DNA of 64,000 bases, taken from the NCBI GenBank assembly GCA_007449985.2, contig VIIQ02000214.1, forward strand, positions 62,001-126,000. Direction: 5' to 3'. The notes beneath the pieces are model-generated. The model worked only from the letters and a program-made list of their open reading frames with translations, was not told the DNA's origin and did no database searches. Source of the DNA: Desmodesmus armatus. Lineage: Eukaryota; Chlorophyta; Chlorophyceae; Sphaeropleales; Scenedesmaceae. The position numbers and the translations under genes are program-made. The stretch's first letter is position 1; the number at the start of each line of letters is the position of its first letter. This document shows, in pieces, positions 1 to 64,000 of the stretch.

Positions 1-369
1 GGACTGGACAGCTGTGGGCTGCAGTGTGCAATGTCAGCTGTGCCCCGTATGTCTCATGCTACATACCTGTTGTAGTGATGTTGAGTTGGCGTGTCGACAG
101 TGAAAGTGTATGTGGACATATGCACATTTTTCAGTGGGTGGTGTATTTGACTTGACGTCTCATTGTTGTGTAGCTTGTCTTTGGGAGAGGCCTTGCTCAG
201 TGTTGTGGCAGCCTGGCTGTGCAGGAGGGGTGCTGCCAGGGCTTGGATGTGCAGGAGGGGTGTTGATACAATCGTTTTTATAGCTTCCATCACCAGTTTC
301 CTTTCTGGGTGGTTGCTGCTGGCTTGCTATTGGTGGCTGCATTGCACCAATACGGATCTGCTGATCTTG

Positions 370-518
370 CAGGTGATGCTCAACGTCTTTAGTTCAGGCT
401 ATCGACCATGCTTTTGTTGGCAGTATGGCAGGGGGCGCAATGGCTTTTGCGCCCGCTGGCTTACTGCCAGCAAAAGCATGGCCAAGAGCGTAGACAAAGA
501 ATCATTGAGCATCACCTG
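370..518. ncRNA. Long imperfect hairpin, candidate small-RNA precursor
   Basis: The outer arms (370-383 and 505-518) are exact inverse complements for 14 bases. The inner arms (about 414-449 and 455-490) pair over about 36 bases with a few mismatches or wobbles. The loop is about 5 bases (near TGGCT). The middle of the stem is poorly paired. The overall size of about 149 nt fits plant or algal miRNA precursors, but a small foldback transposon relic would look the same. Whether it is transcribed cannot be seen here. Confidence 0.45.
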
Positions 519-1364
519 GACAGTGTATCATCAGTGTTTTGAGGCACACTGTACGGTCATGGCTATACGTTCATTGCTGTTGTTGTAGCGGGTATCCCTT
601 CTGAAGCACTGTGCACGGCAGCCCTTGCATCTTCGCATCGCATTCTGTGCAGTCCACAAGGCACCACCCTTGCATGTGGTCACCATGACCCCACGTCATC
701 ATGACTCACCATGCTATGTGTCCCTGCGGGTGCAGCAGTTGCCAAGCAACTACTTCATGACTGGAGTCGTCTTTGTGTGAGTTGTCGACTGTGTAGTGCC
801 ACTACAGAGAGACTTTGTTTGCGGCAGCCCAATACCGCATGCGGCCACTTCTCATGGTGTGGCAGCCTATGCCATGGTTGTGTCCTGAGCGTGAATGCCA
901 GGCACACAGGTGCCATTTGGCTAGACTCACTGCAGCCGTCTGGTGGCTTTTGCTGTCGACTGAAGTGGGGAGTTGCAAGTCGGTTGTTGCAGGAATAGAC
1001 ACTTGGAGCCTGTGTCGTCAGTCCTTATTATACCACTGTGATGGGTGTTTCAGTTGTGACGCCTGCAGGCCACAGCAGCTGCCCTATGGGCCCTGATACG
1101 TTTCTTTGGTCATCATAGAACATTATTATTTTTGTTGCAAGTTTCACAAGGTCACCCAAATGGCTGTGCAAACGGTAATAGTTGATCTGTAGCTAGTACC
1201 AACTTGACTTTTAGAACCCGCTGAGTGCTTTGGCATAGGCTTGCAGGCGCACAAGTGTGTGTGACATGTGCTCTCTGCCCGCTGTCACTTTACTGTCAGG
1301 CCCTGAGTCAGGGCAGCATCAGTGAGGGATGCGGGGCATGCGTCGCTTCTCGTCATAGTGCAAG
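519..1364. other. No recognisable gene
   Basis: Only short open frames without family resemblance. No repeat or RNA gene recognised. Confidence 0.4.
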
Positions 1365-1376
1365 TTAAGTAAAGTT

Positions 1377-1560
1377 GGGGGGGAGGTTGTTACAAGTGGA
1401 TACTTTCACCGCTGAGCGGTACTCTCCACACGGGATGAACTGGGAAGACACACCTGCAAGAAAAACCTGCAGCAAGACCAGCAAACAAGACCAGCCCCCA
1501 AACAAAACACACACCACCAAGGGCAACTGCCACACACACCAGGTATAGGATCGTGCAGTC
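1377..1560 (-). repeat. Dispersed repeat, probable non-LTR element 3' tail
   Basis: The block beginning with a G run and containing GATACTTTCACCGC, CGGTACTCTC and later GGCAACTGCCACAC recurs in the same order at 12,110-12,285. Here it lies immediately downstream (minus-strand sense) of a retrotransposon-type zinc-finger reading frame, so it is probably the 3' untranslated tail of that element. That assignment is inference. Confidence 0.5.
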
Positions 1561-1649
1561 ATGACTCAGCTGCAAGCTGGTAGTCTCCACACACCGTGCA
1601 CGCACACACATGGGTCAGTCTTTCAAACAATTTTCAACACAGGCGAAAG

Positions 1650-2104
1650 TCAACACAACAAGCCAATCATTTGGTGTGCTAGCACGCAGAGCAGGAACCA
1701 GAACACAGCTACTACGAGTGCTCCTGCTGCCAATGCTAAGGTGTCAGAGTGCTGTGCCCCGAGCCTGAGCAACTGTGTAGAGAGGGGTGAGCTCATCGCA
1801 CGGCGCAAGCAGGCTGGGTAGGGCATAACAACAACATAGCCGTCTGGTTGCTGAATAGGGCGCACCCCAAACAGGTTGCCCTTACCCAGCAGGTGCCGTC
1901 TATATACGTCCATAGCTGCAATGCAATGGGCCAGCTGAGTTTGGTGGGTGGTGCTGAACACAAGCTGCATGCACCGCTGCACTGAGTCCCCACCACCATA
2001 GGCAAATACCGAAGCATACTTGTCCCTGATATGATCATATGCGGGGCACTCTAAGACAAAATGCTGCAGATCCTCTGGCCTATCCCCCCACAAATGGCTA
2101 CACG
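1650..2104 (-). pseudogene. C-terminal fragment of non-LTR retrotransposon ORF2
   Basis: The minus-strand frame carries a motif CSHLWGDRPEDLQHFVLECP followed by AYDHIR. This is the typical C-terminal zinc-finger/RVT-associated signature (E-D/T..HF/LLEC.AY) of LINE-type reverse transcriptase proteins. The frame is closed upstream by stops and no reverse transcriptase core is visible in 2.1-2.7 kb, so this is a 5'-truncated, dead copy. About 100 further residues follow the motif before the stop. Family assignment rests only on the motif. Confidence 0.6.
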
Positions 2105-3060
2105 TGTGTCATGCCACTCAGCAAACTTTGCCAGTCCATGCCTGCACAACAGCTACGAGTGTTATCATGGGATCAAACTAGTGGCGGCATGGGGGTTGGG
2201 GATTGCACATTGACAGGCCCCAACGACTGGGTCAGGCGAGCCACCTCACTGAGGACCTGCAGCTCACAGACTCAGTGCTGCAGCTGAGTCAGGTCACCTC
2301 GTGTGCTGCCACTCTCCTGGACCCCAGGGGTCGACCGCCAGAAATCATCACTTCTACAGACCCACAGGCTTGTACAGGATCAACAGATGACACTTGATCC
2401 ACTCCTTCCCAGCGACGACAGTGTTGACGACGTGACACTTGGGGTGACGATTGGTTGATGAATTGATGCATTCAATGGAGATGCAATCACGAACAAGAGC
2501 TGCTTGATTTCGTGTCAACACAGCCCACTCCCGACCACACTGTGGCAGGCTGTTGCAACTAGTAGTAGTCCAGTTCGAAATTCCGCACATCCTCGGACAA
2601 TCCCTCAACGCGTTCACAAAGGCAGAGTTGTTTTTGATCAAAGCGACATAAGATAGATTGCTGAGCGTAACTGCTGCAACTCTTTCGTTCACAACAGCAG
2701 GATCAGTAGCAGCAGAAGTGCAAGTGAGGTCACCATGCTCCCTCAAGCATCATCGCACGAGAAACTTTTGGTCGACCGTTCAACAACTGCTACAAGCACC
2801 AGGTGGACGGTCCCATTAGCAGCAGCTGCAAGGTGCACCACCAAAGTCTCTGCTCAGCACAAGCAGCGAGTGCTGGAAACACAGCAGCGGCAACAGCAAC
2901 AGCAGGAGCACAAGCAGCGTCAGCAGCAGCAGCAGCAGCTGGACTTGGACGTGCAGCAGCAGCAGCAGCTACCTCGCACCAAGCACGAATCAGCATCAGC
3001 ATCAGCAAGCATAGCAGGGGCACCCTGGTCACCTCAGCTGCTGTTGCAGCAGTGGATGAG
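2105..3060. other. Unassigned stretch with CAG-rich segment
   Basis: 2,880-3,010 is CAG/CAA-rich and opens in several frames as poly-Gln or poly-Ala, which is expected of the repeat alone. No domain is recognisable. The upstream part may be older retrotransposon sequence continuous with the fragment at 1.65-2.1 kb. Confidence 0.35.
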
Positions 3061-3065
3061 CGGTC

Positions 3066-3412
3066 CACACTCAGGACCCTGCCTGATTGCTGCTGGGGCC
3101 CTGGCATGCAGCTGCATATCTTTACAGGTGGGTGGCTTGTGGGTTGGATGGTATGCTGCAAACAGGGGAACTGTTTTAACAGGGAAAACCTTCGACTGGG
3201 GTCGATGGGGCGAGTGTGGGCCAATGCGTGAATGCTGCTAGGTGGGTGGGTGGATTGTTGAATGAAGTCTTGTAAAGGGGTGGGTGGGTGGGGGGGTTGC
3301 CCAAAGTTTTGCCTGGGGCTGGGCGCCGCACACTCAGGCCCCTGCCTGATTGTTGCTGGAGCCCTGGCATGCAGCTGCATATCCCTGCAGGGCGTGGCTG
3401 GGTGGGTGGGTA
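3066..3412. repeat. Direct repeat pair of about 80 bp
   Basis: 3,066-3,146 and 3,330-3,412 share a block (CACACTCAGG...CCCTGCCTGATTG...GCATGCAGCTGCATATC...GGTGGGTGG) at high identity. Their starts are 264 bases apart. The intervening DNA is GGGT/GGTGGG-rich. This looks like a local tandem duplication with diverged spacers. Confidence 0.65.
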
Positions 3413-3599
3413 CAGGGAAGAACAGTGCCAGCTTAATCACTGCTGTTTGGAGGTGTCGTCTTCAGATGCGGCAGCCACTCCTGTGTCAGAGATGCAGCCA
3501 GTAATCCCGCTGTGCTTTGCCTGTTTGCCGCTTCTCTTGTGTTTTGCGCTGCAGGTGAAGTTGTTTGAGCAACACGTGCCGCCTTTGCAGGTGGGTGAG

Positions 3600-4150
3600 A
3601 GGAGTGCTCGGGGGGGGGGGGGGGAGCAGAAGCGATCTAGGGCGGATGGGAAGGGGAATATAGGAGGAGCGAGGGGCGGCGGGGGGGGGGGGGGGCATGG
3701 GTGGGCCGGGGAGGGGGAAAGGGGGGGAGGGAGGGAGGAGCAGGGAGGAGCATGGCGGGGACGGGGAGGGGGGGGGGGGGAGGAAGGGAGGGAGCCTCCC
3801 GGGGGGCGGGGGGGGGGGGGGGGAGGCTTGTTACATGGCGGCAGATGCAGCAGGGACGTGAAGCTCTCAGGGGCTGACTGCAACAGTAGGGGCGCAGGGA
3901 CCCACAAAGAGCCTTGATTTGAGCCCCCATGAGCCTCTGGCTCCCTTGTGGGTTGCTCAGCTTTTGCTGAGCCAATTACTGTAACTGTAACTGTAACTGA
4001 TTTGAGTAAGGGGCTAGTTTTCCCGGTTGCCCTTCCGGGGGGGGGGCAGGAAGGGGGGAGGGCTTCTGGGATGTAAGGGGCCTCAAGCCTTTGTAGGGCA
4101 GGGAGGGGGGGGGGGGGGGGTGTACGGGGGGGGGGGGGGGCAGTAGGAGG
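3600..4150 (+). repeat. Poly-G island
   Basis: More than ten runs of 7-14 consecutive G occur within 550 bases on the + strand (for example 3,610-3,624, 3,679-3,694, 3,769-3,780, 3,809-3,822, 4,108-4,120, 4,127-4,140). This creates long Pro/Arg/Gly-rich frames on both strands that I do not call genes. It can form G-quadruplexes on one strand. Run lengths in such tracts are also prone to assembly error. Confidence 0.8.
3921..3956. repeat. Short dispersed repeat, copy 1
   Basis: CATGAGCCTCTGGCTCCCTT followed by a G(T/C)GGGTTGC end matches 6,794-6,822 with two differences. It is a fragment of an unidentified dispersed family. A perfect CTGTAA hexamer repeat (about 3 copies) follows at 3,978-3,997. 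Confidence 0.45.
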
Positions 4151-4678
4151 AGGAAGAGTGGTGTCTGCGGCTGAAGGGGCAAGCAGTGGGAGGCCTCGTG
4201 CAGGAAAACCTTCATGCTCCTGGGCAGTTGGAGGGATCGGGTGAGGGGGTATCTTTGTTAATTGTTTGTTCTGTTGGTGCCAAGACAGCACAACACCTCA
4301 GGCTGTCACACGCTGCCTCCTGTCTGCACTGATGCTGTGGTAGGGTTTAGGGTTGTGACACAGAAGAATCTGAGCCACACCCTGAACCCTACTACTGCAT
4401 TACTGCGGACAAAAGGAAGGATATGGCAGCCTGAGGTGTTGGCTGGCCTGCAACCAGAAACCCCAGTGCCTGGTATATGCAAGCTGACACATGCTAGACC
4501 CTACCGCGGTTGACATCAGTCTGTTTGGAGGTCACTTTTTTTCGTGAGAGTCACTCTATTTTGCCATATCAACTTTTGTGGAGGTTGATATGGACACTAG
4601 CGGGGGTAGGGGCGCTGCATGTATCGCTCGCCTCTGGCACCCACCCATGCAGTCCTACTGCAGGTTTGGCACTCCCTG

Positions 4679-4728
<50 letters not shown>

Positions 4729-4748
4729 GCTGCTGCTGCTGCTGCTGC
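4679..4748 (+). repeat. (CTG)n microsatellite
   Basis: About 23 CTG units with a single CCG interruption, upstream of the transporter gene. A second short tract (4,788-4,812) and the tract at 5,128-5,218 lie nearby. Leu/Ala/Cys-rich open frames across it are repeat artefacts. Confidence 0.85.
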
Positions 4749-5027
4749 CCATTGCTTCACCTCACCAAGTTGTGACTGACAGATACTTGCTGCTGCTGCT
4801 GCTGCTGCTGCAGGTGACAGCTTGCAGCAGTGCTGTTGCCTGGCTGGCAACAGCTCTCATACTCAATCGGCAGCAGCAGCAGCATCAGCAGCAGCAGCTA
4901 TGGCAAGGTGGGGGCAACACCTGGCCTGTTGGCATCCTGCTTGCATCCATTGGATCAATTCTGCTGCTACACATTGCCTTTTGACAGTTGAGCCAACAGC
5001 ATCTGCTGCCTAGCCACTGAGGGTCTC

Positions 5028-5160
5028 ATGCTTCGCACCCTGTTACTTAGTAACTGTGTCGCACACTTCATGCGACATCTGCACACAGTTTGGTCCCTGT
5101 GCCGTCATTCCTTGGCTGACACCGTTTTACCCGCTGCTGCTGCTGCTGCCGCTGCTGCTG

Positions 5161-5210
<50 letters not shown>

Positions 5211-6527
5211 GCTGCTGCCGCAGGTGATACACACAGACCTGAACGCCCTGGGCCCTCAGCGCAGCCACAAGCAGCGGCATCAGCAGCAGGTGCTCCAAGT
5301 GCCGCTGCAGCCGCCGCAGCGACAGCACCAACCACCCAGCTGCTGACAAGACTGCCTGCAGCTGAGGAAGAGCCCTCACCACCGCCACCACCAGCAGCCG
5401 CAGCAGCAGCAGCAGCGGCGGCAGCAGCAGGCAGTCCGGGCACGTCACTAGCCCCACGTACTGCATCGTTGCTGCTGCTGCGAGGCCTGTTGGGTGCTGC
5501 AACAGTCACTGCCTACTATGCTGCTGTCGAGGAGCTACCCCTCTCTGTTGCTGTCGCCATCTTCTTCTTCCATCCTGTGCTGGCACTGCTGCTGAATGCT
5601 GCAGTCTCTAAAACCCAGGTCTCTCCTCAAGCTGCAGGCAGTTGTGCTCTAACTGTCTTGGGGGTATTAGTCATCGGGTGGCACGATCAGCTCATGCAGC
5701 ATCTTCAGCAAGCAGCGGTGTTCTTTGGGGATTTGGGGAAGGAGGGGTTGCAGGGCGCGGCGGCAGCTGCAGCAGCAGCTGGTAATGACGTCATTTTGGG
5801 GCCGGAGCTATCGCTGTATGGTGTGTTGATGGGTCTTGTTGCAGCAACAGCGAATGCAGCTGCGTTTGTGGTTGTGGGTCTCATCGGGCGGGAGGTGTCT
5901 CCCATGAGCGTTTGTTGGTGGCAGTATTGTGTTACAACACATGCTGCTGTTGCGGTGCTGCTGCTGTCTGAGCTTGAAGCTGCTATTGTCCAGGCCTCTT
6001 CTGCGACCGCTGTTGCAGCTAGTGGCCCGTTAGCTGTGTACGGTGCAGGTTTGGGTGATGCCAGAGGAGTAGGGTACTTTGCTGGTGTGGATGGTTTTGT
6101 CAGCAGCTTGCAGGTATTGTTGCAGCAGTCGTGGCAGCATTTGCCGCAGCAGCACGACTTGTTGCTGCTGTCTGGTGTCGTGGTTGCGAATTTTGCGGGG
6201 CAGCTGCTGTTGAATGCGGGCTTTCAGAGGATAGATGCAGGGCGGGGGAGCGGCTGTGAACACCCTGCAGGTGCTGTATGCGAATGTGTGGGATGTGCTG
6301 CTGTTGCACGCGCAGCCTTCTGCTGCGTTGCTAGCTGGTTCGAGCATGATTGTGGCTGGTGTGTGGGAACACGGCAGTCTGCAGCAGCAGGAGAAGACCA
6401 ACCGCAGCAGGAGCAGCAGCAGCAGCAGTTGTTGCAGCAAGCGGCTTCCGCTGCTGACATTGGGCAGCAGCCGACAGCTGTGCAGGCCGCGCAACAGCAG
6501 CCGCAGCGGCAGCGGCAGCAGCAGTAG
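5028..6527 (+). CDS. EamA/DMT-family membrane transporter, frame-broken
   Basis: The frame opens with ATG at 5,028. A long poly-Ala/Gln/Pro stretch (residues about 35-145, from CTG/CAG repeats) is followed by clear EamA-type hydrophobic segments: RGLLGAATVTAYYAAVEELP and LSVAVAIFFFHPVLALLLNA (end of the first EamA half), LYGVLMGLVAATANAAAFVV and LLLLSGVVVANFAGQLLLNA (second half). The family (10-TM drug/metabolite transporters, SLC35G-like) exports or exchanges small metabolites across membranes; the substrate is unknown. TM1-2 of the first half are not visible, so an upstream exon is likely. Near 6,241-6,252 the frame shifts: the expected GR.SA.NTLQ.. motif continues in another frame (VNTLQVLYANVWDVLLL, then MIVAGV), consistent with two bases missing in a GCGC context. 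The Q-rich tail to the stop at 6,527 is in the first frame. It is either a pseudogene or a sequence error. Confidence 0.65.
5128..5218 (+). repeat. (CTG)n/(GCC) tract inside transporter N terminus
   Basis: About 30 CTG/CCG units, read as poly-Ala in the transporter frame. It ends at a CAG|GTGATA context that could also be a splice border. Confidence 0.7.
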
Positions 6528-8200
6528 CAGTTGCGTCAGCATTGTTGCACGGGTCCCAAATGAATGCAGGCGCTGCCCAATTGATATCTTGTGGTGTGAA
6601 AAGCGTGATTTGTCTGTTGCGTGTTACCCTCTCTTTGTGGTAGCCTGCAGTGCGCACTGTGCACCCTTTGATATCTCTTTGTTGGTACTGGTGACCTTGG
6701 AAATGCCCAGCGCAACTGGTGTGCAGCAGTGCACAGTGCAAGATGCACTCCTGCGGCTGGCGGGTCTGCTAGCCGCTGTCATTGTGAGCCTTGCATGAGC
6801 CCCTGGCTCCCTTGCGGGTTGCACGGCTCTGCACCTGCAGCATATGGTGTGCACATGTTTCGCTTTGTCAGCGCCACTTCGTTGGCTGCTGGTGCCCTGC
6901 CCTTGCAAACATCGGAAGTCCACATCTGTTGTGGCCCCACTTGCCATACACAACTTCCAGCTACCAGCGCATGGCTGCGCCTACTGCTGTCTTGTCCATC
7001 TGTAGCCCCTGTCGCGCCCCCTTGCAAGACAAGTCAAATTCAGCTGTACAACCCGCATTGTTGTCCGTCTGCAGCAGCAATGCCATGCGAGCAGCTGCTG
7101 GTCACTGTGTTGCACAAAGTGTACAGTAACCGTGTTGACACAAGGAATGAATCAGTGTTTGCGACGCCATGCAGCCGACCACCCCATCATGGCATGGAAA
7201 AGACCTCAGTCTGGATGGTGCAGCTTGATGCCTGAGGAGCATGCGGAGCATTGACCCCAAACCTTGTTTGTTGATGACATTGAGTCAGTTGTTTGACTCA
7301 CACGTACCAACGGTACTAAGGAAGAAGGAATGAGTGCACTACTCGTCAGGCCCGTCGGACCCTGCAGGTGACCTGACAGCTGTCACTGGGCGACCAACTT
7401 GGCAGGCCATGCAATGTCATTGCGACGTCCCGTCAGATCTCACCTTTTGAGTGAACTCTCGAATGATCGAATGGGGTTTTGAAAATGCTTTCAAAAAACC
7501 TATCACCTCACACGACCCCAGACAGGCCCTGAGGGTTTTCCAGGCCCAGACAGCTGGCAGCAGTGGCAACAAGGTCGATCGCTGCCAGGACCGGCTTCAA
7601 AGCTGTAGGGTTTGCTCAGGCAGACTGTCACGCAAATCACCGCACCACGTGGGTGTGCACACCCCAAGTCACAGTTGGCGAACCGCATTTGCAAGTGGTT
7701 CTCTACAGCACGGAGATCACGCTGGGTCAGCCTTGGAGCTTCTGCTTCCGCTGAAAGGCAACGTGAACGTTCATGTAAAATATTCACATGGCCGTTGGAA
7801 AGTCAACGGCCAGCCGTTTAGGGTGAATAGAAGCTCCACATGATCACGCGCAACCATTCGCGCATGCCCTAGCACGTTTGTATCCTCACATGCAGTGTCA
7901 GTCGGTGTAGCTGGACCTGCTGCTGCTGCGTCAGTTTCAACACCAACAACACCATCAACAACAACAAGCCGGCCTCACAGCAGTTCGGTTTGGTCGCATG
8001 AATCAGGTAGGTCTGTTGCAGTGGCGTGGGTGTGGCGTGTGTGCATGCAGCTTGCTTAGCTGCTGCTTGGTGGTTAACTGCTTTGCCACCTGGATGGCTG
8101 TTGAAGCTGTTGCAGCGTTGTAGTAGGCAGCAAGCAAAGCAAACGATGTGAACGCCGTTGTTGTATCAGAAACGGAACGCATGAGGCGGTTAGCTACTGA
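6528..8200. other. No recognisable gene
   Basis: 6,794-6,822 holds the second copy of the short repeat at 3,921. 7,080-7,125 (CAGCTGCTGGTCACTGTGTT...) resembles 11,203-11,240, another dispersed fragment. An open frame at 7,451-7,843 (130 codons) has no family resemblance. Confidence 0.35.
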
Positions 8201-8344
8201 CGTTGGCATGTTGCAGCTGCAGTTTGCTCACAATGGCCAACAGCTGTTGGTTGCCACCAGTAGAACCACAGCAGAGTGCATTGGCTTGGCCAACGCGTGT
8301 TGTTGTTTTTGTGGTTGTTGTTGCTGCTCCTGCCATCTTCACAG

Positions 8345-9021
8345 GCTGAGAAGATCTTGAGGAGACTGTCCAGGGCGCGCATGAAGCAGGAGCATGGCCA
8401 CACAGTGGGGCCAGACAAGCTGCACTTTGTGGAGTGTGCACCGTGAGTATCCCTCTCCAGGGCGCCCACTGACCCAACACCCCGTTGTGTCCTTTCATAT
8501 CTTGGTCCCCCTCAGATTTCATGCAGAGATACCGCTCGGTGGCAACATCACACAGAATCAGCTGCTGTCATGTGCAAGGGCAGCCAACACATTTCTCTTG
8601 CAAGACTGCTGCATGTCACTGTCGGTGCAATACCGTTTGCGCTAACCAGCCTTCTAATTGCACCATGTGCAGCTGTTTGAGAGTCAGTTATCTTTGTGTG
8701 CACGCCACACAGCCATGCATGCCAAAGGCAATGCCGATGTTTGCTTCTGACTGCTGGGGCCTGCTGATTGTCTGCCATTATTCTGTTCACAGTGGCAGCA
8801 ACGAGTACAAGGAGCACCTGGAGGAGTGGCAGGCCAACTTCTACCCCCCGTACCAGCACATGTTCACCTGGGACAAGGTCAAGACGATCATCAAGCACCA
8901 GCACCTCTACCTGGCTGAATGCCGTCATTGGCGCCATAGCAAGAAGGTCGCCGGCATTGACGACAGGTTCACCAAGTACAAGAACAAGAAGAAGGAGAAG
9001 CGGCTGGCTGAGACTTCCTGA
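8345..9021 (+). CDS. Unrecognised conserved-looking protein, three 3' exons
   Basis: Three exons join by matching phases: 8,345-8,442 (acceptor CACAG, donor GTGAGT, phase 2), 8,527-8,571 (donor GTGCAA, phase 2) and 8,793-9,021 (acceptor TTCACAG, stop TGA). The C-terminal exon reads GSNEYKEHLEEWQANFYPPY, then HMFTWDKVKTIIKHQHLYL, and ends in a Lys-rich tail KYKNKKKEKRLAETS. The first exon is basic and helical (AEKILRRLSRARMKQEHGHT). The dense, non-repetitive composition looks genuinely coding. The upstream start was not found. I do not recognise the family. The basic tail would fit an RNA-associated or organellar complex subunit, but that is a guess. Confidence 0.45.
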
Positions 9022-10100
9022 GGGCCCTGGCACAAGCGGTGCGTTGCGCAAGGAGCCATGCCTTGGCAGCCCATGCATACCATGCATACCATGTTGGGGG
9101 GGGGGGGCGGTCGCAGAAAGCTAGTGTCCATATGCTTGCCCTGCCAGAGCCTGTGCTGTTGCTGTACCTGTGCTGTTGCTGTTGCCATGCATAGCCTTTG
9201 GACTGTTTTGGTTTCAAAAACATAGGCCTGCGTATCTTCCTTCGCCAAGGGTGGCTGCTAGCTGTTAGTTCAGTTCGCTGAAGTGCACATGTTCAGTGTG
9301 CAGCCTTCACTCAGCCGTGCTGTGCAGTTCAACTGATTATACCGCCTGCCGTCCATCGTTCCTTGCAGGTATGCTGGCCCATTGCTGGACTTGTCTTCCA
9401 CGACCCAGCATCTGGCACAGCTGCGGCAGAGACTCCGCTGGCATGGCCGTGGTTACGCTTTGTTTATGTTGCGAGGTGTACTCCTTGTATGAGTGAATTG
9501 GTCGTGTTGTCTGCTGTGTGAAGTGGCCATGCTATCATCCCAGTTGGCCTTGTACAGAGGCAGCCCAGTCAGTTCTTCTGCTGCACGTTGTCGATGGCGC
9601 ATAGACTGTTGGAGGTACTATACACCTCTGGCCTCTTGTGTTCTGCGTTGCAAGTGGTGTTTGTTGCAGGCATGGGTGCACAACCCATGCACAGCTCATT
9701 GCAAAATTGCTGTAGGTTCATGGCCTGGTTGGTTCTGTGATGTATGTGACCCTGATGGCAACACAACGCTCTACAGTGCTGTGTTCAACCGCCATGAGTT
9801 GTCACGTGTCTGACTGCTGTGCACACACGATGTGTAATGTGTTTTGATACGGAGCAGGGCAGGAGGATATGGGCCAGGATGGTGGTATGGGTGGCATATG
9901 CATGTGTATACCTGGGTTGCAGCAGTGCTTGCACACATGTCTACGAGCGAAGGTGTTGCAAGAACTGCAGCAGCACAGCAACCAGAAGCATGGGGACCAC
10001 ACCACAGGCGTGCAGCCAGCAAAGGGCAAAGGGCATAAGCAGGGTGGAAAACTGGACACCTGCAAGCTATCTACAGCTCTGGAAAGATGATCACAGCTGT
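9022..10100. other. No recognisable gene
   Basis: Contains a C/T/G-rich intergenic stretch and two short tandem CATACCATG units near 9,073-9,092 beside a G12 run. No domain or RNA gene seen. Confidence 0.35.
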
Positions 10101-10104
10101 GAAA

Positions 10105-10457
10105 ACCCGTTACAGATGTAAACGTATTACGCATGAATATGAACATGTAAAAAAATCACATGTAAACAGCCCCTTTCACACACGTAAACTCAGCAGGAAA
10201 GTATGCTTACAACGTAAACATCAGCAAAAAGCTTACAATCACGCGCCAGCTGGTAAAGCATTTACAACTTGAATGTAAACGCAGTTTACCTGAGACGACC
10301 ACTTTTACGCGTGTAAACGTGCATTTACGTCTTGTGTGTACACATTTACAGCCGATGTAAAGACCCCTTACATAACGTAAATATCACTGTTTTGCAAACA
10401 GTTTACGCCATTCCGTTGGTATTGTAAGCGTGTTTGCGCCCAAATGCAGAAAATTTA
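10105..10457. promoter_or_regulatory. Cluster of GTAAA/TTTAC motifs
   Basis: Within about 350 bases there are about ten GTAAA and seven TTTAC pentamers, many extended to TGTAAAC or GTTTAC, plus further TTAC cores, in both orientations with irregular spacing of roughly 15-40 bases. The stretch is more AT-rich than its neighbours and contains no gene. The layout suggests a protein-binding array or a degraded satellite. Function is not known. Confidence 0.5.
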
Positions 10458-10849
10458 CGTCCGCAAACAGCGCGAATGTCCCGTAGTGAGTACTGCTGGA
10501 ATCAAAACGATCTTCAAATGCACTGCTCATACGCGACTTGGCAGGACTTAAAAACGTTTCGTATCAGTTTTATGTTTGTAGAATAGTGATCCCCATTTTT
10601 TTAACGCGGCTGTTATGGCTTCGACCAAAAGCAGAAGGTCCATGCAATCGATCTGTCTTGCCCTGCCCTGAACTTGTACACGAAGCAAGCAGGACCTTAA
10701 CAGGCACGTACAGAGGTGCTCAAGACACCTCTTAACCTTTTGAGGGGGTGCTATGGGCATGGAGTGGCTGAAGCTGCAAGAAATCTGCATCCCTCAAACC
10801 CCCTCATTATTGCGTATGTCTGACCTTAAGTTTCGAAAACATCCTAAAA

Positions 10850-11300
10850 CAGAGGGGGGGGGGGGTCCAGCAGCTCGCCAGCACGGGAGACAGCAGTACC
10901 AATGATCAGCCTGAAACGGATAGGGGGGGGGGTGTTATCGTCCGAGGAGCCTAAAATTGAGAGGGGGGGAGGGGTTCAAATATTGTCGTCTCCCCCCCCC
11001 CCGGGGTCTTAGGTTTGCGGTGACCCCCCAACACCTTCTGAGCTAACACACAAAGCAGAACGCACGGGGTTGCAACCACAATTTTACCATATTGATTGCA
11101 GCAAAGCTGGTGTGCTTTGTTTTCCACGCAGCGTTCCCCCCCCTCCCCCATCATTTCTCTTTTCTGTCTCCAGCATCGTTCAGTGATGAGGATGCAGTGC
11201 CAGCAGCTGCAGGTCACTGTGTTGCACACCGTGCACAGTCAGTGATTCCACTCGCCGAGCGTTGAACCTGTGTTGAACCCCCCCCCCCCCCCCCCCCCAA
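10850..11300. repeat. Homopolymer-bounded repeat debris
   Basis: G runs at about 10,853-10,865, 10,922-10,931 and 10,963-10,973 and C runs at about 10,991-11,002 and 11,278-11,299 punctuate short unique segments. Poly-G or poly-C borders recur elsewhere in the window (12,108-12,120; 35,521; 36,482; 42,315), suggesting a family of inserts with G/C-homopolymer ends. No gene is visible in 11.3-12.1 kb. Confidence 0.4.
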
Positions 11301-12107
11301 CGCCGTTGAACCTTGTTGTAGGCTCTTCCGCGCAGAGGCACCCTGACGACGGGCTTGGCCACAGAACCCGGTCTGCTTGTTGGGGTATGACCATTATGAT
11401 GCGATTCTTAAAGTTTGCTTTGTCCAACGTTTGATGCTGTTTTATCGTGCATATCCACGCAGTAGTTTCTTTGAAGGTGGCTGGCCTCAGAGACCCAGAC
11501 TCCTACTCCATCAAGCCCAATCACACCTGAGGATCCTTGTGCGGCTTCCTCACACACGCAACAAACTCGGGTCTACGTCTCAGATAATTGGGTGCGATCT
11601 ACTAAATCCTTTGAAGCCCCAAAGCATTCCCATGTCAATCTGCAGACCAACTTTGCATTGGGTGCCCTCAGCCTATACCATCTCTGGGTGCTTCTGATGA
11701 TGCTGCCACAACACCATTGACACATCATAATGCAATTCCGGTTCACAGCAGCGCTCAGTGTGGGCAAGAGCAACAGCCCCAGCTGCTGATCAGTGAGGTG
11801 TGCACACAGAAGAATCGCACCAGCAGCAACCAGAAGCCCTTGCTGTGGCAGCAGCAGAGGCCAAGCAAGCTCTGGTTAACAGAAAGGGGCGCGGGCGATG
11901 TCTCAGGGTGTGGGGATAGCAGACACTGACAAGCAGTAGCAAGTCGCTCGCCTGGCACTGCCCAACAGCTGTTGTGTAGCTGCGCATGCTACTGCAGACT
12001 TGTGACATGGGTGCACTCTGTCAAGGGTTCTCTGTGGGTACTCATACTGCCTTGAGGTGCACATGCATGCAGTGTTGGCCCACTATGGGCTGCTGGTTGA
12101 CACTGTA

Positions 12108-12290
12108 TGGGGGGGGGGGGAGTGTTGCAAGTAGATACTTTCACCGCAAACGGTACTCTCTACAGTTGATCGACTGGGTAATCAAAGACGTACTCCTCAT
12201 ACGCGGAAACCTGCAAAAGACACGGCCGACAAGACCCCCCCCCCAAACACAGACATGGCAACTGCCACACTGTATTGTACACCGCTTGCG
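12108..12290 (-). repeat. Second copy of non-LTR element tail
   Basis: Matches 1,377-1,540 in order: G run, TTGCAAGTAGATACTTTCACC, CGGTACTCTC, then CAAGACC..CCCCCAAACA and GGCAACTGCCACAC. No coding part accompanies it, so it is a severely 5'-truncated insertion or a tail relic. Confidence 0.5.
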
Positions 12291-13367
12291 AGTCTCCAGA
12301 TCATAAGGGAGTGCTCCCCTGAACGGGTACTAGTTGTTGTGCAGTTGTGCTTGCGCTGCATCGCTCGGCTGATTGAGGGTCCAAGGTTCTGTCTGAAGCT
12401 GTTTTTGCTGGGCTCATCGGTGGCCGATCAAACTTGGTCAACACTGAATGAACTGTTTAGCTCCTCGATGTTTGGAGAACATGCTGAACATGCTGTGTCC
12501 TGATGGTATTTGCGTGACAAGAAGCGTGAGCCTTGCATGATAGGCATAGGAATCGACGAGGGGACTGGAGGAAAGACTAGACTAAACTGGCATAGGCCTT
12601 GAGAAGTCTGTCCTGCCTCAACTCAAGCCATACTCTGTAGAGGGAGGCTTCATGGATGGATCATGTACTGTGACTTACAACAAAAAGCATGACTGACCAA
12701 GTCCAGCCAATCCACTAGGGACAACAAAGGTGACCAGCACCGGACGGCGCCAGCCTTGGATGAGCTTTACAGAGTTGACCCACATAACTGTCACACTCCA
12801 TCCCAAGAGTCAACGACTGACCCACATCATTAAATAATATCAAATCGCCAGAATGCTCCCAAGATACGCACTAACATGATAAGTACTCAACACATGGTCG
12901 TTGCCTGACGGCAGAACGGAGCCAAGGGAAGGCCTACCACCACAGTAGGAAAGAGGATGCTAATCAACATGCGGGTAACACCCGTCACGATACAAAAGGG
13001 GGTAATCGGATTCTTTCTTTCTTTCTTTTTTTGCCCGCACAAGTACGCCAATCCAGTACCCGATAAGCCCTAGGGCGGGGCCCCCTCGCTGGGATATTAC
13101 ACACCAACACCTGCCAATGCGCTTGTGCCCTGCGCATCGTGCCTTTTGCTCCAGCCCCCACCTGCTTGCCACAGCAACAAGCCATCACCGCCATTCAGCC
13201 AACTGCACACCACACACGAAGGTGCACACCTCAAGGCGCCTGATGTTGGCCTTGAGTTTGGGCGTTTCCAGCACCATTCACGGCTGAGCTGGTGTGCGTC
13301 ATGTTCACGCATGGTGTCCATCCTCCCCATTGCTTCTATGTCTGTAGGCCGTCCCCCGTAACCAGTG
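12291..13367. other. Gene-free stretch upstream of the lectin gene
   Basis: Nothing recognisable. A short CTTT microsatellite (about 13,013-13,030) lies here. The last few hundred bases should contain the promoter and 5' UTR of the lectin gene, but no element is identifiable. Confidence 0.35.
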
Positions 13368-13998
13368 ATGAGGTGCAAGCTGCCCTTGCTGGTGCTGGCA
13401 GCATGCCTCATGGTGCTGGCTAGCCATGCCGATGCCAAGTCCTTGCGCAACGCTCAGGGTCGAAGGAAACAACCCGTCAGGCTGAGCGCAAGCGCTTCAT
13501 CAGCCGAAGCAGGGTCCCCAGACGTGTCTCTAGGGGCAATGGATGGCACCATTCCACGCATCACGGTAGTCACAGACCGGGCTGTGTTGGAGGGTACTCG
13601 CTTCAACATCCCTAGAGGCCCGGCACCTCCCAAGATTCGATTATCTGAACTTTCAGCTGACAACAGTTATGCGGGAGACCTGGGGAATGTCACAGAGACT
13701 CCAAATGTCAGAAGTTCACCGTCCACCAAGGGCATAGCGAGTGGCAGAGGCTCAGCTGCCACGCTGGGGGGCACTATCCCGAGTCCTCTCAGTGAAGGTG
13801 TTGTTAACACAACTTCAACATCATCGGTCAATAGCTTTGCTTCCCGTGCATCGTTGGACTACAAGGCCTCAGATGGAGAGTTCGACTACCTGCTTGGGGA
13901 TGAATGCATCACAGCGCAGATAGACCTGAACACTCGGGGCGCGACATATGGCTCCATCAAGTCAAAAAGCGGTCAATACGCCCTAATCATAAGTCCAA
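13368..13998 (+). CDS. Lectin gene exon 1: signal peptide and N-terminal region
   Basis: Start ATG at 13,368 gives MRCKLPLLVLAACLMVLASH followed by ADA, a textbook signal peptide (basic n-region, 15-residue hydrophobic core, small-residue cleavage site). A Ser/Thr/Gly-rich low-complexity stretch follows, then EFDYLLGDECITAQIDLNT and SKSGQYALIISP, the first beta-strand repeat of a bulb-type lectin domain. The donor is GTGAGT at 13,999, leaving phase 1. Confidence 0.75.
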
Positions 13999-14255
13999 GT
14001 GAGTGATTTCAAGGCCACAGCATCCCCGTTGAAGGTTGTGCTGCTCCTCTTCTTCTCTCAATTTGCAGACGTTGTTGGGAAACTCTCGACAACGTCAACG
14101 CTTCAAGCATGACATACTCCTTTTGCTTGTGTTACACGGACACGCTCAGTGGTGCATGCATGCAGACCATCTGCAAACCAAAGTCAACACAGCTGGTTGT
14201 GTGATATGGGCATGCTTATGTGTGTCACATAATACGCACTTATCACTCCTTGCAG

Positions 14256-17200
14256 GTGGCGACGTGATACTCGTTCGTAGTCGGTATTGGTGGGAGACTG
14301 TGTGGATGATCATGTCGCCACTGGCCGGGATCCCCAGATCAAGTGCCACACACCTTTGCTTGAGTATGTCGTGCGCAATTAGCTGACTTGCCGAGGACAT
14401 GCACACACATGCATAGCAGCAGGAGTGAGAAGGGCTGGCCCCCACCCCCCCAGCAGCGGAGGGCGGAAGCTTGGGCGGAAGCTTGGATTGCTTGTAACAG
14501 GTCTTGTCACCAAGGACAGAGGGCCTGCGGTTTTGTGTTGTTGGGGTGTTGTGAGCAGACAACAAGACAGTAAGAAAAGGGGCACAAGAACAGCAACACA
14601 GGTACTTCACACTGGCAGCACCTGCAACTGTCACTGCAAAACAAGCTGTATGTAACAATCAACCAGCTGGCACAGCACTGCTGCTAGCAAGAGAGCTGTG
14701 TGGCTGACAGTCCCAGGCCAAGAATGGTGCAAGATCTGAGAGAGACAACTGCAACACTGACAATGTAGACAATAGTAATATGTATCAAAGCCTGCACGAT
14801 ACCAACTGCGGTCTGCAAGGCAAAGGCAGAAGATCTGACAGAAGATCGGACAGAAGTGTTGGGCACGGAGAGTCTGAACTGCTTGCTGCTGGACAGGCAG
14901 TCACTGGGCTTGATTAATTGGGAAGCAAAAGAACTGACTACAATTGTGTCAAGGGAACAGCTTGACTGAAGGCAACCTTCGTGAGGCTTGCCTGGCGTGG
15001 ACCGGCACGGTGGCTCAGAACCGCTGATAAGATCAGCACTGACGGTGCAGCTACTGACTGACAATTGCTGACTGGCGGAACAGGCCAGCAGTAAGACAAC
15101 CTTCGGTGAGGTGCCTGCGTGAGACTGGCACGGTAGGCACAGCTCCGCGTAGAATTGCTCTCGGATTGGACGTCAAGAAGCAAGTAAGTAGAACGGTGGG
15201 CTGGTACCACGTTACAGAGACGACAGAAACAGATCAACAGTGACTGCTGCCAGCAGCTACCGCGCACGTGTGTGACAACGGCAGGTATTACCCAACAGAG
15301 AGCATCCACAAACTCCGGCCAGTGCTTGACAGCGCTGGCCGAGCATAAGAACGTGCGGCAATCTCCAACAGAAGACCTAAACCGCAACCTGACGGATAGA
15401 CTGGAGACAGCATTCATGCAGAAACCAACATGAAATATGGTGTGTGACTACATGCAGGCTGTACACAGTTGCACATCACACTGGCTTGCTGCTCCTTCAC
15501 CACAGCTGGTCAAACTGCTCACAGCTGCTACTTGACTGCACCCACAAGTCATGCACACAGGACAAGGCAGCAAGTCATGCAAACATGCTCAGTCACAAGG
15601 TGCTGAGCCACAAATGTTGCTATTTCGGCAGCATGCATGTATTCGGCATGACAGCTGTCGTGCGCAATTAGCTGACTTGCCGAGGACATGCACACACATG
15701 CATAGCAGCAGGAGTGAGAAGGGCTGGCCCCCACCCCCCCCGCGGCGGTGTCATGAAATGCACAAGCCAGACACCAGAACTGATCACGATAGCTGCGCCA
15801 AGTACAGGCATGTGCACATGAGTAGGTATGATGGGCGTGAAGGGACACAAGTGAAGCTGAAGCCGTCTGGGGCATGCAAGACAACATGGTACTGCCACTA
15901 CCACGGCACAAGCATGGCTGTGGGGCAAGAATAAGGCAGAGTGATGCACAGCGTGCAGCACGCTGCACAACGCTCTGAAGAATAAGGAGTGACACAATGC
16001 ACGTGTGCGCTGTCACGACACACAATGCGCTGTGCTGAAGGCATGAATGAAGGAATGCAACCATGATTGGACAACACAACTATGCTGCAACCTCACATAG
16101 CTGTAGGAATGCTTTTTTTTGCTTTTTTTTCCCTTCTCAGTAAGGCACAGCAGAAAGCTGTCACTGCAACAGGCAGTGGACACAACACTGGCACACACTA
16201 ACATCAACAGGCTAGCACTGCGCTGGCAGTGCTTGCAGCCGCCACTGCAACAAGCAGTGTACTCTCTAAGACTTGATCAAAACACCAATACCAAATCCTG
16301 GCAAAAGCCTGCAGTCCACATTGGCATCAGTCACAGCAGTGGCAGTTGACGTACGCTGCTGAGAGAACACTAGCGCGTTACGGGTGGCTGCACTGTTGAA
16401 GATGCACAACCAAAGGCATGCCTGTGGGGCAGTGGCAAGGCCAGGCTGGTTGTAACCCATAATAACCTGCAGGCGGTGCTGCTGCTGAAGCTGCTGCAAC
16501 CAGCGTTGAACATCACGAGGCAAATTGTGAATAACGGCACCATAGAGCTTGACGCAGACGCAGGGGGCACACGCGGCCAGGTGTTGAAGACCAGCCAGGG
16601 AAACTGGGAGGGTGACCGCAGTAACAACCATGTCGCCTGCTGTTGGAGCCAATGCCAGCCGAGGTGCCAGTGAAGAGCGACGCTGGCTGCTGCCATATGT
16701 TGCCGCAGTGTAAGCGCGCTGGGATAGCACCAAGGTAGAAAGCTGGCCAGTAACTTTGCCTCCACAACCAATGGGGTCCACAAGTGTATCAACTTCTTGG
16801 ATATCTGTAATTACGAGGCCATACTTTGCAGGTGAAGAACACCAGGGGCCTGCAGGGAACAGGGCAGACTGTGCGGGCAAAGGGAAGCAAGAGGAGTGTT
16901 GGTGTGCACAGGGAACAGTTGCACTCTCGACAACCAAGCAGACAACAGCTGCATCACACAGGCATCACATGCCGGCTGGCTGATACTACTGCGATGCCTT
17001 GCAATGGCATTGCCGACCCAAACAAGTAAAGCTATACCTGACAACTACTAGAACACTAATTGACTCAAGGCTTGGCCAACTATGGCCCTATTGTTGCTGC
17101 CAACACCTAACAGACAAGGGACTTCAAGAACCATACACACTACAACCAGACACACTGTTTGACCCCCCCAGCCACCAAGCGCAGAAACAGCTCACCCCTC

Positions 17201-20200
17201 CAGTCCCCAGACCTGAACCACGTGGGTGCACCCTTGAGCACATCAGACAGCAACTAAGGTGCAACCAAAGCCCTCAAGGGAAATTCTGCTGGTACGCACC
17301 ATGACGGGCTGGAGGAGGAAACTGAGGTGGTACAGCTGGCGGCACGGAAAGGGCAGCTGTGGGGGGACTATGGTCGACTGTACTGCCCATGGCACCAGTG
17401 GTGGGCCTGACGCTGATTGGCACACCACCAAAGTACCCAGCCACCAATGCTGCATTGTCGGCTGGCACCCTAGACACACATGCATGAGAAACAGCTGAGG
17501 GACACTGCCAAAAAGGGGCAACACCACCCTCACCCTGATAGTCTAGTTGAAGCCCACATGCACTGCCATAAGCACAAATCAACACCTCACTCACACCAGC
17601 AACAGCGCTAGGAGGTGTAGGTGCAGGGTCGACCTCAACCGGCACAGCAACTGGCGATGACGGCTCAGAAGACACAGGTGAAGACTGGGGCGACTCAGAA
17701 TCGCTGGACTCTGGTGCCAACATGCCGTTGAGAACCCTGAAATCAACAGCAAAACGAGCAGCAGGAGGGCTACCCAGCACATCATCGTCAGCAAGGTTGG
17801 GCACACCGGCAGGGAAGCTGGCAAGGGGCGCCTCACCATAAGGGGTGACAGGGGGCACAGCATCTGACACACCAACAGCAGGCACAAGAGTGGGCACGTC
17901 AGCAGGGGGCACATGAACGTCACCATCACTGTCAGTGCCCGACAGAAGCTCAGGCATGCTGTAGTCAGCAGAGCTGCTGTACTCATAAGCAAACGGTGCA
18001 TCAAAGACATCACCATCACCATCACCATCCCCAAACTCTATACCTACAGTAGCAAGACTATGGACAAAGCCAGAAGCACTAAAAGGGGAATCATCATCAA
18101 CTGCACTAACACCAACATCATCACTATGAGGAGGCACACTAGACAACCCCGTCACCACACAAAAATTCATCATGCCATGATGCTGGGCAGAGTGACGAGG
18201 TGGGTAGGCATCACCTGACAACGGCTCAGCAGCAGCAGCATGAGAATGGCCTTGGTCAGCCTGACGCAACTTGGCCAACTGGATCTGGAAGAACCCCTGC
18301 AGATGCTCAGGCACCACTATGTCAGCCAACATCTGCCTATCTCTGCACTTGTGTGGGAAAGCTATCCAGCAACCCTCTGCGTGGTGACCATGCTGGTCGC
18401 ACAAGTTGCACACAGGGGTTGAAGGGCGCGGAGGCGAAGCACGGGAGTTGTAACCCTCCTGACACCCAACACCCAAGGGCCTAGACTGCCCATAGCCGCC
18501 ACCATAGCGTCCGCTGTCACCCTGCCCAGGACGGAAGCCAGAAGCAAAGACAGAGAGCTCAGACTGAAACCTAGACTCTAGATCAGACACTCTATCCACC
18601 ACACAATCCAACTGTTGCCTAACGCGCTGCACTATACCCTCCGACAACCGAGACGCCTCCTCAGCTAAGGTTGTAGCATGCACATGCTTGACCACACCCT
18701 TAGCTTTGTCGACCGCACACGGACACTCCCTAAGTGTGTGCATCATACAGTGCTCAGGGCACAAGGCAGCAGGAAAAGCTTTGGCTAAAAGCTGACACCG
18801 ACCCTCGGCGCTCATGTGCTGAAGCCCAGCACACATGGCAGCCGCCTTGGAATTGATGTCAGTAGCCTGCAGCAAAGAACTAGTGGCAGAGATGGATTGC
18901 TGGCTAGAAAGAGCGACTACAGGTGACACACTAGGTGGCGACAACGGTGCTTGCAGCATACCCCAACCGGCGGCCTGGTGCTGCTGTTTTGCTAGCTCAG
19001 ATACAGCAGAGAGCACAGCAGCAAGCGTAAGCTTAGCGTTCCAGGTTGCAGGTGCCCCAACGGGAGCTTGGGGTAGCTGGGTCAAACCATCAACTACAGA
19101 CTTGATGCGCAATGAGACAGTCTCAGGCAGCAGATCAGACATGCTCAGCAGCTGGACTACAAGCTCACTTTCACTAAGAACACCACTAGGCACAGACCTG
19201 CTGTAGAAACCCTGAAGCTTCAACAACACATGCTGCAGTGGGCGCCACAGAGAGTTGTTATGGTGTGTTTGGCAGACGAGGGACAGTTCTGCCAACAGCG
19301 ACTTGAACTCGGTCACATCAGGACCGCAGAACTCACTCCTGAATAGCTCTAGCACCTGATCATACCTATCTTTAAAATCATCGTACACCCCCTTGTGATC
19401 AGCAGCAGTATTGCATCCTAAGCTTGCAACCTGGATTTCATCTGCCAAGGGCCTAACATGCAGGTCGCACCACAGGTCAAAGGGTGTAGCGCCCTGATCT
19501 GTAGTGCTAGCTGCGCTGCCACCCGAAGCAAAGGTAAAGAGGCTGCGGTACAGCTTCTCATCCGCTGAACCCAGTTTCCCCATGCCCACAACATCAGCAA
19601 AGGCACGCAGGTAGGCAAGACCTGCAGCACCCTTCTCCCTACCTGTGAAATGGGGGAGAGTGGAGCGCTGCATATCGTCCTCACTTTCAGAATCTGGCTG
19701 GTACAAAGAGTTATACACTAAAGGTGGAACACCAGGAGGCACAGGGACGTTGGGCTCGTCCCCAAGCTCGCTAGAAGGCGGTGACGAGGTACCGCCACCT
19801 GGTGGCCCAGGTGGTGGTAGTTCTGCAGCAGCAGCAGGGGCAACAGGAGTGCCCGTGCCACTACCAGAAGCAGGCTTAGCTTTTCCCTTGGCTCTACCCT
19901 ATGACCTGGTTTGCATTTCCTGCCATGAAAGGCACCGTAGTAAGTGGAATCAACCCCCCCAGCAGGTAGTAAACGGTATAACGGACACCAACAGACCACT
20001 GACTAACACACAATTGCACACGAAATGCAGTAGCGTGCTAAGCTGGCCAACAAAGCTCACAAACACACCCGCAGCAGCACGAGCCTGAACGAGACCCTCC
20101 CCAGCCAAATACACTCACTCAACAGTAGGAGTGCGACTGAACCAGGAGGAGACGCCACGTCCAGGCCGGAGTTTGTGGATGGGCGGAAGCTTGGATTGCT

Positions 20201-21469
20201 TGTAACAGGTCTTGTCACCAAGGACAGAGGGCCTGCGGTTTTGTGTTGTTGGGGTGTTGTGAGCAGACAACAAGACAGTAAGAAAAGGGGCACAAGAACA
20301 GCAACACAGGTACTTCACACTGGCAGCACCTGCAACTGTCACTGCAAAACAAGCTGTATGTAACAATCAACCAGCTGGCACAGCACTGCTGCTAGCAAGA
20401 GAGCTGTGTGGCTGACAGTCCCAGGCCAAGAATGGTGCAAGATCTGGGAGAGACAACTGCAACACTGACAATGTAGACAATAGTAATATGTATCAAAGCC
20501 TGCACGATACCAACTGCGGTCTGCAAGGCAAAGGCAGAAGATCTGACAGAAGATCGGACAGAAGTGTTGGGCACGGAGAGTCTGAACTGCTTGCTGCTGG
20601 ACAGGCAGTCACTGGGCTTGATTAATTGGGAAGCAAAAGAACTGACTACAATTGTGTCAAGGGAACAGCTTGACTGAAGGCAACCTTCGTGAGGCTTGCC
20701 TGGCGTGGACCGGCACGGTGGCTCAGAACCGCTGATAAGATCAGCACTGACGGTGCAGCTACTGACTGACAATTGCTGACTGGCGGAACAGGCCAGCAGT
20801 AAGACAACCTTCGGTGAGGTGCCTGCGTGAGACTGGCACGGTAGGCACAGCTCCGCGTAGAATTGCTCTCGGATTGGACGTCAAGAAGCAAGTAAGTAGA
20901 ACGGTGGGCTGGTACCACGTTACAGAGACGACAGAAACAGATCAACAGTGACTGCTGCCAGCAGCTACCGCGCACGTGTGTGACAACGGCAGGTATTACC
21001 CAACAGAGAGCATCCACAAACTCCGGCCAGTGCTTGACAGCGCTGGCCGAGCATAAGAACGTGCGGCAATCTCCAACAGAAGACCTAAACCGCAACCTGA
21101 CGGATAGACTGGAGACAGCATTCATGCAGAAACCAACATGAAATATGGTGTGTGACTACATGCAGGCTGTACACAGTTGCACATCACACTGGCTTGCTGC
21201 TCCTTCACCACAGCTGGTCAAACTGCTCACAGCTGCTACTTGACTGCACCCACAAGTCATGCACACAGGACAAGGCAGCAAGTCATGCAAACATGCTCAG
21301 TCACAAGGTGCTGAGCCACAAATGTTGCTATTTCGGCAGCATGCATGTATTCGGCATGACAAGTAACACAGGGCGCTTGTTTGTGACGGATCAGCTTGGT
21401 GAGCTGTATGTGATATTTGCCGGGTTGCCATCGGTACCTATGCAAGGAACGGTGGCCGCTTACATTCAG
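14256..21469 (+). CDS. Lectin gene exon 2, split by the retroelement
   Basis: The exon begins after TTGCAG (14,255), completing SPSGDVILVRSRYWWETVWM of the bulb-lectin fold. Coding sequence runs to 14,366, is interrupted, and resumes at 21,366 with NTGRLFVTDQLGELYVIF, ending VAAYIQ at 21,469 before GTGGGG. With the element and one AGTA copy removed the exon is 215 bases in one frame. In the present allele the frame runs into the element and stops at 14,384-14,386, predicting a 253-residue truncated secreted product. Confidence 0.75.
14367..14471 (-). repeat. Repeat B2 (element terminus)
   Basis: The 85 bases at 14,367-14,451 are identical to 15,656-15,740 (B1). They contain CATGCACACACATGCATAGC and end in a C-rich run. 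The remaining 20 bases contain a tandem 12-mer (GGGCGGAAGCTT) at the border with A2. Confidence 0.85.
14472..15653 (-). repeat. Repeat A2 (1,182 bp)
   Basis: Direct repeat of 20,180-21,361, starting TGGGCGG and ending CATGACA on the + strand. Internally it carries two related sub-units (CAACCTTCGTGAGG... near 14,979 and CAACCTTCGGTGAGG... near 15,098). Open frames inside it (for example 14,938-15,417 minus) are identical in both copies simply because the repeats are recent. I do not call them genes. Confidence 0.85.
15656..15740 (-). repeat. Repeat B1 (internal)
   Basis: Identical to the outer 85 bases of the element at B2. It is separated from A2 by only GC, creating the palindrome GACAGCTGTC at 15,650-15,659. 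Confidence 0.85.
16266..16937 (-). CDS. Second open frame of the retroelement, unknown
   Basis: A 223-codon frame downstream of gag in element sense. Segments such as YGLVITDIQEVDTLVDPIGC and KLYGAVIHNLPRDVQRWLQQ look protein-like rather than repetitive. No reverse transcriptase, protease or recombinase motif is recognisable. It may be an exon, a gag-related C-terminal piece or a pseudogene. No similarity claim is made. Confidence 0.3.
   Translation of the reverse strand: MVVESATVPCAHQHSSCFPLPAQSALFPAGPWCSSPAKYGLVITDIQEVDTLVDPIGCGGKVTGQLSTLVLSQRAYTAATYGSSQRRSSLAPRLALAPTAGDMVVTAVTLPVSLAGLQHLAACAPCVCVKLYGAVIHNLPRDVQRWLQQLQQQHRLQVIMGYNQPGLATAPQACLWLCIFNSAATRNALVFSQQRTSTATAVTDANVDCRLLPGFGIGVLIKS
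17274..19673 (-). CDS. Gag-like protein with CCHC zinc knuckle
   Basis: From the first ATG (19,671-19,673) there are 799 residues. The frame stays open upstream to 19,898 without another ATG (Pro/Gly/Ala-rich), so translation may start in an upstream exon. The N-terminal half is helical and capsid-like, with an FTGREKG..YLRAFADVV start typical of Retrotrans_gag domains. A CX2CX4HX4C zinc knuckle (CNLCDQHGHHAEGC, encoded around 18,373-18,416) should bind RNA, as in retroelement nucleocapsids. The C-terminal 350 residues are acidic and Pro/Ser/Val-rich without a protease motif. It packages element RNA in the cytoplasm (family knowledge). Confidence 0.7.
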   Translation of the reverse strand: MQRSTLPHFTGREKGAAGLAYLRAFADVVGMGKLGSADEKLYRSLFTFASGGSAASTTDQGATPFDLWCDLHVRPLADEIQVASLGCNTAADHKGVYDDFKDRYDQVLELFRSEFCGPDVTEFKSLLAELSLVCQTHHNNSLWRPLQHVLLKLQGFYSRSVPSGVLSESELVVQLLSMSDLLPETVSLRIKSVVDGLTQLPQAPVGAPATWNAKLTLAAVLSAVSELAKQQHQAAGWGMLQAPLSPPSVSPVVALSSQQSISATSSLLQATDINSKAAAMCAGLQHMSAEGRCQLLAKAFPAALCPEHCMMHTLRECPCAVDKAKGVVKHVHATTLAEEASRLSEGIVQRVRQQLDCVVDRVSDLESRFQSELSVFASGFRPGQGDSGRYGGGYGQSRPLGVGCQEGYNSRASPPRPSTPVCNLCDQHGHHAEGCWIAFPHKCRDRQMLADIVVPEHLQGFFQIQLAKLRQADQGHSHAAAAEPLSGDAYPPRHSAQHHGMMNFCVVTGLSSVPPHSDDVGVSAVDDDSPFSASGFVHSLATVGIEFGDGDGDGDVFDAPFAYEYSSSADYSMPELLSGTDSDGDVHVPPADVPTLVPAVGVSDAVPPVTPYGEAPLASFPAGVPNLADDDVLGSPPAARFAVDFRVLNGMLAPESSDSESPQSSPVSSEPSSPVAVPVEVDPAPTPPSAVAGVSEVLICAYGSACGLQLDYQGEGGVAPFWQCPSAVSHACVSRVPADNAALVAGYFGGVPISVRPTTGAMGSTVDHSPPTAALSVPPAVPPQFPPPARHGAYQQNFP
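20180..21361 (-). repeat. Repeat A1 (1,182 bp)
   Basis: Partner of 14,472-15,653; same length, offset 5,708. In element sense this is the 5' terminus, beginning TGTCATGCCG at 21,361, and would hold the promoter. The adjacent interior (20,179 leftwards) shows no obvious tRNA-primer site, again unlike a standard LTR element. Confidence 0.85.
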
Positions 21470-21707
21470 GTGGGGTCACCGCAACATCTCATGCTGCTCA
21501 TGAGCCCTTTAACCCAGTGATGCGCCGCGCATCACAGGTTGTGATATGCACACACCTCAGCATGATGTGGCTGGCAACATTTGGGGAACACATCACAATA
21601 CCCACAAGTTGTGTAGATGTGCATCCAGTGTTTGCCGCATGTACCAAAACACTGCAAGCTTAGTGTCAATTGTTGGGCTATGCGTTGGTTTGCTGTTGCT
21701 TTTTCAG

Positions 21708-21819
21708 GATGACAGTCGTCTTGTGATCTACAACTCGGCATGTTATCCGCTAGCAGAGACCCCAAGTAACGAGGCACCATTGACAACCCCACCATGCTTG
21801 TCTGCAGAGCAACAAGAAG
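21708..21819 (+). CDS. Lectin gene exon 3: end of bulb-lectin domain
   Basis: Acceptor TTTTTCAG and donor GTAAGC flank 112 bases encoding DDSRLVIYNSACYPLAETPS plus a Pro/Thr-rich tail. DDSRLVIYN is the D-x-x-x-LVIY mannose-lectin repeat signature. Phase 0 in, phase 1 out, matching exon 2 and the next exon at 27,140. Confidence 0.75.
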
Positions 21820-24460
21820 GTAAGCAAATGCAACCAATGTGAGCAGAGCTAAGCCGTGCCTGTATGTTGTGTGGTTGTGGTAGTCTAGCATGCTCGAAAT
21901 GCACACCCCTGTTGACCATGTTTTCCGGCGCCAAAATCAATATTATCCTTCCACAACAAGCACAACTTGATATCTGGGGTGCATCGTCCCTTGAGAAGGG
22001 ATTGAGCTAGGATCTAGCGGGCAGACCCATGCCATACATCATGCAGTGCATGATGTTTAAGCTTGTCACAAGCTCCGGGATGCCCATACAAGGGGCTGAA
22101 AGTGTGTCTGCTGGCAGACTTATGGATCTCAGGAGTTCAAAGACCTTTTCTTTCCAAGACCTTATCTTTTCCAAGACATTCTTAGAGGTGGTCTGGACCA
22201 TCTGGGGCTAATGCTACCCTTGTGTGAAGGAAGAATGCTTTCGTTGCTATCCGGTCCGGTTCCGTATTCCCAACGTCTCCCACCAATCTGCTGCATCCAT
22301 CACTGTTGCAGCAATTTTCAGAATACCATCTGCCATCGCGATGAATCAGTAGCATGCTGATATGCATGTCATCATACCGTAGCGCGGGTGTGTTGTAAAA
22401 TTTTGTCATGAGCCTATGATGGCTTCAACCAGTTGATGAGTAGGATGGCAACACTCTTGCAGCAGCACGCCTGCACCAGCAAGTGTGTTGCAGCTGGACA
22501 CGAGCTTGAGTACCTCACTTTGCATCCCCGGTTTTGCGAGCTCAACTTAATCCGATGTGTTCATTCCAGCCTGACACATGCTCCAACGGTGGGAGCTGCG
22601 CAGGAGATGCTGGTAGCGCCTGCAGCTGGAGCGGTGCTGGGGCACCCCAACAGCAGTATGTTAGCAGCCGTACCCCAGCAACAGCACCCCTGCACCAGCA
22701 CCCCAACAGCAACAAGTGTGCAGCAGCTAGACAGCCTCAGAAGTGCAGTAAAGCCTTACCTGTCCCCCCAAACAATTTTGGCAGTGTTGATCCAGCACTG
22801 ACACCACCTAGGCGTTAGCAGTTACATGTATTTTGGGTCTACACAAAGGCTTGCAATCTATAGTATGTGATGCAAGCTTTGTAATGAGCAGCTCGCGGGG
22901 TCGAATGGGCTGCAAACAAAAAATAGCAAACCTTAACTGGCATGAGCTCTTGAGTTTCATAGCTACAGGTGTAACTTTGATTTGATTTGATTTGAACCTT
23001 GTGAAAACAAGTCAAACCGGGCCTGGACACCCCTCCACCCCCTCCCCCAAACCCTCTCAGACTTCTTTTAATCAAGGTGAAAGTTGTTAATATGTACATG
23101 GCAGGATCTACCCCCTGCTTCTAGAAGCCAGTTCTCTCCGTTCTCCCTGCACATGCTCTGATGCTGCCGCAAAGCCACACTCATACAATGATTGAACGTC
23201 TCAGAACTCTTTTCCCAACTCGGCGCAATCATTGCATGCAGTGACTTGCTGCACTTCAATGCCAGATGTGCTGGTTACAGGAACGTCAAATGGTAGAATG
23301 CCACGATGTACGTACGAATTCTCGGTGACGGCTGGGGCACGCCTGTGTGCCGCAATAGTCTGGTTGATTTGCGTCACTATTTTCATGGACACAGTTTCCT
23401 TGCACGTGCAAAGTGCACCGTACAGAACAGGGCAGCACAAACACGATTGATGATAAGAATGAAAAAGCGTTTCATGTGGTCCTTGGGTAAAGGCTGCGAG
23501 ACAAGTGCGGGGTTGAGTAACTGGTGACCAACAGTCCGTCAGCTGTGGATGCGTGCCGAAGACATAAGGACATTAGCCGGATTATGCCCATCAGCAACGC
23601 AGGCACAGGATAGGAATGCAAGGGCGCAGCGGCTTTGTTCACTCGCTGCTGCTGCTTGCAGCAGCAGCAGCAGCAGCAGCTGTAAAAATAATAAAATTTT
23701 GCGGTGTCTGGGTGATGAATGTATTGTTACATAATGAAGCCACGCCGCAGAACAGCCAACATGGTGTTGCTGCTTAGGGTGCAAAACCTGCCAAAACAAG
23801 TGAAAACTGACTTGGCTGTTTTTCCCACGAAAATCAATTGTGTGATGTATGCCAGTGCCCCACAGCATTGACCTTGTACACACCATGCCAGGTCCAATCC
23901 CCACAAGGATCATAATGTACATGCTTGCACCCCAGAAGGATTGCGCACTAGGCCAGTCAAGACAACTTATATCCAGCCAAATGCGGAGACAACACTACCA
24001 GCACTAGGCACGCAACACAGCCAAGCAGAACAGATGCACTACTACAGTCAGCCACTGGCTGACTGCGGCAGAACAAATGCAGTACACTCGTCCGAAATAC
24101 ATGTGCCGACTGTCACAAGCCGCAAACATGCAGCCTTGTGCAGGCCCCCCCCCAGCCTGGGGGTGCTGAGCACGGCAGCTGTCAAAACCTCCCTCCTTTG
24201 TCTGCTTTTTTTCAGGGTGCCTGTCAGTGCCATGTTGGCCTTGTACGGTGGGTTCATCTGGGGCTTCCTCCTCTGGGATGTCGTGCAGCACTCAGCGCCC
24301 TCTTAGCGACCACTTGTAGCAACCTGATGTCACCCTGCAGCAGCACACATAGTTGCAACACCATCATGTGAGGGTGCAAGGTATTACATACAGCATATTG
24401 ATCATACAAAAGCCACTAATGATACACTGCACCTGCAGGCCAGCTGCTGTGGAGAGCATG
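21820..24460. other. Large intron of the lectin gene, left part
   Basis: 22,030-22,060 contains a short palindrome (ACATCATGCAGTGCATGATG). 22,620-22,822 is a dispersed repeat (see separate entry). A frame at 23,306-23,527 has no recognised family. CAG microsatellite at about 23,658-23,680. No exon could be supported. Confidence 0.4.
22612..22822. repeat. Dispersed CAG-rich repeat, copy 1
   Basis: Shares with 34,261-34,432 the order GCGGTGCTGGG..ACCCCA, CAGCAGTAT.TTAGCAG, GTGCGCAG/GTGTGCAG, then GATCCAGCACTGAC.CCACCT.GGCGTTAG. A shorter related piece lies at 26,820-26,885. Same orientation in all. Unknown transposon family. Confidence 0.55.
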
Positions 24461-24850
24461 TACCGTAATCACCCTAATAATAAGGCAACCCTATTAATAA
24501 GGCATGGTTCATTGCACATTGTGGTCCACCCTAATTGTAAGGCAGCACCTGGCAAGGGCTTCCAGGGCCACCCTAATTGTAAGGCAGGGAGGGCCTAGAT
24601 CCTTCATGTTTGGCACTCGGAAGTGCGGTATGTGCCAATCGACGCATATATACATGCTTACACTACGATTTCGAGGTGAATTCAGCACCTCCTGCGACCC
24701 CATCAAGCATCGTGACAGGGCGGGAATCGCTCCGAAGCACCCTGATTTCAAGGCAATACCAGCCCAAAAATTTCCACCCACCCTATTATAAGGCTATAAT
24801 TTGGGTTATAAGGCTTTTAGGGTGGCCTTATTATTAGGGTGATTACGGTA
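24461..24850. mobile_element. 390-bp MITE with perfect 26-bp terminal inverted repeats
   Basis: 24,461-24,486 (starting TACCGTAATCACCCTAATAA) and 24,825-24,850 are perfect inverse complements. If the terminal TA is the target duplication, this fits a Tc1/mariner-type non-autonomous element with ends CCGTAATC. Internally, units of the form CACCCTAAT..TAAGGC recur about seven times in both orientations, as if the termini had been amplified inward. No coding capacity. Confidence 0.75.
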
Positions 24851-27139
24851 GTCTGTTACAAGCTGCATAGCGCCTGACATACTTCTTCGCCAAGTTGAAT
24901 GCTTCAGGCTCATGCACATAGCGCCCATGCTTTCACTGCCAACATGCATTATGCCTATGACCTTGGAGCTTTGACCCATCCCTGCCATCCACATAGCTTC
25001 ACCCCTGTTTTGACTGCACTGCACCGCTGCTGTTGCATGGGTGCAACCATCCTTCACTACGTCCTGACACTTCCTCACCTTGAGGGAGTTCTTCTGTGGC
25101 TTGCATCACCCACACATAACGGTGCCAACATCATGGCCCAAGTGTTGCATGACCTGCAGCAACAACAGCAGCAACAAGCAATGTTGTGCGAACGCATGCC
25201 ATGCAGTAGCACTGCTGCACAGCCGTCATGTTCGCTGGTTGGCTGCAGCACCCCTGTTGATGACTGTTTGGACCGTCCTAGGCAGTATCCCTATCTAGAG
25301 CCTGCCACTGAACTGCTGCTAAGTGGATACTGCGCTGCAACTGCATCAGATAAGGTGTCAGGCAGTCCCAAGAATGGCACCACCCTGTACTCGCCAACAG
25401 ACACTAGCATGTCGCTCTCACCTTTCGACAGCCCTGCCACTATGCGCAATCAGCCCGGCAACCAGTAACAGCAGCCTTGCCCTTGCCCTTCACCATTCCT
25501 GAGGCAGCACGGCAGCAGCACCATGATGTACAGTCAAGTACTATGAGGGCTGCCCTGGCAGCATTATTGGGTAGCTTACATGCAGCTGTACGGTCATCAC
25601 AAACATGCTGAACCACATGCATTTGGCCTGCTATTTGGCCAAAGGGTTGTTTTGCTCAGTGGTGGCATGCATACTGGCCGCAAGCAACCAAACATGGACA
25701 CGAGCGGAGCATGATTATAAGCTGGGAAATGCTGCATTGCACTGCTTGACATGATAGCTGCTTGGGCCAGGGTGCCCTTTGCCAAACAGTATGACCACCC
25801 TTTCCAGGAGTCCTCCCCCATACAAACACATTGTGCCACTTACCTGCTGCTTTGAGCTATCCATTGCTCGTCAGGCTCTGACCGCTTGCAGGACCCTGCC
25901 ACTGCATTCAAGTGGAGGCATGCCTGCTCTGGTGCTTCGAGCTGCTTGGGCGAAGAGGTGTTCAGCCTGCTCATGACGATGTTGATGAAGCTGCAGAGCA
26001 GCTCGTGCTGCTGCTGCTGCTGACTCCTGCCCCAGTGTCACGTGCTGACACACATCTCCGCATGGAACCTTCCACAGTGCATGCCTGCAGTGTCAGCTAC
26101 ACCTCAGCATACTGCCCCAGCAGTACTCAGCAGTAGCACTCTGACATCTCAGCCGCGTGTGCCTTACCACGTGAACAACGAAGTATATCTTCAACAAACT
26201 GAAACCGTCTATGTTTAGCGAAGCTGGTCTCCTGACAGCTGCACCGGGAAAAAGCACTGACATCGAATCGTTTTGGCGGGCACAGCGCAGACGGCCAGAT
26301 ACGGACTGTTGCCTTGAACAGACATGTTCTTTTGTTGTTTGGTGTGAGTAAAGGGCGCCCAGCACCGAGTTCGGGAGACAGGGTAGCATGTCAATCGGCT
26401 TACCGCCTATACCATCCGCCTGACCCCCACCACGCCTCAAACGGCCTGTCTAGCCACGCAGCATCAATACTTGTTTTGTTATAAGTTCACCCCTGCGTCC
26501 GACAGGCCCCAAAGCTGACTCCACAACACGGGCATCTGCACCAGTTGTGCACCTTTGCAGCAGATTTGCTCCCACTTTCACTATGGCACCCCCCCTGCCT
26601 GAGGGCAGAATTGCACGAATTAGGGAACATAGATTAGATCAGTGCAGCGACCTCAAACCTGGCCAAAATTGCCATTTCTTTTTAGTAAAACGCGTGGTGC
26701 GGAATGTGAGCCCAGAGTGTGAGCGACCAGTTCAATGCTATAATGGTGCTCGATCATGTCACATGTAGTTGCATCTTAAAAGCGCTACGTTCCAGGGCCT
26801 TGAAAGGCCGTAAAGGGCCATCAGCAGCAGCAAGTCCAGCAGCAGCACCCCAACAGCAGCAATTGTTTAGCACCTTGGCAGCGGCACCTCTTGGACCTTA
26901 CTTCAGACCAGCTTTGGTAGTCATGTGTGTGGGTGTGAGACCCGTGCGCTGTATTGGCATCTCTTCCTAAAGGAGTCGATGCAATATATATTGTATATAT
27001 CCTGCAATTGGCAGACCAAAGTGTGTCATGGTGCTTTCCAGCTTACTGACTGCCCCCCTGGCCTGGCCTGCATTTGTCCTGCATGCTACTTACTTCATAT
27101 ACCCTCTACTACTTACTTACTTTGTGTGAGTGCATGTAG
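24851..27139. other. Large intron of the lectin gene, right part
   Basis: An open frame at 24,899-25,468 (189 codons) has poly-Gln and no recognised domain. 26,960-27,055 resembles the right end of the 977-bp insert at 36,400-36,497 (TATCCTG.AA.T, ATGGTGCT, CTTACTGA.TGCCCCCC), so it is a relic of the same transposon family. No exon supported. Confidence 0.4.
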
Positions 27140-27562
27140 AGGTGAGGTTGCCGCCCATTGATGACTCTGTGGACGGATCCATACAGATCTCAGGAAGGTT
27201 CGATATGAGGTGTGCCTCTGGCCATGTGGTCACAAATTTCAAGTTGGATACATATGGACTGCCAAATGTATGGGGAGTAACATGCAGTAATGCTCAACAT
27301 CTGGAATGGGCTGATTATGGCACCACAGTGGACCTAAGCTTTCCTGAGGGTTCCTCCAGAATGGAATTTCTAAGTCAAAATGGCCAGGCTGGCTTCTCGC
27401 CATACTCCCTATCGGACTACGCCTACAACACCCACCCCCGTGACCGTTACCTACAGTACAATTGCCCACATGGTTGGGTTATATCAGGTGTTTGGGGTTA
27501 TACCCTGTTTGATACAATTACTACTTTTTATCACTACTTCAATGGAGTGTACTGCCGCCCAG
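27140..27562 (+). CDS. Lectin gene exon: jacalin-like Cys-rich module 1
   Basis: Phase-1/phase-1 exon, 141 codons, acceptor GTAG, donor GTGAGC. The core FDMRCASGHVVTNFKLDTYG, GVTCSN, PHGWVISGVWGY and GVYCRPG alternates Cys and Gly at the same places as module 2 (28,299). The pattern (C..G..VT.F...G......I.C) resembles jacalin-like or MAC-type beta-prism sugar-binding modules. Sugar binding is inferred. Confidence 0.55.
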
Positions 27563-27599
27563 GTGAGCATATGTGTCGTACTTTTGCAGTATGCTGCAA

Positions 27600-27676
27600 G
27601 GGGCCAGACTTTCTCACTCCCGCTTCTTTGCATGTGTGTGCATGTTTGCGGCAAGTCAGCCAATTGTGCCCGATAA
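27600..27676 (+). repeat. Diverged inverted relic of retroelement repeat B
   Basis: The reverse complement of this intronic segment matches B1/B2 at roughly 80% (CAATT.GCTGACTTGCCG, CATGCACACACATGCA, GGGAGTGAGAA). It suggests an older insertion of the same element family in this gene, now reduced to its terminus. Confidence 0.6.
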
Positions 27677-27871
27677 ATGCAAGGCAACTTGCAATGACAG
27701 ATTCAAGCGTATGTCCAAAAAAATCCTAGAATTTTTTGGCATTAACAATGATGCAACTAACAATGCTCAATGTATGTCATTTCATGTACGTATATGACAA
27801 ATGTACATATACGCATACACAACAACTTTCAACCAATTCACAAACATTGTGCATGCATGGTGTATGTGCAG

Positions 27872-28039
27872 TATGCCGCAGCCACGCACCAAGTAGTGTC
27901 TTTGAGCTTGCATATTGCCCCACCCTCAGCCTTCCTGGCGATACTTGTGAAGCAATGTGCCCTCACAACCCTACATACACGGCATCTGCAACTTGCTCCA
28001 CCTTTGGGGGTTGGAGGTTTGTCTCGCAGTGTCCAACAG
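27872..28039 (+). CDS. Lectin gene exon: sushi-like module with GC donor
   Basis: 56 codons, phase 1/1. Pattern C..............C....GDTCEAMCP....TASATCS..GGWRFVSQCPTG matches the C-G-W-C order of short sushi/CCP-like modules and the exon at 29,064, which has exactly the same length. The donor is AG|GCAAGT, an otherwise perfect consensus with GC instead of GT. Confidence 0.6.
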
Positions 28040-28298
28040 GCAAGTGTTGAAGGCACACACACCCCATGTGTAGGCATTGTTGCTACTGCATAATTGCATG
28101 GGCATGGCCACTTGATGTCTTGCTTGAGGCCATGCTAATCATACTTTGGACAACTTTCCAAGTATCCTCCTATTGTTGATGATGGTAAGCAAACTACAAT
28201 GGCGATGGCAATGAGCAGTGAGCAATGCATGTGTGCACCAGTCCGACATGAGCCCTAGGCCCTTCATGGTGATGCGAAAGTGTGTTTGTTGTTCACAG

Positions 28299-28724
28299 AA
28301 GCACTGGCGCTAGCAGCGTACTCCTGTCGAGACTGCAGATCAGTTGAGTTCGACTTTTCCTGCCAGCCTGGAAGCCATGTCACAGGATTCAGTGGATACG
28401 CTGCTGACTGGATCTACGCCTTGGGCCCCATCACATGCAGTGACGGGAGCAGGTCAGGCATGTGGGGCAACCCCACATCACCGAGCTCAAGGTGGCAGCA
28501 CAACTCCACAGTTGGCTACACCAAAGTCTCTGTGCTGGTCGACAACGAATCCATCAACCAGATTACGTTTGCCGATGCCACTGCATATGGTAGCCAGAAG
28601 TGGGGTGGAACTGCCATGCTGTCAGCGTGCCCTACTGGCATCGCTACAGGGGTATATGGCCGTGCCGCTCCAGCAGGCAAAAGAGGCGAATTCATTTTCA
28701 ACTTGGGCCTTAAATGTCGCGCGA
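28299..28724 (+). CDS. Lectin gene exon: jacalin-like Cys-rich module 2
   Basis: 142 codons, phase 1/1, acceptor TTCACAG, donor GTAAGT. Contains FDFSCQPGSHVTGFSGYAAD, GPITCSDGS and LSACPTGIATGVYGRA, ending GLKCRAS. Module 1 aligns end to end with conserved Cys. The two probably arose by exon duplication. Confidence 0.6.
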
Positions 28725-29063
28725 GTAAGTTGGTGTGTAGCAATGTAGCACATTGTCCACATTGTGACAGTAGCGGGCTGCAAGGCCAGCAAGATGTATG
28801 GTGGTGCAGCAGTGTATCATCTTCCACCACCCCCAAGGCGCAAATGGTTGGGGACAGTGCAGAGTCCGGTCCTCTGCACTAGCCAGAAAGCCTCATGACG
28901 GCCTTGCGTGCAACATGTTTCAAGCCAGGGTTCAAGGGCCCCTTCAACCCCTGCTGAGCATGCGTAAACTCTAGCATCATTTGTGGTTATCACCCAAGGT
29001 AGCCCTTCCTTGCCGGTCACTGGCCAACTCAGGCTCTCATGTTGTTGTCCTTTACCTATGCAG

Positions 29064-29231
29064 CCTGCAATCAGCCCATCACAGGACACAACCTGGCCCA
29101 ATGCACCTCGACGGGCTTTGCTGGAAAGGTTTGTGAGGGTCAATGCCCGCAGGGTTCTGGAGGAACAGTTACAGCCACGTGTGCTACCTCAGGAAATTGG
29201 GACCTCTCTTATGAATGCGCAATAGCTACAG
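29064..29231 (+). CDS. Lectin gene exon: sushi-like module
   Basis: 56 codons, phase 1/1. GHNLAQCTSTGFAGKVCEGQ then CPQGSGGTVTATCATSGNW and YEC give the ordered Cys, Gly and Trp of a sushi-like fold. Acceptor CTATGCAG, donor GTGAGT. Confidence 0.6.
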
Positions 29232-29850
29232 GTGAGTGCCACAAGGGCGCAACTCGCATTTTGCCACAAGGGTGTGACGGCGCGTTTTGCTACAATGGTC
29301 TAGCTGCCCGCTTGACATGCAGCTAGCAAACAGCACATCGGAGATTTGCAAGGTCCCAGCCTTGCCTCATGCACATCAGTGGGTGCGGTTGAAAAATTCC
29401 AGTACACCCACTCGGCACATGTACTACCTGATGAACATGGGTCCTCGCTTGAGCGTGAAAGATTCAATCTCTCAGTGTGCCACACCAAAAGGTTTGCTAT
29501 GAGGGTTTGTGCAGCGCGCGGAGCGCAGCATGATGAACCTATATAGCGAGCCAGCCTTGGCATGCATCTGACATCATGGAGTCCCTGACAAAGTGCCATT
29601 GCTACAACGTCAAATCGTTGTATGCAACCACCACTGATGTGTGACGCAGCAACCACCTGCAGGAACCACGTTGGCCTCAGGCCTTGGTCCATGCTATGGC
29701 TAGTAATGCATTGGGTAACATAGCTCCATACTCTTCAATAACTTCTTCTTTAGCGTCTTTAACCACTATACAAGCACTTTGAACAGTACAAGTGTCGAGC
29801 CAAAGATAGGGTGAGGCACCAAATACAACATGTGCAATGCGTCATTGCAG

Positions 29851-30054
29851 GTTGTCCACTTTCAAGCCTCCCGGCCATGCCTCCATGGGGGGACGAATGG
29901 GAGTGTATATCGTGGGTAGGGAGCTCATATGTTGCTTACATTGGCTTCCAGTGCCCGGGTCGCTGCAGTGTATCCCACAATCATCCCGGCTTCACGTCAA
30001 CGTGTTTGGTCGGAGGCAAGTGGTCACAACCGGAGGATGTATGTCCTACATCAG
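29851..30054 (+). CDS. Lectin gene exon: sushi-like module
   Basis: 68 codons, phase 1/1. Ends with FTSTCLVGGKWSQPEDVCPT, the C..G.W....C signature. An insertion in the first half (WECISWVGSSYVAYIGFQC) makes it longer than its neighbours. Acceptor TTGCAG, donor GTGCGG. Confidence 0.55.
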
Positions 30055-30431
30055 GTGCGGCAACACATGCATGGCCCTCACCTGGAACATGGTTGTTGCA
30101 ATGTCTTTGAAAGTATTGATCCCCTTTTGGGAGTCTAAAGATGAATGCACTGTCAAGTCGCTGTGTTGGGACAAGATTCTAATTTGAACCACATTGTATG
30201 GCACTGTGTATCCCTCCCAAGTGTTGTTGGCATGTGGTCATTTCATGTCAACATGCACACATCTCATTGTAAGTTGAATGTTAGGCTGGCTACATACCGT
30301 ATGGATGCGGCAACCCTTGTCTCTTTGGCATACTTATTCTTCAAGGACTTATGCATCAGGCATGCACACCCTCCACAACACATTCATTGAAACGGCGTAC
30401 TGAATCCCATTCAATTGCTGCATTTTTGTAG

Positions 30432-30869
30432 AATACCGCGTGGCAGCTCCTAACAACCAAACCTGGCTGATCAATCTGGTGCCAAGGTTCACACAGCCTC
30501 AAGCACGGGAGTACTGCCAGCAGGAGGGTGGCGAGCTGCTGTCTATTCCAACAGCTCAGGCTAACCAGGCCGTTGTAGCAGCCCTAGCCTCGGGGCCTTC
30601 GCAGCCAGTTCCTTGGATGTGGACAGGCCTCTTATCATCGGCGGGTGGGGACCATTCAAACCCGGCCAGCTATATCTGGTTGTCAACAGGCAAGGTGGCA
30701 TCCTACTTTGACTGGCACTCATATGAAGGTGGGGTGCCCCAGCCCACTCCTGTTCCACCAGTGGAGGAGGCTCAATGTGTGGCATACATTGGAGCTCGCA
30801 CATCAGCCGCATGGGTTGTTGAAAGGTGCACGCCAAGCGAACGACGCGCTGGTGCTTTGTGTCAATTAG
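30432..30869 (+). CDS. Lectin gene exon: C-type lectin domain
   Basis: 146 codons, phase 1/1, one complete domain. Landmarks: TQPQAREYCQQEGGELLSIP (helix 1 and first Cys), WMWTGL, a W before ASYFDW (the W..G.....W core), then CVAYI, AAWVVERC and GALC, which close the conserved disulfides. The canonical Ca2+-binding EPN/QPD triplet is not obvious, so sugar specificity cannot be predicted. Donor GTGAGC. Confidence 0.8.
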
Positions 30870-31149
30870 GTGAGCATTGTCGCTGGCCATGTCACATGAG
30901 AAAACCACGGAGGGTGTGCGTGGTTTGCATCAATGAATTGATTTTGCCAACCATAGTGTGCAAAACTTCACCCTCGAAGCCTGTAAACTCAACATAAGCC
31001 ATCCATCCATCACACAAATAGCAACTTGCATGATTGTACCAACATGCCTCTTGTCTTATACCTTGTGGAGTCGAAAACCTGACTTTGGACTGGAGTCATG
31101 CCGTTGAGTTAATAGTGCAATCTATTGTCACCCTCCACCCTTTATGCAG

Positions 31150-31371
31150 GTTGTACTGGGGCGCAGCTACCCAAAGCTCCAATCAACAGCACTTGGCCCA
31201 ACCACATGTGTGATGGCGCAGCAGTGGGGTCCTCCTGCACAGCCTCGTGTGCCAATGGTTATGTTGCGGGACCAACAGGACCCCCATCCACCACTTGCGC
31301 AAACACCATAGACAACACAGGGGCAACAATAGCAGGATGGGCCAGTGTGGTGATGGGGTCGTGCGTTACAC
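31150..31371 (+). CDS. Lectin gene exon: sushi-like module
   Basis: 74 codons, phase 1/1. CDGAAVGSSCTASCANGYVA, then STTCAN and GWASVVMGSCVT, repeat the G..C...C..GY......C...GW......C order. Acceptor ATGCAG, donor GTAAGT. Confidence 0.6.
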
Positions 31372-31743
31372 GTAAGTGTTGTTGCTCACATGCAAGTCAT
31401 GATCCCTACACCCTTGCTGGTAGCAGCACTCTGGACTCCATCATTCTGTGCCTTACTCACATGTTGACAAGGGCAAGCTAAATGGAGCGCCCACTATCTG
31501 TTCGCTTCAGTTGCAGTGCTTTGATATATCACTGAAACCAGCTGCGCCACGGGCATGCCCTGAGTGCAGATTGCTATGCCATAGATTGCAATGCCACGGT
31601 GGGCGATATCACACTCAACTGGTGCTTGAGATCCGCAGTTGTGTCGCAGCATACCATTCAATGATGTGTTAGTCGGCTTCTGCCAAAAACATCTGCTTGC
31701 GGTGACGGCCGCATGTTGGTCTCTTGTTGTGTTCATTCTGTAG

Positions 31744-31926
31744 CGTGCATTACAGGACAAGCCAGTATCATTGGGCCAACAGCTGACACCGTGTGCCCCT
31801 CAGCCAACATCAAGACCTTCAGCTTCAGGGTGGCAAGCAACAAAGCCGGTGTTGCTGTCACCAGCATTGGTGTCAATGTAACGGCAGACCTTGGGGTGTC
31901 CTGCACGGTGGCACCCAACAGCAACG
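31744..31926 (+). CDS. Lectin gene exon: short beta-module
   Basis: 61 codons, phase 1/1. FSFRVASNKAGVAVTSIGV followed by LGVSCTVAPNSN matches the second half of the repeated modules A/B/C, so it looks like a half-module. Acceptor CTGTAG, donor GTAAGG. Confidence 0.55.
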
Positions 31927-32190
31927 GTAAGGCTTCATCATGATAGCAGTGCTGCAGCAACACAGTTTCTATGCTGCATGAGACGCATTTACCCCAAAGT
32001 AACAGCCAAGTTGCCGTCACTGCATGTGCACAACACGCGTGTACTTGGGCCCAACAGCATCTGTGCAACATCAGTAGCAACTAGTAGGGTGGCATGGGTA
32101 CGCATCATTCATATGCATGGGTACATCATTTGTATGCCTCTTGAATGTTGCACACCGCCATTGCTGTTTTGTCCCCTCGTTGTACCGTAG

Positions 32191-32517
32191 TCCCTTCAGG
32201 CAGCAACGTGACGGTCACCTGCTCCAAGGCTACAACTGCCTGGCCCCCAAGCGGGTTCAACATCAGTGTCACGGCCTCCACAACTGAGTCCTTCGGTTGT
32301 ACCGACACAAGGGTGGTGCAGACCAGCGTTGCAACGGCGGCCACCACCACAGTCACCCTGGTGTCACCTCAGAATCCAGCATTGATGGTTGTGTGCCCAA
32401 GTGTCGTAACGCACATGCTCAACTACACTTTCAACACCTTGCCCGCGGGTGTTGGCCTGTCCAGTGTCGCTCTGGCTAGCTCAGGCCCGTCATGCTCACT
32501 GGCAAGCCCGACAAACG
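32191..32517 (+). CDS. Lectin gene exon: repeat module C0
   Basis: 109 codons, phase 1/1. Starts VPSGSNVTVTCSKATTAWPP, has a central VVCPS and ends SGPSCSLASPTN. It aligns with C1 (37,315) and C2 (39,359) but is clearly more diverged, so it predates the block duplication. Asn-x-Thr sites suggest N-glycosylation. The fold is unknown; alternating hydrophobics suggest a beta sandwich. Confidence 0.65.
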
Positions 32518-32908
32518 GTAAGCATGCGTGGAGTGTGGGCAAGTAGTGTTTGCTGTCCCTTGTCTTGTTTTGTTGCAAGATCATGACTTCCCCGTGATTA
32601 GGATCACAGGTGTGAGATTCATCATTTTATGAACACGGGCCCTCCGGGGTCCTGAACGTGAGCGATATAATATTAGATCGAAACCTTAAGGTTGAGAGCT
32701 TTATACGTTGCAAAGTTCACACCCCACACATGACAGCCAAAAACGATTCTCCTTCCCGTTTTCAAAAGCTCCGCACCACGCCCGGGCTGGGCGATAACGA
32801 ATGAATCGATGATAAGGATTGTGATGGTGTTCGGTAGAAAGGTGCGAACTGCTTGTGCTGCGAGAGCATATGTGCAGGCAGTCCATGGCGGAGCCATCGC
32901 AAACTGGA

Positions 32909-33768
32909 CACCACTATGACTCACGGGTGGCGTTGGTTCGGCGTTGGTTTGCGTTGGTTCGGCGTTGGTGTGGCGTTGGGTTTTGCTGTCGTGGTGTGGC
33001 GCTTGTCCGGTTGCATCACGCCACAGGTGCGGTCTGAAACGTAAGCTCGATATGCTAGTTGTGTTTCGGGAGGCTTACACGGGCTGCACGCCCGCAGACC
33101 GCACACATTGACTTCCATCGAAAGGTTGTTAACCTGATGATGAACGATAGGGCCCCCAAGCTGCAAATATCGAGGTCAGATGTGACGTACGTGGACATGC
33201 AGTCCTCACTTGCGTTTGGCAGCCGGTTGTGCCCATGGGCTGAAGCAGTCAATGTTGTTATGTTGACATAACGCTAGCCTAGCCTAGCCGACCCATTCGG
33301 AGGCAGAAAATACCACAGTTCATACACAGCATGTTTCTGATGTCAACAGGATGTTCTGATGGCCCAGATGCAGCCTGCAGTGTGACCATGCTGCAGGGAT
33401 CAATGTCATGGCAAGTCACAAACAGCCAGCAGCCGCAATGGCTGACATTTAGGCACGTAGAACAACCAAACAGACCCTCAAAACATGTTTTGGACAGCTT
33501 CAATTCCTTCCGGTACCGGGCCTTGGAGGGGGTGGGGTGATCAACTCAGGGTCTGGTATTTTGCACCAATCATGCTCATGCAGCAGCGCCAAAGGATGCC
33601 CAAAGTGTTTTTTACATGTACCTGGACGTATCTAGTTGTTTCAAGGTGTGCCGCCAGATGGGCGTTGGGCGCCAACGCCGCGTTGGCCAAAGCCAACGCT
33701 GAACCAACGCATACCAACGCAAACCAACGCAAACCAACGCCACCGGTGAGTCATAGTGCACCCCACAC
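32909..33768. mobile_element. Foldback element with GTTGG-rich inverted ends
   Basis: 32,913-33,000 and 33,660-33,762 are inverse complements. Outer ends are ACTATGACTCAC(G/C)GGTGGCG, followed by minisatellite-like units GGTT(C/T)GGCGTTGG. About 650 bases of unique DNA separate the arms. Possible 3-bp flanking duplication (CAC). Typical of foldback/Tir-type inserts that grow by amplification of subterminal units. No transposase visible. Confidence 0.6.
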
Positions 33769-34946
33769 GACAATCAGGCATATTTGTCGACGACGTCTGG
33801 AGCACCGCTTGTCCGCCATAAGGCCTGTGTGAAAAGACAGCGAACCTATATACATGAACGATATCCTTGCGCGATGGCACACGCATAAACACCATCGGGC
33901 AAGCATCCCAACGCAATTCAATTCAGTTAAGAACCTGTTTCATGGCTGTAGCTCGGTCTTCACACCAGCTACGAAGATGACTGTAAGTCAGACTCACTCA
34001 CCCGTCTGCTTTTGCTGTCACGGAGGTCCAACGAGGCACCTTTCAAACGTTGAATTGCGTATATAGCTATGTCTTGGTCATTGCGGAGGGCATTTGGGCA
34101 AGGAGATGGGAACGGTTACGAGCTCCGCAGACGACAGTTGTCCAAGCACCTTGGACTGACGTGCGTATGACTGACTTCAGCAGTAGACGACAAAACGCTA
34201 TTGTCGCGGTGCTTTTGTGCGACTGCGACTGCTCACAAATGTCACTCCTTGTTCATTCCTGCAGCGGTGCTGGGTACCCCAGCAGCAGTATCTTAGCAGG
34301 AGGACCCCAGCAGCAGCAAGTGCGCAGCACCTGGACAGCAGCAGAACTGCAGCAACGCCTCCCCTGATCCCCTAAACAAATATGGGCAGGTTTCAATCCA
34401 GCACTGACGCCACCTGGGCGTTAGACGTTCTATGTTGAGCGCAAAGCAATAGCTTACAGCAGTACGACGGCCGCATCGCAGACACAGAACGCCAGTTCGG
34501 GCAAAACGGTTGGCAACAGCAGCAGAGAACGGGCGCATTTCTGCTGGTGGAAAGCACAATATACTGCTGTGATTCCTGAAAACCCCACTGAGGGCAGGTG
34601 GGCAGTAAAATCGACAGCACGCTCAGTCACGTGCAGACAGGGTAGTCACCAGCACAGTGTGCGGCAGGTTCGTCACCAGCACAATTTCGCGAGCAAGAGA
34701 GACGTGAACATGATCTTGCTAATCATTGGTTTCAAATGGATATTGCGGAGGGACGGTGAGGCAACAGCAATGCATTCTTTTTTGTGGCCGACGTGCTACG
34801 TAATAGACCTGGCGTGTATTTATGTGGCCATAACGTGCAACGTGAAAATCAGAAACTTCAGCGGAACGGGGGGGCGGGGGACTCAAGCTGACCAGAAGCT
34901 CACTCTTCAGTTGTTGTGTTGTATTGTGTTCTGTTGCGCTGCACAG
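33769..34946. other. Intron with second copy of the CAG-rich dispersed repeat
   Basis: 34,261-34,432 repeats 22,612-22,822. The rest, including a frame at 34,569-34,973, shows no exon compatible with the phase-1 module series. Confidence 0.45.
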
Positions 34947-35264
34947 TCCCGGCTGGCAGGGCCCTCACAGTGACCTGCAACCGTCCCAGTGCAGGGTGGA
35001 CTCCCTTCAGGCTCAACCTGACAGCCACATCGGCAGCCGACAGTTGTGGTGCCACTTCCAGCACCACGCTGTCTACCCCTTTCACGGCGCCACAGAATCC
35101 CAGCCTCACACGCATCAGCCCCACCATGCTCACGATGTGTGCGATCAGCCCTGACGTTACACTCACCTACACGTTGTCTAGCACGGTCGCTGGAGCTCAA
35201 TTCGACTTGGCGCCGACAACAAGCAATGGTGCCGTGGTCTGCGCTGCCACCCCAAGTATCGCAG
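34947..35264 (+). CDS. Lectin gene exon: repeat module A1
   Basis: 106 codons, phase 1/1. Starts VPAGRALTVTCNRPSAGWTP and ends in VVCAATPSIAG. Nearly identical to A2 (37,942) and A3 (39,971). The recurring ..VTC.RP..GW..F...LTA motif links modules A, B and C to one ancestral repeat. Confidence 0.7.
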
Positions 35265-35520
35265 GTGGGAGGACCCCAGTCACCAAATTACTCCCCCATC
35301 ACTGATCATCGTGACTTGAAATCACAATGACAGCAACAGATTTGTGATGTGTCACCAAAATTGAATGGCATTGAATATCCCGAGTAGCAAACCAGCTCGT
35401 TTGTATGCAACTTCAACATTGCGCAGTCATGATGCACCAGTCAGAGATTATTTATCCCACTACAAGGACTCCGGGAGTCAGACACATGTCTAGGCCAGCA
35501 GACCAAACACTCTGTGGGCC

Positions 35521-36497
35521 AAGGGGGGGGGCGGGGGGCGTGCAAGAAAGTCCTGGACACCATCACGAGAAAGTCAAAGGGTAGCGTTTTTTTGAAACCG
35601 GTACACCGTGTTTCTTTGAGGGGGGGGGGGGGGGGGAGCAAGGAGCGGAATCAGTCTGGAGGCAGCTGAGGGGGGGGGGGGGGTAGCACCTGAGATCTGG
35701 CCAGTCTGCAGGCAAAACGTGCTGAAACTGGCTGAAAGGGGGGGGGGGAGCAAGGAGCACTTGTCGTGAAAACCAGGGCCCCCCGGGGGGGAGCAACTCC
35801 ACCCGTGACCCAAGGAAACAGGGTGTACCGGCTTTTTTTGAAACCGGTTTCAAAAAAACGCTACCCAAACAGGCCCCAGACACCCACCCACCCCTCCACC
35901 CCCACCCCAGAACCTGCGTTTTGCGGCCCCAGGTGTCTTTATGTGAATATTTAAGTTTATATACGCATTCAGTGGGCTTCAGATGGTCCTGTGCGCTTCG
36001 TCTTCTTCATATGATCTGATCGGTGATCTGCTGCTGTGCCTGTCCCGAAACCTAGCTGCGCTGCACATGACGTTGCTCATAAAGCTCTTATGAGTCTTAT
36101 TATTCAGAATATGAGCTCTCGGCCAGCTGTCGAGCAGATGAGGCACGTTTTCTCTGCTGGCCATGTGGTGTGGGGTGATGGTTGGCTGTAAGACACGAAC
36201 TATTTGTTGGCAGGCTACGGAGACACGCGCAATGGATAGATCTTGGTCTGACCTTTCAAACGAGCCGCTTCCCAGATCATTTGGGCTGCTGGCAAGAAAG
36301 TTACTGAACCCTGTGCAAGAAAGTCAAACAGGCCCATACCACCCACCCACCCCCCCTCCCAACCCCCCCCCCCCCCCCAGATTCCTTGCAAATCAAATTC
36401 AATATAATGTTGATAACATATATAACATATCCTGAAATTTTCAGGAGCAAGTGTGGGATGGTGCTGTCATCTTACTGAGTGCCCCCCCCCCCCCCTG
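35521..36497. mobile_element. 977-bp intronic insertion with 8-bp target duplication
   Basis: TGTGGGCC flanks both sides (35,513-35,520 and 36,498-36,505). The duplicated intron in unit 2 (around 38,536-38,550) has one such site and no insert. The ends are G- and C-homopolymer-rich (AAGGGGGGGGGCGGGG... versus ...GCCCCCCCCCCCCCCTG), roughly inverse. Inside are further inverted arms (about 35,578-35,621 against 35,808-35,870) around a perfect palindrome (TTTTTTTGAAACC and its complement). Eight-base duplications fit hAT-type non-autonomous DNA transposons. Confidence 0.7.
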
Positions 36498-36644
36498 TGT
36501 GGGCCACCCAAAGGTACCGTTTGCTTGAGGTGACCCCAACAACCCCTTGCAGCTCAGTTTGGTGATATGCATGCAACACACATGCTCCCCCCCCCCTTCC
36601 CCGCCCCCCGTGACTCGTGGCTTCTTCTGTGCTGCTTGGTGCAG

Positions 36645-36956
36645 TTGTGAATGTCTCTGCGCCTACTCAAGTGGCACTCACGTGCCAGAGGCCTATCACT
36701 GGTTGGGCAAACTTTGAGGTGACTCTCACGGCAAGTGATCGAGCAGGCTGTGCCACAAACGTGGCCAGTGCCACCACCTTCACGATCCAGCCGCAACCCA
36801 TCGTGGCAATCATCGGCGCTGCCACTGCTACCGCTTGCGAGGCTGCCTCCACCACTAGGCTGTCATACATGGTCAACAGCTCCATCGGAGGCAATTTGGG
36901 TGTTGGTGCGACAACCAGCTCAGCAAGTGTGGCGTGCAGCCTGGGGAACAACACTG
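36645..36956 (+). CDS. Lectin gene exon: repeat module B1
   Basis: 104 codons, phase 1/1. Starts VVNVSAPTQVALTCQRPITG, then WANFEVTLTASDRAGC. Near-identical to B2 (38,679). Acceptor GGTGCAG, donor GTGAGT. Confidence 0.7.
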
Positions 36957-37314
36957 GTGAGTTTGTGTTGTTACACCGTGGTATAGTGAGCAGGAGCACC
37001 CTGGTGTGGCCAGCCGCGAGGTCACTAGTGTATGCATGGGCCGGTGATCGCAGTCCAGACTGGCTTCAAAGACATGGTTGTACATGTTGAAGCTCCGCCC
37101 ATAAAAGTCGCTGCTTGTTTGTCCTTACAAATGGCATGCATCGAAGAGGTCGCTCCCACGATGCGACACTTCGCTGGCTGTGAACATCATGTTCTGCAGG
37201 TCGCATGCAGCATCAAGCGACAACATGCAGCACCCTTCCTTACACTCTGTTGTGCTGACACGAGTTACTTGGTTCTGTCCTTACACGTGTCTTTCCTTTT
37301 TGCTGTTTCCTCAG

Positions 37315-37644
37315 TTGCCTCCGGCAGCAATGTGACTGTCACCTGTGCCAAGGTGCCTGGCGACGCCTGGCCAGCATCAGGGTTTGCTGTCAACATCACC
37401 GCCTCCGCAACAAGGGCCCCAGGCTGCACCGCTGCCAGCATGGTACGGACTGCCGTTGTGGTGGCTACCCCTGCTGCCGTCACTCTGGTTGGACCTCAGG
37501 ATCCCGCCGCAATGGTGATGTGCCCAGGCGCCGCATCTCGTGTCTTGAACTACACATTCAGCACCGTGCCTGTAGGTGCGGGCTTGTCAAGTGTCCAACT
37601 GACCAGCTCAGGACCATCATGCGCACTGGCAAGCTCTACAAACG
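37315..37644 (+). CDS. Lectin gene exon: repeat module C1
   Basis: 110 codons, phase 1/1. VASGSNVTVTCAKVPGDAWP, central VMCPGAASRVLNYTFSTVPV, end SGPSCALASSTN. Differs from C2 at only a few residues. Confidence 0.7.
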
Positions 37645-37941
37645 GTGAGAAGGCTGGTATGCCACTAGCTTCGTGACACTGTTTCTTGCTTGTTGTGATC
37701 AACCGCTGCCAACATTTGATGGCATTCTGAATTGTAGACGTACCGCCTTCCAAGATGTACCAAGACAAAAAGCCCCATCCTATCATTGCAACATGTCATC
37801 AGTGTGGCAGTTGTGTCTACATCCATGCCATGCCATGCCGGCCATCTCTCACATCACAATTGACATCGCACCATCCTTTTGTTGTTAGTGACAGTGCCAT
37901 GCTGTCCCCGTCTTGTGTGTGTGTGCCTTGATGCGATGCAG

Positions 37942-38259
37942 TCCCAGCTGGCAGGGCCCTCACAGTGACCTGCAACCGTCCCAGTGCAGGGTGGACTCCC
38001 TTCAGGCTCAACCTGACAGCCACATCTGTTGCTGACAGCTGTGGTGCCACTTCCAGCACCACGCTGTCTACCCCTTTCACGGCGCCACAGAACCCCAGCC
38101 TGACACACATCAGCCCCACCATGCTCACGATGTGTGCGATCAGCCCCGACGTTACACTCACCTACAATTTTGCCAGCACGGTTGCCGGAGCTCAATTCGA
38201 CTTGGTGCCAACAACAAACAATGGTGCCGTGGTCTGCACTGCCACCCCAAGTATCGCAG
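37942..38259 (+). CDS. Lectin gene exon: repeat module A2
   Basis: 106 codons, phase 1/1. First exon of the second A-B-C unit. Same splice borders as A1 (TGCAG / GTGGGA). Confidence 0.7.
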
Positions 38260-38678
38260 GTGGGAGGACCCCAGTCGCTAAGTTACTGCCCCCTCACTAA
38301 GGATCTAAGTTACTGCCCCATCACTGAGGATCGTGAACTGCAGTCACGATGACAACACACAATCTTTGATGTGTGAATAAAAATGAATGACACTGACTAT
38401 CCCAAGCAGCAAACCAGTTGGTTTCTATGCAACTTCGACATTGCGCAGTCATGATGCACCAATCAGAGCATATTTCACCCACTACTAGGACTCCGGGAGT
38501 CAGAAACATGTCTAGGCTAGCAGACCAAACACCTCGTGGGCCACCCAAAACCATCCCTTGAGGTGACCCCAACATCCCCTTACAGCGCAGGTCAGTGGTG
38601 TGTATGAAACATACATGCTCCACCCCCCCTTTCCTCGCCCCCTGTGATTCGCGGCTGCTTCTGTGCTGCTTGGTGCAG

Positions 38679-38990
38679 TTGTGAATGTCACTGCGCCTAC
38701 TCAAGTGGCAGTCACGTGCCAGAGGCCTATCACTGGGTGGGCAAACATTGAGGTGACTCTCACGGCAAGTGATCGAGCAGGCTGTGCCACAAACGTCGCC
38801 AGTGCCACCACCTTCACGATTCAGCAGCAACCGACTGTGGCAATCAGCGGTGCTGCCTCTGCTACTGCTTGCGAGGTTGCATCCACCACCAACCTGTCGT
38901 ACATGGTTAGCAGCTCCATCGGAGGCAATTTGGCTGTGGGTGTCACAACCAGCTCAGCAAGTGTGGCCTGCAGCCTGGGGAACAGCACTG
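38679..38990 (+). CDS. Lectin gene exon: repeat module B2
   Basis: 104 codons, phase 1/1. The upstream intron (38,440-38,678) also matches the intron before B1 once the 977-bp insert is discounted, so whole genomic DNA was duplicated rather than exons alone. Confidence 0.7.
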
Positions 38991-39358
38991 GTGAGGTTGT
39001 GTTGTTACACCGTGGTTCATTGAGCAAACGCACCTTGGTGTGGCCACTTTCTGCAGCCGCCACGTGTCACTACTGTACGCATGGCCCGGTGATTGCAGTC
39101 CAGACTGGCTTCGTACACATGCATGTTCATGCTGAAGCTCCGCCCATCAAAGTTGCTCCTTGTTTGTCCTTACAAATGCATGTGACGTACCAGTTGGTCG
39201 CACGGTGCGACATTTACGTGCTGTGAACATCATGTTGTGCAGGCTTCATGCAACATCAAGTGACAACTTGCAGCAGCCTTCCTTACACCCTTGTTGTGCT
39301 GATAAAACTTACTTGGCCCTGCCGTCACACGTGTCGTTCCCTTTTGCTGTTTCCTCAG

Positions 39359-39688
39359 TTGCCTCCGGCAGCAATGTGACTGTCACCTGTGCCAAGGTGC
39401 CTGGCGCCGCCTGGCCAGCATCAGGGTTTGCTGTCAACATCACCGCCTCCGCAACAGGGGCCCCAGGCTGCACCGCTGCCAGCATGGTACGGACTGCCGT
39501 TGTGGTGACTACCCCTGCTGCCGTCACTCTGGTTGGACCTCAGGATCCCGCCGCAATGGTTATGTGTCCAGGCGCCGCATCTCGCGTCTTGAACTACACA
39601 TTCAGCACCGTGCCTGTAGGTGCGGGCTTGTCAAGTGTCCAACTGACCAGCTCAGGACCATCATGCGCATTGGCAAGCTCTACAAACG
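39359..39688 (+). CDS. Lectin gene exon: repeat module C2
   Basis: 110 codons, phase 1/1. Acceptor TTTCCTCAG, donor GTGAGA. Flanking introns match those of C1. Confidence 0.7.
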
Positions 39689-39970
39689 GTGAGAAGGCTG
39701 GTATGCCTCTAGCTTCGTGACACTGTTTCTTGCTTGTTGTGATCAACCGCTGCCAACATTTGATGGCATCCTGAATTGTAGACGCACATGCCAAGATGCG
39801 TCGAGACAAAAAGCCCCATCCAATCATTGCAGCATGTCATCAGTTTTGCACTTATGTCTACATCCATGCCATACATCGCTCACAACCTATGTGACATCTC
39901 ACCATTCTTTTGTTGCTTGTGACTGTGCCATGCTGTCCGTCTTACATGTGTGTGCCTTGATGCGATGCAG

Positions 39971-40287
39971 TCCCAGCTGGCAGGGCCCTCACAGTGACAT
40001 GCACCCGTCCCAGTGCAGGGTGGACTCCCTTCAGGCTCAACCTGACAGCCACATCGGTTGCCAGTACCTGTGGTGCAACCGTAGCACCACTCTGTCAACT
40101 GGTTTCACCATCGCACAAAACCCCACCCTCAACCGCACCAGTCCCGCTTCGCTGACGTTGTGCTCGGCTGAGCCCAGCATCATGCTCACCTATGCACTGT
40201 CGGGCGCTGTTGCTGGGGCACAGTTCAACCTGGTGCGGACCACCACCAATACGGCAGTAGCCTGCACCGTCACACCAAGCATTGCCA
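39971..40287 (+). CDS. Lectin gene exon: repeat module A3 with 1-base deletion
   Basis: 317 bases where A1 and A2 have 318. Reads VPAGRALTVTCTRPSAGWTP, then loses frame near 40,081 (ACC GT-AGC where paralogs have ACT TCC AGC) and continues in the next frame as STTLSTGFTIAQNPTLNRTS to TVTPSIAS. Donor GTAAGT is intact. Either a true frameshift or a consensus error. Confidence 0.65.
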
Positions 40288-40508
40288 GTAAGTAAGCTGG
40301 TGCTGGGGGCTTCCCAAGGCTCACAACATAGAACATAGAGGCACCTAGGTGTTTGGCCCTTTTACCCTTGTGAGTGCAGCTGTTTTCAAGAGGCCATTGG
40401 GTTTATGCAGCCACTAAGCCTGGGCGTTTGCAAGGCGATGGCATGGTGCATGTGATCGACGTGTCTGTGCTAGTCGTGATGCAGTTGCTGATTTTTGTTG
40501 TCTTGTAG

Positions 40509-40820
40509 CTGTGAGTGCAGGCCTCCCTACTGAGGTGCGGGTCACCTGCCAGAGACCCACTGCTGGTTGGCCTGCATTTAGCGTTGTCCTGACCGCAACC
40601 GACAGGTCTGGCTGCACAACCAGCGTGGCCAACACCTCTCCCATCACCTTCCAACCAAAGCCCACGGTGGCGATCAACGGTGCCGCCACAGCCTCTACCT
40701 GTGCATATGCCCCCAATGCCACCCTGACATACACGGTCACCAGCTCCAATGGCGGCGTGCTGGCTGTTGGAGTGACAACCAACACAGCCGGCGTTGTATG
40801 CAGCTTAAAGAACAACAACG
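40509..40820 (+). CDS. Lectin gene exon: repeat module B3
   Basis: 104 codons, phase 1/1. TVSAGLPTEVRVTCQRPTAG then WPAFSVVLTATDRSGC. More diverged than B1 versus B2, so B3 is older than the unit duplication. Confidence 0.7.
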
Positions 40821-41175
40821 GTGAGCTTGCTCACAAATGCAACCATGACCTTTGTTTTCACATACAGAAATTTGCAGCTTTGCTTTTTGCAGCGCCCAAG
40901 CATAAATTGCAGCAGCTGCACAATACTCGGTCAGGTGCTGTCCCTTGAGGCCAGCTTGGGGGATGGTTTCAGCACATTTCTTGCGCAGGTTGCACACAGG
41001 TAGTGCAACACCAACACAGGTCTTGCCCAACACATGTGTCTTGATTGTATTGCACCCAGGGTGCTGCCAGCACCCTGGCCCAATGAGCCAGCTATTGCAC
41101 ATACATCTTTGTTTACCCTGACATTACCGAATCAATGAACTCATGGGTTGCTGGGCTGGTCTGCCGTTCTTGCAG

Positions 41176-41824
41176 TGGCACACAACACTGGCGCCGTCGT
41201 CTCATGCGTGACAAGGGGACCACCGGCTTTCCAGCCAGCTTTGCCCTGACCATCACAGCCTCCAGTGGCACTGGTAGCTGCAACACCACAGTCTCTCGCA
41301 CAGTCACGGTCACCAGCACATGCTGTGTCACCAGCGCCACCTATGCCAGGGATTCCACCAGGGCGCAGTGCTTGTCTACCTTGGGATGCCCTGCTACTGG
41401 CTTCATCAACAGCTTCACCACCACCGCCAACACCCAATACCCTCTGACATACGGCAGTTGCACCACTTATGCATCCACTGGCACCATCCCCGTGAGCTGC
41501 GCTGCTAGAACGGGTGTCGGCTCCGTGGTGACCATTGGTGTTCCAAGTCAGACCGTTACTGGCGGCTCTGCAGCGCGTTACTTCTTCGCAGGCTGCTCGG
41601 TTCCATCCGCGGCAGCCACCAAGTGCGTGGCCACAGCGGGTTGGGGTGCTGCTAATTGCGGAACAGCTGCTGTGCAGTCCTGTGGAGGAGCACTCACCGG
41701 TACCGCAGCCAAGGCCGTCACCCTGACATGCCCTTGCGCAAACGTCAGGTGGATTGTTTCCAGTTTGCCCACTGCACCTGCCACCCTGACAGCTGCACGG
41801 GTGAACGGGGAGTGCCTGCCTTAG
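41176..41824 (+). CDS. Lectin gene terminal exon, C-terminal Cys-rich domain, 1-base break
   Basis: The phase-1 acceptor (CTTGCAG) opens VAHNTGAVVSCVTRG, matching the end of a module. One base is missing in the GGGG run near 41,215-41,218, after which TTGFPASFALTITAS continues. About 170 Cys-rich residues follow (CVTSATYARDSTRAQCLSTL and others), ending GECLP and TAG at 41,822-41,824. The family of this tail is unknown. Confidence 0.6.
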
Positions 41825-42730
41825 GTGGCCGGCTGTTCAAAGGCTGTTGATGTTCGTCCACTCTCGTGCGGCTCAGCAGTCGTGATGGGGTTTAAGTGGT
41901 TTACCCTTCACACATAGTTGACAAGGCCTCGTCGGCCTCGGCACTTTGCTACAGTCTGGGGAGTACCTCCAAGAGGTGAAAGTTCCCGCAGTAGTGAGGG
42001 AATGACAGCACAGTGGAAGAGTGGTGCAGCGGCAGTTCCATCTCCCCTTTTTCAACCTTTAGATCGATTCTCTACATACTGATATTTGTTGGCCACTGAC
42101 TGAGTGTTGCAATATTTTGGATCCGTCTGCTGATGGTCAGGGTTTGTTTGTATGCACTTGCAGTGAGCGTGCTGCCAAGCACATTATGAGGTGTTTCATG
42201 CACTGCTGAAGAGCACCCCGTGTTATCAGGTTGGCCAGTCATTTTGTGCTAATCATCCATGTGCAATGTCAGCTGCACTGGGCTGTTCTTGTTGTTCGCT
42301 TGTGGACGGCATCGTCGGGGGGGGGGGGGGGGTTCAGACAGTGTTGTCTATGTGCTCGGTAGTGACTGCGCGCGATAGCTTTCAGGCCTTATACACATGC
42401 CTTGTGCTTTCATGCCTTATACGGTGTACTTCAAGTACATGTGGCATGTGTGTCTTGCGAGACTTTTCAGCAATGCTTAGAGTACTGGACAGTACCGCTA
42501 GACTTGTGCCATGACTGATCTGATCAGCGCTGTGCTGTGCAGTAGCAGCAGTTGTGTCGTCAGTGTCTGACTGCGGTGAGGAAGCAGCAAGACTGTGTGT
42601 TGATAATTGCTTCATACATTCATTCAGTGTTGTAGCAGCTTGCATCATGGCAGTCTGTCGACACACGTGTTGCGAGTTGCGCTACTTCGGTTGCACACGA
42701 CCGCGAGTGACGACATATCTTCGAAGTGCT
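41825..42730. other. Intergenic, nothing recognised
   Basis: Contains a G18 run at about 42,315-42,332. No exon or RNA gene supported. No TGTAA polyadenylation signal, the usual green-algal one, was seen close after the lectin stop. Confidence 0.4.
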
Positions 42731-43130
42731 TGAAGCAACTTGCAAGTTGAAGGTTGTGCAAGCTGCTGAAGCGACCAGTGTGCAGTGGGCAGCCGCACTG
42801 AATGTGTGTGCATGTGTTGAGTAGGTGAGGTGGGTGTGTCAGGTGTGCATGGGGCCAGATGCCGCATGCTAGCATGTGTGCTGCTGCCGGAGAGGTTAAT
42901 GCATGCTGAAGTTGTGCGTGCTGAGTGGTGAGCGTATGGTGTCGAGGTGATGGGGACAGAGCAACACTGCAATTGCGCCTGCCACTTGTCAAAGTGCCAC
43001 TTGGGGCAAGTTGCAGGTTGTGCATGTTGCTGAAGCGAGCAGTGTGCAGTGGTGCAGCGGCAGTGATGTTGTGTGCATGTGTTGGATCAGTGAGGTTGTG
43101 GTGTTTGTGTCAGCGATGCATGGGGGGCAG
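42731..43130. repeat. Two-copy tandem duplication, about 270-bp period
   Basis: 42,731-42,855 and 43,003-43,125 share CAAGTTG.AGGTTGTGCA, TGCTGAAGCGA.CAGTGTGCA, GTGTGCATGTGTTG and a GGTG/GTGTCAG end. Diverged copies. No coding content recognised. Confidence 0.55.
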
Positions 43131-45780
43131 GTGCATCAATGTGTGAGTGTGACAACTTGTTGCATTGTGAGTGTGATAGCAAACCGTTTGCTGTGAGACC
43201 TAGGGTCTTTGAGAACAAACACACCCTAGAATGTACACTTGCCGGCACCACAGTCAACGTGCAGCCCAGTCAGATGAAGATGCAGACAGAGCTAGCAGGC
43301 GCCAGCGCTGGCTGCTGGCCACGCCAGCCGGTACAGTTGCAGCTGGCCAAGCCAGGCCTACTGTTGTGTTGTCTGTGTGCTCGGCAGTGACAGCTACTAG
43401 CTAGATAGTATCTGCTCACTGATTGCCAAAGTACGACTTTCTGTTGGTCACCAACAAGTACACCTCTTGATTCTGTGAGCTCCCACAAGGATACCACAAG
43501 GCAGCCAGGCTCAGGACGATTGCACACAGCCATCGCTGCAGAGATTGAATGGCAGCCTACAAAAGCACACCACAAAACCCACACAACTCCTGACGCTCCC
43601 GCCGGGGCACCAGCCAACACATCAGATGCTACGGCCAAACCAAACAACCGACCAGAAAGTACTTGTTAGCGCCTTCCACTGCCGCACTGCACGATTTCAC
43701 CTAGAAGGTGTTGTCAACTAATTTGGGAGTGACCACACCAGTCTGCACTTGAGCCACTATCTGTCCTGACCCGTGCATACTCCTGCATCTGCCCCAACTG
43801 TCAGCCATGATTGATACACAGTTCTACACAACACTGCCTGGCCGCCAAGCGGTGACATCAGTCATACTATGACACATGCAAGTAGCCTGCGCACAAGCCT
43901 GCAGCTGGTTCACAGGCAGCCCGGCCGGTCTGGCCACGGCTGCGAGCCGTGTGCACCCCTGCACCTTGCCCGTGACTCTCAGTCAGGTGACACCTTGCCC
44001 ACTGCCAGTCCCATCCACGGCTCTGCACCTGGCCCACTATCACCCCTGGCCCATGAACTCTGCACCTGGCCCAAGTGCTGCTGATCCCCGCTGCACACTG
44101 AAGAGCAGTGAGGGGTTGCGCTCCAGCAGCGGGAGTACTGACACACCAGGCATCAACCTGTAATAGTATGCATGCGGCACAGAAACACTGAGTGCATGTA
44201 ATGGTGGCCCAACAATAGTTGTTGTTGGCCAAGGCAATGGGGTTGTTTTGTAACCTTCCAGACGGGAGCAAGGGATTTTTCTGAGGTGACGTCAAGTGTG
44301 CCGTTAGCTCACTGAATTCATGCAGCAGGGGCCACTAGGCAAAGCGCAAAAGCGGGTTTTGGGTCAGCAGTGCGGGTTGGCTTGAGGGAGCACCAGAGGA
44401 CATTCTGGCGGCTGTGTGTGGTGTGCTACTGCCAGAAAGGCTCCCATGATCGAGGCCACGCGCCTGCAGGGTGCGCCTGGTGTTGGGGTTTGTACAGCGG
44501 ACACTGCGGTGTGCAGGCTGCTTGCTGTGCCGCCGTCATTGTACAGCTTCCAAACCCTCTCTTCCTGCCAGGTACTGAATGAGGCACGTGCGGATGAGGT
44601 GAGGCTACATTATTTGACAAGCTCTTTGGTTGTAAAATGTACACACAACAAGCTTTGTGAGAGCTTGTTTCACAGAACCCCAGTATTGTACGGGACCCCA
44701 GCAGCAGGTGAGTGTTGGTGGTGATGGTGGTGGTCACCTAAAAAGAAACAGTTAGGCTAGTAGGTCCTTTGGGCCTGCGTGATACTGGCTCCGCAGATCA
44801 GGCAAGACAACACCACCTTGAATTCAATGGGGGAATACGTTCGGCCAAATCCTTACATGGTCTATCATACAGCTCTCGTGTTCCCCCCCCCCCCCCCAGC
44901 ACGTGTAGCGCGGAGAGGAGGCTCAATGCAAGGGGAATTCATGCACACGCGCAGACAGGCCTACTCCACATGCGATACCAATGTCAACACACATGGCAAG
45001 ACATGGCGCAACAAGCATAGGACGCCCATATACTGGCAGGTGACGAAGTTTGGGGTAGCAAAAGACAAAACCCCACCAGCAGCTCAGACAGCAATGTGGT
45101 GGTAAACCTTCTCAATGCAGCGCTCTGCATTGCACAAAAAAGGACCAGAAGCTCATGGGAGATGGCCAGAAAGCCATCAAGTACTGAGGCTAAAACACTG
45201 CACGCGCATGACACCAGCCACACCGTTGACCATGTCCACAGCATGTCACCATATGCTGAGGTTCCTGTTGCACATGACGCTGGTGACTAGGTCTGGGTCC
45301 CGCTGTAGCGCCGACAGCACATCCACAGCCGGCAACAACCTGACACAGCACAGCACAACAGAGCACAACAACAACAAGAATGAGCACAACGTGCTATCAG
45401 TGCCAACTTGAAACAGCACCAGCCCGGCACTGTGCGAAACACGGTGAGTCTTTTCTGTGCTGTGCTGCGGAAACCAACATGCTCACGAGTGACAGCATAC
45501 ATCACGCATGTTGGTTGACGGTTGCTACTTGGAGCCGCAGCTGAAAGCGACAACACACACCAAGCGACAACGCCACTGGGCAACAAATCCCCCCGGGGGG
45601 GGGGGGGGGGACCTACTTGCAGCCCCAAAGCCCTCCAGCCCATACAATCCCTCCACTATGTCTACTGTGCACCGTTGTCTTTCCAGTCAGCTACACCCTG
45701 GGTGCCTTCCCCTGGGTGCCTTCCCCTCTTTTTGTCCCAATCCCCTCCCCCCTCCCCTGCCACTCTGAGGAGGTGATACA
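43131..45780. other. No recognisable gene
   Basis: Only short frames of low complexity. C/G homopolymers at about 44,883-44,898 and 45,595-45,611. No domain identified on either strand. Confidence 0.35.
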
Positions 45781-45789
45781 CAGGCACCC

Positions 45790-46177
45790 ATGATGTAAAT
45801 CCTTCCACTTTCCTTGCCAGCTCATCCAACACGTTTTTGAGAAACAACAATGGCAACAACATTTGTCCAGCAGGTGTCACTCCATGTACTGTACATGAAA
45901 TGCATCCCCAAGCCCCCCTCCCTACACCCTACTGCTACTGTGTCCACTGTCATGTCACTACAGCACCCACCCTCCCCAGTTCGTCCAGCCAATTGTCCAC
46001 GTTTGCTACCCTATACTATTGACACACCAACAACGCATCGTGTACGCACCCACCTTGCTAGCTCGTCAAGCAAGTCGTCCACATTCGCCACCAGCAGCAG
46101 CGGCTGTCGGCTGACTAGCCCATCTAGCAGGGGGGAGGTCCGCACATCACACGGCCCCACTTCCGCCGCCGCCGCCG

Positions 46178-46208
<31 letters not shown>

Positions 46209-47718
46209 GTCCACCGCATTCCCTGGCTGTGCATCTCCCGCTGGTGCTGACGTTGCTGCTGGTGTTGCTGCTGCGGGTGATGGTGGGAGTGGGGGTGCTG
46301 CTGTGCTGCTCAACAGTGGCGGCAGCAGGCGTGCAAGTAGGCGGATTCGGGCGGCATCAACCTGCAAGGCATAGGGCCACACCCCACACACAAGTACTCC
46401 CTCTGTCGACACACAGTCGTTTGGACACAACTCAACGTCCCAATTACAAGTATCTGTCAGAAAATGTATGTCACTGAGCATGTGCACAGTGCTCCTCTTG
46501 AGGCCATCCCTACTTGACTTCTTCCTGTGGCAGGGCCTGCTTTGTCATCTGTTGACAATGTGCGGCAGGCCAAGCAAGCTTGCGACACAGCGCAGCACAC
46601 TGCGTTGCAACGTTGAGCACATCCAGCACAGGTAGGTGCTCCCCATGCACTGTAATCATACTGCTACACGGCTTGCCTAAAGTCGTTACAGCCTGAAAGC
46701 CACAGCCAGCCCAGTTGCTGCGCCACTCGCATGCACTTTGCTGATAGAGATGCACTTCCAGCCCATTGATTCGCAGCATGCATGCATCTGTACATCTGTA
46801 CTACACTGTAGTGCACTGTGCTGTACAGTACTGCACTATGTTTGGTACTGCACTCACATGCACCCAGTGTTCGTCCAGCAGCAGGGTTGGTCTCCTGGCC
46901 ACCATCACAGCCAGGTCGGCAGTGGGGAACCACAACCGCAGCTGCACCTGCACACCACACGCACATGTAACACCCGAGTCATGTACACAGACACCACATG
47001 ACCTGCACCTGCACACCACACGCACACACATGGTGCACACCTGAGTCAAGAGCAACCCACCCTTGCTGAAAGCAGCAATACACGCGCCATGTGCCAGCAC
47101 ATTCGCATGCGACGTCTGAGTAGCGTGGGTGACACCCCCCGCCCTCCCCGTCTGAGTAGCGTGGGTGGACAAGAACCACGACTTAGTCACGCTAGCACGC
47201 CCCAAAGTAACGTACCACGTTGATGCCCTGGGCACATTTGGACATGACTTGACCAAGCAAAGTTGTCGATGGGTTTGCCAAATGACATGCAGCAAACACC
47301 ACACAAGCCACACAGTGCAACACTGCACTGCACTGCACCTTACTGCACTGCATTGCTCAGAACTCGTCACAGGCGCCCAGCCACCAAGCTGTTAACGGTA
47401 CCCTGGCGACTCGCCCGCCCTCCCCACCCACCCCCCTGCCTCACCAGCTTTTGTGCCACGCCTGGGGTGTCTGCTGTCAGCTGCGCCAGTATAGTAGGGT
47501 TGAGGCTGAACAGCAGTGAAGACAGGTCCGGCAGCAGCGTCACCAACTCCTACATATGCAGCAGCAGCACCAGCAGTTGCAGCGGCAGCAGCAGCAGTTG
47601 CAGAAGTAGCAGCAGCAATGAGCTTGGCGGGGCAGTTGTGATTGGTCCGTAAGCAGCACCACCAAGTCTTGGAGCAAGCGATGGCGGCAGCACCAGCCAG
47701 AGAAGAACTTGGATTGCC

Positions 47719-47778
<60 letters not shown>

Positions 47779-48665
47779 GGGTCTTTATGGTTGTACTGTT
47801 ATGACATCTGAAAGGGTCCTCCCTACCTCCCCTGCCTCAGCCCAACATGCATACAGCAGGTGGTTATCCACAAGGGGCACCATCGTCACCATCAACCCCG
47901 CCCCCAAAACCCCCATTGTCCGGAGGCTGACGTCAAACTGGTAACCTTACATCAGGTCATGCCCATGTTTAAGCACAGCAAGTTTGAGGGGACTGGCCAC
48001 CCTAGACAGCGTATCATTTATGCTCAAACTTCCCTAGACAAGGACAACAGCCCTGCACCGCCCCAAGCGGTGGGGATGGGCTGCTATCGGAGTGTGAATG
48101 GGACAGTGTAGTTCTGAGCATGGTGAATTCGCGGCCCCCCATCGCACCTGCACTCTGCGCTGCATCACCTCTTCGCTCACCCCCGCTGCGCATGCTGCTT
48201 CCTGGGACATTGACGCACAACACCACAAATCAAATCCCTCCTAAACTGCCGCACAGGACCACCCTGGTGGAGGCGCCTGGGATCGACCATAGCAGTGCCC
48301 GTCCCCCTCTCAAAACAAAAGGAAGCAGACATTAGCGGCGCCCCTGCCCCACTCTAACACGCATTTTCCCTCACCTGCACTCTGCGCTGCATCTCCTCCT
48401 CGCCTATCCCCGCTGCGCGTGCCGCTGCCAGCACCACCAGCCGCTGTCGGGGGCTGTTGCCTATCACAAGCCCGTCAGCCTGCACTACACGCCCCATAAG
48501 CGCCCAGCTGCTGTTGCGATCATCACTGCTGCTGCTGCTGCTGGGCCTGCCGAAGCCGCCGTCCCCGCCACCAAATGTGAAGCGGCCCAGGCTGCTGCCT
48601 CCACTGCTGGGGGCCTGTGATGGGTTTGGAGGCTGCTGATTGGTGCTGGGGGCACCTTCCCCAGG

Positions 48666-48712
<47 letters not shown>

Positions 48713-48985
48713 ATATGAGCCTTGAAGAGAGAGGCCTCTGCTGCCTGGGCCCTGCGCTGGTGTGTTGCTGTACTTGGCATGACAGTGGCTGGTTGGGTGT
48801 TGTGATGGACAGCAGCTGAGCATCTGGGACCCCTGAAACGCTGCTGCTGCTGCGCAAATGGGCTGCCTGTGTGCTGTGCTTGCGTCCTGGCCAGGCTGTT
48901 GGCAACTGCTGAGTTGGTGGGCGAGGCGAGTGCACGCTACAGCAGCTGCTGCCAGCACACTTTGGCATGTGTGCATCTTTGCACG
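45790..48985 (-). CDS. mTERF-like gene, partial exon model
   Basis: Minus-strand exons recognised by splice sites and phase: 48,375 upstream to about 48,985 (Ser-rich, ending LVVLAAARAAGIGEEEMQRR), about 47,805-47,945 (SLRTMGVLGAGLMVTM), 47,445-47,549 (35 codons, ELVTLLPDLSSLLFSLNPTI), 46,858-46,947 (30 codons, VQLRLWFPTADLAVMVARRP then TLLLDE), 46,510-46,640 (ends PQEEVK stop), and 46,054-46,361 (LVSRQPLLLVANVDDLLDEL). The helical L..LFP..D...MVARRP.LLL pattern is the repeat of mitochondrial/plastid transcription-termination-factor (mTERF) proteins, which bind organellar nucleic acid. Because a stop occurs at 46,510, the last exon may belong to an isoform or a second gene. The start is uncertain. 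Confidence 0.4.
47718..47776. repeat. (CAG)n tract
   Basis: About 19 perfect CAG units in a presumed intron of the mTERF-like gene. Related tracts: 46,175-46,206 (GCT) and 48,670-48,715 (CTG). Confidence 0.85.
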
Positions 48986-49526
48986 TGTGCATTTTGAATC
49001 TTTGAGGTTCGCTGCTTGAGCTTGGCGAGTTGGGGTTGTCCAGTGGTGGGTGGTCTTGGTATGGTACAGGTGACCTGTAACAGGTCCAGGTCAGCTGACA
49101 CAGCACCAGCACACTAGTGCAGTACTGCAAGACAAGAGTTGGCTGAGGTAAGAGCGAGAGAGTCACAAAGCGCTTGCCTAAAGGATAGCAGAGCAATCTG
49201 CTGTTGCCAACAGTTCCAACAGCAATCACAGCTGAATGTGTGACGACGGTTACACTCTGGACTCAGCCCGGCTGAGCCAGGCTCTGGGGAAGTATTGCTA
49301 ATGCCACCGTCTACGTCCAAAGACAATCGCATCTGCTAGACCTGTGGAACAGGCGAACACCCTGCTTCGTGGCAGTTGTTGACCTGCTCGGCTTCAGGAA
49401 AAGGCAGTCCAAGGGCTGACTCCAGCATATATATCAGCTTCTAAGCTGCTTAAAGGTGTTGACAGCATCCATGGAAAGTTGTAGCCGACAGACAGCGTCT
49501 GCCTAGGAGGGATCTGCAGCAGGACG

Positions 49527-49694
49527 ATGGCAACAACCGAGCAGCCTGCGCAGGCTACGCAGGCACTGCTCAATACCCTGCAAGCCGTGTTCAGCCAGCA
49601 TCTGGATGAGAAGGTTGTGCAGACAGTTTTTGAGGCAGACAGCAACAGGGACTTCATCCTGGTGTCAGATGTGCTGTGGGAGTTGCTGCCTGAG
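49527..49694 (+). CDS. Golgin-like gene exon 1: CUE-like N terminus
   Basis: ATG at 49,527, 56 codons, donor GTAAGC, phase 0. LLNTLQAVFSQHLDEKVVQT, then VFEAD...VSDVLWELLPE, follows the CUE ubiquitin-binding pattern (L..L...F...D...V...L......V...L.ELL). CUE domains bind ubiquitin or act in ER/Golgi trafficking adaptors. The start lies about 0.5-1 kb from the presumed start of the minus-strand mTERF-like gene, so the two probably share a divergent promoter region. Confidence 0.65.
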
Positions 49695-50029
49695 GTAAGC
49701 ACCGTGCTGGGCCACCGATCAGCCAGCCTATGTTTCACTTCCGATTGTATGTGAGCTCAAACCCGTGGATTGGCAGCAGCACACGTACAAGCACATGCCC
49801 AACAGCAGCAAGCGGCGGTTTCAACTGCTCGGTCTGTGTCTGACAGGCAGTTGGCTGTACACGGCTCGCAAGGATGGTGGCAAGCAGTGGCAACCTCTTG
49901 CACACCTCAGTCGATCCATTTTTTTATCACACGTACCCCAGCATACTACATGCATGCAAAGCGTATACAAGCATGTCCGGCGTTCCTGCACCCACTCAAA
50001 ACACACAGGGTCCTGTGCACCTCGGCATG

Positions 50030-50852
50030 CTGTTGTGCTGTCCCAAGCGCCTCAGTCACTTTGTCCTGTAGCATGTTCAGGCCGTACTGCGCATGGTCCT
50101 GCACCCCTGCCTGTGGGGTCAATAACCCCACCCTGTGTCCTGCACCCATGTCCAGGCGCATTTCAACATATTCTGTCAGACTATACCGCTTACTGTGTGC
50201 GCTGCACCCGTCCCTGTATCTTCTTTGTACCCCCCACACCCCACCCCCCCCACCCGCTCCGTGTGGCCGTCAGCATGCCAGTTTGCTTGTGCGCCGCACT
50301 GTGTGTGCTGCGCCCCTGCCTGTGTGCGCCCCCCCCCCCTCGCCTGTCCTGCAGCATGTGCAGGCTCAGTCCACTTGAGTTTGTCAGTTTGTTCACACCC
50401 CTCACTGTTTGCTGCCCCTCCCTTGTGTCCTGCAGCATGCGCAAGCACAGTTCAGCAGCAGTATGAAGGAGTACCTGAACGAGCAAAGGAAGACGCAGCT
50501 GGACCCCCCTCCCCTTTCCCCTGTGTCCTGCAGCATGTACAGGCACATTTAAACCAACCTCGTCGGTCTGTTTACACCCCTCACTGTGTGCACTGCACGC
50601 CTGCCTGTATCCCCCTCCTGTGTCCCGCAGCATGTTCAGGCGCAGTTCAGCAGCAACAAGAAGGAGTACCTGAATGAGCAGATGCGTTCTCCCTTACCCC
50701 CCAACTTCTCCTCCTCTGTGTCCTGCAGCATGTCCTGCAGCTTGTGCTGGAGCAGTTCACTTGATTTGTCAGTTTATTGACACCCCTGCCTGTGTGCGCT
50801 GCTACCCCCGTCGCCCCCCCCCCCCCTCCCCTGGCCCCCTTGTGTCCTGCAG
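50030..50852 (+). repeat. Tandem array of degenerate exon copies
   Basis: At about 50,060, 50,130, 50,349, 50,433, 50,528, 50,628, 50,724 and 50,853 the sequence repeats a TGTCCTGCAG|CATGTGCAGG-type acceptor plus exon start, spaced roughly 70-220 bases. Copies at 50,433 and 50,628 extend further (FSSSMKEYLNEQRKTQLDP and FSSNKKEYLNEQMR) but lack a good donor. Others stop after a few codons. Only the last (50,853) has a complete exon and donor. Confidence 0.7.
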
Positions 50853-50948
50853 CATGTGCAGGCGCAGTTCAGCAGCAGTAAGAAGGAGTACCTCAATGAG
50901 CAGATGAAGACGCAGCTGGACCCAGCCAAACTGGGGCTCACCAAGGAG
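50853..50948 (+). CDS. Golgin-like gene exon 2
   Basis: 32 codons, phase 0/0: HVQAQFSSSKKEYLNEQMKT then QLDPAKLGLTKE. Helical and charged. Acceptor TCCTGCAG, donor GTGGGT. The preceding array supplies up to seven alternative acceptors. Confidence 0.65.
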
Positions 50949-51297
50949 GTGGGTGTGCTGGGGGGTGTGCTGGGGGTTGAGGGTGGATGTGTGTGCAGAG
51001 GCTAGTGTGTGTCTAGCGCTGGGTGTGATATTGGCAATAGTGAGCAGAGGAGCGCAGGCAACACGGCTATGCTGGTGTGGTGCTGAAGTGCTGTTCTCAA
51101 GGAGCCTGGAGGCGACTGGTGGACTGTGCAGCAGCAGCTGTGCAACAAGTCGGTGCAGTGCAGTCAAGTGCTCAGCAGCAGCAGGACCCTGCAGGACCAC
51201 CCCTCACACACCCTCACAAATCATCATGTTTTACACTCTGCACCTCACCCTCTTCTGTTGATGCTGCCTGCTGCTGCCTTCTCCCACCTGCTGCCTG

Positions 51298-51399
<102 letters not shown>

Positions 51400-51401
51400 A
51401 G

Positions 51402-51524
51402 ACGGCTGAGCGTGTGACGCTTGAGGTGGTGAGCACTGCGCTGAGCGCATGTGGGAAAACCTTGGACGACTACAGGGACCCAGACAAGCGGCGCAGCTTC
51501 CATGCGCAGTACGGCAAGCTGGCG
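51402..51524 (+). CDS. Golgin-like gene exon 3
   Basis: 41 codons, phase 0/0: TAERVTLEVVSTALSACGKT, then LDDYRDPDKRRSFHAQYGKLA. Donor GTGAGT. Confidence 0.65.
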
Positions 51525-51604
51525 GTGAGTGAAGGCTTTGATGCGTATGCGTGTTGTTTTGGGTGGCTGCATGTGGTTGGGTGGGTGGGGGCGATCAGCC
51601 GGGA

Positions 51605-51930
51605 CTGCTGCAGGTGGTGCAGCTTTTATGTAGCGGGCGGCAAGCTGTCGACTAGTGCAAGCAATGCGTGTTTGTGTAGGTGGACGCGGGGCGGCGCGGG
51701 GGGAGGGGGGGGGGGGGAGCAGGCCATGTTGTGGCAGGCGGCGCAGCTTCCATGGTGGCCGCACAGGGAAGGGGGTCGTTTTGGAACGCGGTGCAGCTGC
51801 CGTGTGCAGTGCGGCATGCTGGCTGTCAGCGCAGGCTACGTGTGCGTGTTGCTGGTGGCCACTGGATGAGGGGGGGGGGGTGCCGACTGCTATGCGCAGT
51901 ATGCCAAGCTGATGGTGAGTGCAGGCGAGG
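51605..51930 (+). repeat. Degenerate copies of exon 3's 3' end
   Basis: GGTGCAGCTTTTATG..GGCAAGCTG (51,614), GGCGCAGCTTCCATGGTGGC (51,738), GTGCAGCTGCCGTGTGCAGTGCGGCATGCTGGCTGTCAG (about 51,791) and TATGCGCAGTATGCCAAGCT (51,890, followed by GGTGAGTGCAGGCG) repeat the last 30 bases of exon 3 and its donor. All are frame-broken or lack acceptors. Confidence 0.6.
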
Positions 51931-52314
51931 TGTGTGACCTCTCTCACACACATGGCCTGCACTCACTGAGGAATATGTGCAGGTTTTTGGTGGCATCTGT
52001 GGAGTAAGGGGCGGCACCTGCCGTCAACCTGGCAGGGCGGTGTGGCTGCAGTAGGCTGGGTGCAACAGGACAGGACCGCCGTGGCTGCGGCCACTCTGCA
52101 TGTTGGTTGTGGCTTTCCTCATTCCTCATCATGTTGGATCGATCGCAACCAACCCAACTAGTGCCATGGAACAGGAATGAGTGTATCAAAGACACATCGC
52201 CGCCGTTGACATCACTTTCAGTTGAAGCGGCTACATATTGCATCACGCCATCCATGTGTGACCAAGCTGCATGTGTATGCTGATGCCGTTCTGGTCCTGC
52301 ACCCTGGCTTGCAG

Positions 52315-52370
52315 TGGGAGAAGAATGAAAAGAAGCAGACAGAAGCCGCCCTGAGCAGGCGTCTTGCTTG
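52315..52370 (+). repeat. Echo of exon 4 start
   Basis: CTTGCAG|TGGGAGAAGAATGAAAAG...CAGAAGCCGCCCTGAGCAGGCG copies the acceptor and first about 55 bases of the exon at 52,455 with small deletions. Homology also covers the preceding intron (CTG..GTTC/TGGTCCTGCACC). Confidence 0.7.
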
Positions 52371-52454
52371 AAGCACAAAATCAAACTTCACGGCATCATC
52401 AGTCTGTAATCATGCCATGGGCTGCTGCTGCTGTTCCTGCACCTTGACCTGCAG

Positions 52455-53634
52455 TGGGAGAAGAAGAAGAAGCAGCGTGCAGCAGAGAAGCAGCTCGACA
52501 GGAGCCGCCCTGAGCGCAGGGCCGCCCTGCTGGCCTCGCTGCATGGCAGGCTGGCAGATCTGGGCCAGCTCGACCTGCAGCAGCAGCTGGACAGCCTGGC
52601 AACCGCCGCTACCGCTGCCACTGCTGCCACTGCTCCAGACTCCAACGGCAATGCAGCCCAGCACCAGCAGCAGGAGAACATGCAGCCGCAACAGCAGCAG
52701 CAGCAGGATTTTCGGCAGGCGCAGCTGCAGGCTGCTTCGGGAGGGGCAGCAGCAGCAGCCGCGGCTGCGGCGGCCCCCCTGCAGCTGCGCCAAGCACACG
52801 ACACCCCGCTCTGGATCAACAGCAGCAGCCGGAGGGCGCTCCCCACTCGCTGGAGCCTCACCCAAGCCCCCCCTCCTCGCACCACCCCCTGTTGTCAGAG
52901 GGTTCAGCAGCCCAGCCCCTATCCGGCCCAACAACAGACCAGCCCTGGACCAAGTCCACCCGGCCCACTTGGGCCAGCAGGGTTTAGCAGCCCAGGGGTC
53001 AAGCGACCTGCAGGGTATAGCAGCCCAGGGGTCGGACTTCGGCAGCAGGCGCAGCAGCAGCGGCATCCCCCACCAGCTGCAGCAGCAGCAGCAGCAGGTG
53101 ATGGGCCATGCTGGGGGGTACTTGGAAGTGTCAACAGCCCAACCCCCTCACCTACCAGAGGAGGTTCAAACAGCCCAGCAGCAGCACCAGGACCCGGCGG
53201 CAGCAGCAGCAGCAGCAGCAGCCCAGCAGCAGCAGGAGGCTGCGGCAGCAGTGGACGCAGGGGCGGCCGACGGCTCTCACCTAGTAAAAGGCCTTTCAGT
53301 GAGCTCTGAGGGAGGTATGACATCACGCCCTCACTCAGTGGTCAGCGGAGGGCATTTCCCTCACTCCCTGGGGCCGCAGGAGTCACTGGCCTCACTGGAT
53401 GATGGGGCGGTGTGGTCGGAGGCCGGGCTGCAGTTTGAGGAGTCGAGTGCTTCTGGGGCAGAGCACTGGGCACAGCAGCAGCAGCAGCAGCAGCAGCCCC
53501 CTGAGCAGCAGCAGCAGGAGCAGCTACAGCAGCAGGGGGTTGTTGATGTGGATGATGGTGGAGAGGAGGCCGACAGTGCCTGGGTGCCGAGGGAGCAATA
53601 TGCCAAGCTGCAGCACAAGCTTGAGGTGGCAAAG
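52455..53634 (+). CDS. Golgin-like gene exons 4-5 with a putative 40-nt intron
   Basis: Starts WEKKKKQRAAEKQLDRSRPE (basic coiled coil), then a Gln/Ala/Pro/Ser-rich linker ending RRLSPSKRPF. The frame then closes, but a segment 53,299-53,338 (GTGAGC...CTCAG, 40 nt) with canonical ends restores the frame if spliced. Coding continues in a second frame with VSGGHFPHSLGPQESLASLD, an acidic Gln-rich stretch, and EQYAKLQHKLEVAK before the donor GTGCGT at 53,635. Total without the mini-intron is 380 codons, phase 0/0. The alternative is one wrong base count in a homopolymer. Confidence 0.55.
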
Positions 53635-53820
53635 GTGCGTATGCAGTGCAGCAAAGAAGTCGTTTTGTTGACCGCCCCCTGCTGCGATAACATGAACTTA
53701 TGCTATATTGATTTCTGCAAGACGGGTTCTTCTGATCTCCAGAGGCGGCAAAGCTGTGTGAAAAAGGCAGCAAAGAAGTGAATTGTCATATACAGTATGT
53801 CATGTACACTAAAATGTCAT

Positions 53821-53862
53821 GAACAGTATGCCAAGCTGCAGCACAAGCTAGAGGCGGCAAAG
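53821..53862 (+). repeat. Echo of exon 5 end
   Basis: 42 bases with donor-like GTGTGT copy the end of the preceding exon (QYAKLQHKLE.AAK) about 225 bases downstream with four changes. In phase it would read EQYAKLQHKLEAAK, but no AG acceptor lies directly before it. Confidence 0.7.
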
Positions 53863-54244
53863 GTGTGTGTAGACACAGGGAGTGGGTGCTTCCAGCCAAA
53901 GCCATCCACCATCCAAAGTTGTGCCATTGAAAGTTGGGTGTAAGTGCGTGGGAACGCACGTAACAACACGTTCAATCAAGAAGGGCAGCAGAGTAGTCAT
54001 GTTGTGCCCTGCCAAACTCTGTCCTGCTGACCTCTCCTTGGTCTGTTGTCCTGTCCTTTCCTGACTGAATTCTGTCTGCAAAGCAGGTATCTGTTCTTTG
54101 CACTGGTACAGTGGCTGCACAAAACATGATGTGCTGTCCTGCAGCGTGCTGTGCCGTGCTGCGCTGCGCTGCGCATACTCCATCTGTGTTGTGTTGGGCT
54201 GAACAACCATCGCATTTACTGACAAGTCTGTCCCACTTTTTGCA

Positions 54245-54280
54245 GGCCAAGTTCACTGAGATGCGTGAGCTTCACCGCGT
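54245..54280 (+). repeat. Echo of exon 6 start
   Basis: TTTGCAG|GCCAAGTTCACTGAGATGCG copies the acceptor and first 33 bases of the next exon 99 bases upstream, then diverges. Confidence 0.75.
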
Positions 54281-54343
54281 CCAGCACATAACCACTCAAC
54301 ATGCATGCTCTGTCTTCAAGATTGTACCATATTTTTTGCGCAG

Positions 54344-54454
54344 GCCAAGTTCACTGAGATGCGCGAGCTTCACCTGAAGACCAGGGCCACCAATAAGGAG
54401 CTGAGGGCTGCAAACCAGGACCTGCAGCAGCAGCTGGCCGACAGCAGGGCAGAG
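54344..54454 (+). CDS. Golgin-like gene exon 6
   Basis: 37 codons, phase 0/0: AKFTEMRELHLKTRATNKEL then RAANQDLQQQLADSRAE. Heptad-like coiled coil. Acceptor GCGCAG, donor GTGGGG. Confidence 0.7.
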
Positions 54455-54920
54455 GTGGGGCTGAAAAACGGATTGTTGTTTTGGGGGGTGGTCGTAGTGG
54501 TGGGGGTGGGGTTGGGGACGTGCAGAGTGGGGTGCAGAGGGTGGTTTGATGCATGTGGGATGCATGTGTTTTGTCCGATTCACACCACACATGATTAGGC
54601 TGCCACTTATTGCCGACTGTCGCCGATCGACTGGAGAATTAGGGGGGCCATTGAGTGTCTGCTGCAGTGTTTCGCAGCTGTAACAGTGCAAGTGGCGGTG
54701 TTGTGCAGAGGGGCTAGGGTGCGTGCAGCTGGCCGTAGTGTCTTTTTGGGCCTCAGTGTCAGCAGGGCTAATCACACAACCTATGTCATTTGCTGAAACC
54801 CCGTCATTGGCGCCCCTGCAGTGCACTGCACTGCAGACCACAGCTGAACAGCTCGGCTGAGTAGTGTGTGGCCAGCAGGTGGGGGGTGCGCCCCCCTGGA
54901 ACCCTCAGAAACAAACATGC

Positions 54921-55028
54921 CTTGTGCATATGAGGTGTTGCGTGGCAGTCCGGCTCGTAGTTTTGCTCTGAAGTGATTCAGGGCATAAGTACGAGTCGGA
55001 CTGCCACGCAACACCTCATATGCACAAG
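54921..55028. ncRNA. Near-perfect 52-bp intronic hairpin, candidate miRNA precursor
   Basis: 54,921-54,972 pairs with 54,977-55,028: 48 of 52 positions are exact, plus two G-T wobbles and two mismatches, around a GTGA loop. The outer 32 bases (starting CTTGTGCATATGAGGTGTTG) pair perfectly. It sits in the intron between exons 6 and 7 of the golgin-like gene. The length and mismatch pattern fit a Dicer-processed precursor. A short foldback transposon is the alternative. Confidence 0.6.
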
Positions 55029-55150
55029 AGAATTGCCAGGTTCATACGGCTTCCTTGGAGCCATCACCTAAACGAGGTCCCCACACTTCTTGCGAATGCC
55101 AACCACCCATCTCTGTCATCTGCTGGGCATGGTTGTCACTTTGCGAAAAG

Positions 55151-55310
55151 GAGCAGCTACTGCGAGAGCAGCTCAAGCAGCAAGTGCTGCCGCCTGACAC
55201 CCTACCCCCGCCAGCCTCGGGTGCTGCCCTTGCCACCGAGATGCTAGCCCAGAAGCAAATGCTCCAGGGGAAAACCGCAGCCCTCACTCATGCGCAGGAC
55301 TTGCAGGACA
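55151..55310 (+). repeat. Echo of exon 7 (160 bp), still open
   Basis: EQLLREQLKQQVLPPDTLPP and ALATEMLAQKQMLQGKTAAL match the start of the exon at 55,388 (EQVLREQLEQQAVPSSPLPT, ALAAEMLALKHMLQEKNAVL). The frame is undamaged and is preceded by AAAAG. It could be an alternative exon, but the donor is unclear. Confidence 0.65.
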
Positions 55311-55387
55311 TTCACACGTGCATGCTTGCGCATGCCATCCACTCCAACCATATTCCCTGTGTTGCTGCTTTGATTACTTGCTCTCAG

Positions 55388-56275
55388 GAGCAGGTACTGC
55401 GCGAGCAGCTTGAGCAGCAGGCGGTGCCGTCTAGTCCTCTACCCACAGCAGCCTCCAATGCTGCCCTTGCCGCTGAGATGCTCGCCCTGAAGCACATGCT
55501 CCAGGAAAAGAATGCAGTACTCGCGCAGGCCCAGGACTCTCTGCTGCTGCTGGAGCAGCAGGTGGACCAGCTGGCGGCGGCTGCCACTGCTGCCGGCGCA
55601 GGGCAGCAGCAGCAGCAGCAGCAGCGGGATGAGGCGGCGGCTGCGGCGCACCAGCAGCTGGAGCAGCTGCAGCAGGTGCTGCGGCAGCAGTCCACGGCGG
55701 CTGAGGACGACCTCGCAGCAGCAGCAGCAGCAGCAGCAGCAGCGGCTGCTGAGGCAGACGCACTGTCTGCCGAGGCTGTCCCAACAACAGAGGCCGGTAG
55801 CACTGTTGAGCTGGGGCAGCAGCTTCAAGCAGCACGGGAGGAAGCCGCGGCAGCAGTGGCAGCAGCGGCGGCTACAGCTGCCGAAAAGCTTGCTGCAGCA
55901 CAGAGCAGGATTGCTGAGTTGGAGGGCGAGTTGCAGCAGCTGCAGCAGCAGTCGCCGGCAGCAGCAGCTGCTCCAGCAGCCGCCACAGCAGCAGCAGCAG
56001 CAGCAGCGCCTCCACCCGAAGCAGAGGACGGATGGGGTGGCTGGGAGGACGATCTCTCTGCCGCACCCCAGCGGCAGGTGCTGCTCGGGGAGCAGGACGG
56101 CAGCAGTGCCGACGCAGCGGCGGCTGCGGCGGCTGCAGCAGCGGCAGCGGTGGCGGCGGCTGAGGCGCGGTCCACTGCTGCTGAGCAGGAGTGTGAGCGC
56201 CTGAGGGTGGAGGTGGAGCAGCTGCAGGCGGAGCTGAGGGATGCACAGCAGTCGATTGGGGATCTTGAGGCACAG
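55388..56275 (+). CDS. Golgin-like gene exon 7
   Basis: 296 codons, phase 0/0, acceptor CTCTCAG, donor GTGTGT. Ala/Gln/Glu coiled coil (LLLLEQQVDQLAAAATAAGA, RSTAAEQECERLRVEVEQLQ) with one AEDGWGGWEDDLSA motif (about 56,024-56,065), first of the WGGW series. CAG/GCA runs encode the Gln/Ala tracts. Confidence 0.7.
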
Positions 56276-56549
56276 GTGTGTGGGGGTGGTGGAGGTATAG
56301 ACATTTACTGCTGGCTTGACTCAGTTTCCAAGTGCTCCTGCAGGTTTGCTGTTGACTCTCACGTCTTGGTGTTACTGATGGGCCTGCATCTGCCATGAAG
56401 CAGGACCAGTGCGCAGGCACAGCAGCTGTAGCGTGCTGCTGTGCATTGCACCACTTGTGCCCTCACTTGAAGCCACATGCATACCCACACCTCTCACTCG
56501 CTGCCTGTCTGCTTGACCCCCGTCCTGTCCCGCTGCATGTACATTCCAG

Positions 56550-56801
56550 CTTGCGGCAGCTGCCGCTGAGGCGTCAGACAAGCAAGACCAGCTCAGTGCC
56601 CTGGCTCAGCAGATGGCTGACGACGCAGCGAGGCTGGCAGCAGCCGAGGCCGCCATGGCAGAGCTGCAGCAGCAGCTGCAGCAGGAGTCTGTTGCTGCTG
56701 CTGCTGCTGTGCATGTGAGCGCTGGTGGCGATGCTGGTGGTGGAGGTGTTGATGATGAGTTGGTGGCGGAGCTAGAGGACAGGCTGTTGGAGGCTGAGCA
56801 G
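56550..56801 (+). CDS. Golgin-like gene exon 8
   Basis: 84 codons, phase 0/0: LAAAAAEASDKQDQLSALAQ to VDDELVAELEDRLLEAEQ. Coiled coil with a Gly-rich hinge. Acceptor ATTCCAG, donor GTGAGA. Confidence 0.7.
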
Positions 56802-57028
56802 GTGAGAGGGGGAGGTCGTGGAAGGTCTAGCCCACCCGCCCTGCTTAATCATTTACTTGCTGAATTTTGGGACCCCAGCTTGTCCGCCACCCTGCTCTTT
56901 GCACATACACACATCCAGGTTTTTGTGTGTCTCCCGCACAGTGTGTTTACACTCCTCTCCCCCCTCCCCCAAAAGACCCCCCCACCCCCAAAAAACTCTT
57001 CCCTCCCCCCCCCCCCCCTCTCTCACAG

Positions 57029-57105
57029 GCCCGTGAGTCAGCTGAGTCGCCCTTGCGTCCAGCCAGAAGCACTACCAGGCAGAGCTGGCAGCAGCAACAC
57101 ACTTC
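57029..57105 (+). repeat. Echo of exon 9 start, frameshifted
   Basis: CTCACAG|GCCCGTGAGTCAGCTGAGTC... copies the acceptor and about 70 bases of the exon at 57,236 but has lost one base, so it cannot be used in phase. Confidence 0.75.
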
Positions 57106-57235
57106 ATGAACGCCATCCATCACCTGACCAATTGGGCCATAGTGTCTGTCGCTCTGCCCTTGCACAAAAACACACACGCTGTTCCTTGTGCTTCCCACAC
57201 ACATCCCCCCCCCCCACACACACACACACCCACAG

Positions 57236-57574
57236 GCTCGTGAGTCAGCTGAGTCTGCTCTTGCGTCCAGCCAGAAGCGTTACCAGGCAGAGCTGGCGGC
57301 AGCATCACACCGCGCACAGGAGGCAGAGGCCGCCCTGGCAGCACTGCAGCAGCAGCAGCAGCAGCAGCACTCTGCCCAGCTTCTTGGCAGCCCCCGCAGC
57401 CCCACAGTCACTTCAGCAGCAGCAGCAGTGGATGGTGCAGGCAGCCCCCTCAGCGCCCAGGGTACCCCTGACGGCGATGCTGCTGCTGTTGCGGCTAAGA
57501 TGCGGGCCGTGGCGAAAAAGCAGAAGGAGAAGATCGCTGCACAGAAGGAGGAGATTGCGGCACTCAGCCGACAG
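57236..57574 (+). CDS. Golgin-like gene exon 9
   Basis: 113 codons, phase 0/0: ARESAESALASSQKRYQAEL ... KMRAVAKKQKEKIAAQKEEI then AALSRQ. Acceptor CCCACAG, donor GTGGGC. Confidence 0.7.
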
Positions 57575-57654
57575 GTGGGCTGGTCAGCATCGGGGGGCGG
57601 GCGGCGGGCGGGCGGGGGGGGGGGGGGGGGGTGCACCACACCAGTGTCCTTGCC

Positions 57655-57865
57655 TGTTTCACAAGGACAGTCACAGAACGTCTCTGTGTCACAGATTGCT
57701 GCACAGAAGGAGGAGTTTTTGTCACTCGGCCGACAGGTGCGCATGGTCAGCAGCTGGGGTACATGCAAACTGCAGAAACTCCTCACAATGACAGTGAAAC
57801 TGTTGTGAAACTTCTCACAAGGACAGTGAAACTCTTGTGCAACTCTTCACAAGGACAGTTGACAC
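57655..57865. repeat. CACAAGGACAGT tandem units
   Basis: Units of the form TCACAAGGACAGTGAAACTCTTGTG recur with about 32-35-base spacing at 57,785-57,865, plus an outlier at 57,660 just before the micro-exon. Confidence 0.6.
57695..57736 (+). CDS. Putative 14-codon micro-exon, copy of exon 9 end
   Basis: IAAQKEEFLSLGRQ lies between TGTCACAG and GTGCGC in phase 0/0, and repeats IAAQKEEIAALSRQ at the end of exon 9. It could be spliced as an optional exon adding one half-turn repeat to the coiled coil, or be a non-functional echo. Confidence 0.4.
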
Positions 57866-58172
57866 ATGACTAGTGACAGCGTACAGCTGGTGCTCGAGTG
57901 TAAGGGGAGATGGATGAGTGCAGGGCAATGCCAGGGGTGTTGGACAACTGCTGCCAGGACGAGAGGCAGAGCATGGTAGTGGTGGAAGTGTCGCAGTGAG
58001 GTAAGCTTGTCGGGTAGTCACTGCTGCACCGATCAGTTTCTGGAGGAAGTCCCCCCGGGGGACTGGAGGCTCCAGCGGCTGCTGCATTTCCCCTGTTATG
58101 GAAAGAGCTAACCTGTGTTTGCTCTGACGGTGCCTTGCACCTGCGTGCGATGTGTGATGTCCTCCCTTCCAG

Positions 58173-58813
58173 CTGGAAGAGGCCCAGGCACAGTTGGCGG
58201 CAGCAACGGCAGCAGCAGAAGATAGCGCTGCTGCTGCGGCTACTGCTGCTGCCCTGGCATCTGCCGCATCTGTCGCCGACAGCTTCCCGCAGCAGCACGA
58301 GCAGCAGCAGCGTCCAGATGTCGAGGACGACCGCGAGCAGCTCAAGCAGCGCATTGCCGAGCTCGAGTCTGAGCTCATCGATATCCGCAAGCTGTGGTCC
58401 GAGCAGTCCGACTGGCAGGAGTTTGCTGAACGAGCAGCAAACGAGAAAGCAGCACTCGAGGAAAAGACAGCAACCCTCCAGCAGCAGCTTGCACAAACCG
58501 AGGCGCAGCTGACAGATTACTACGGACGTGACGTAATCGCGCAGCTCGAGGCCGATCTGGAAGCCGAGCGGGAGGCTCGCGCTGATTCCGACCGGATGCT
58601 TGTCGAGATGCAGGACAAACTTATGGCCCTGTTCCCGCAGCTGGAGGCCGATGCAGCAGCGATTGCAGCTCGGAGCCCCAGCCCTGAACAGAAGAGCGAC
58701 AGTCCGGAACCTGCTGAGCGCAGCGAGTCGGTGTTGGACCACCTGTCGGAGTGGATCGCGCGTATTTCGGCGCTGCATGACGCGGAGCTTCAGGGACTTC
58801 GGGAGCTGCACAG
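58173..58813 (+). CDS. Golgin-like gene exon 10
   Basis: 641 bases, phase 0 in, phase 2 out. LEEAQAQLAAATAAAEDSAA then the most ordinary coiled coil of the gene (REQLKQRIAELESELIDIRK, QLEADLEAEREARADSDRML), with SPSPEQKSDSPEP (phosphosite-like) and WIARISALHDAELQGLRELH. Low Gln-repeat content suggests this is the conserved core. Donor GTGGGC. Confidence 0.7.
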
Positions 58814-58956
58814 GTGGGCTTTGCATGGGGTCGATGGAACTGAACCAGGCGTGTTGTGCTGCTGCTCTCTTTGCCTTTTTATGGACCACCCTTCCCAGGG
58901 ACATCTGAAGCTCTTGCCCTGCTCTGATCTCATTGGGATGGGCACACCCTCTTATA

Positions 58957-59018
58957 GCATTGAGCTGGAAGCCCTGCAACAGCAGGTGGCCCACCTGCAG
59001 CTGAAGTCTCTGGTTTGA
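58957..59018 (+). CDS. Putative alternative terminal exon
   Basis: After TTATAG, SIELEALQQQVAHLQLKSLV and TGA. The phase-2 acceptor is identical in use to that of the exon at 59,257 (SIELESFQQQETQLQQQ). If chosen it ends the protein after about 1,270 residues; if skipped the long form continues. It may equally be a decayed echo. Confidence 0.4.
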
Positions 59019-59256
59019 TTGCATCTCAGCTGCTGGTCTTTGGGTGCCGCTACTTGCTGCCCGCCCTCCCCTGCCCCCCAATATCCCCCCCCCCCCCCAA
59101 TCATATTCCCTCTTGGGCCATGTCATCCGGCAGTAATACTGTGGTTAGTAAACATCACTGCACTGCGACATTGCCAATTCCATTGCTTTGGGGTCACCCA
59201 AACTCATCTGTCCGTGTCCTGCACTTGCCCTTGTCACCTGTGCCTGTGCAACATAG

Positions 59257-61054
59257 CATCGAGCTGGAATCCTTCCAGCAGCAAGAGACCCAGCTGCAGC
59301 AGCAGCTGGAGCTACTGCAACAGCAGCTCCACACCCAGCAGCAGCAGCAGCAGCAGGAGGAGCCTCCTGCCTTTGCAGCTCTCGGCAGTGATGCACCAGA
59401 GTCAGCGACAGCAGGTGTTGGGGCGGAGGCTGCTGCTGCTGCTGGTGGTGGTTTGTCTGCGCAGAACAGTGAGTGGGGCGGCTGGTCAGCAGATGAGGAG
59501 CTTCTGGCAGCAGGTGACAACCTGGCCTCGCCCTCTGCTGCAGCAGCAGCAGCAGCAGACGTGGTGTCACCCACAGCAGCAGCAGGGGCAGCACCTGACG
59601 TTCCTGCGCAGGAGCAGCAGCAGCTGCTGCAGCTACAGGCCGAGTTGGAAAGAGTGTCTCGGGAGCTCGCACATGCCACCACATGCCTGGAGGCGGCACA
59701 TTCTGATGCCGCTGCTGCAGCCGCCGCGGAGACGCACATGCAGCAGCAGCTGGCCGAGGCGGAGGGGCAGCTGGGCAGGGCGCAGGCTGAGGTGCAGCAC
59801 CTCACACAGCAGCTGCAGCAGCACGCCAACATGCAGCTGTTGCAGCAGGAGCCATCGCTGTCGGAGCAGCAGCAGCAGGGGGTGGGGTCAGAGCTGCTGG
59901 GCGTCTGCCAGCAGCAGCAGGGGGAGGATGGTGATGGGGAGGGTGGCGCTGTGTGGGGTGGGTGGGAGGCCGATGAACTTGATGCTACCAGCGCGGGCCT
60001 GGAGGCATCCCCAGTGCGACAGCAGCAGCAGCAGCAGCAGCAGCGGGAGGCAGTTATGGAGGCGCTGATCGCCCAGCTCCGTAGTGAGCTGGCGGCTGCT
60101 GCTGCCGCAGCCGGTGAGGCGGGCAGCACTGCTGCTGAGCTGCAGCGGAGCCAGGAGCAGCTGGATGTGACACAGCAGCAGCTGGAGGCAGCACGGGGTG
60201 AGGTGCAGCAGCTGCAGCAGCAGCTGGAGGCCTCACAGCAGCAGCTGCAGCAGCAGGCGCAGCAGCTAGAAGTGGCACAGCAGCAGCTGCAGCAGCAGCA
60301 AGAGCAGTCGATTGCTGCTGAGTTGCAGCAGCAGCTGGCAGCAGCTGAGGGCCAGGTGGTGCAGTTGCAGCAGCAGCTAGAGGCGGCCCAAGCTGAGGTG
60401 CTGCAGCTACAGCAGCAGCAGCAGCAACGCGCTGGTACCGCTGCTGTGGCAGCCACGGAGGCTGATGCTGCTGCCATGCCGGCAGACGCAGCAACTGATG
60501 CTGCTGTTGATGAGGACGGGTGGGGTGCAGGTTGGGAGGGTGTCGACGAGCCCCTTGTGCTTGGAAGCCCCCAGGCCGCTGCACCAGATGCAGCACCAGC
60601 AGCAGATACTGCCGCTGCTGCTGCTACTGCCGGAGATGGTGTGATTGATGGCTCCCAAGAACAGCAGCAGGAGCTGGGCGACGCAGCAGCAGCAGCAGCA
60701 GCAGCAGTGCCTGATGATGCAGCGTGGGGAGGGTGGGGTGACACAGAAGTGACACTGCCGACCCCCATGGAGCTTACCTCGCAGCAGCAGCAGCAGCAGG
60801 AGCTTGTCCCAGCTGCTGAACTGGCGGAAGCGCAGGCGGCAGTAGCAGCACTGACCGAGCAGCTTGCAGACGCTCAGGCAGCACTGGCAGCAGCGCAGGC
60901 GGACTCAGCAGCGGCGTTTGCTGCTGCTGCTGCTGCTGGGAGTGAAGCAGCAGATGCTACAGCTGCTGCGTCATCGCTGTGTGCTGGTGCATCCGTGGTG
61001 GAGGATCTGTCTGCGCAGCTTGCTGCTGAGCAGTCGGCACATGCTGCACTGCAG
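59257..61054 (+). CDS. Golgin-like gene exon 11
   Basis: 1,798 bases, phase 2 in, phase 0 out; 599 codons. Gln-rich coiled coil with four WGGW-type acidic motifs: SEWGGWSADEELLA (about 59,468), AVWGGWEADELDA (59,949), DEDGWGAGWEGVDEPL (60,511) and AAWGGWGDTEVTL (60,718). Ends DLSAQLAAEQSAHAALQ. Donor GTAAGG. Long Ser/Cys frames on the opposite strand are shadows of the CAG runs. Confidence 0.75.
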
Positions 61055-61192
61055 GTAAGGGACCGGGGGGGGGGGGGCACTAGTACTGTGTTGCTGCTCA
61101 CTTGTTCATCTTGCACCACAACACATCAAGCTTTCATAACAGAGTCGACTGTACACATCAATATTGTATATACGAGCTGACTGGCCAGCCAG

Positions 61193-61216
61193 CAGTCGGC
61201 ACATGCTGCACTCCAG
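61193..61216 (+). repeat. Echo of exon 11 end (8 codons), splice-flanked
   Basis: QSAHAALQ lies between CCAG and GTGGGG in phase 0/0, copying the last eight codons of exon 11 (61,031-61,054) with one base change. Confidence 0.55.
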
Positions 61217-61510
61217 GTGGGGGAGGTAAGGAAAGGCGGGTGCTCATCATTGCTGCTGTGTCTGTTGGTTGTGCCCCAGGAACTCTCTGGCTGGCGTCCT
61301 CGTCAGGGTGTCAGCCCTCTCACTGTCCTCCCTTACTTATGCCTCCTCATGTACACCCCCCCCCCTGGCCCCACAGTCCAAGTCACTGCACCCTTGCCTG
61401 CAACATCATTGCCACTGCACCCTTGCCTACAACATCATTGACCTCACCCCTGCTCCCCCCCCCCCCACACACACACACAAACACCACCACACACCTATAC
61501 ACACCCGCAG

Positions 61511-62637
61511 TCGAAGTTTGATGCTGCCAAGGAGAAGTTCAGGCAGCTCAAGGCAGCACTGGCTGACAGCAAGGCAACCGTGGCGGACCTGCAGCAGCAG
61601 CAACAGCAGCAGCAGGGTGAGGGTGGTGACCACACCACCTCTTTGCAGCAGCAGCTGGCTGAGCTGTCGGCCGCCAAGGCAGCACTGGAACAGCAGCTGC
61701 AGGAGGCAAGATGGGAGCAGCAGCAGGTGGGCGTGGGTGCGAATCCAGCCGCTGCCGATGCTGCTGCTGCTGAGGCTGCCCTCAAGGAAGCCTTGCAGGA
61801 CCTGCAGCAGCAGCTCGCAAAACGGGAGCAGCAGCTGTCCGACCAGCAGCAGCAGCAGCAGGAGGAGTCTGATCAGCAGCAGCAGCTGGAGGTTGAGTGT
61901 GGTATGCTGCGGTCGCAGCTGGCAGCCCGGGATAGCGAGGTGTCAACCCTGACGATCCAACTGCAGAGCATTCGGGAGGAGATGGCTGACCTTCGAGAGG
62001 TTCTGTCAGAGATGGGGCAGCTCGAGAGCGACAAGCAGCAGCTGCAGCAGCAGCTTGCCGAGCAGCAGCAGCATGCGGAGCAGCTGCAGCAGCTTCTGCA
62101 GCAGCTGCAGCAGCAGGTGGAGCAGCATCAGCAGGCTGCCGAGGCAGCGGCGGCAGCAGCAGCAGCAGAGACACAGGAGCTGCAGCAGCAGCTGGCCGAC
62201 CTCGCTGCTGCGAAGCAGCAGCTTATGGAAGCAGCGGCAGCAGCCGAAGCCCAGAGCCAGGAGCTACAGCGGCAGCTGGAGGAGTCAACAGCAGCAGCAG
62301 CAGCGGTGGCGGCTGACTCGCAGAGCCAAGTGCTGCAGCAGCAGCTCGAGGCGACACAGCTGCAGTTGGAGGCTAAGGAATCCGAGCTGTCAGATCTCAA
62401 GGAGGTGCTGTCAGATATGAAGGAGAGCCTGGCAGATATTTCAGCAGCAGAGGACCTCAGGGCGCAGCTAGCAGCAGCACAGCAGGAGGTAGCAGCACTG
62501 GCTGAACAGCTGGCGGCTGGACAGGCAGCACAGCAGGAGACAGCGACGGCTGCTACTGCTGCTCAGGAGGCAGCAGCAGCACTGACGGAGCAGCTTGCAG
62601 ACGTGCAGGCAGCACTGGCAGCAGCGCAGGCGGAAGC

Positions 62638-62670
<33 letters not shown>

Positions 62671-62813
62671 ACAGGAGGCAGCAGCGGCGGCTGCTACCCC
62701 GGAGGAGGTCCTACAGGAGCTACAGCAGCAGCTAGCAGCACGGGAGGCGCTCATCCAGCAGCTGCAGCAGCAGCAGCAGGAGGAAGTGGCGATGACAGAA
62801 CGCGAGGGTGGTC

Positions 62814-62873
<60 letters not shown>

Positions 62874-63405
62874 GTGTGGCCTCGCCTACTTCCCCCATCA
62901 CTCTCATGCAGCATGGTCCGTTCGATGCTGCTCCTGCTCACGCTGGTGACATCGGCAAAGGCAGCGGCGCAGCAGCAGCAGCAGCAACAGCTGGTGAGGT
63001 TGGCGACATTGGCAGCGGGGGTGGTTGGGGAGGCTGGGGTGATGATGATGTGGAGGAGTTGCTGCCGGAGCTGCCAGCATTGCCCCAGCAGCAGCAGCAG
63101 CAGCAGCAGCAGGGTGAGGAGGGCACTCAACAGGTGTCTGCTGCTGCCAGCAGTGGCGGCGGCTGGGGAGGCTGGGGGCAGGAGGAGCCTCTTGGTGACC
63201 TCACCCAGCCGGCTGAGACTGCACCAGCTACAGCACAGCAGCTGGAGCCGTCATCATCAGCAGCAGCAGCAGTAGGGGGTGAGGTCGATGTACTGGCCCT
63301 GCAGGCGCAGGCATCTGCTGCTGCAGCTGAAGTGCAGCAGCACCTGGCCACCATTGCGGAGCTGCAGGCGCAGCTGCAGCAGCTGCAGGCAGCATTGGCT
63401 GAATC

Positions 63406-63439
<34 letters not shown>

Positions 63440-63697
63440 GTTCAGCAGGAGCAGGGGTGGGACAATGCTGGGTTTGCCGGCTTTGATGTGGCAACTCCTC
63501 AGAGCCAGGCCCCAGAGGAGGCCTCAATTGACCCAGCAGCAGCGGCGGCGGCGGCTCCCGCTTCTGCTGCTGATGCATCAGTGGGTGACGTTGCTGCTCT
63601 CCAGGCGGCTCTCCAGGCGGAGTTGGTTTCGCTGCAGCAGCAGCTGGGTGAGGCGCATGCTGCTGTGGCTGCAAGGGAAGAAGAGCTGGCCTCACAG
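61511..63697 (+). CDS. Golgin-like gene exon 12
   Basis: 729 codons, phase 0/0. SKFDAAKEKFRQLKAALADS then long Gln/Glu/Leu coiled coil with embedded LSDLKEVLSDMKESLADIS, poly-Ala from (GCT)n at 62,641-62,673 and 62,818-62,870, and WGGW motifs GGGWGGWGDDDVEELL (about 63,016), GGGWGGWGQEEPLGDL (63,157) and QGWDNAGFAGFDVA (63,453). Acceptor CCGCAG, donor GTGCGT. Confidence 0.75.
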
Positions 63698-63921
63698 GTG
63701 CGTGCATGGTTTTTGAGTCACGGCTGTTTGCGTTGTTGCACTGTGCTCAAGTCCCTGTGCTGTGCAGCAGTGGCAAGGGGCAATACAGGGAGGAGTTGGT
63801 CACACGCTGGAGCACGCATCAAGAGGCAGGGCAGGCATGTTTGGTGGGCCCCTTCACTGACACAGTTTTGTGCCATGCACTGTCTACTTATCTTGTGCCA
63901 TGCCCTCCCCTTCCTTCACAG

Positions 63922-64000
63922 GCCGAGGACATGCAGCTCCTCATGGCCAGGCTGCCAGGAGCTTTCACATACGTTATGCTATGGGCCTGTTTGGTAGTTT
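63922..64000 (+). CDS. Golgin-like gene exon 13, cut by window end
   Basis: After TTCACAG: AEDMQLLMARL and onward in phase 0. The true 3' end of the gene, and any C-terminal GRIP or GRAB Golgi-targeting domain, lies outside the window. Confidence 0.5.

Follow-up and report, generated by a model that had tools for sequence, protein, structure and literature searches.

The window, a 64,000-nt stretch of Desmodesmus armatus DNA (contig C210 in our labelling), carries a gag-only retroelement with split direct repeats. The better-supported reading is that of a Ty3/gypsy-like element inserted by a putative integrase at a palindrome rather than that of a member of the tyrosine-recombinase (YR) families. 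The first-pass annotation had placed the element among the PAT/Ngaro/Kangaroo/TOC retroelements, and this placement was not supported in view of a retropepsin-like domain in relatives of the gag, a reverse transcriptase (RT)-like remnant resembling stretches that mostly precede a DDE integrase, and signs of target duplication. The genome (115.8 Mb in 831 contigs) gave 49 exon-wise matches to chlorophyll a/b-binding proteins, which marks the host as photosynthetic; its size and its spliced genes point to a eukaryote, probably a green alga. The genome was searched at the DNA and protein levels and 20 stretches were read; 40 of the 71 DNA candidates were scored, so that copy counts are lower bounds.

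Structure of the Element

In gag orientation, which is the minus strand, the element extends over positions 14367-21361 and reads A1-gag-second frame-B1-GC-A2-B2. The annotated A1-gag-B1-A2-B2 layout thus stood, with both repeat pairs found and their edges fixed at base level. The A1 (20180-21361) and A2 (14472-15653) repeats, both on the minus strand, are 1182 nt each and have a single difference; A2 starts with TGTCATGCC and ends with CCGCCCA. The B1 (15656-15740) and B2 (14367-14451) repeats, also on the minus strand, are identical over 85 nt and have TG..CA cores at 15656-15733 and 14367-14444, respectively. Repeat pairs of such length and identity are far beyond chance. Because A1 and A2 differ at one base and B1 and B2 at none, the window copy is young.

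The inner B^A junction contains a GC dinucleotide (15654-15655, minus strand) at the centre of the palindrome-like sequence CACGACA-gc-TGTCATG. A G-tract ahead of TGGGGG (15734-15741, minus strand), which overlaps the 85-nt B1 repeat, was read as a putative polypurine tract priming the plus strand and is likewise placed in two diverged relatives, C104 and C85. The A2|B2 joint (14445-14471, minus strand), which we read as an LTR-LTR joint, consists of a leftover G-tract within the 85-nt B repeat and 20 extra nucleotides, whereas the joint is clean (CCA|TGGGG) in C104 and C85. The element is bordered by AGTA on the left (14363-14366) and on the right (21362-21365), a putative 4-bp target-site duplication to which no strand is assigned; the flanks read CTTGAGTA on the left and AGTAACAC on the right. 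Rfam gave no match in the 7.3 kb at E up to 1.

The gag frame (17274-19898, minus strand) has 874 codons from stop to stop, with the first methionine at codon 76. It contains a zinc-knuckle motif (C-X2-C-X4-H-X4-C). The C, C, H, and C residues of the knuckle are invariant, as expected for the CCHC gag that had been proposed. The gag-only content was likewise confirmed, gag being a single frame and the second frame being degenerate in other copies. This second open frame (16266-16964, minus strand; 232 codons) has a one-base gap in the C52 copy and a stop codon in the C18 and C97 copies, and it is 84% conserved relative to C18 while the adjoining non-coding stretch is 89% conserved. Because it is interrupted in these three copies and less conserved than its non-coding neighbor, the second frame was not counted as a working gene, and it probably is not one. 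The changes relative to C18 at codon positions 1, 2, and 3 (33, 22, and 51, respectively) could be a trace of past coding.

Pfam detected nothing at E up to 1 in gag, the second frame, or two frames within A2, and thus neither a tyrosine recombinase nor a protease among these four frames. Phage records searched with the window gag gave no match, and Foldseek gave no match to the window gag model at E ≤ 0.001. Elsewhere in the window (54989-63997), several long frames are rich in glutamine, alanine, and glutamate and are probably exons of a host coiled-coil protein.

Other Copies and Diverged Families

Several copies and derived forms were detected, consistent with the mobility that the first-pass annotation had claimed. 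Mobility together with gag-only content means that the element depends on enzymes from elsewhere. The C52 copy, which sits in a 147-bp satellite, retains A1-gag-B1-A2 and lacks the last part of A2 and B2; its A repeats have one difference in 1171 positions. The other copies are less complete and include A1-int-B1 only (C18), A-B only (C245), B with a truncated internal part (C97), and a 207-nt piece of A (C311).

The two diverged relatives each have the order int-B1-gc-A2-B2 with their own, strongly differing sequences. The C104 gag is 47% identical to that of the window element, and the C104 B1 and B2 repeats are identical over 73 nt and spaced 1129 nt apart; no A1 was detected in the 9.9 kb examined. 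The broken 5' end of this relative carries an unexplained (CCCTAAA)-type telomere-like repeat (L028:3417-3443), followed by a 21-nt piece that recurs inside the C104 gag frame. The C85 B1 and B2 repeats are identical over 71 nt and spaced 4750 nt apart, and no A1 was detected in the 5.2 kb examined upstream of B1. The C85 A2 (L052) is about 3.5 kb longer than the window A2, with CCCCTTCAC-rich edges, and the extra length is probably a nested insertion. The inner-joint pattern TTGCGCACGACAGCTGTCATGCCG was present at six places in the genome with up to three mismatches, including C339 and C214; the reversed control gave none. The layout is thus inherited rather than an artefact.

Two observations that would have spoken against the layout were not made. 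Among the copies read (window, C52, C18, C245, C97, C311, C104, and C85), none was arranged simply as [B-A]-int-[B-A] or [A-B]-int-[A-B]. Both the plain-LTR reading and an assembly chimera were ruled out by the C52 copy, which shares A1-gag-B1-A2, and by the recurrence of int-B1-A2-B2 in the two diverged families.

Chromosomal Ends

The chromosomal ends of the element correspond to its internal palindrome, CACGACA-gc-TGTCATG. The window copy terminates in TGTCATGCC at A1 and in GCACGACA at B2, and TACT in gag orientation (AGTA/AGTA) flanks it on both sides. Neither of these outer ends has the GC by which the two sequences are linked at the inner junction. The other copies differed in the placement of the dinucleotide. 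In C18 and C245, GC was present at the A end and absent at the B end, and the flanks share their first 2 nt. The B end carries GC in C104 and C85, and the A end lacks it in C52 and C311. Comparison of C52 with an empty site, as given by other satellite units, showed no duplication; a 3-nt overlap obscures the B end of this copy, and C52 therefore does not decide on duplication.

If a tyrosine recombinase with a 2-nt spacer were at work, GC should remain at one end and one end only, which fits C18 and C245 but not the window copy. If a DDE integrase took GC off both strands, neither end should carry it and a short duplication should be present, which fits the window copy; C18 and C245 would be compatible with such an enzyme only if GC were kept during gap repair.

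Solo B Units

B repeats without an A repeat, about 70-76 nt long, are dispersed in the genome with unlike flanks. At least 31 B-only matches outside the copies described above were present among the 42 matches listed, and B was the sole part of the element found in all 14 that were read. A degenerate pattern for the B end had 55 matches in the genome and none in the control. Flanks were analysed in a set of 15 units (L030-L043 and L053), made up of these 14 and one at C117. The B end was GCACGACA in 12 of the 15 and a one-base variant in the remaining three (L031, L039, and L042), with GC after the end present or absent; the opposite end falls on or close to the G-tract.

The two flanks of a given unit were more alike than flanks taken from different units: matches of at least 4 nt were found in 7 of 15 units (1.8 expected) in one analysis and in 6 of 15 (1.7 expected) in another (P 0.0005-0.001 across the two). 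Each match had to start at the 3' edge, and on the 5' side any position within the final 16 nt was allowed. No excess was seen when the 3' flank was shifted; P was 0.02-0.04 with a shifted 5' flank and 0.06-0.12 with both shifted. The flank similarity is moderate sequence evidence for target-site duplication. A length of 70-76 nt is very short for a mobile unit. RNA folding of three B units gave no sign of a conserved fold (z +1.6, -0.9, and +1.8). A diverged solo B with eroded ends is also present in the window (27602-27673, plus strand; 53 bits against the B profile).

Gag Relatives and Enzymes in the Genome

A retropepsin-like domain was detected in the gag relatives, with Pfam scores below the cut-off. 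The diverged C104 copy has a tail that we take to resemble an RT thumb, although Pfam names no RT there. This tail had 36 other matches in the genome, of which 24 lie upstream of a DDE integrase (rve) and none near a tyrosine recombinase. The genome had eight tyrosine recombinase matches, and comparison of these loci with the window element, in the stretches examined, gave nothing above one 28-nt match at E 0.013.

The genome also houses a separate YR retroelement with its own split repeats, including an 81-nt B repeat. In the five copies where both could be located (C2, C36 twice, C142, and C552), its A repeat precedes the B1-A2 block by 5.5-5.6 kb. Its copies (L045-L051; C2:478172-485421) are nearly identical, with the YR frame enclosed by the start of A2 on one side and B2 on the other. 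At C711 and C712, the match sets in at A2, and nothing of the upstream part is present in the stretch examined; the two share a left flank and are perhaps one duplicated place.

A third protein search (query alignment A3) detected P0009, which was already in the query alignment, and P0010. Plasmid records searched with protein P0004 gave no match, and none of the 44 and 18 pattern matches in viral contigs encoded a relative. The predicted fold of P0004 (mean pLDDT 46) was too poor for use. Against solved structures, the protease-like profile gave one chance match (E 0.15) and P0001 gave two unrelated chains (E 0.7-1).

Proposed Route of Insertion

Across the three families whose joint could be read, the TGGGG(G) that opens B1 immediately follows the G run, which is preceded by the conserved sequence TTGTGCATTkCATGACACCGCC, and the A repeats end in CA. 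Together with the clean CCA|TGGGG of C104 and C85, these features have the well-established appearance of a polypurine tract, of TG..CA LTR edges, and of a two-LTR joint. Because B1 starts with TG right after the G-tract and A ends in CA, the LTR made by reverse transcription is probably B-gc-A. If so, A1-int-B1-A2-B2 would be a circle with two LTRs that was opened within one of them, A-int-B would be a circle with a single LTR opened at the same point, and A-B would be the remaining piece. Recombination between repeats at a later stage could also have yielded these forms.

An RNA in gag orientation would have its 5' end in A1 and its 3' end in A2, and plus-strand priming at the G-tract before B1 would give linear DNA whose LTR is of the ordinary kind, TG-[B]-gc-[A]-CA. 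This DNA would close to a two-LTR circle with the joint CA|TG. A DDE integrase, presumably supplied in trans, would cut the circle at CACGACA-gc-TGTCATG inside one LTR, GC would be dropped at the cut, and the opened circle would be inserted with a 4-bp target duplication to give A1-int-B1-A2-B2. We put about even weight on the window element being a non-autonomous, gag-only member of a protease-bearing, Ty3/gypsy-like lineage that was inserted in this manner. Two other routes were ruled out. Insertion of a circle by homologous recombination into a resident solo B would require a B at the A1 end of the window copy, where there is none, and splicing out of the internal part to make A-B conflicts with the absence, by eye, of GT..AG at the A/int and int/B edges.

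Comparison with Known Systems and Alternative Explanations

Chlamydomonas TOC1 is likewise a non-autonomous algal element with split repeats, but it is filed with the YR elements. A literature search gave no paper uniting split direct repeats, Chlamydomonas, and non-autonomous, or uniting TOC1, Chlamydomonas, DIRS, and retrotransposon; we make no wider claim of being unpublished. The cited part of one source lists PAT, TOC, Kangaroo, Ngaro, and VIPER as a split-repeat group (PMC4157794). The window element shares with this group the order A1-internal-B1-A2-B2 and, presumably, a circular intermediate whose insertion point is the B^A junction; it differs in having gag relatives with a retropepsin-like domain, an RT-like remnant of a kind that in this genome mostly precedes a DDE integrase, and a putative 4-bp duplication, and in that no YR was seen.

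The window element shares with Ty3/gypsy elements a zinc-knuckle gag, a retropepsin-like domain in relatives, an RT-like remnant, a polypurine-like tract, and TG..CA edges. Of the Ty3/gypsy order gag-protease-RT-RNaseH-DDE integrase, gag and a protease-like domain were found in relatives and the RT-like remnant in C104, and no complete pol of this family was seen. Unlike in Ty3/gypsy elements, the chromosomal ends lie inside the LTR at the palindrome and not at the LTR edges; instead of identical LTRs at both ends, there is A alone at one end and A-B preceded by B at the other. Gag-only elements are already known as a kind, as the available text on the plant TR-GAG elements, which are non-autonomous LTR retrotransposons, indicates (PMC8704663). 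They likewise have a single gag frame and need other proteins in trans, but have two plain LTRs where the window element has split repeats. Retroviral circle joints offer a parallel for the cut. HIV-1 integrase cleaves a palindromic two-LTR joint in vitro (PMC1905944), and for a spumavirus it was proposed that one cut at the palindrome suffices for the two processed ends, the nucleotides that separate the conserved CA being lost (PMC1180852). The window palindrome similarly has a CA-nn-TG centre, and its cutting would give two processed ends with loss of the middle nucleotides. In those viruses the palindrome is the LTR-LTR joint and is not kept in the provirus, whereas the window element carries its palindrome permanently.

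A true split-direct-repeat YR element of the PAT/TOC/Ngaro kind, now without RT and YR and dependent on an autonomous YR partner for its movement, its circle recombining at the B^A junction without target duplication, is a rather unlikely source of the window element. It would account for the layout, which matches the 'A1-internal-B1-A2-B2' order given for such elements in the cited passages (PMC8969392; PMC4157794), for the presence of GC at one end only in C18 and C245, and for the lack of a visible duplication in C52; a YR element with split repeats is also present in the genome. The passage of PMC8969392 that gives this order for DIRS elements also states that they have no target-site duplications, whereas the window copy has AGTA flanks with GC absent at both ends, the solo B units have matching flanks, and the gag relatives have a retropepsin-like domain. 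The matches of the RT-like remnant mostly precede rve, and similarity to the YR loci is limited to the 28-nt match, which also argues against such an origin. DIRS elements are not known to carry an aspartic protease.

It is quite improbable that the element is a rearranged ordinary LTR retrotransposon in which recombination between copies added or removed one of the B repeats (B1 or B2), leaving a layout without mechanistic meaning. Recombination between B copies or A copies could yield the C18 and C245 forms, but the sharing of A1-gag-B1-A2 by C52 and the recurrence of int-B1-gc-A2-B2 in three strongly differing families largely refute this explanation, and none of the eight copies read has a plain-LTR form. 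Still less credible, and very improbable in our estimate, is an element of the Penelope or LINE type in which target-primed reverse transcription left partial tandem copies and truncated ends that mimic split repeats. The variable flank matches and the short solo copies with one constant end would suit such an element, but the constant outer ends at a palindrome also found inside the element, the zinc-knuckle gag with retropepsin-like relatives, and the near-identical A and B pairs, as in LTRs, would not.

Implications

Extending the preferred reading, insertion by a DDE integrase, from the window element to its lineage is more tentative. It is possible, at somewhat less than even weight, that a Ty3/gypsy-like lineage regularly integrates two-LTR circles by a DDE integrase at an LTR-internal palindrome and so acquires split repeats without a tyrosine recombinase; the chromosomal copies would then be fossils of integrated circles and the solo B units short by-products. 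Split direct repeats are currently taken as a mark of tyrosine-recombinase retrotransposons. If an integrase lineage has the same layout, the layout alone would no longer diagnose the recombinase and some transposable element annotations would need review. Such a lineage would also be a natural system for the old question of whether a retroelement integrase uses the circle joint as a real integration substrate.
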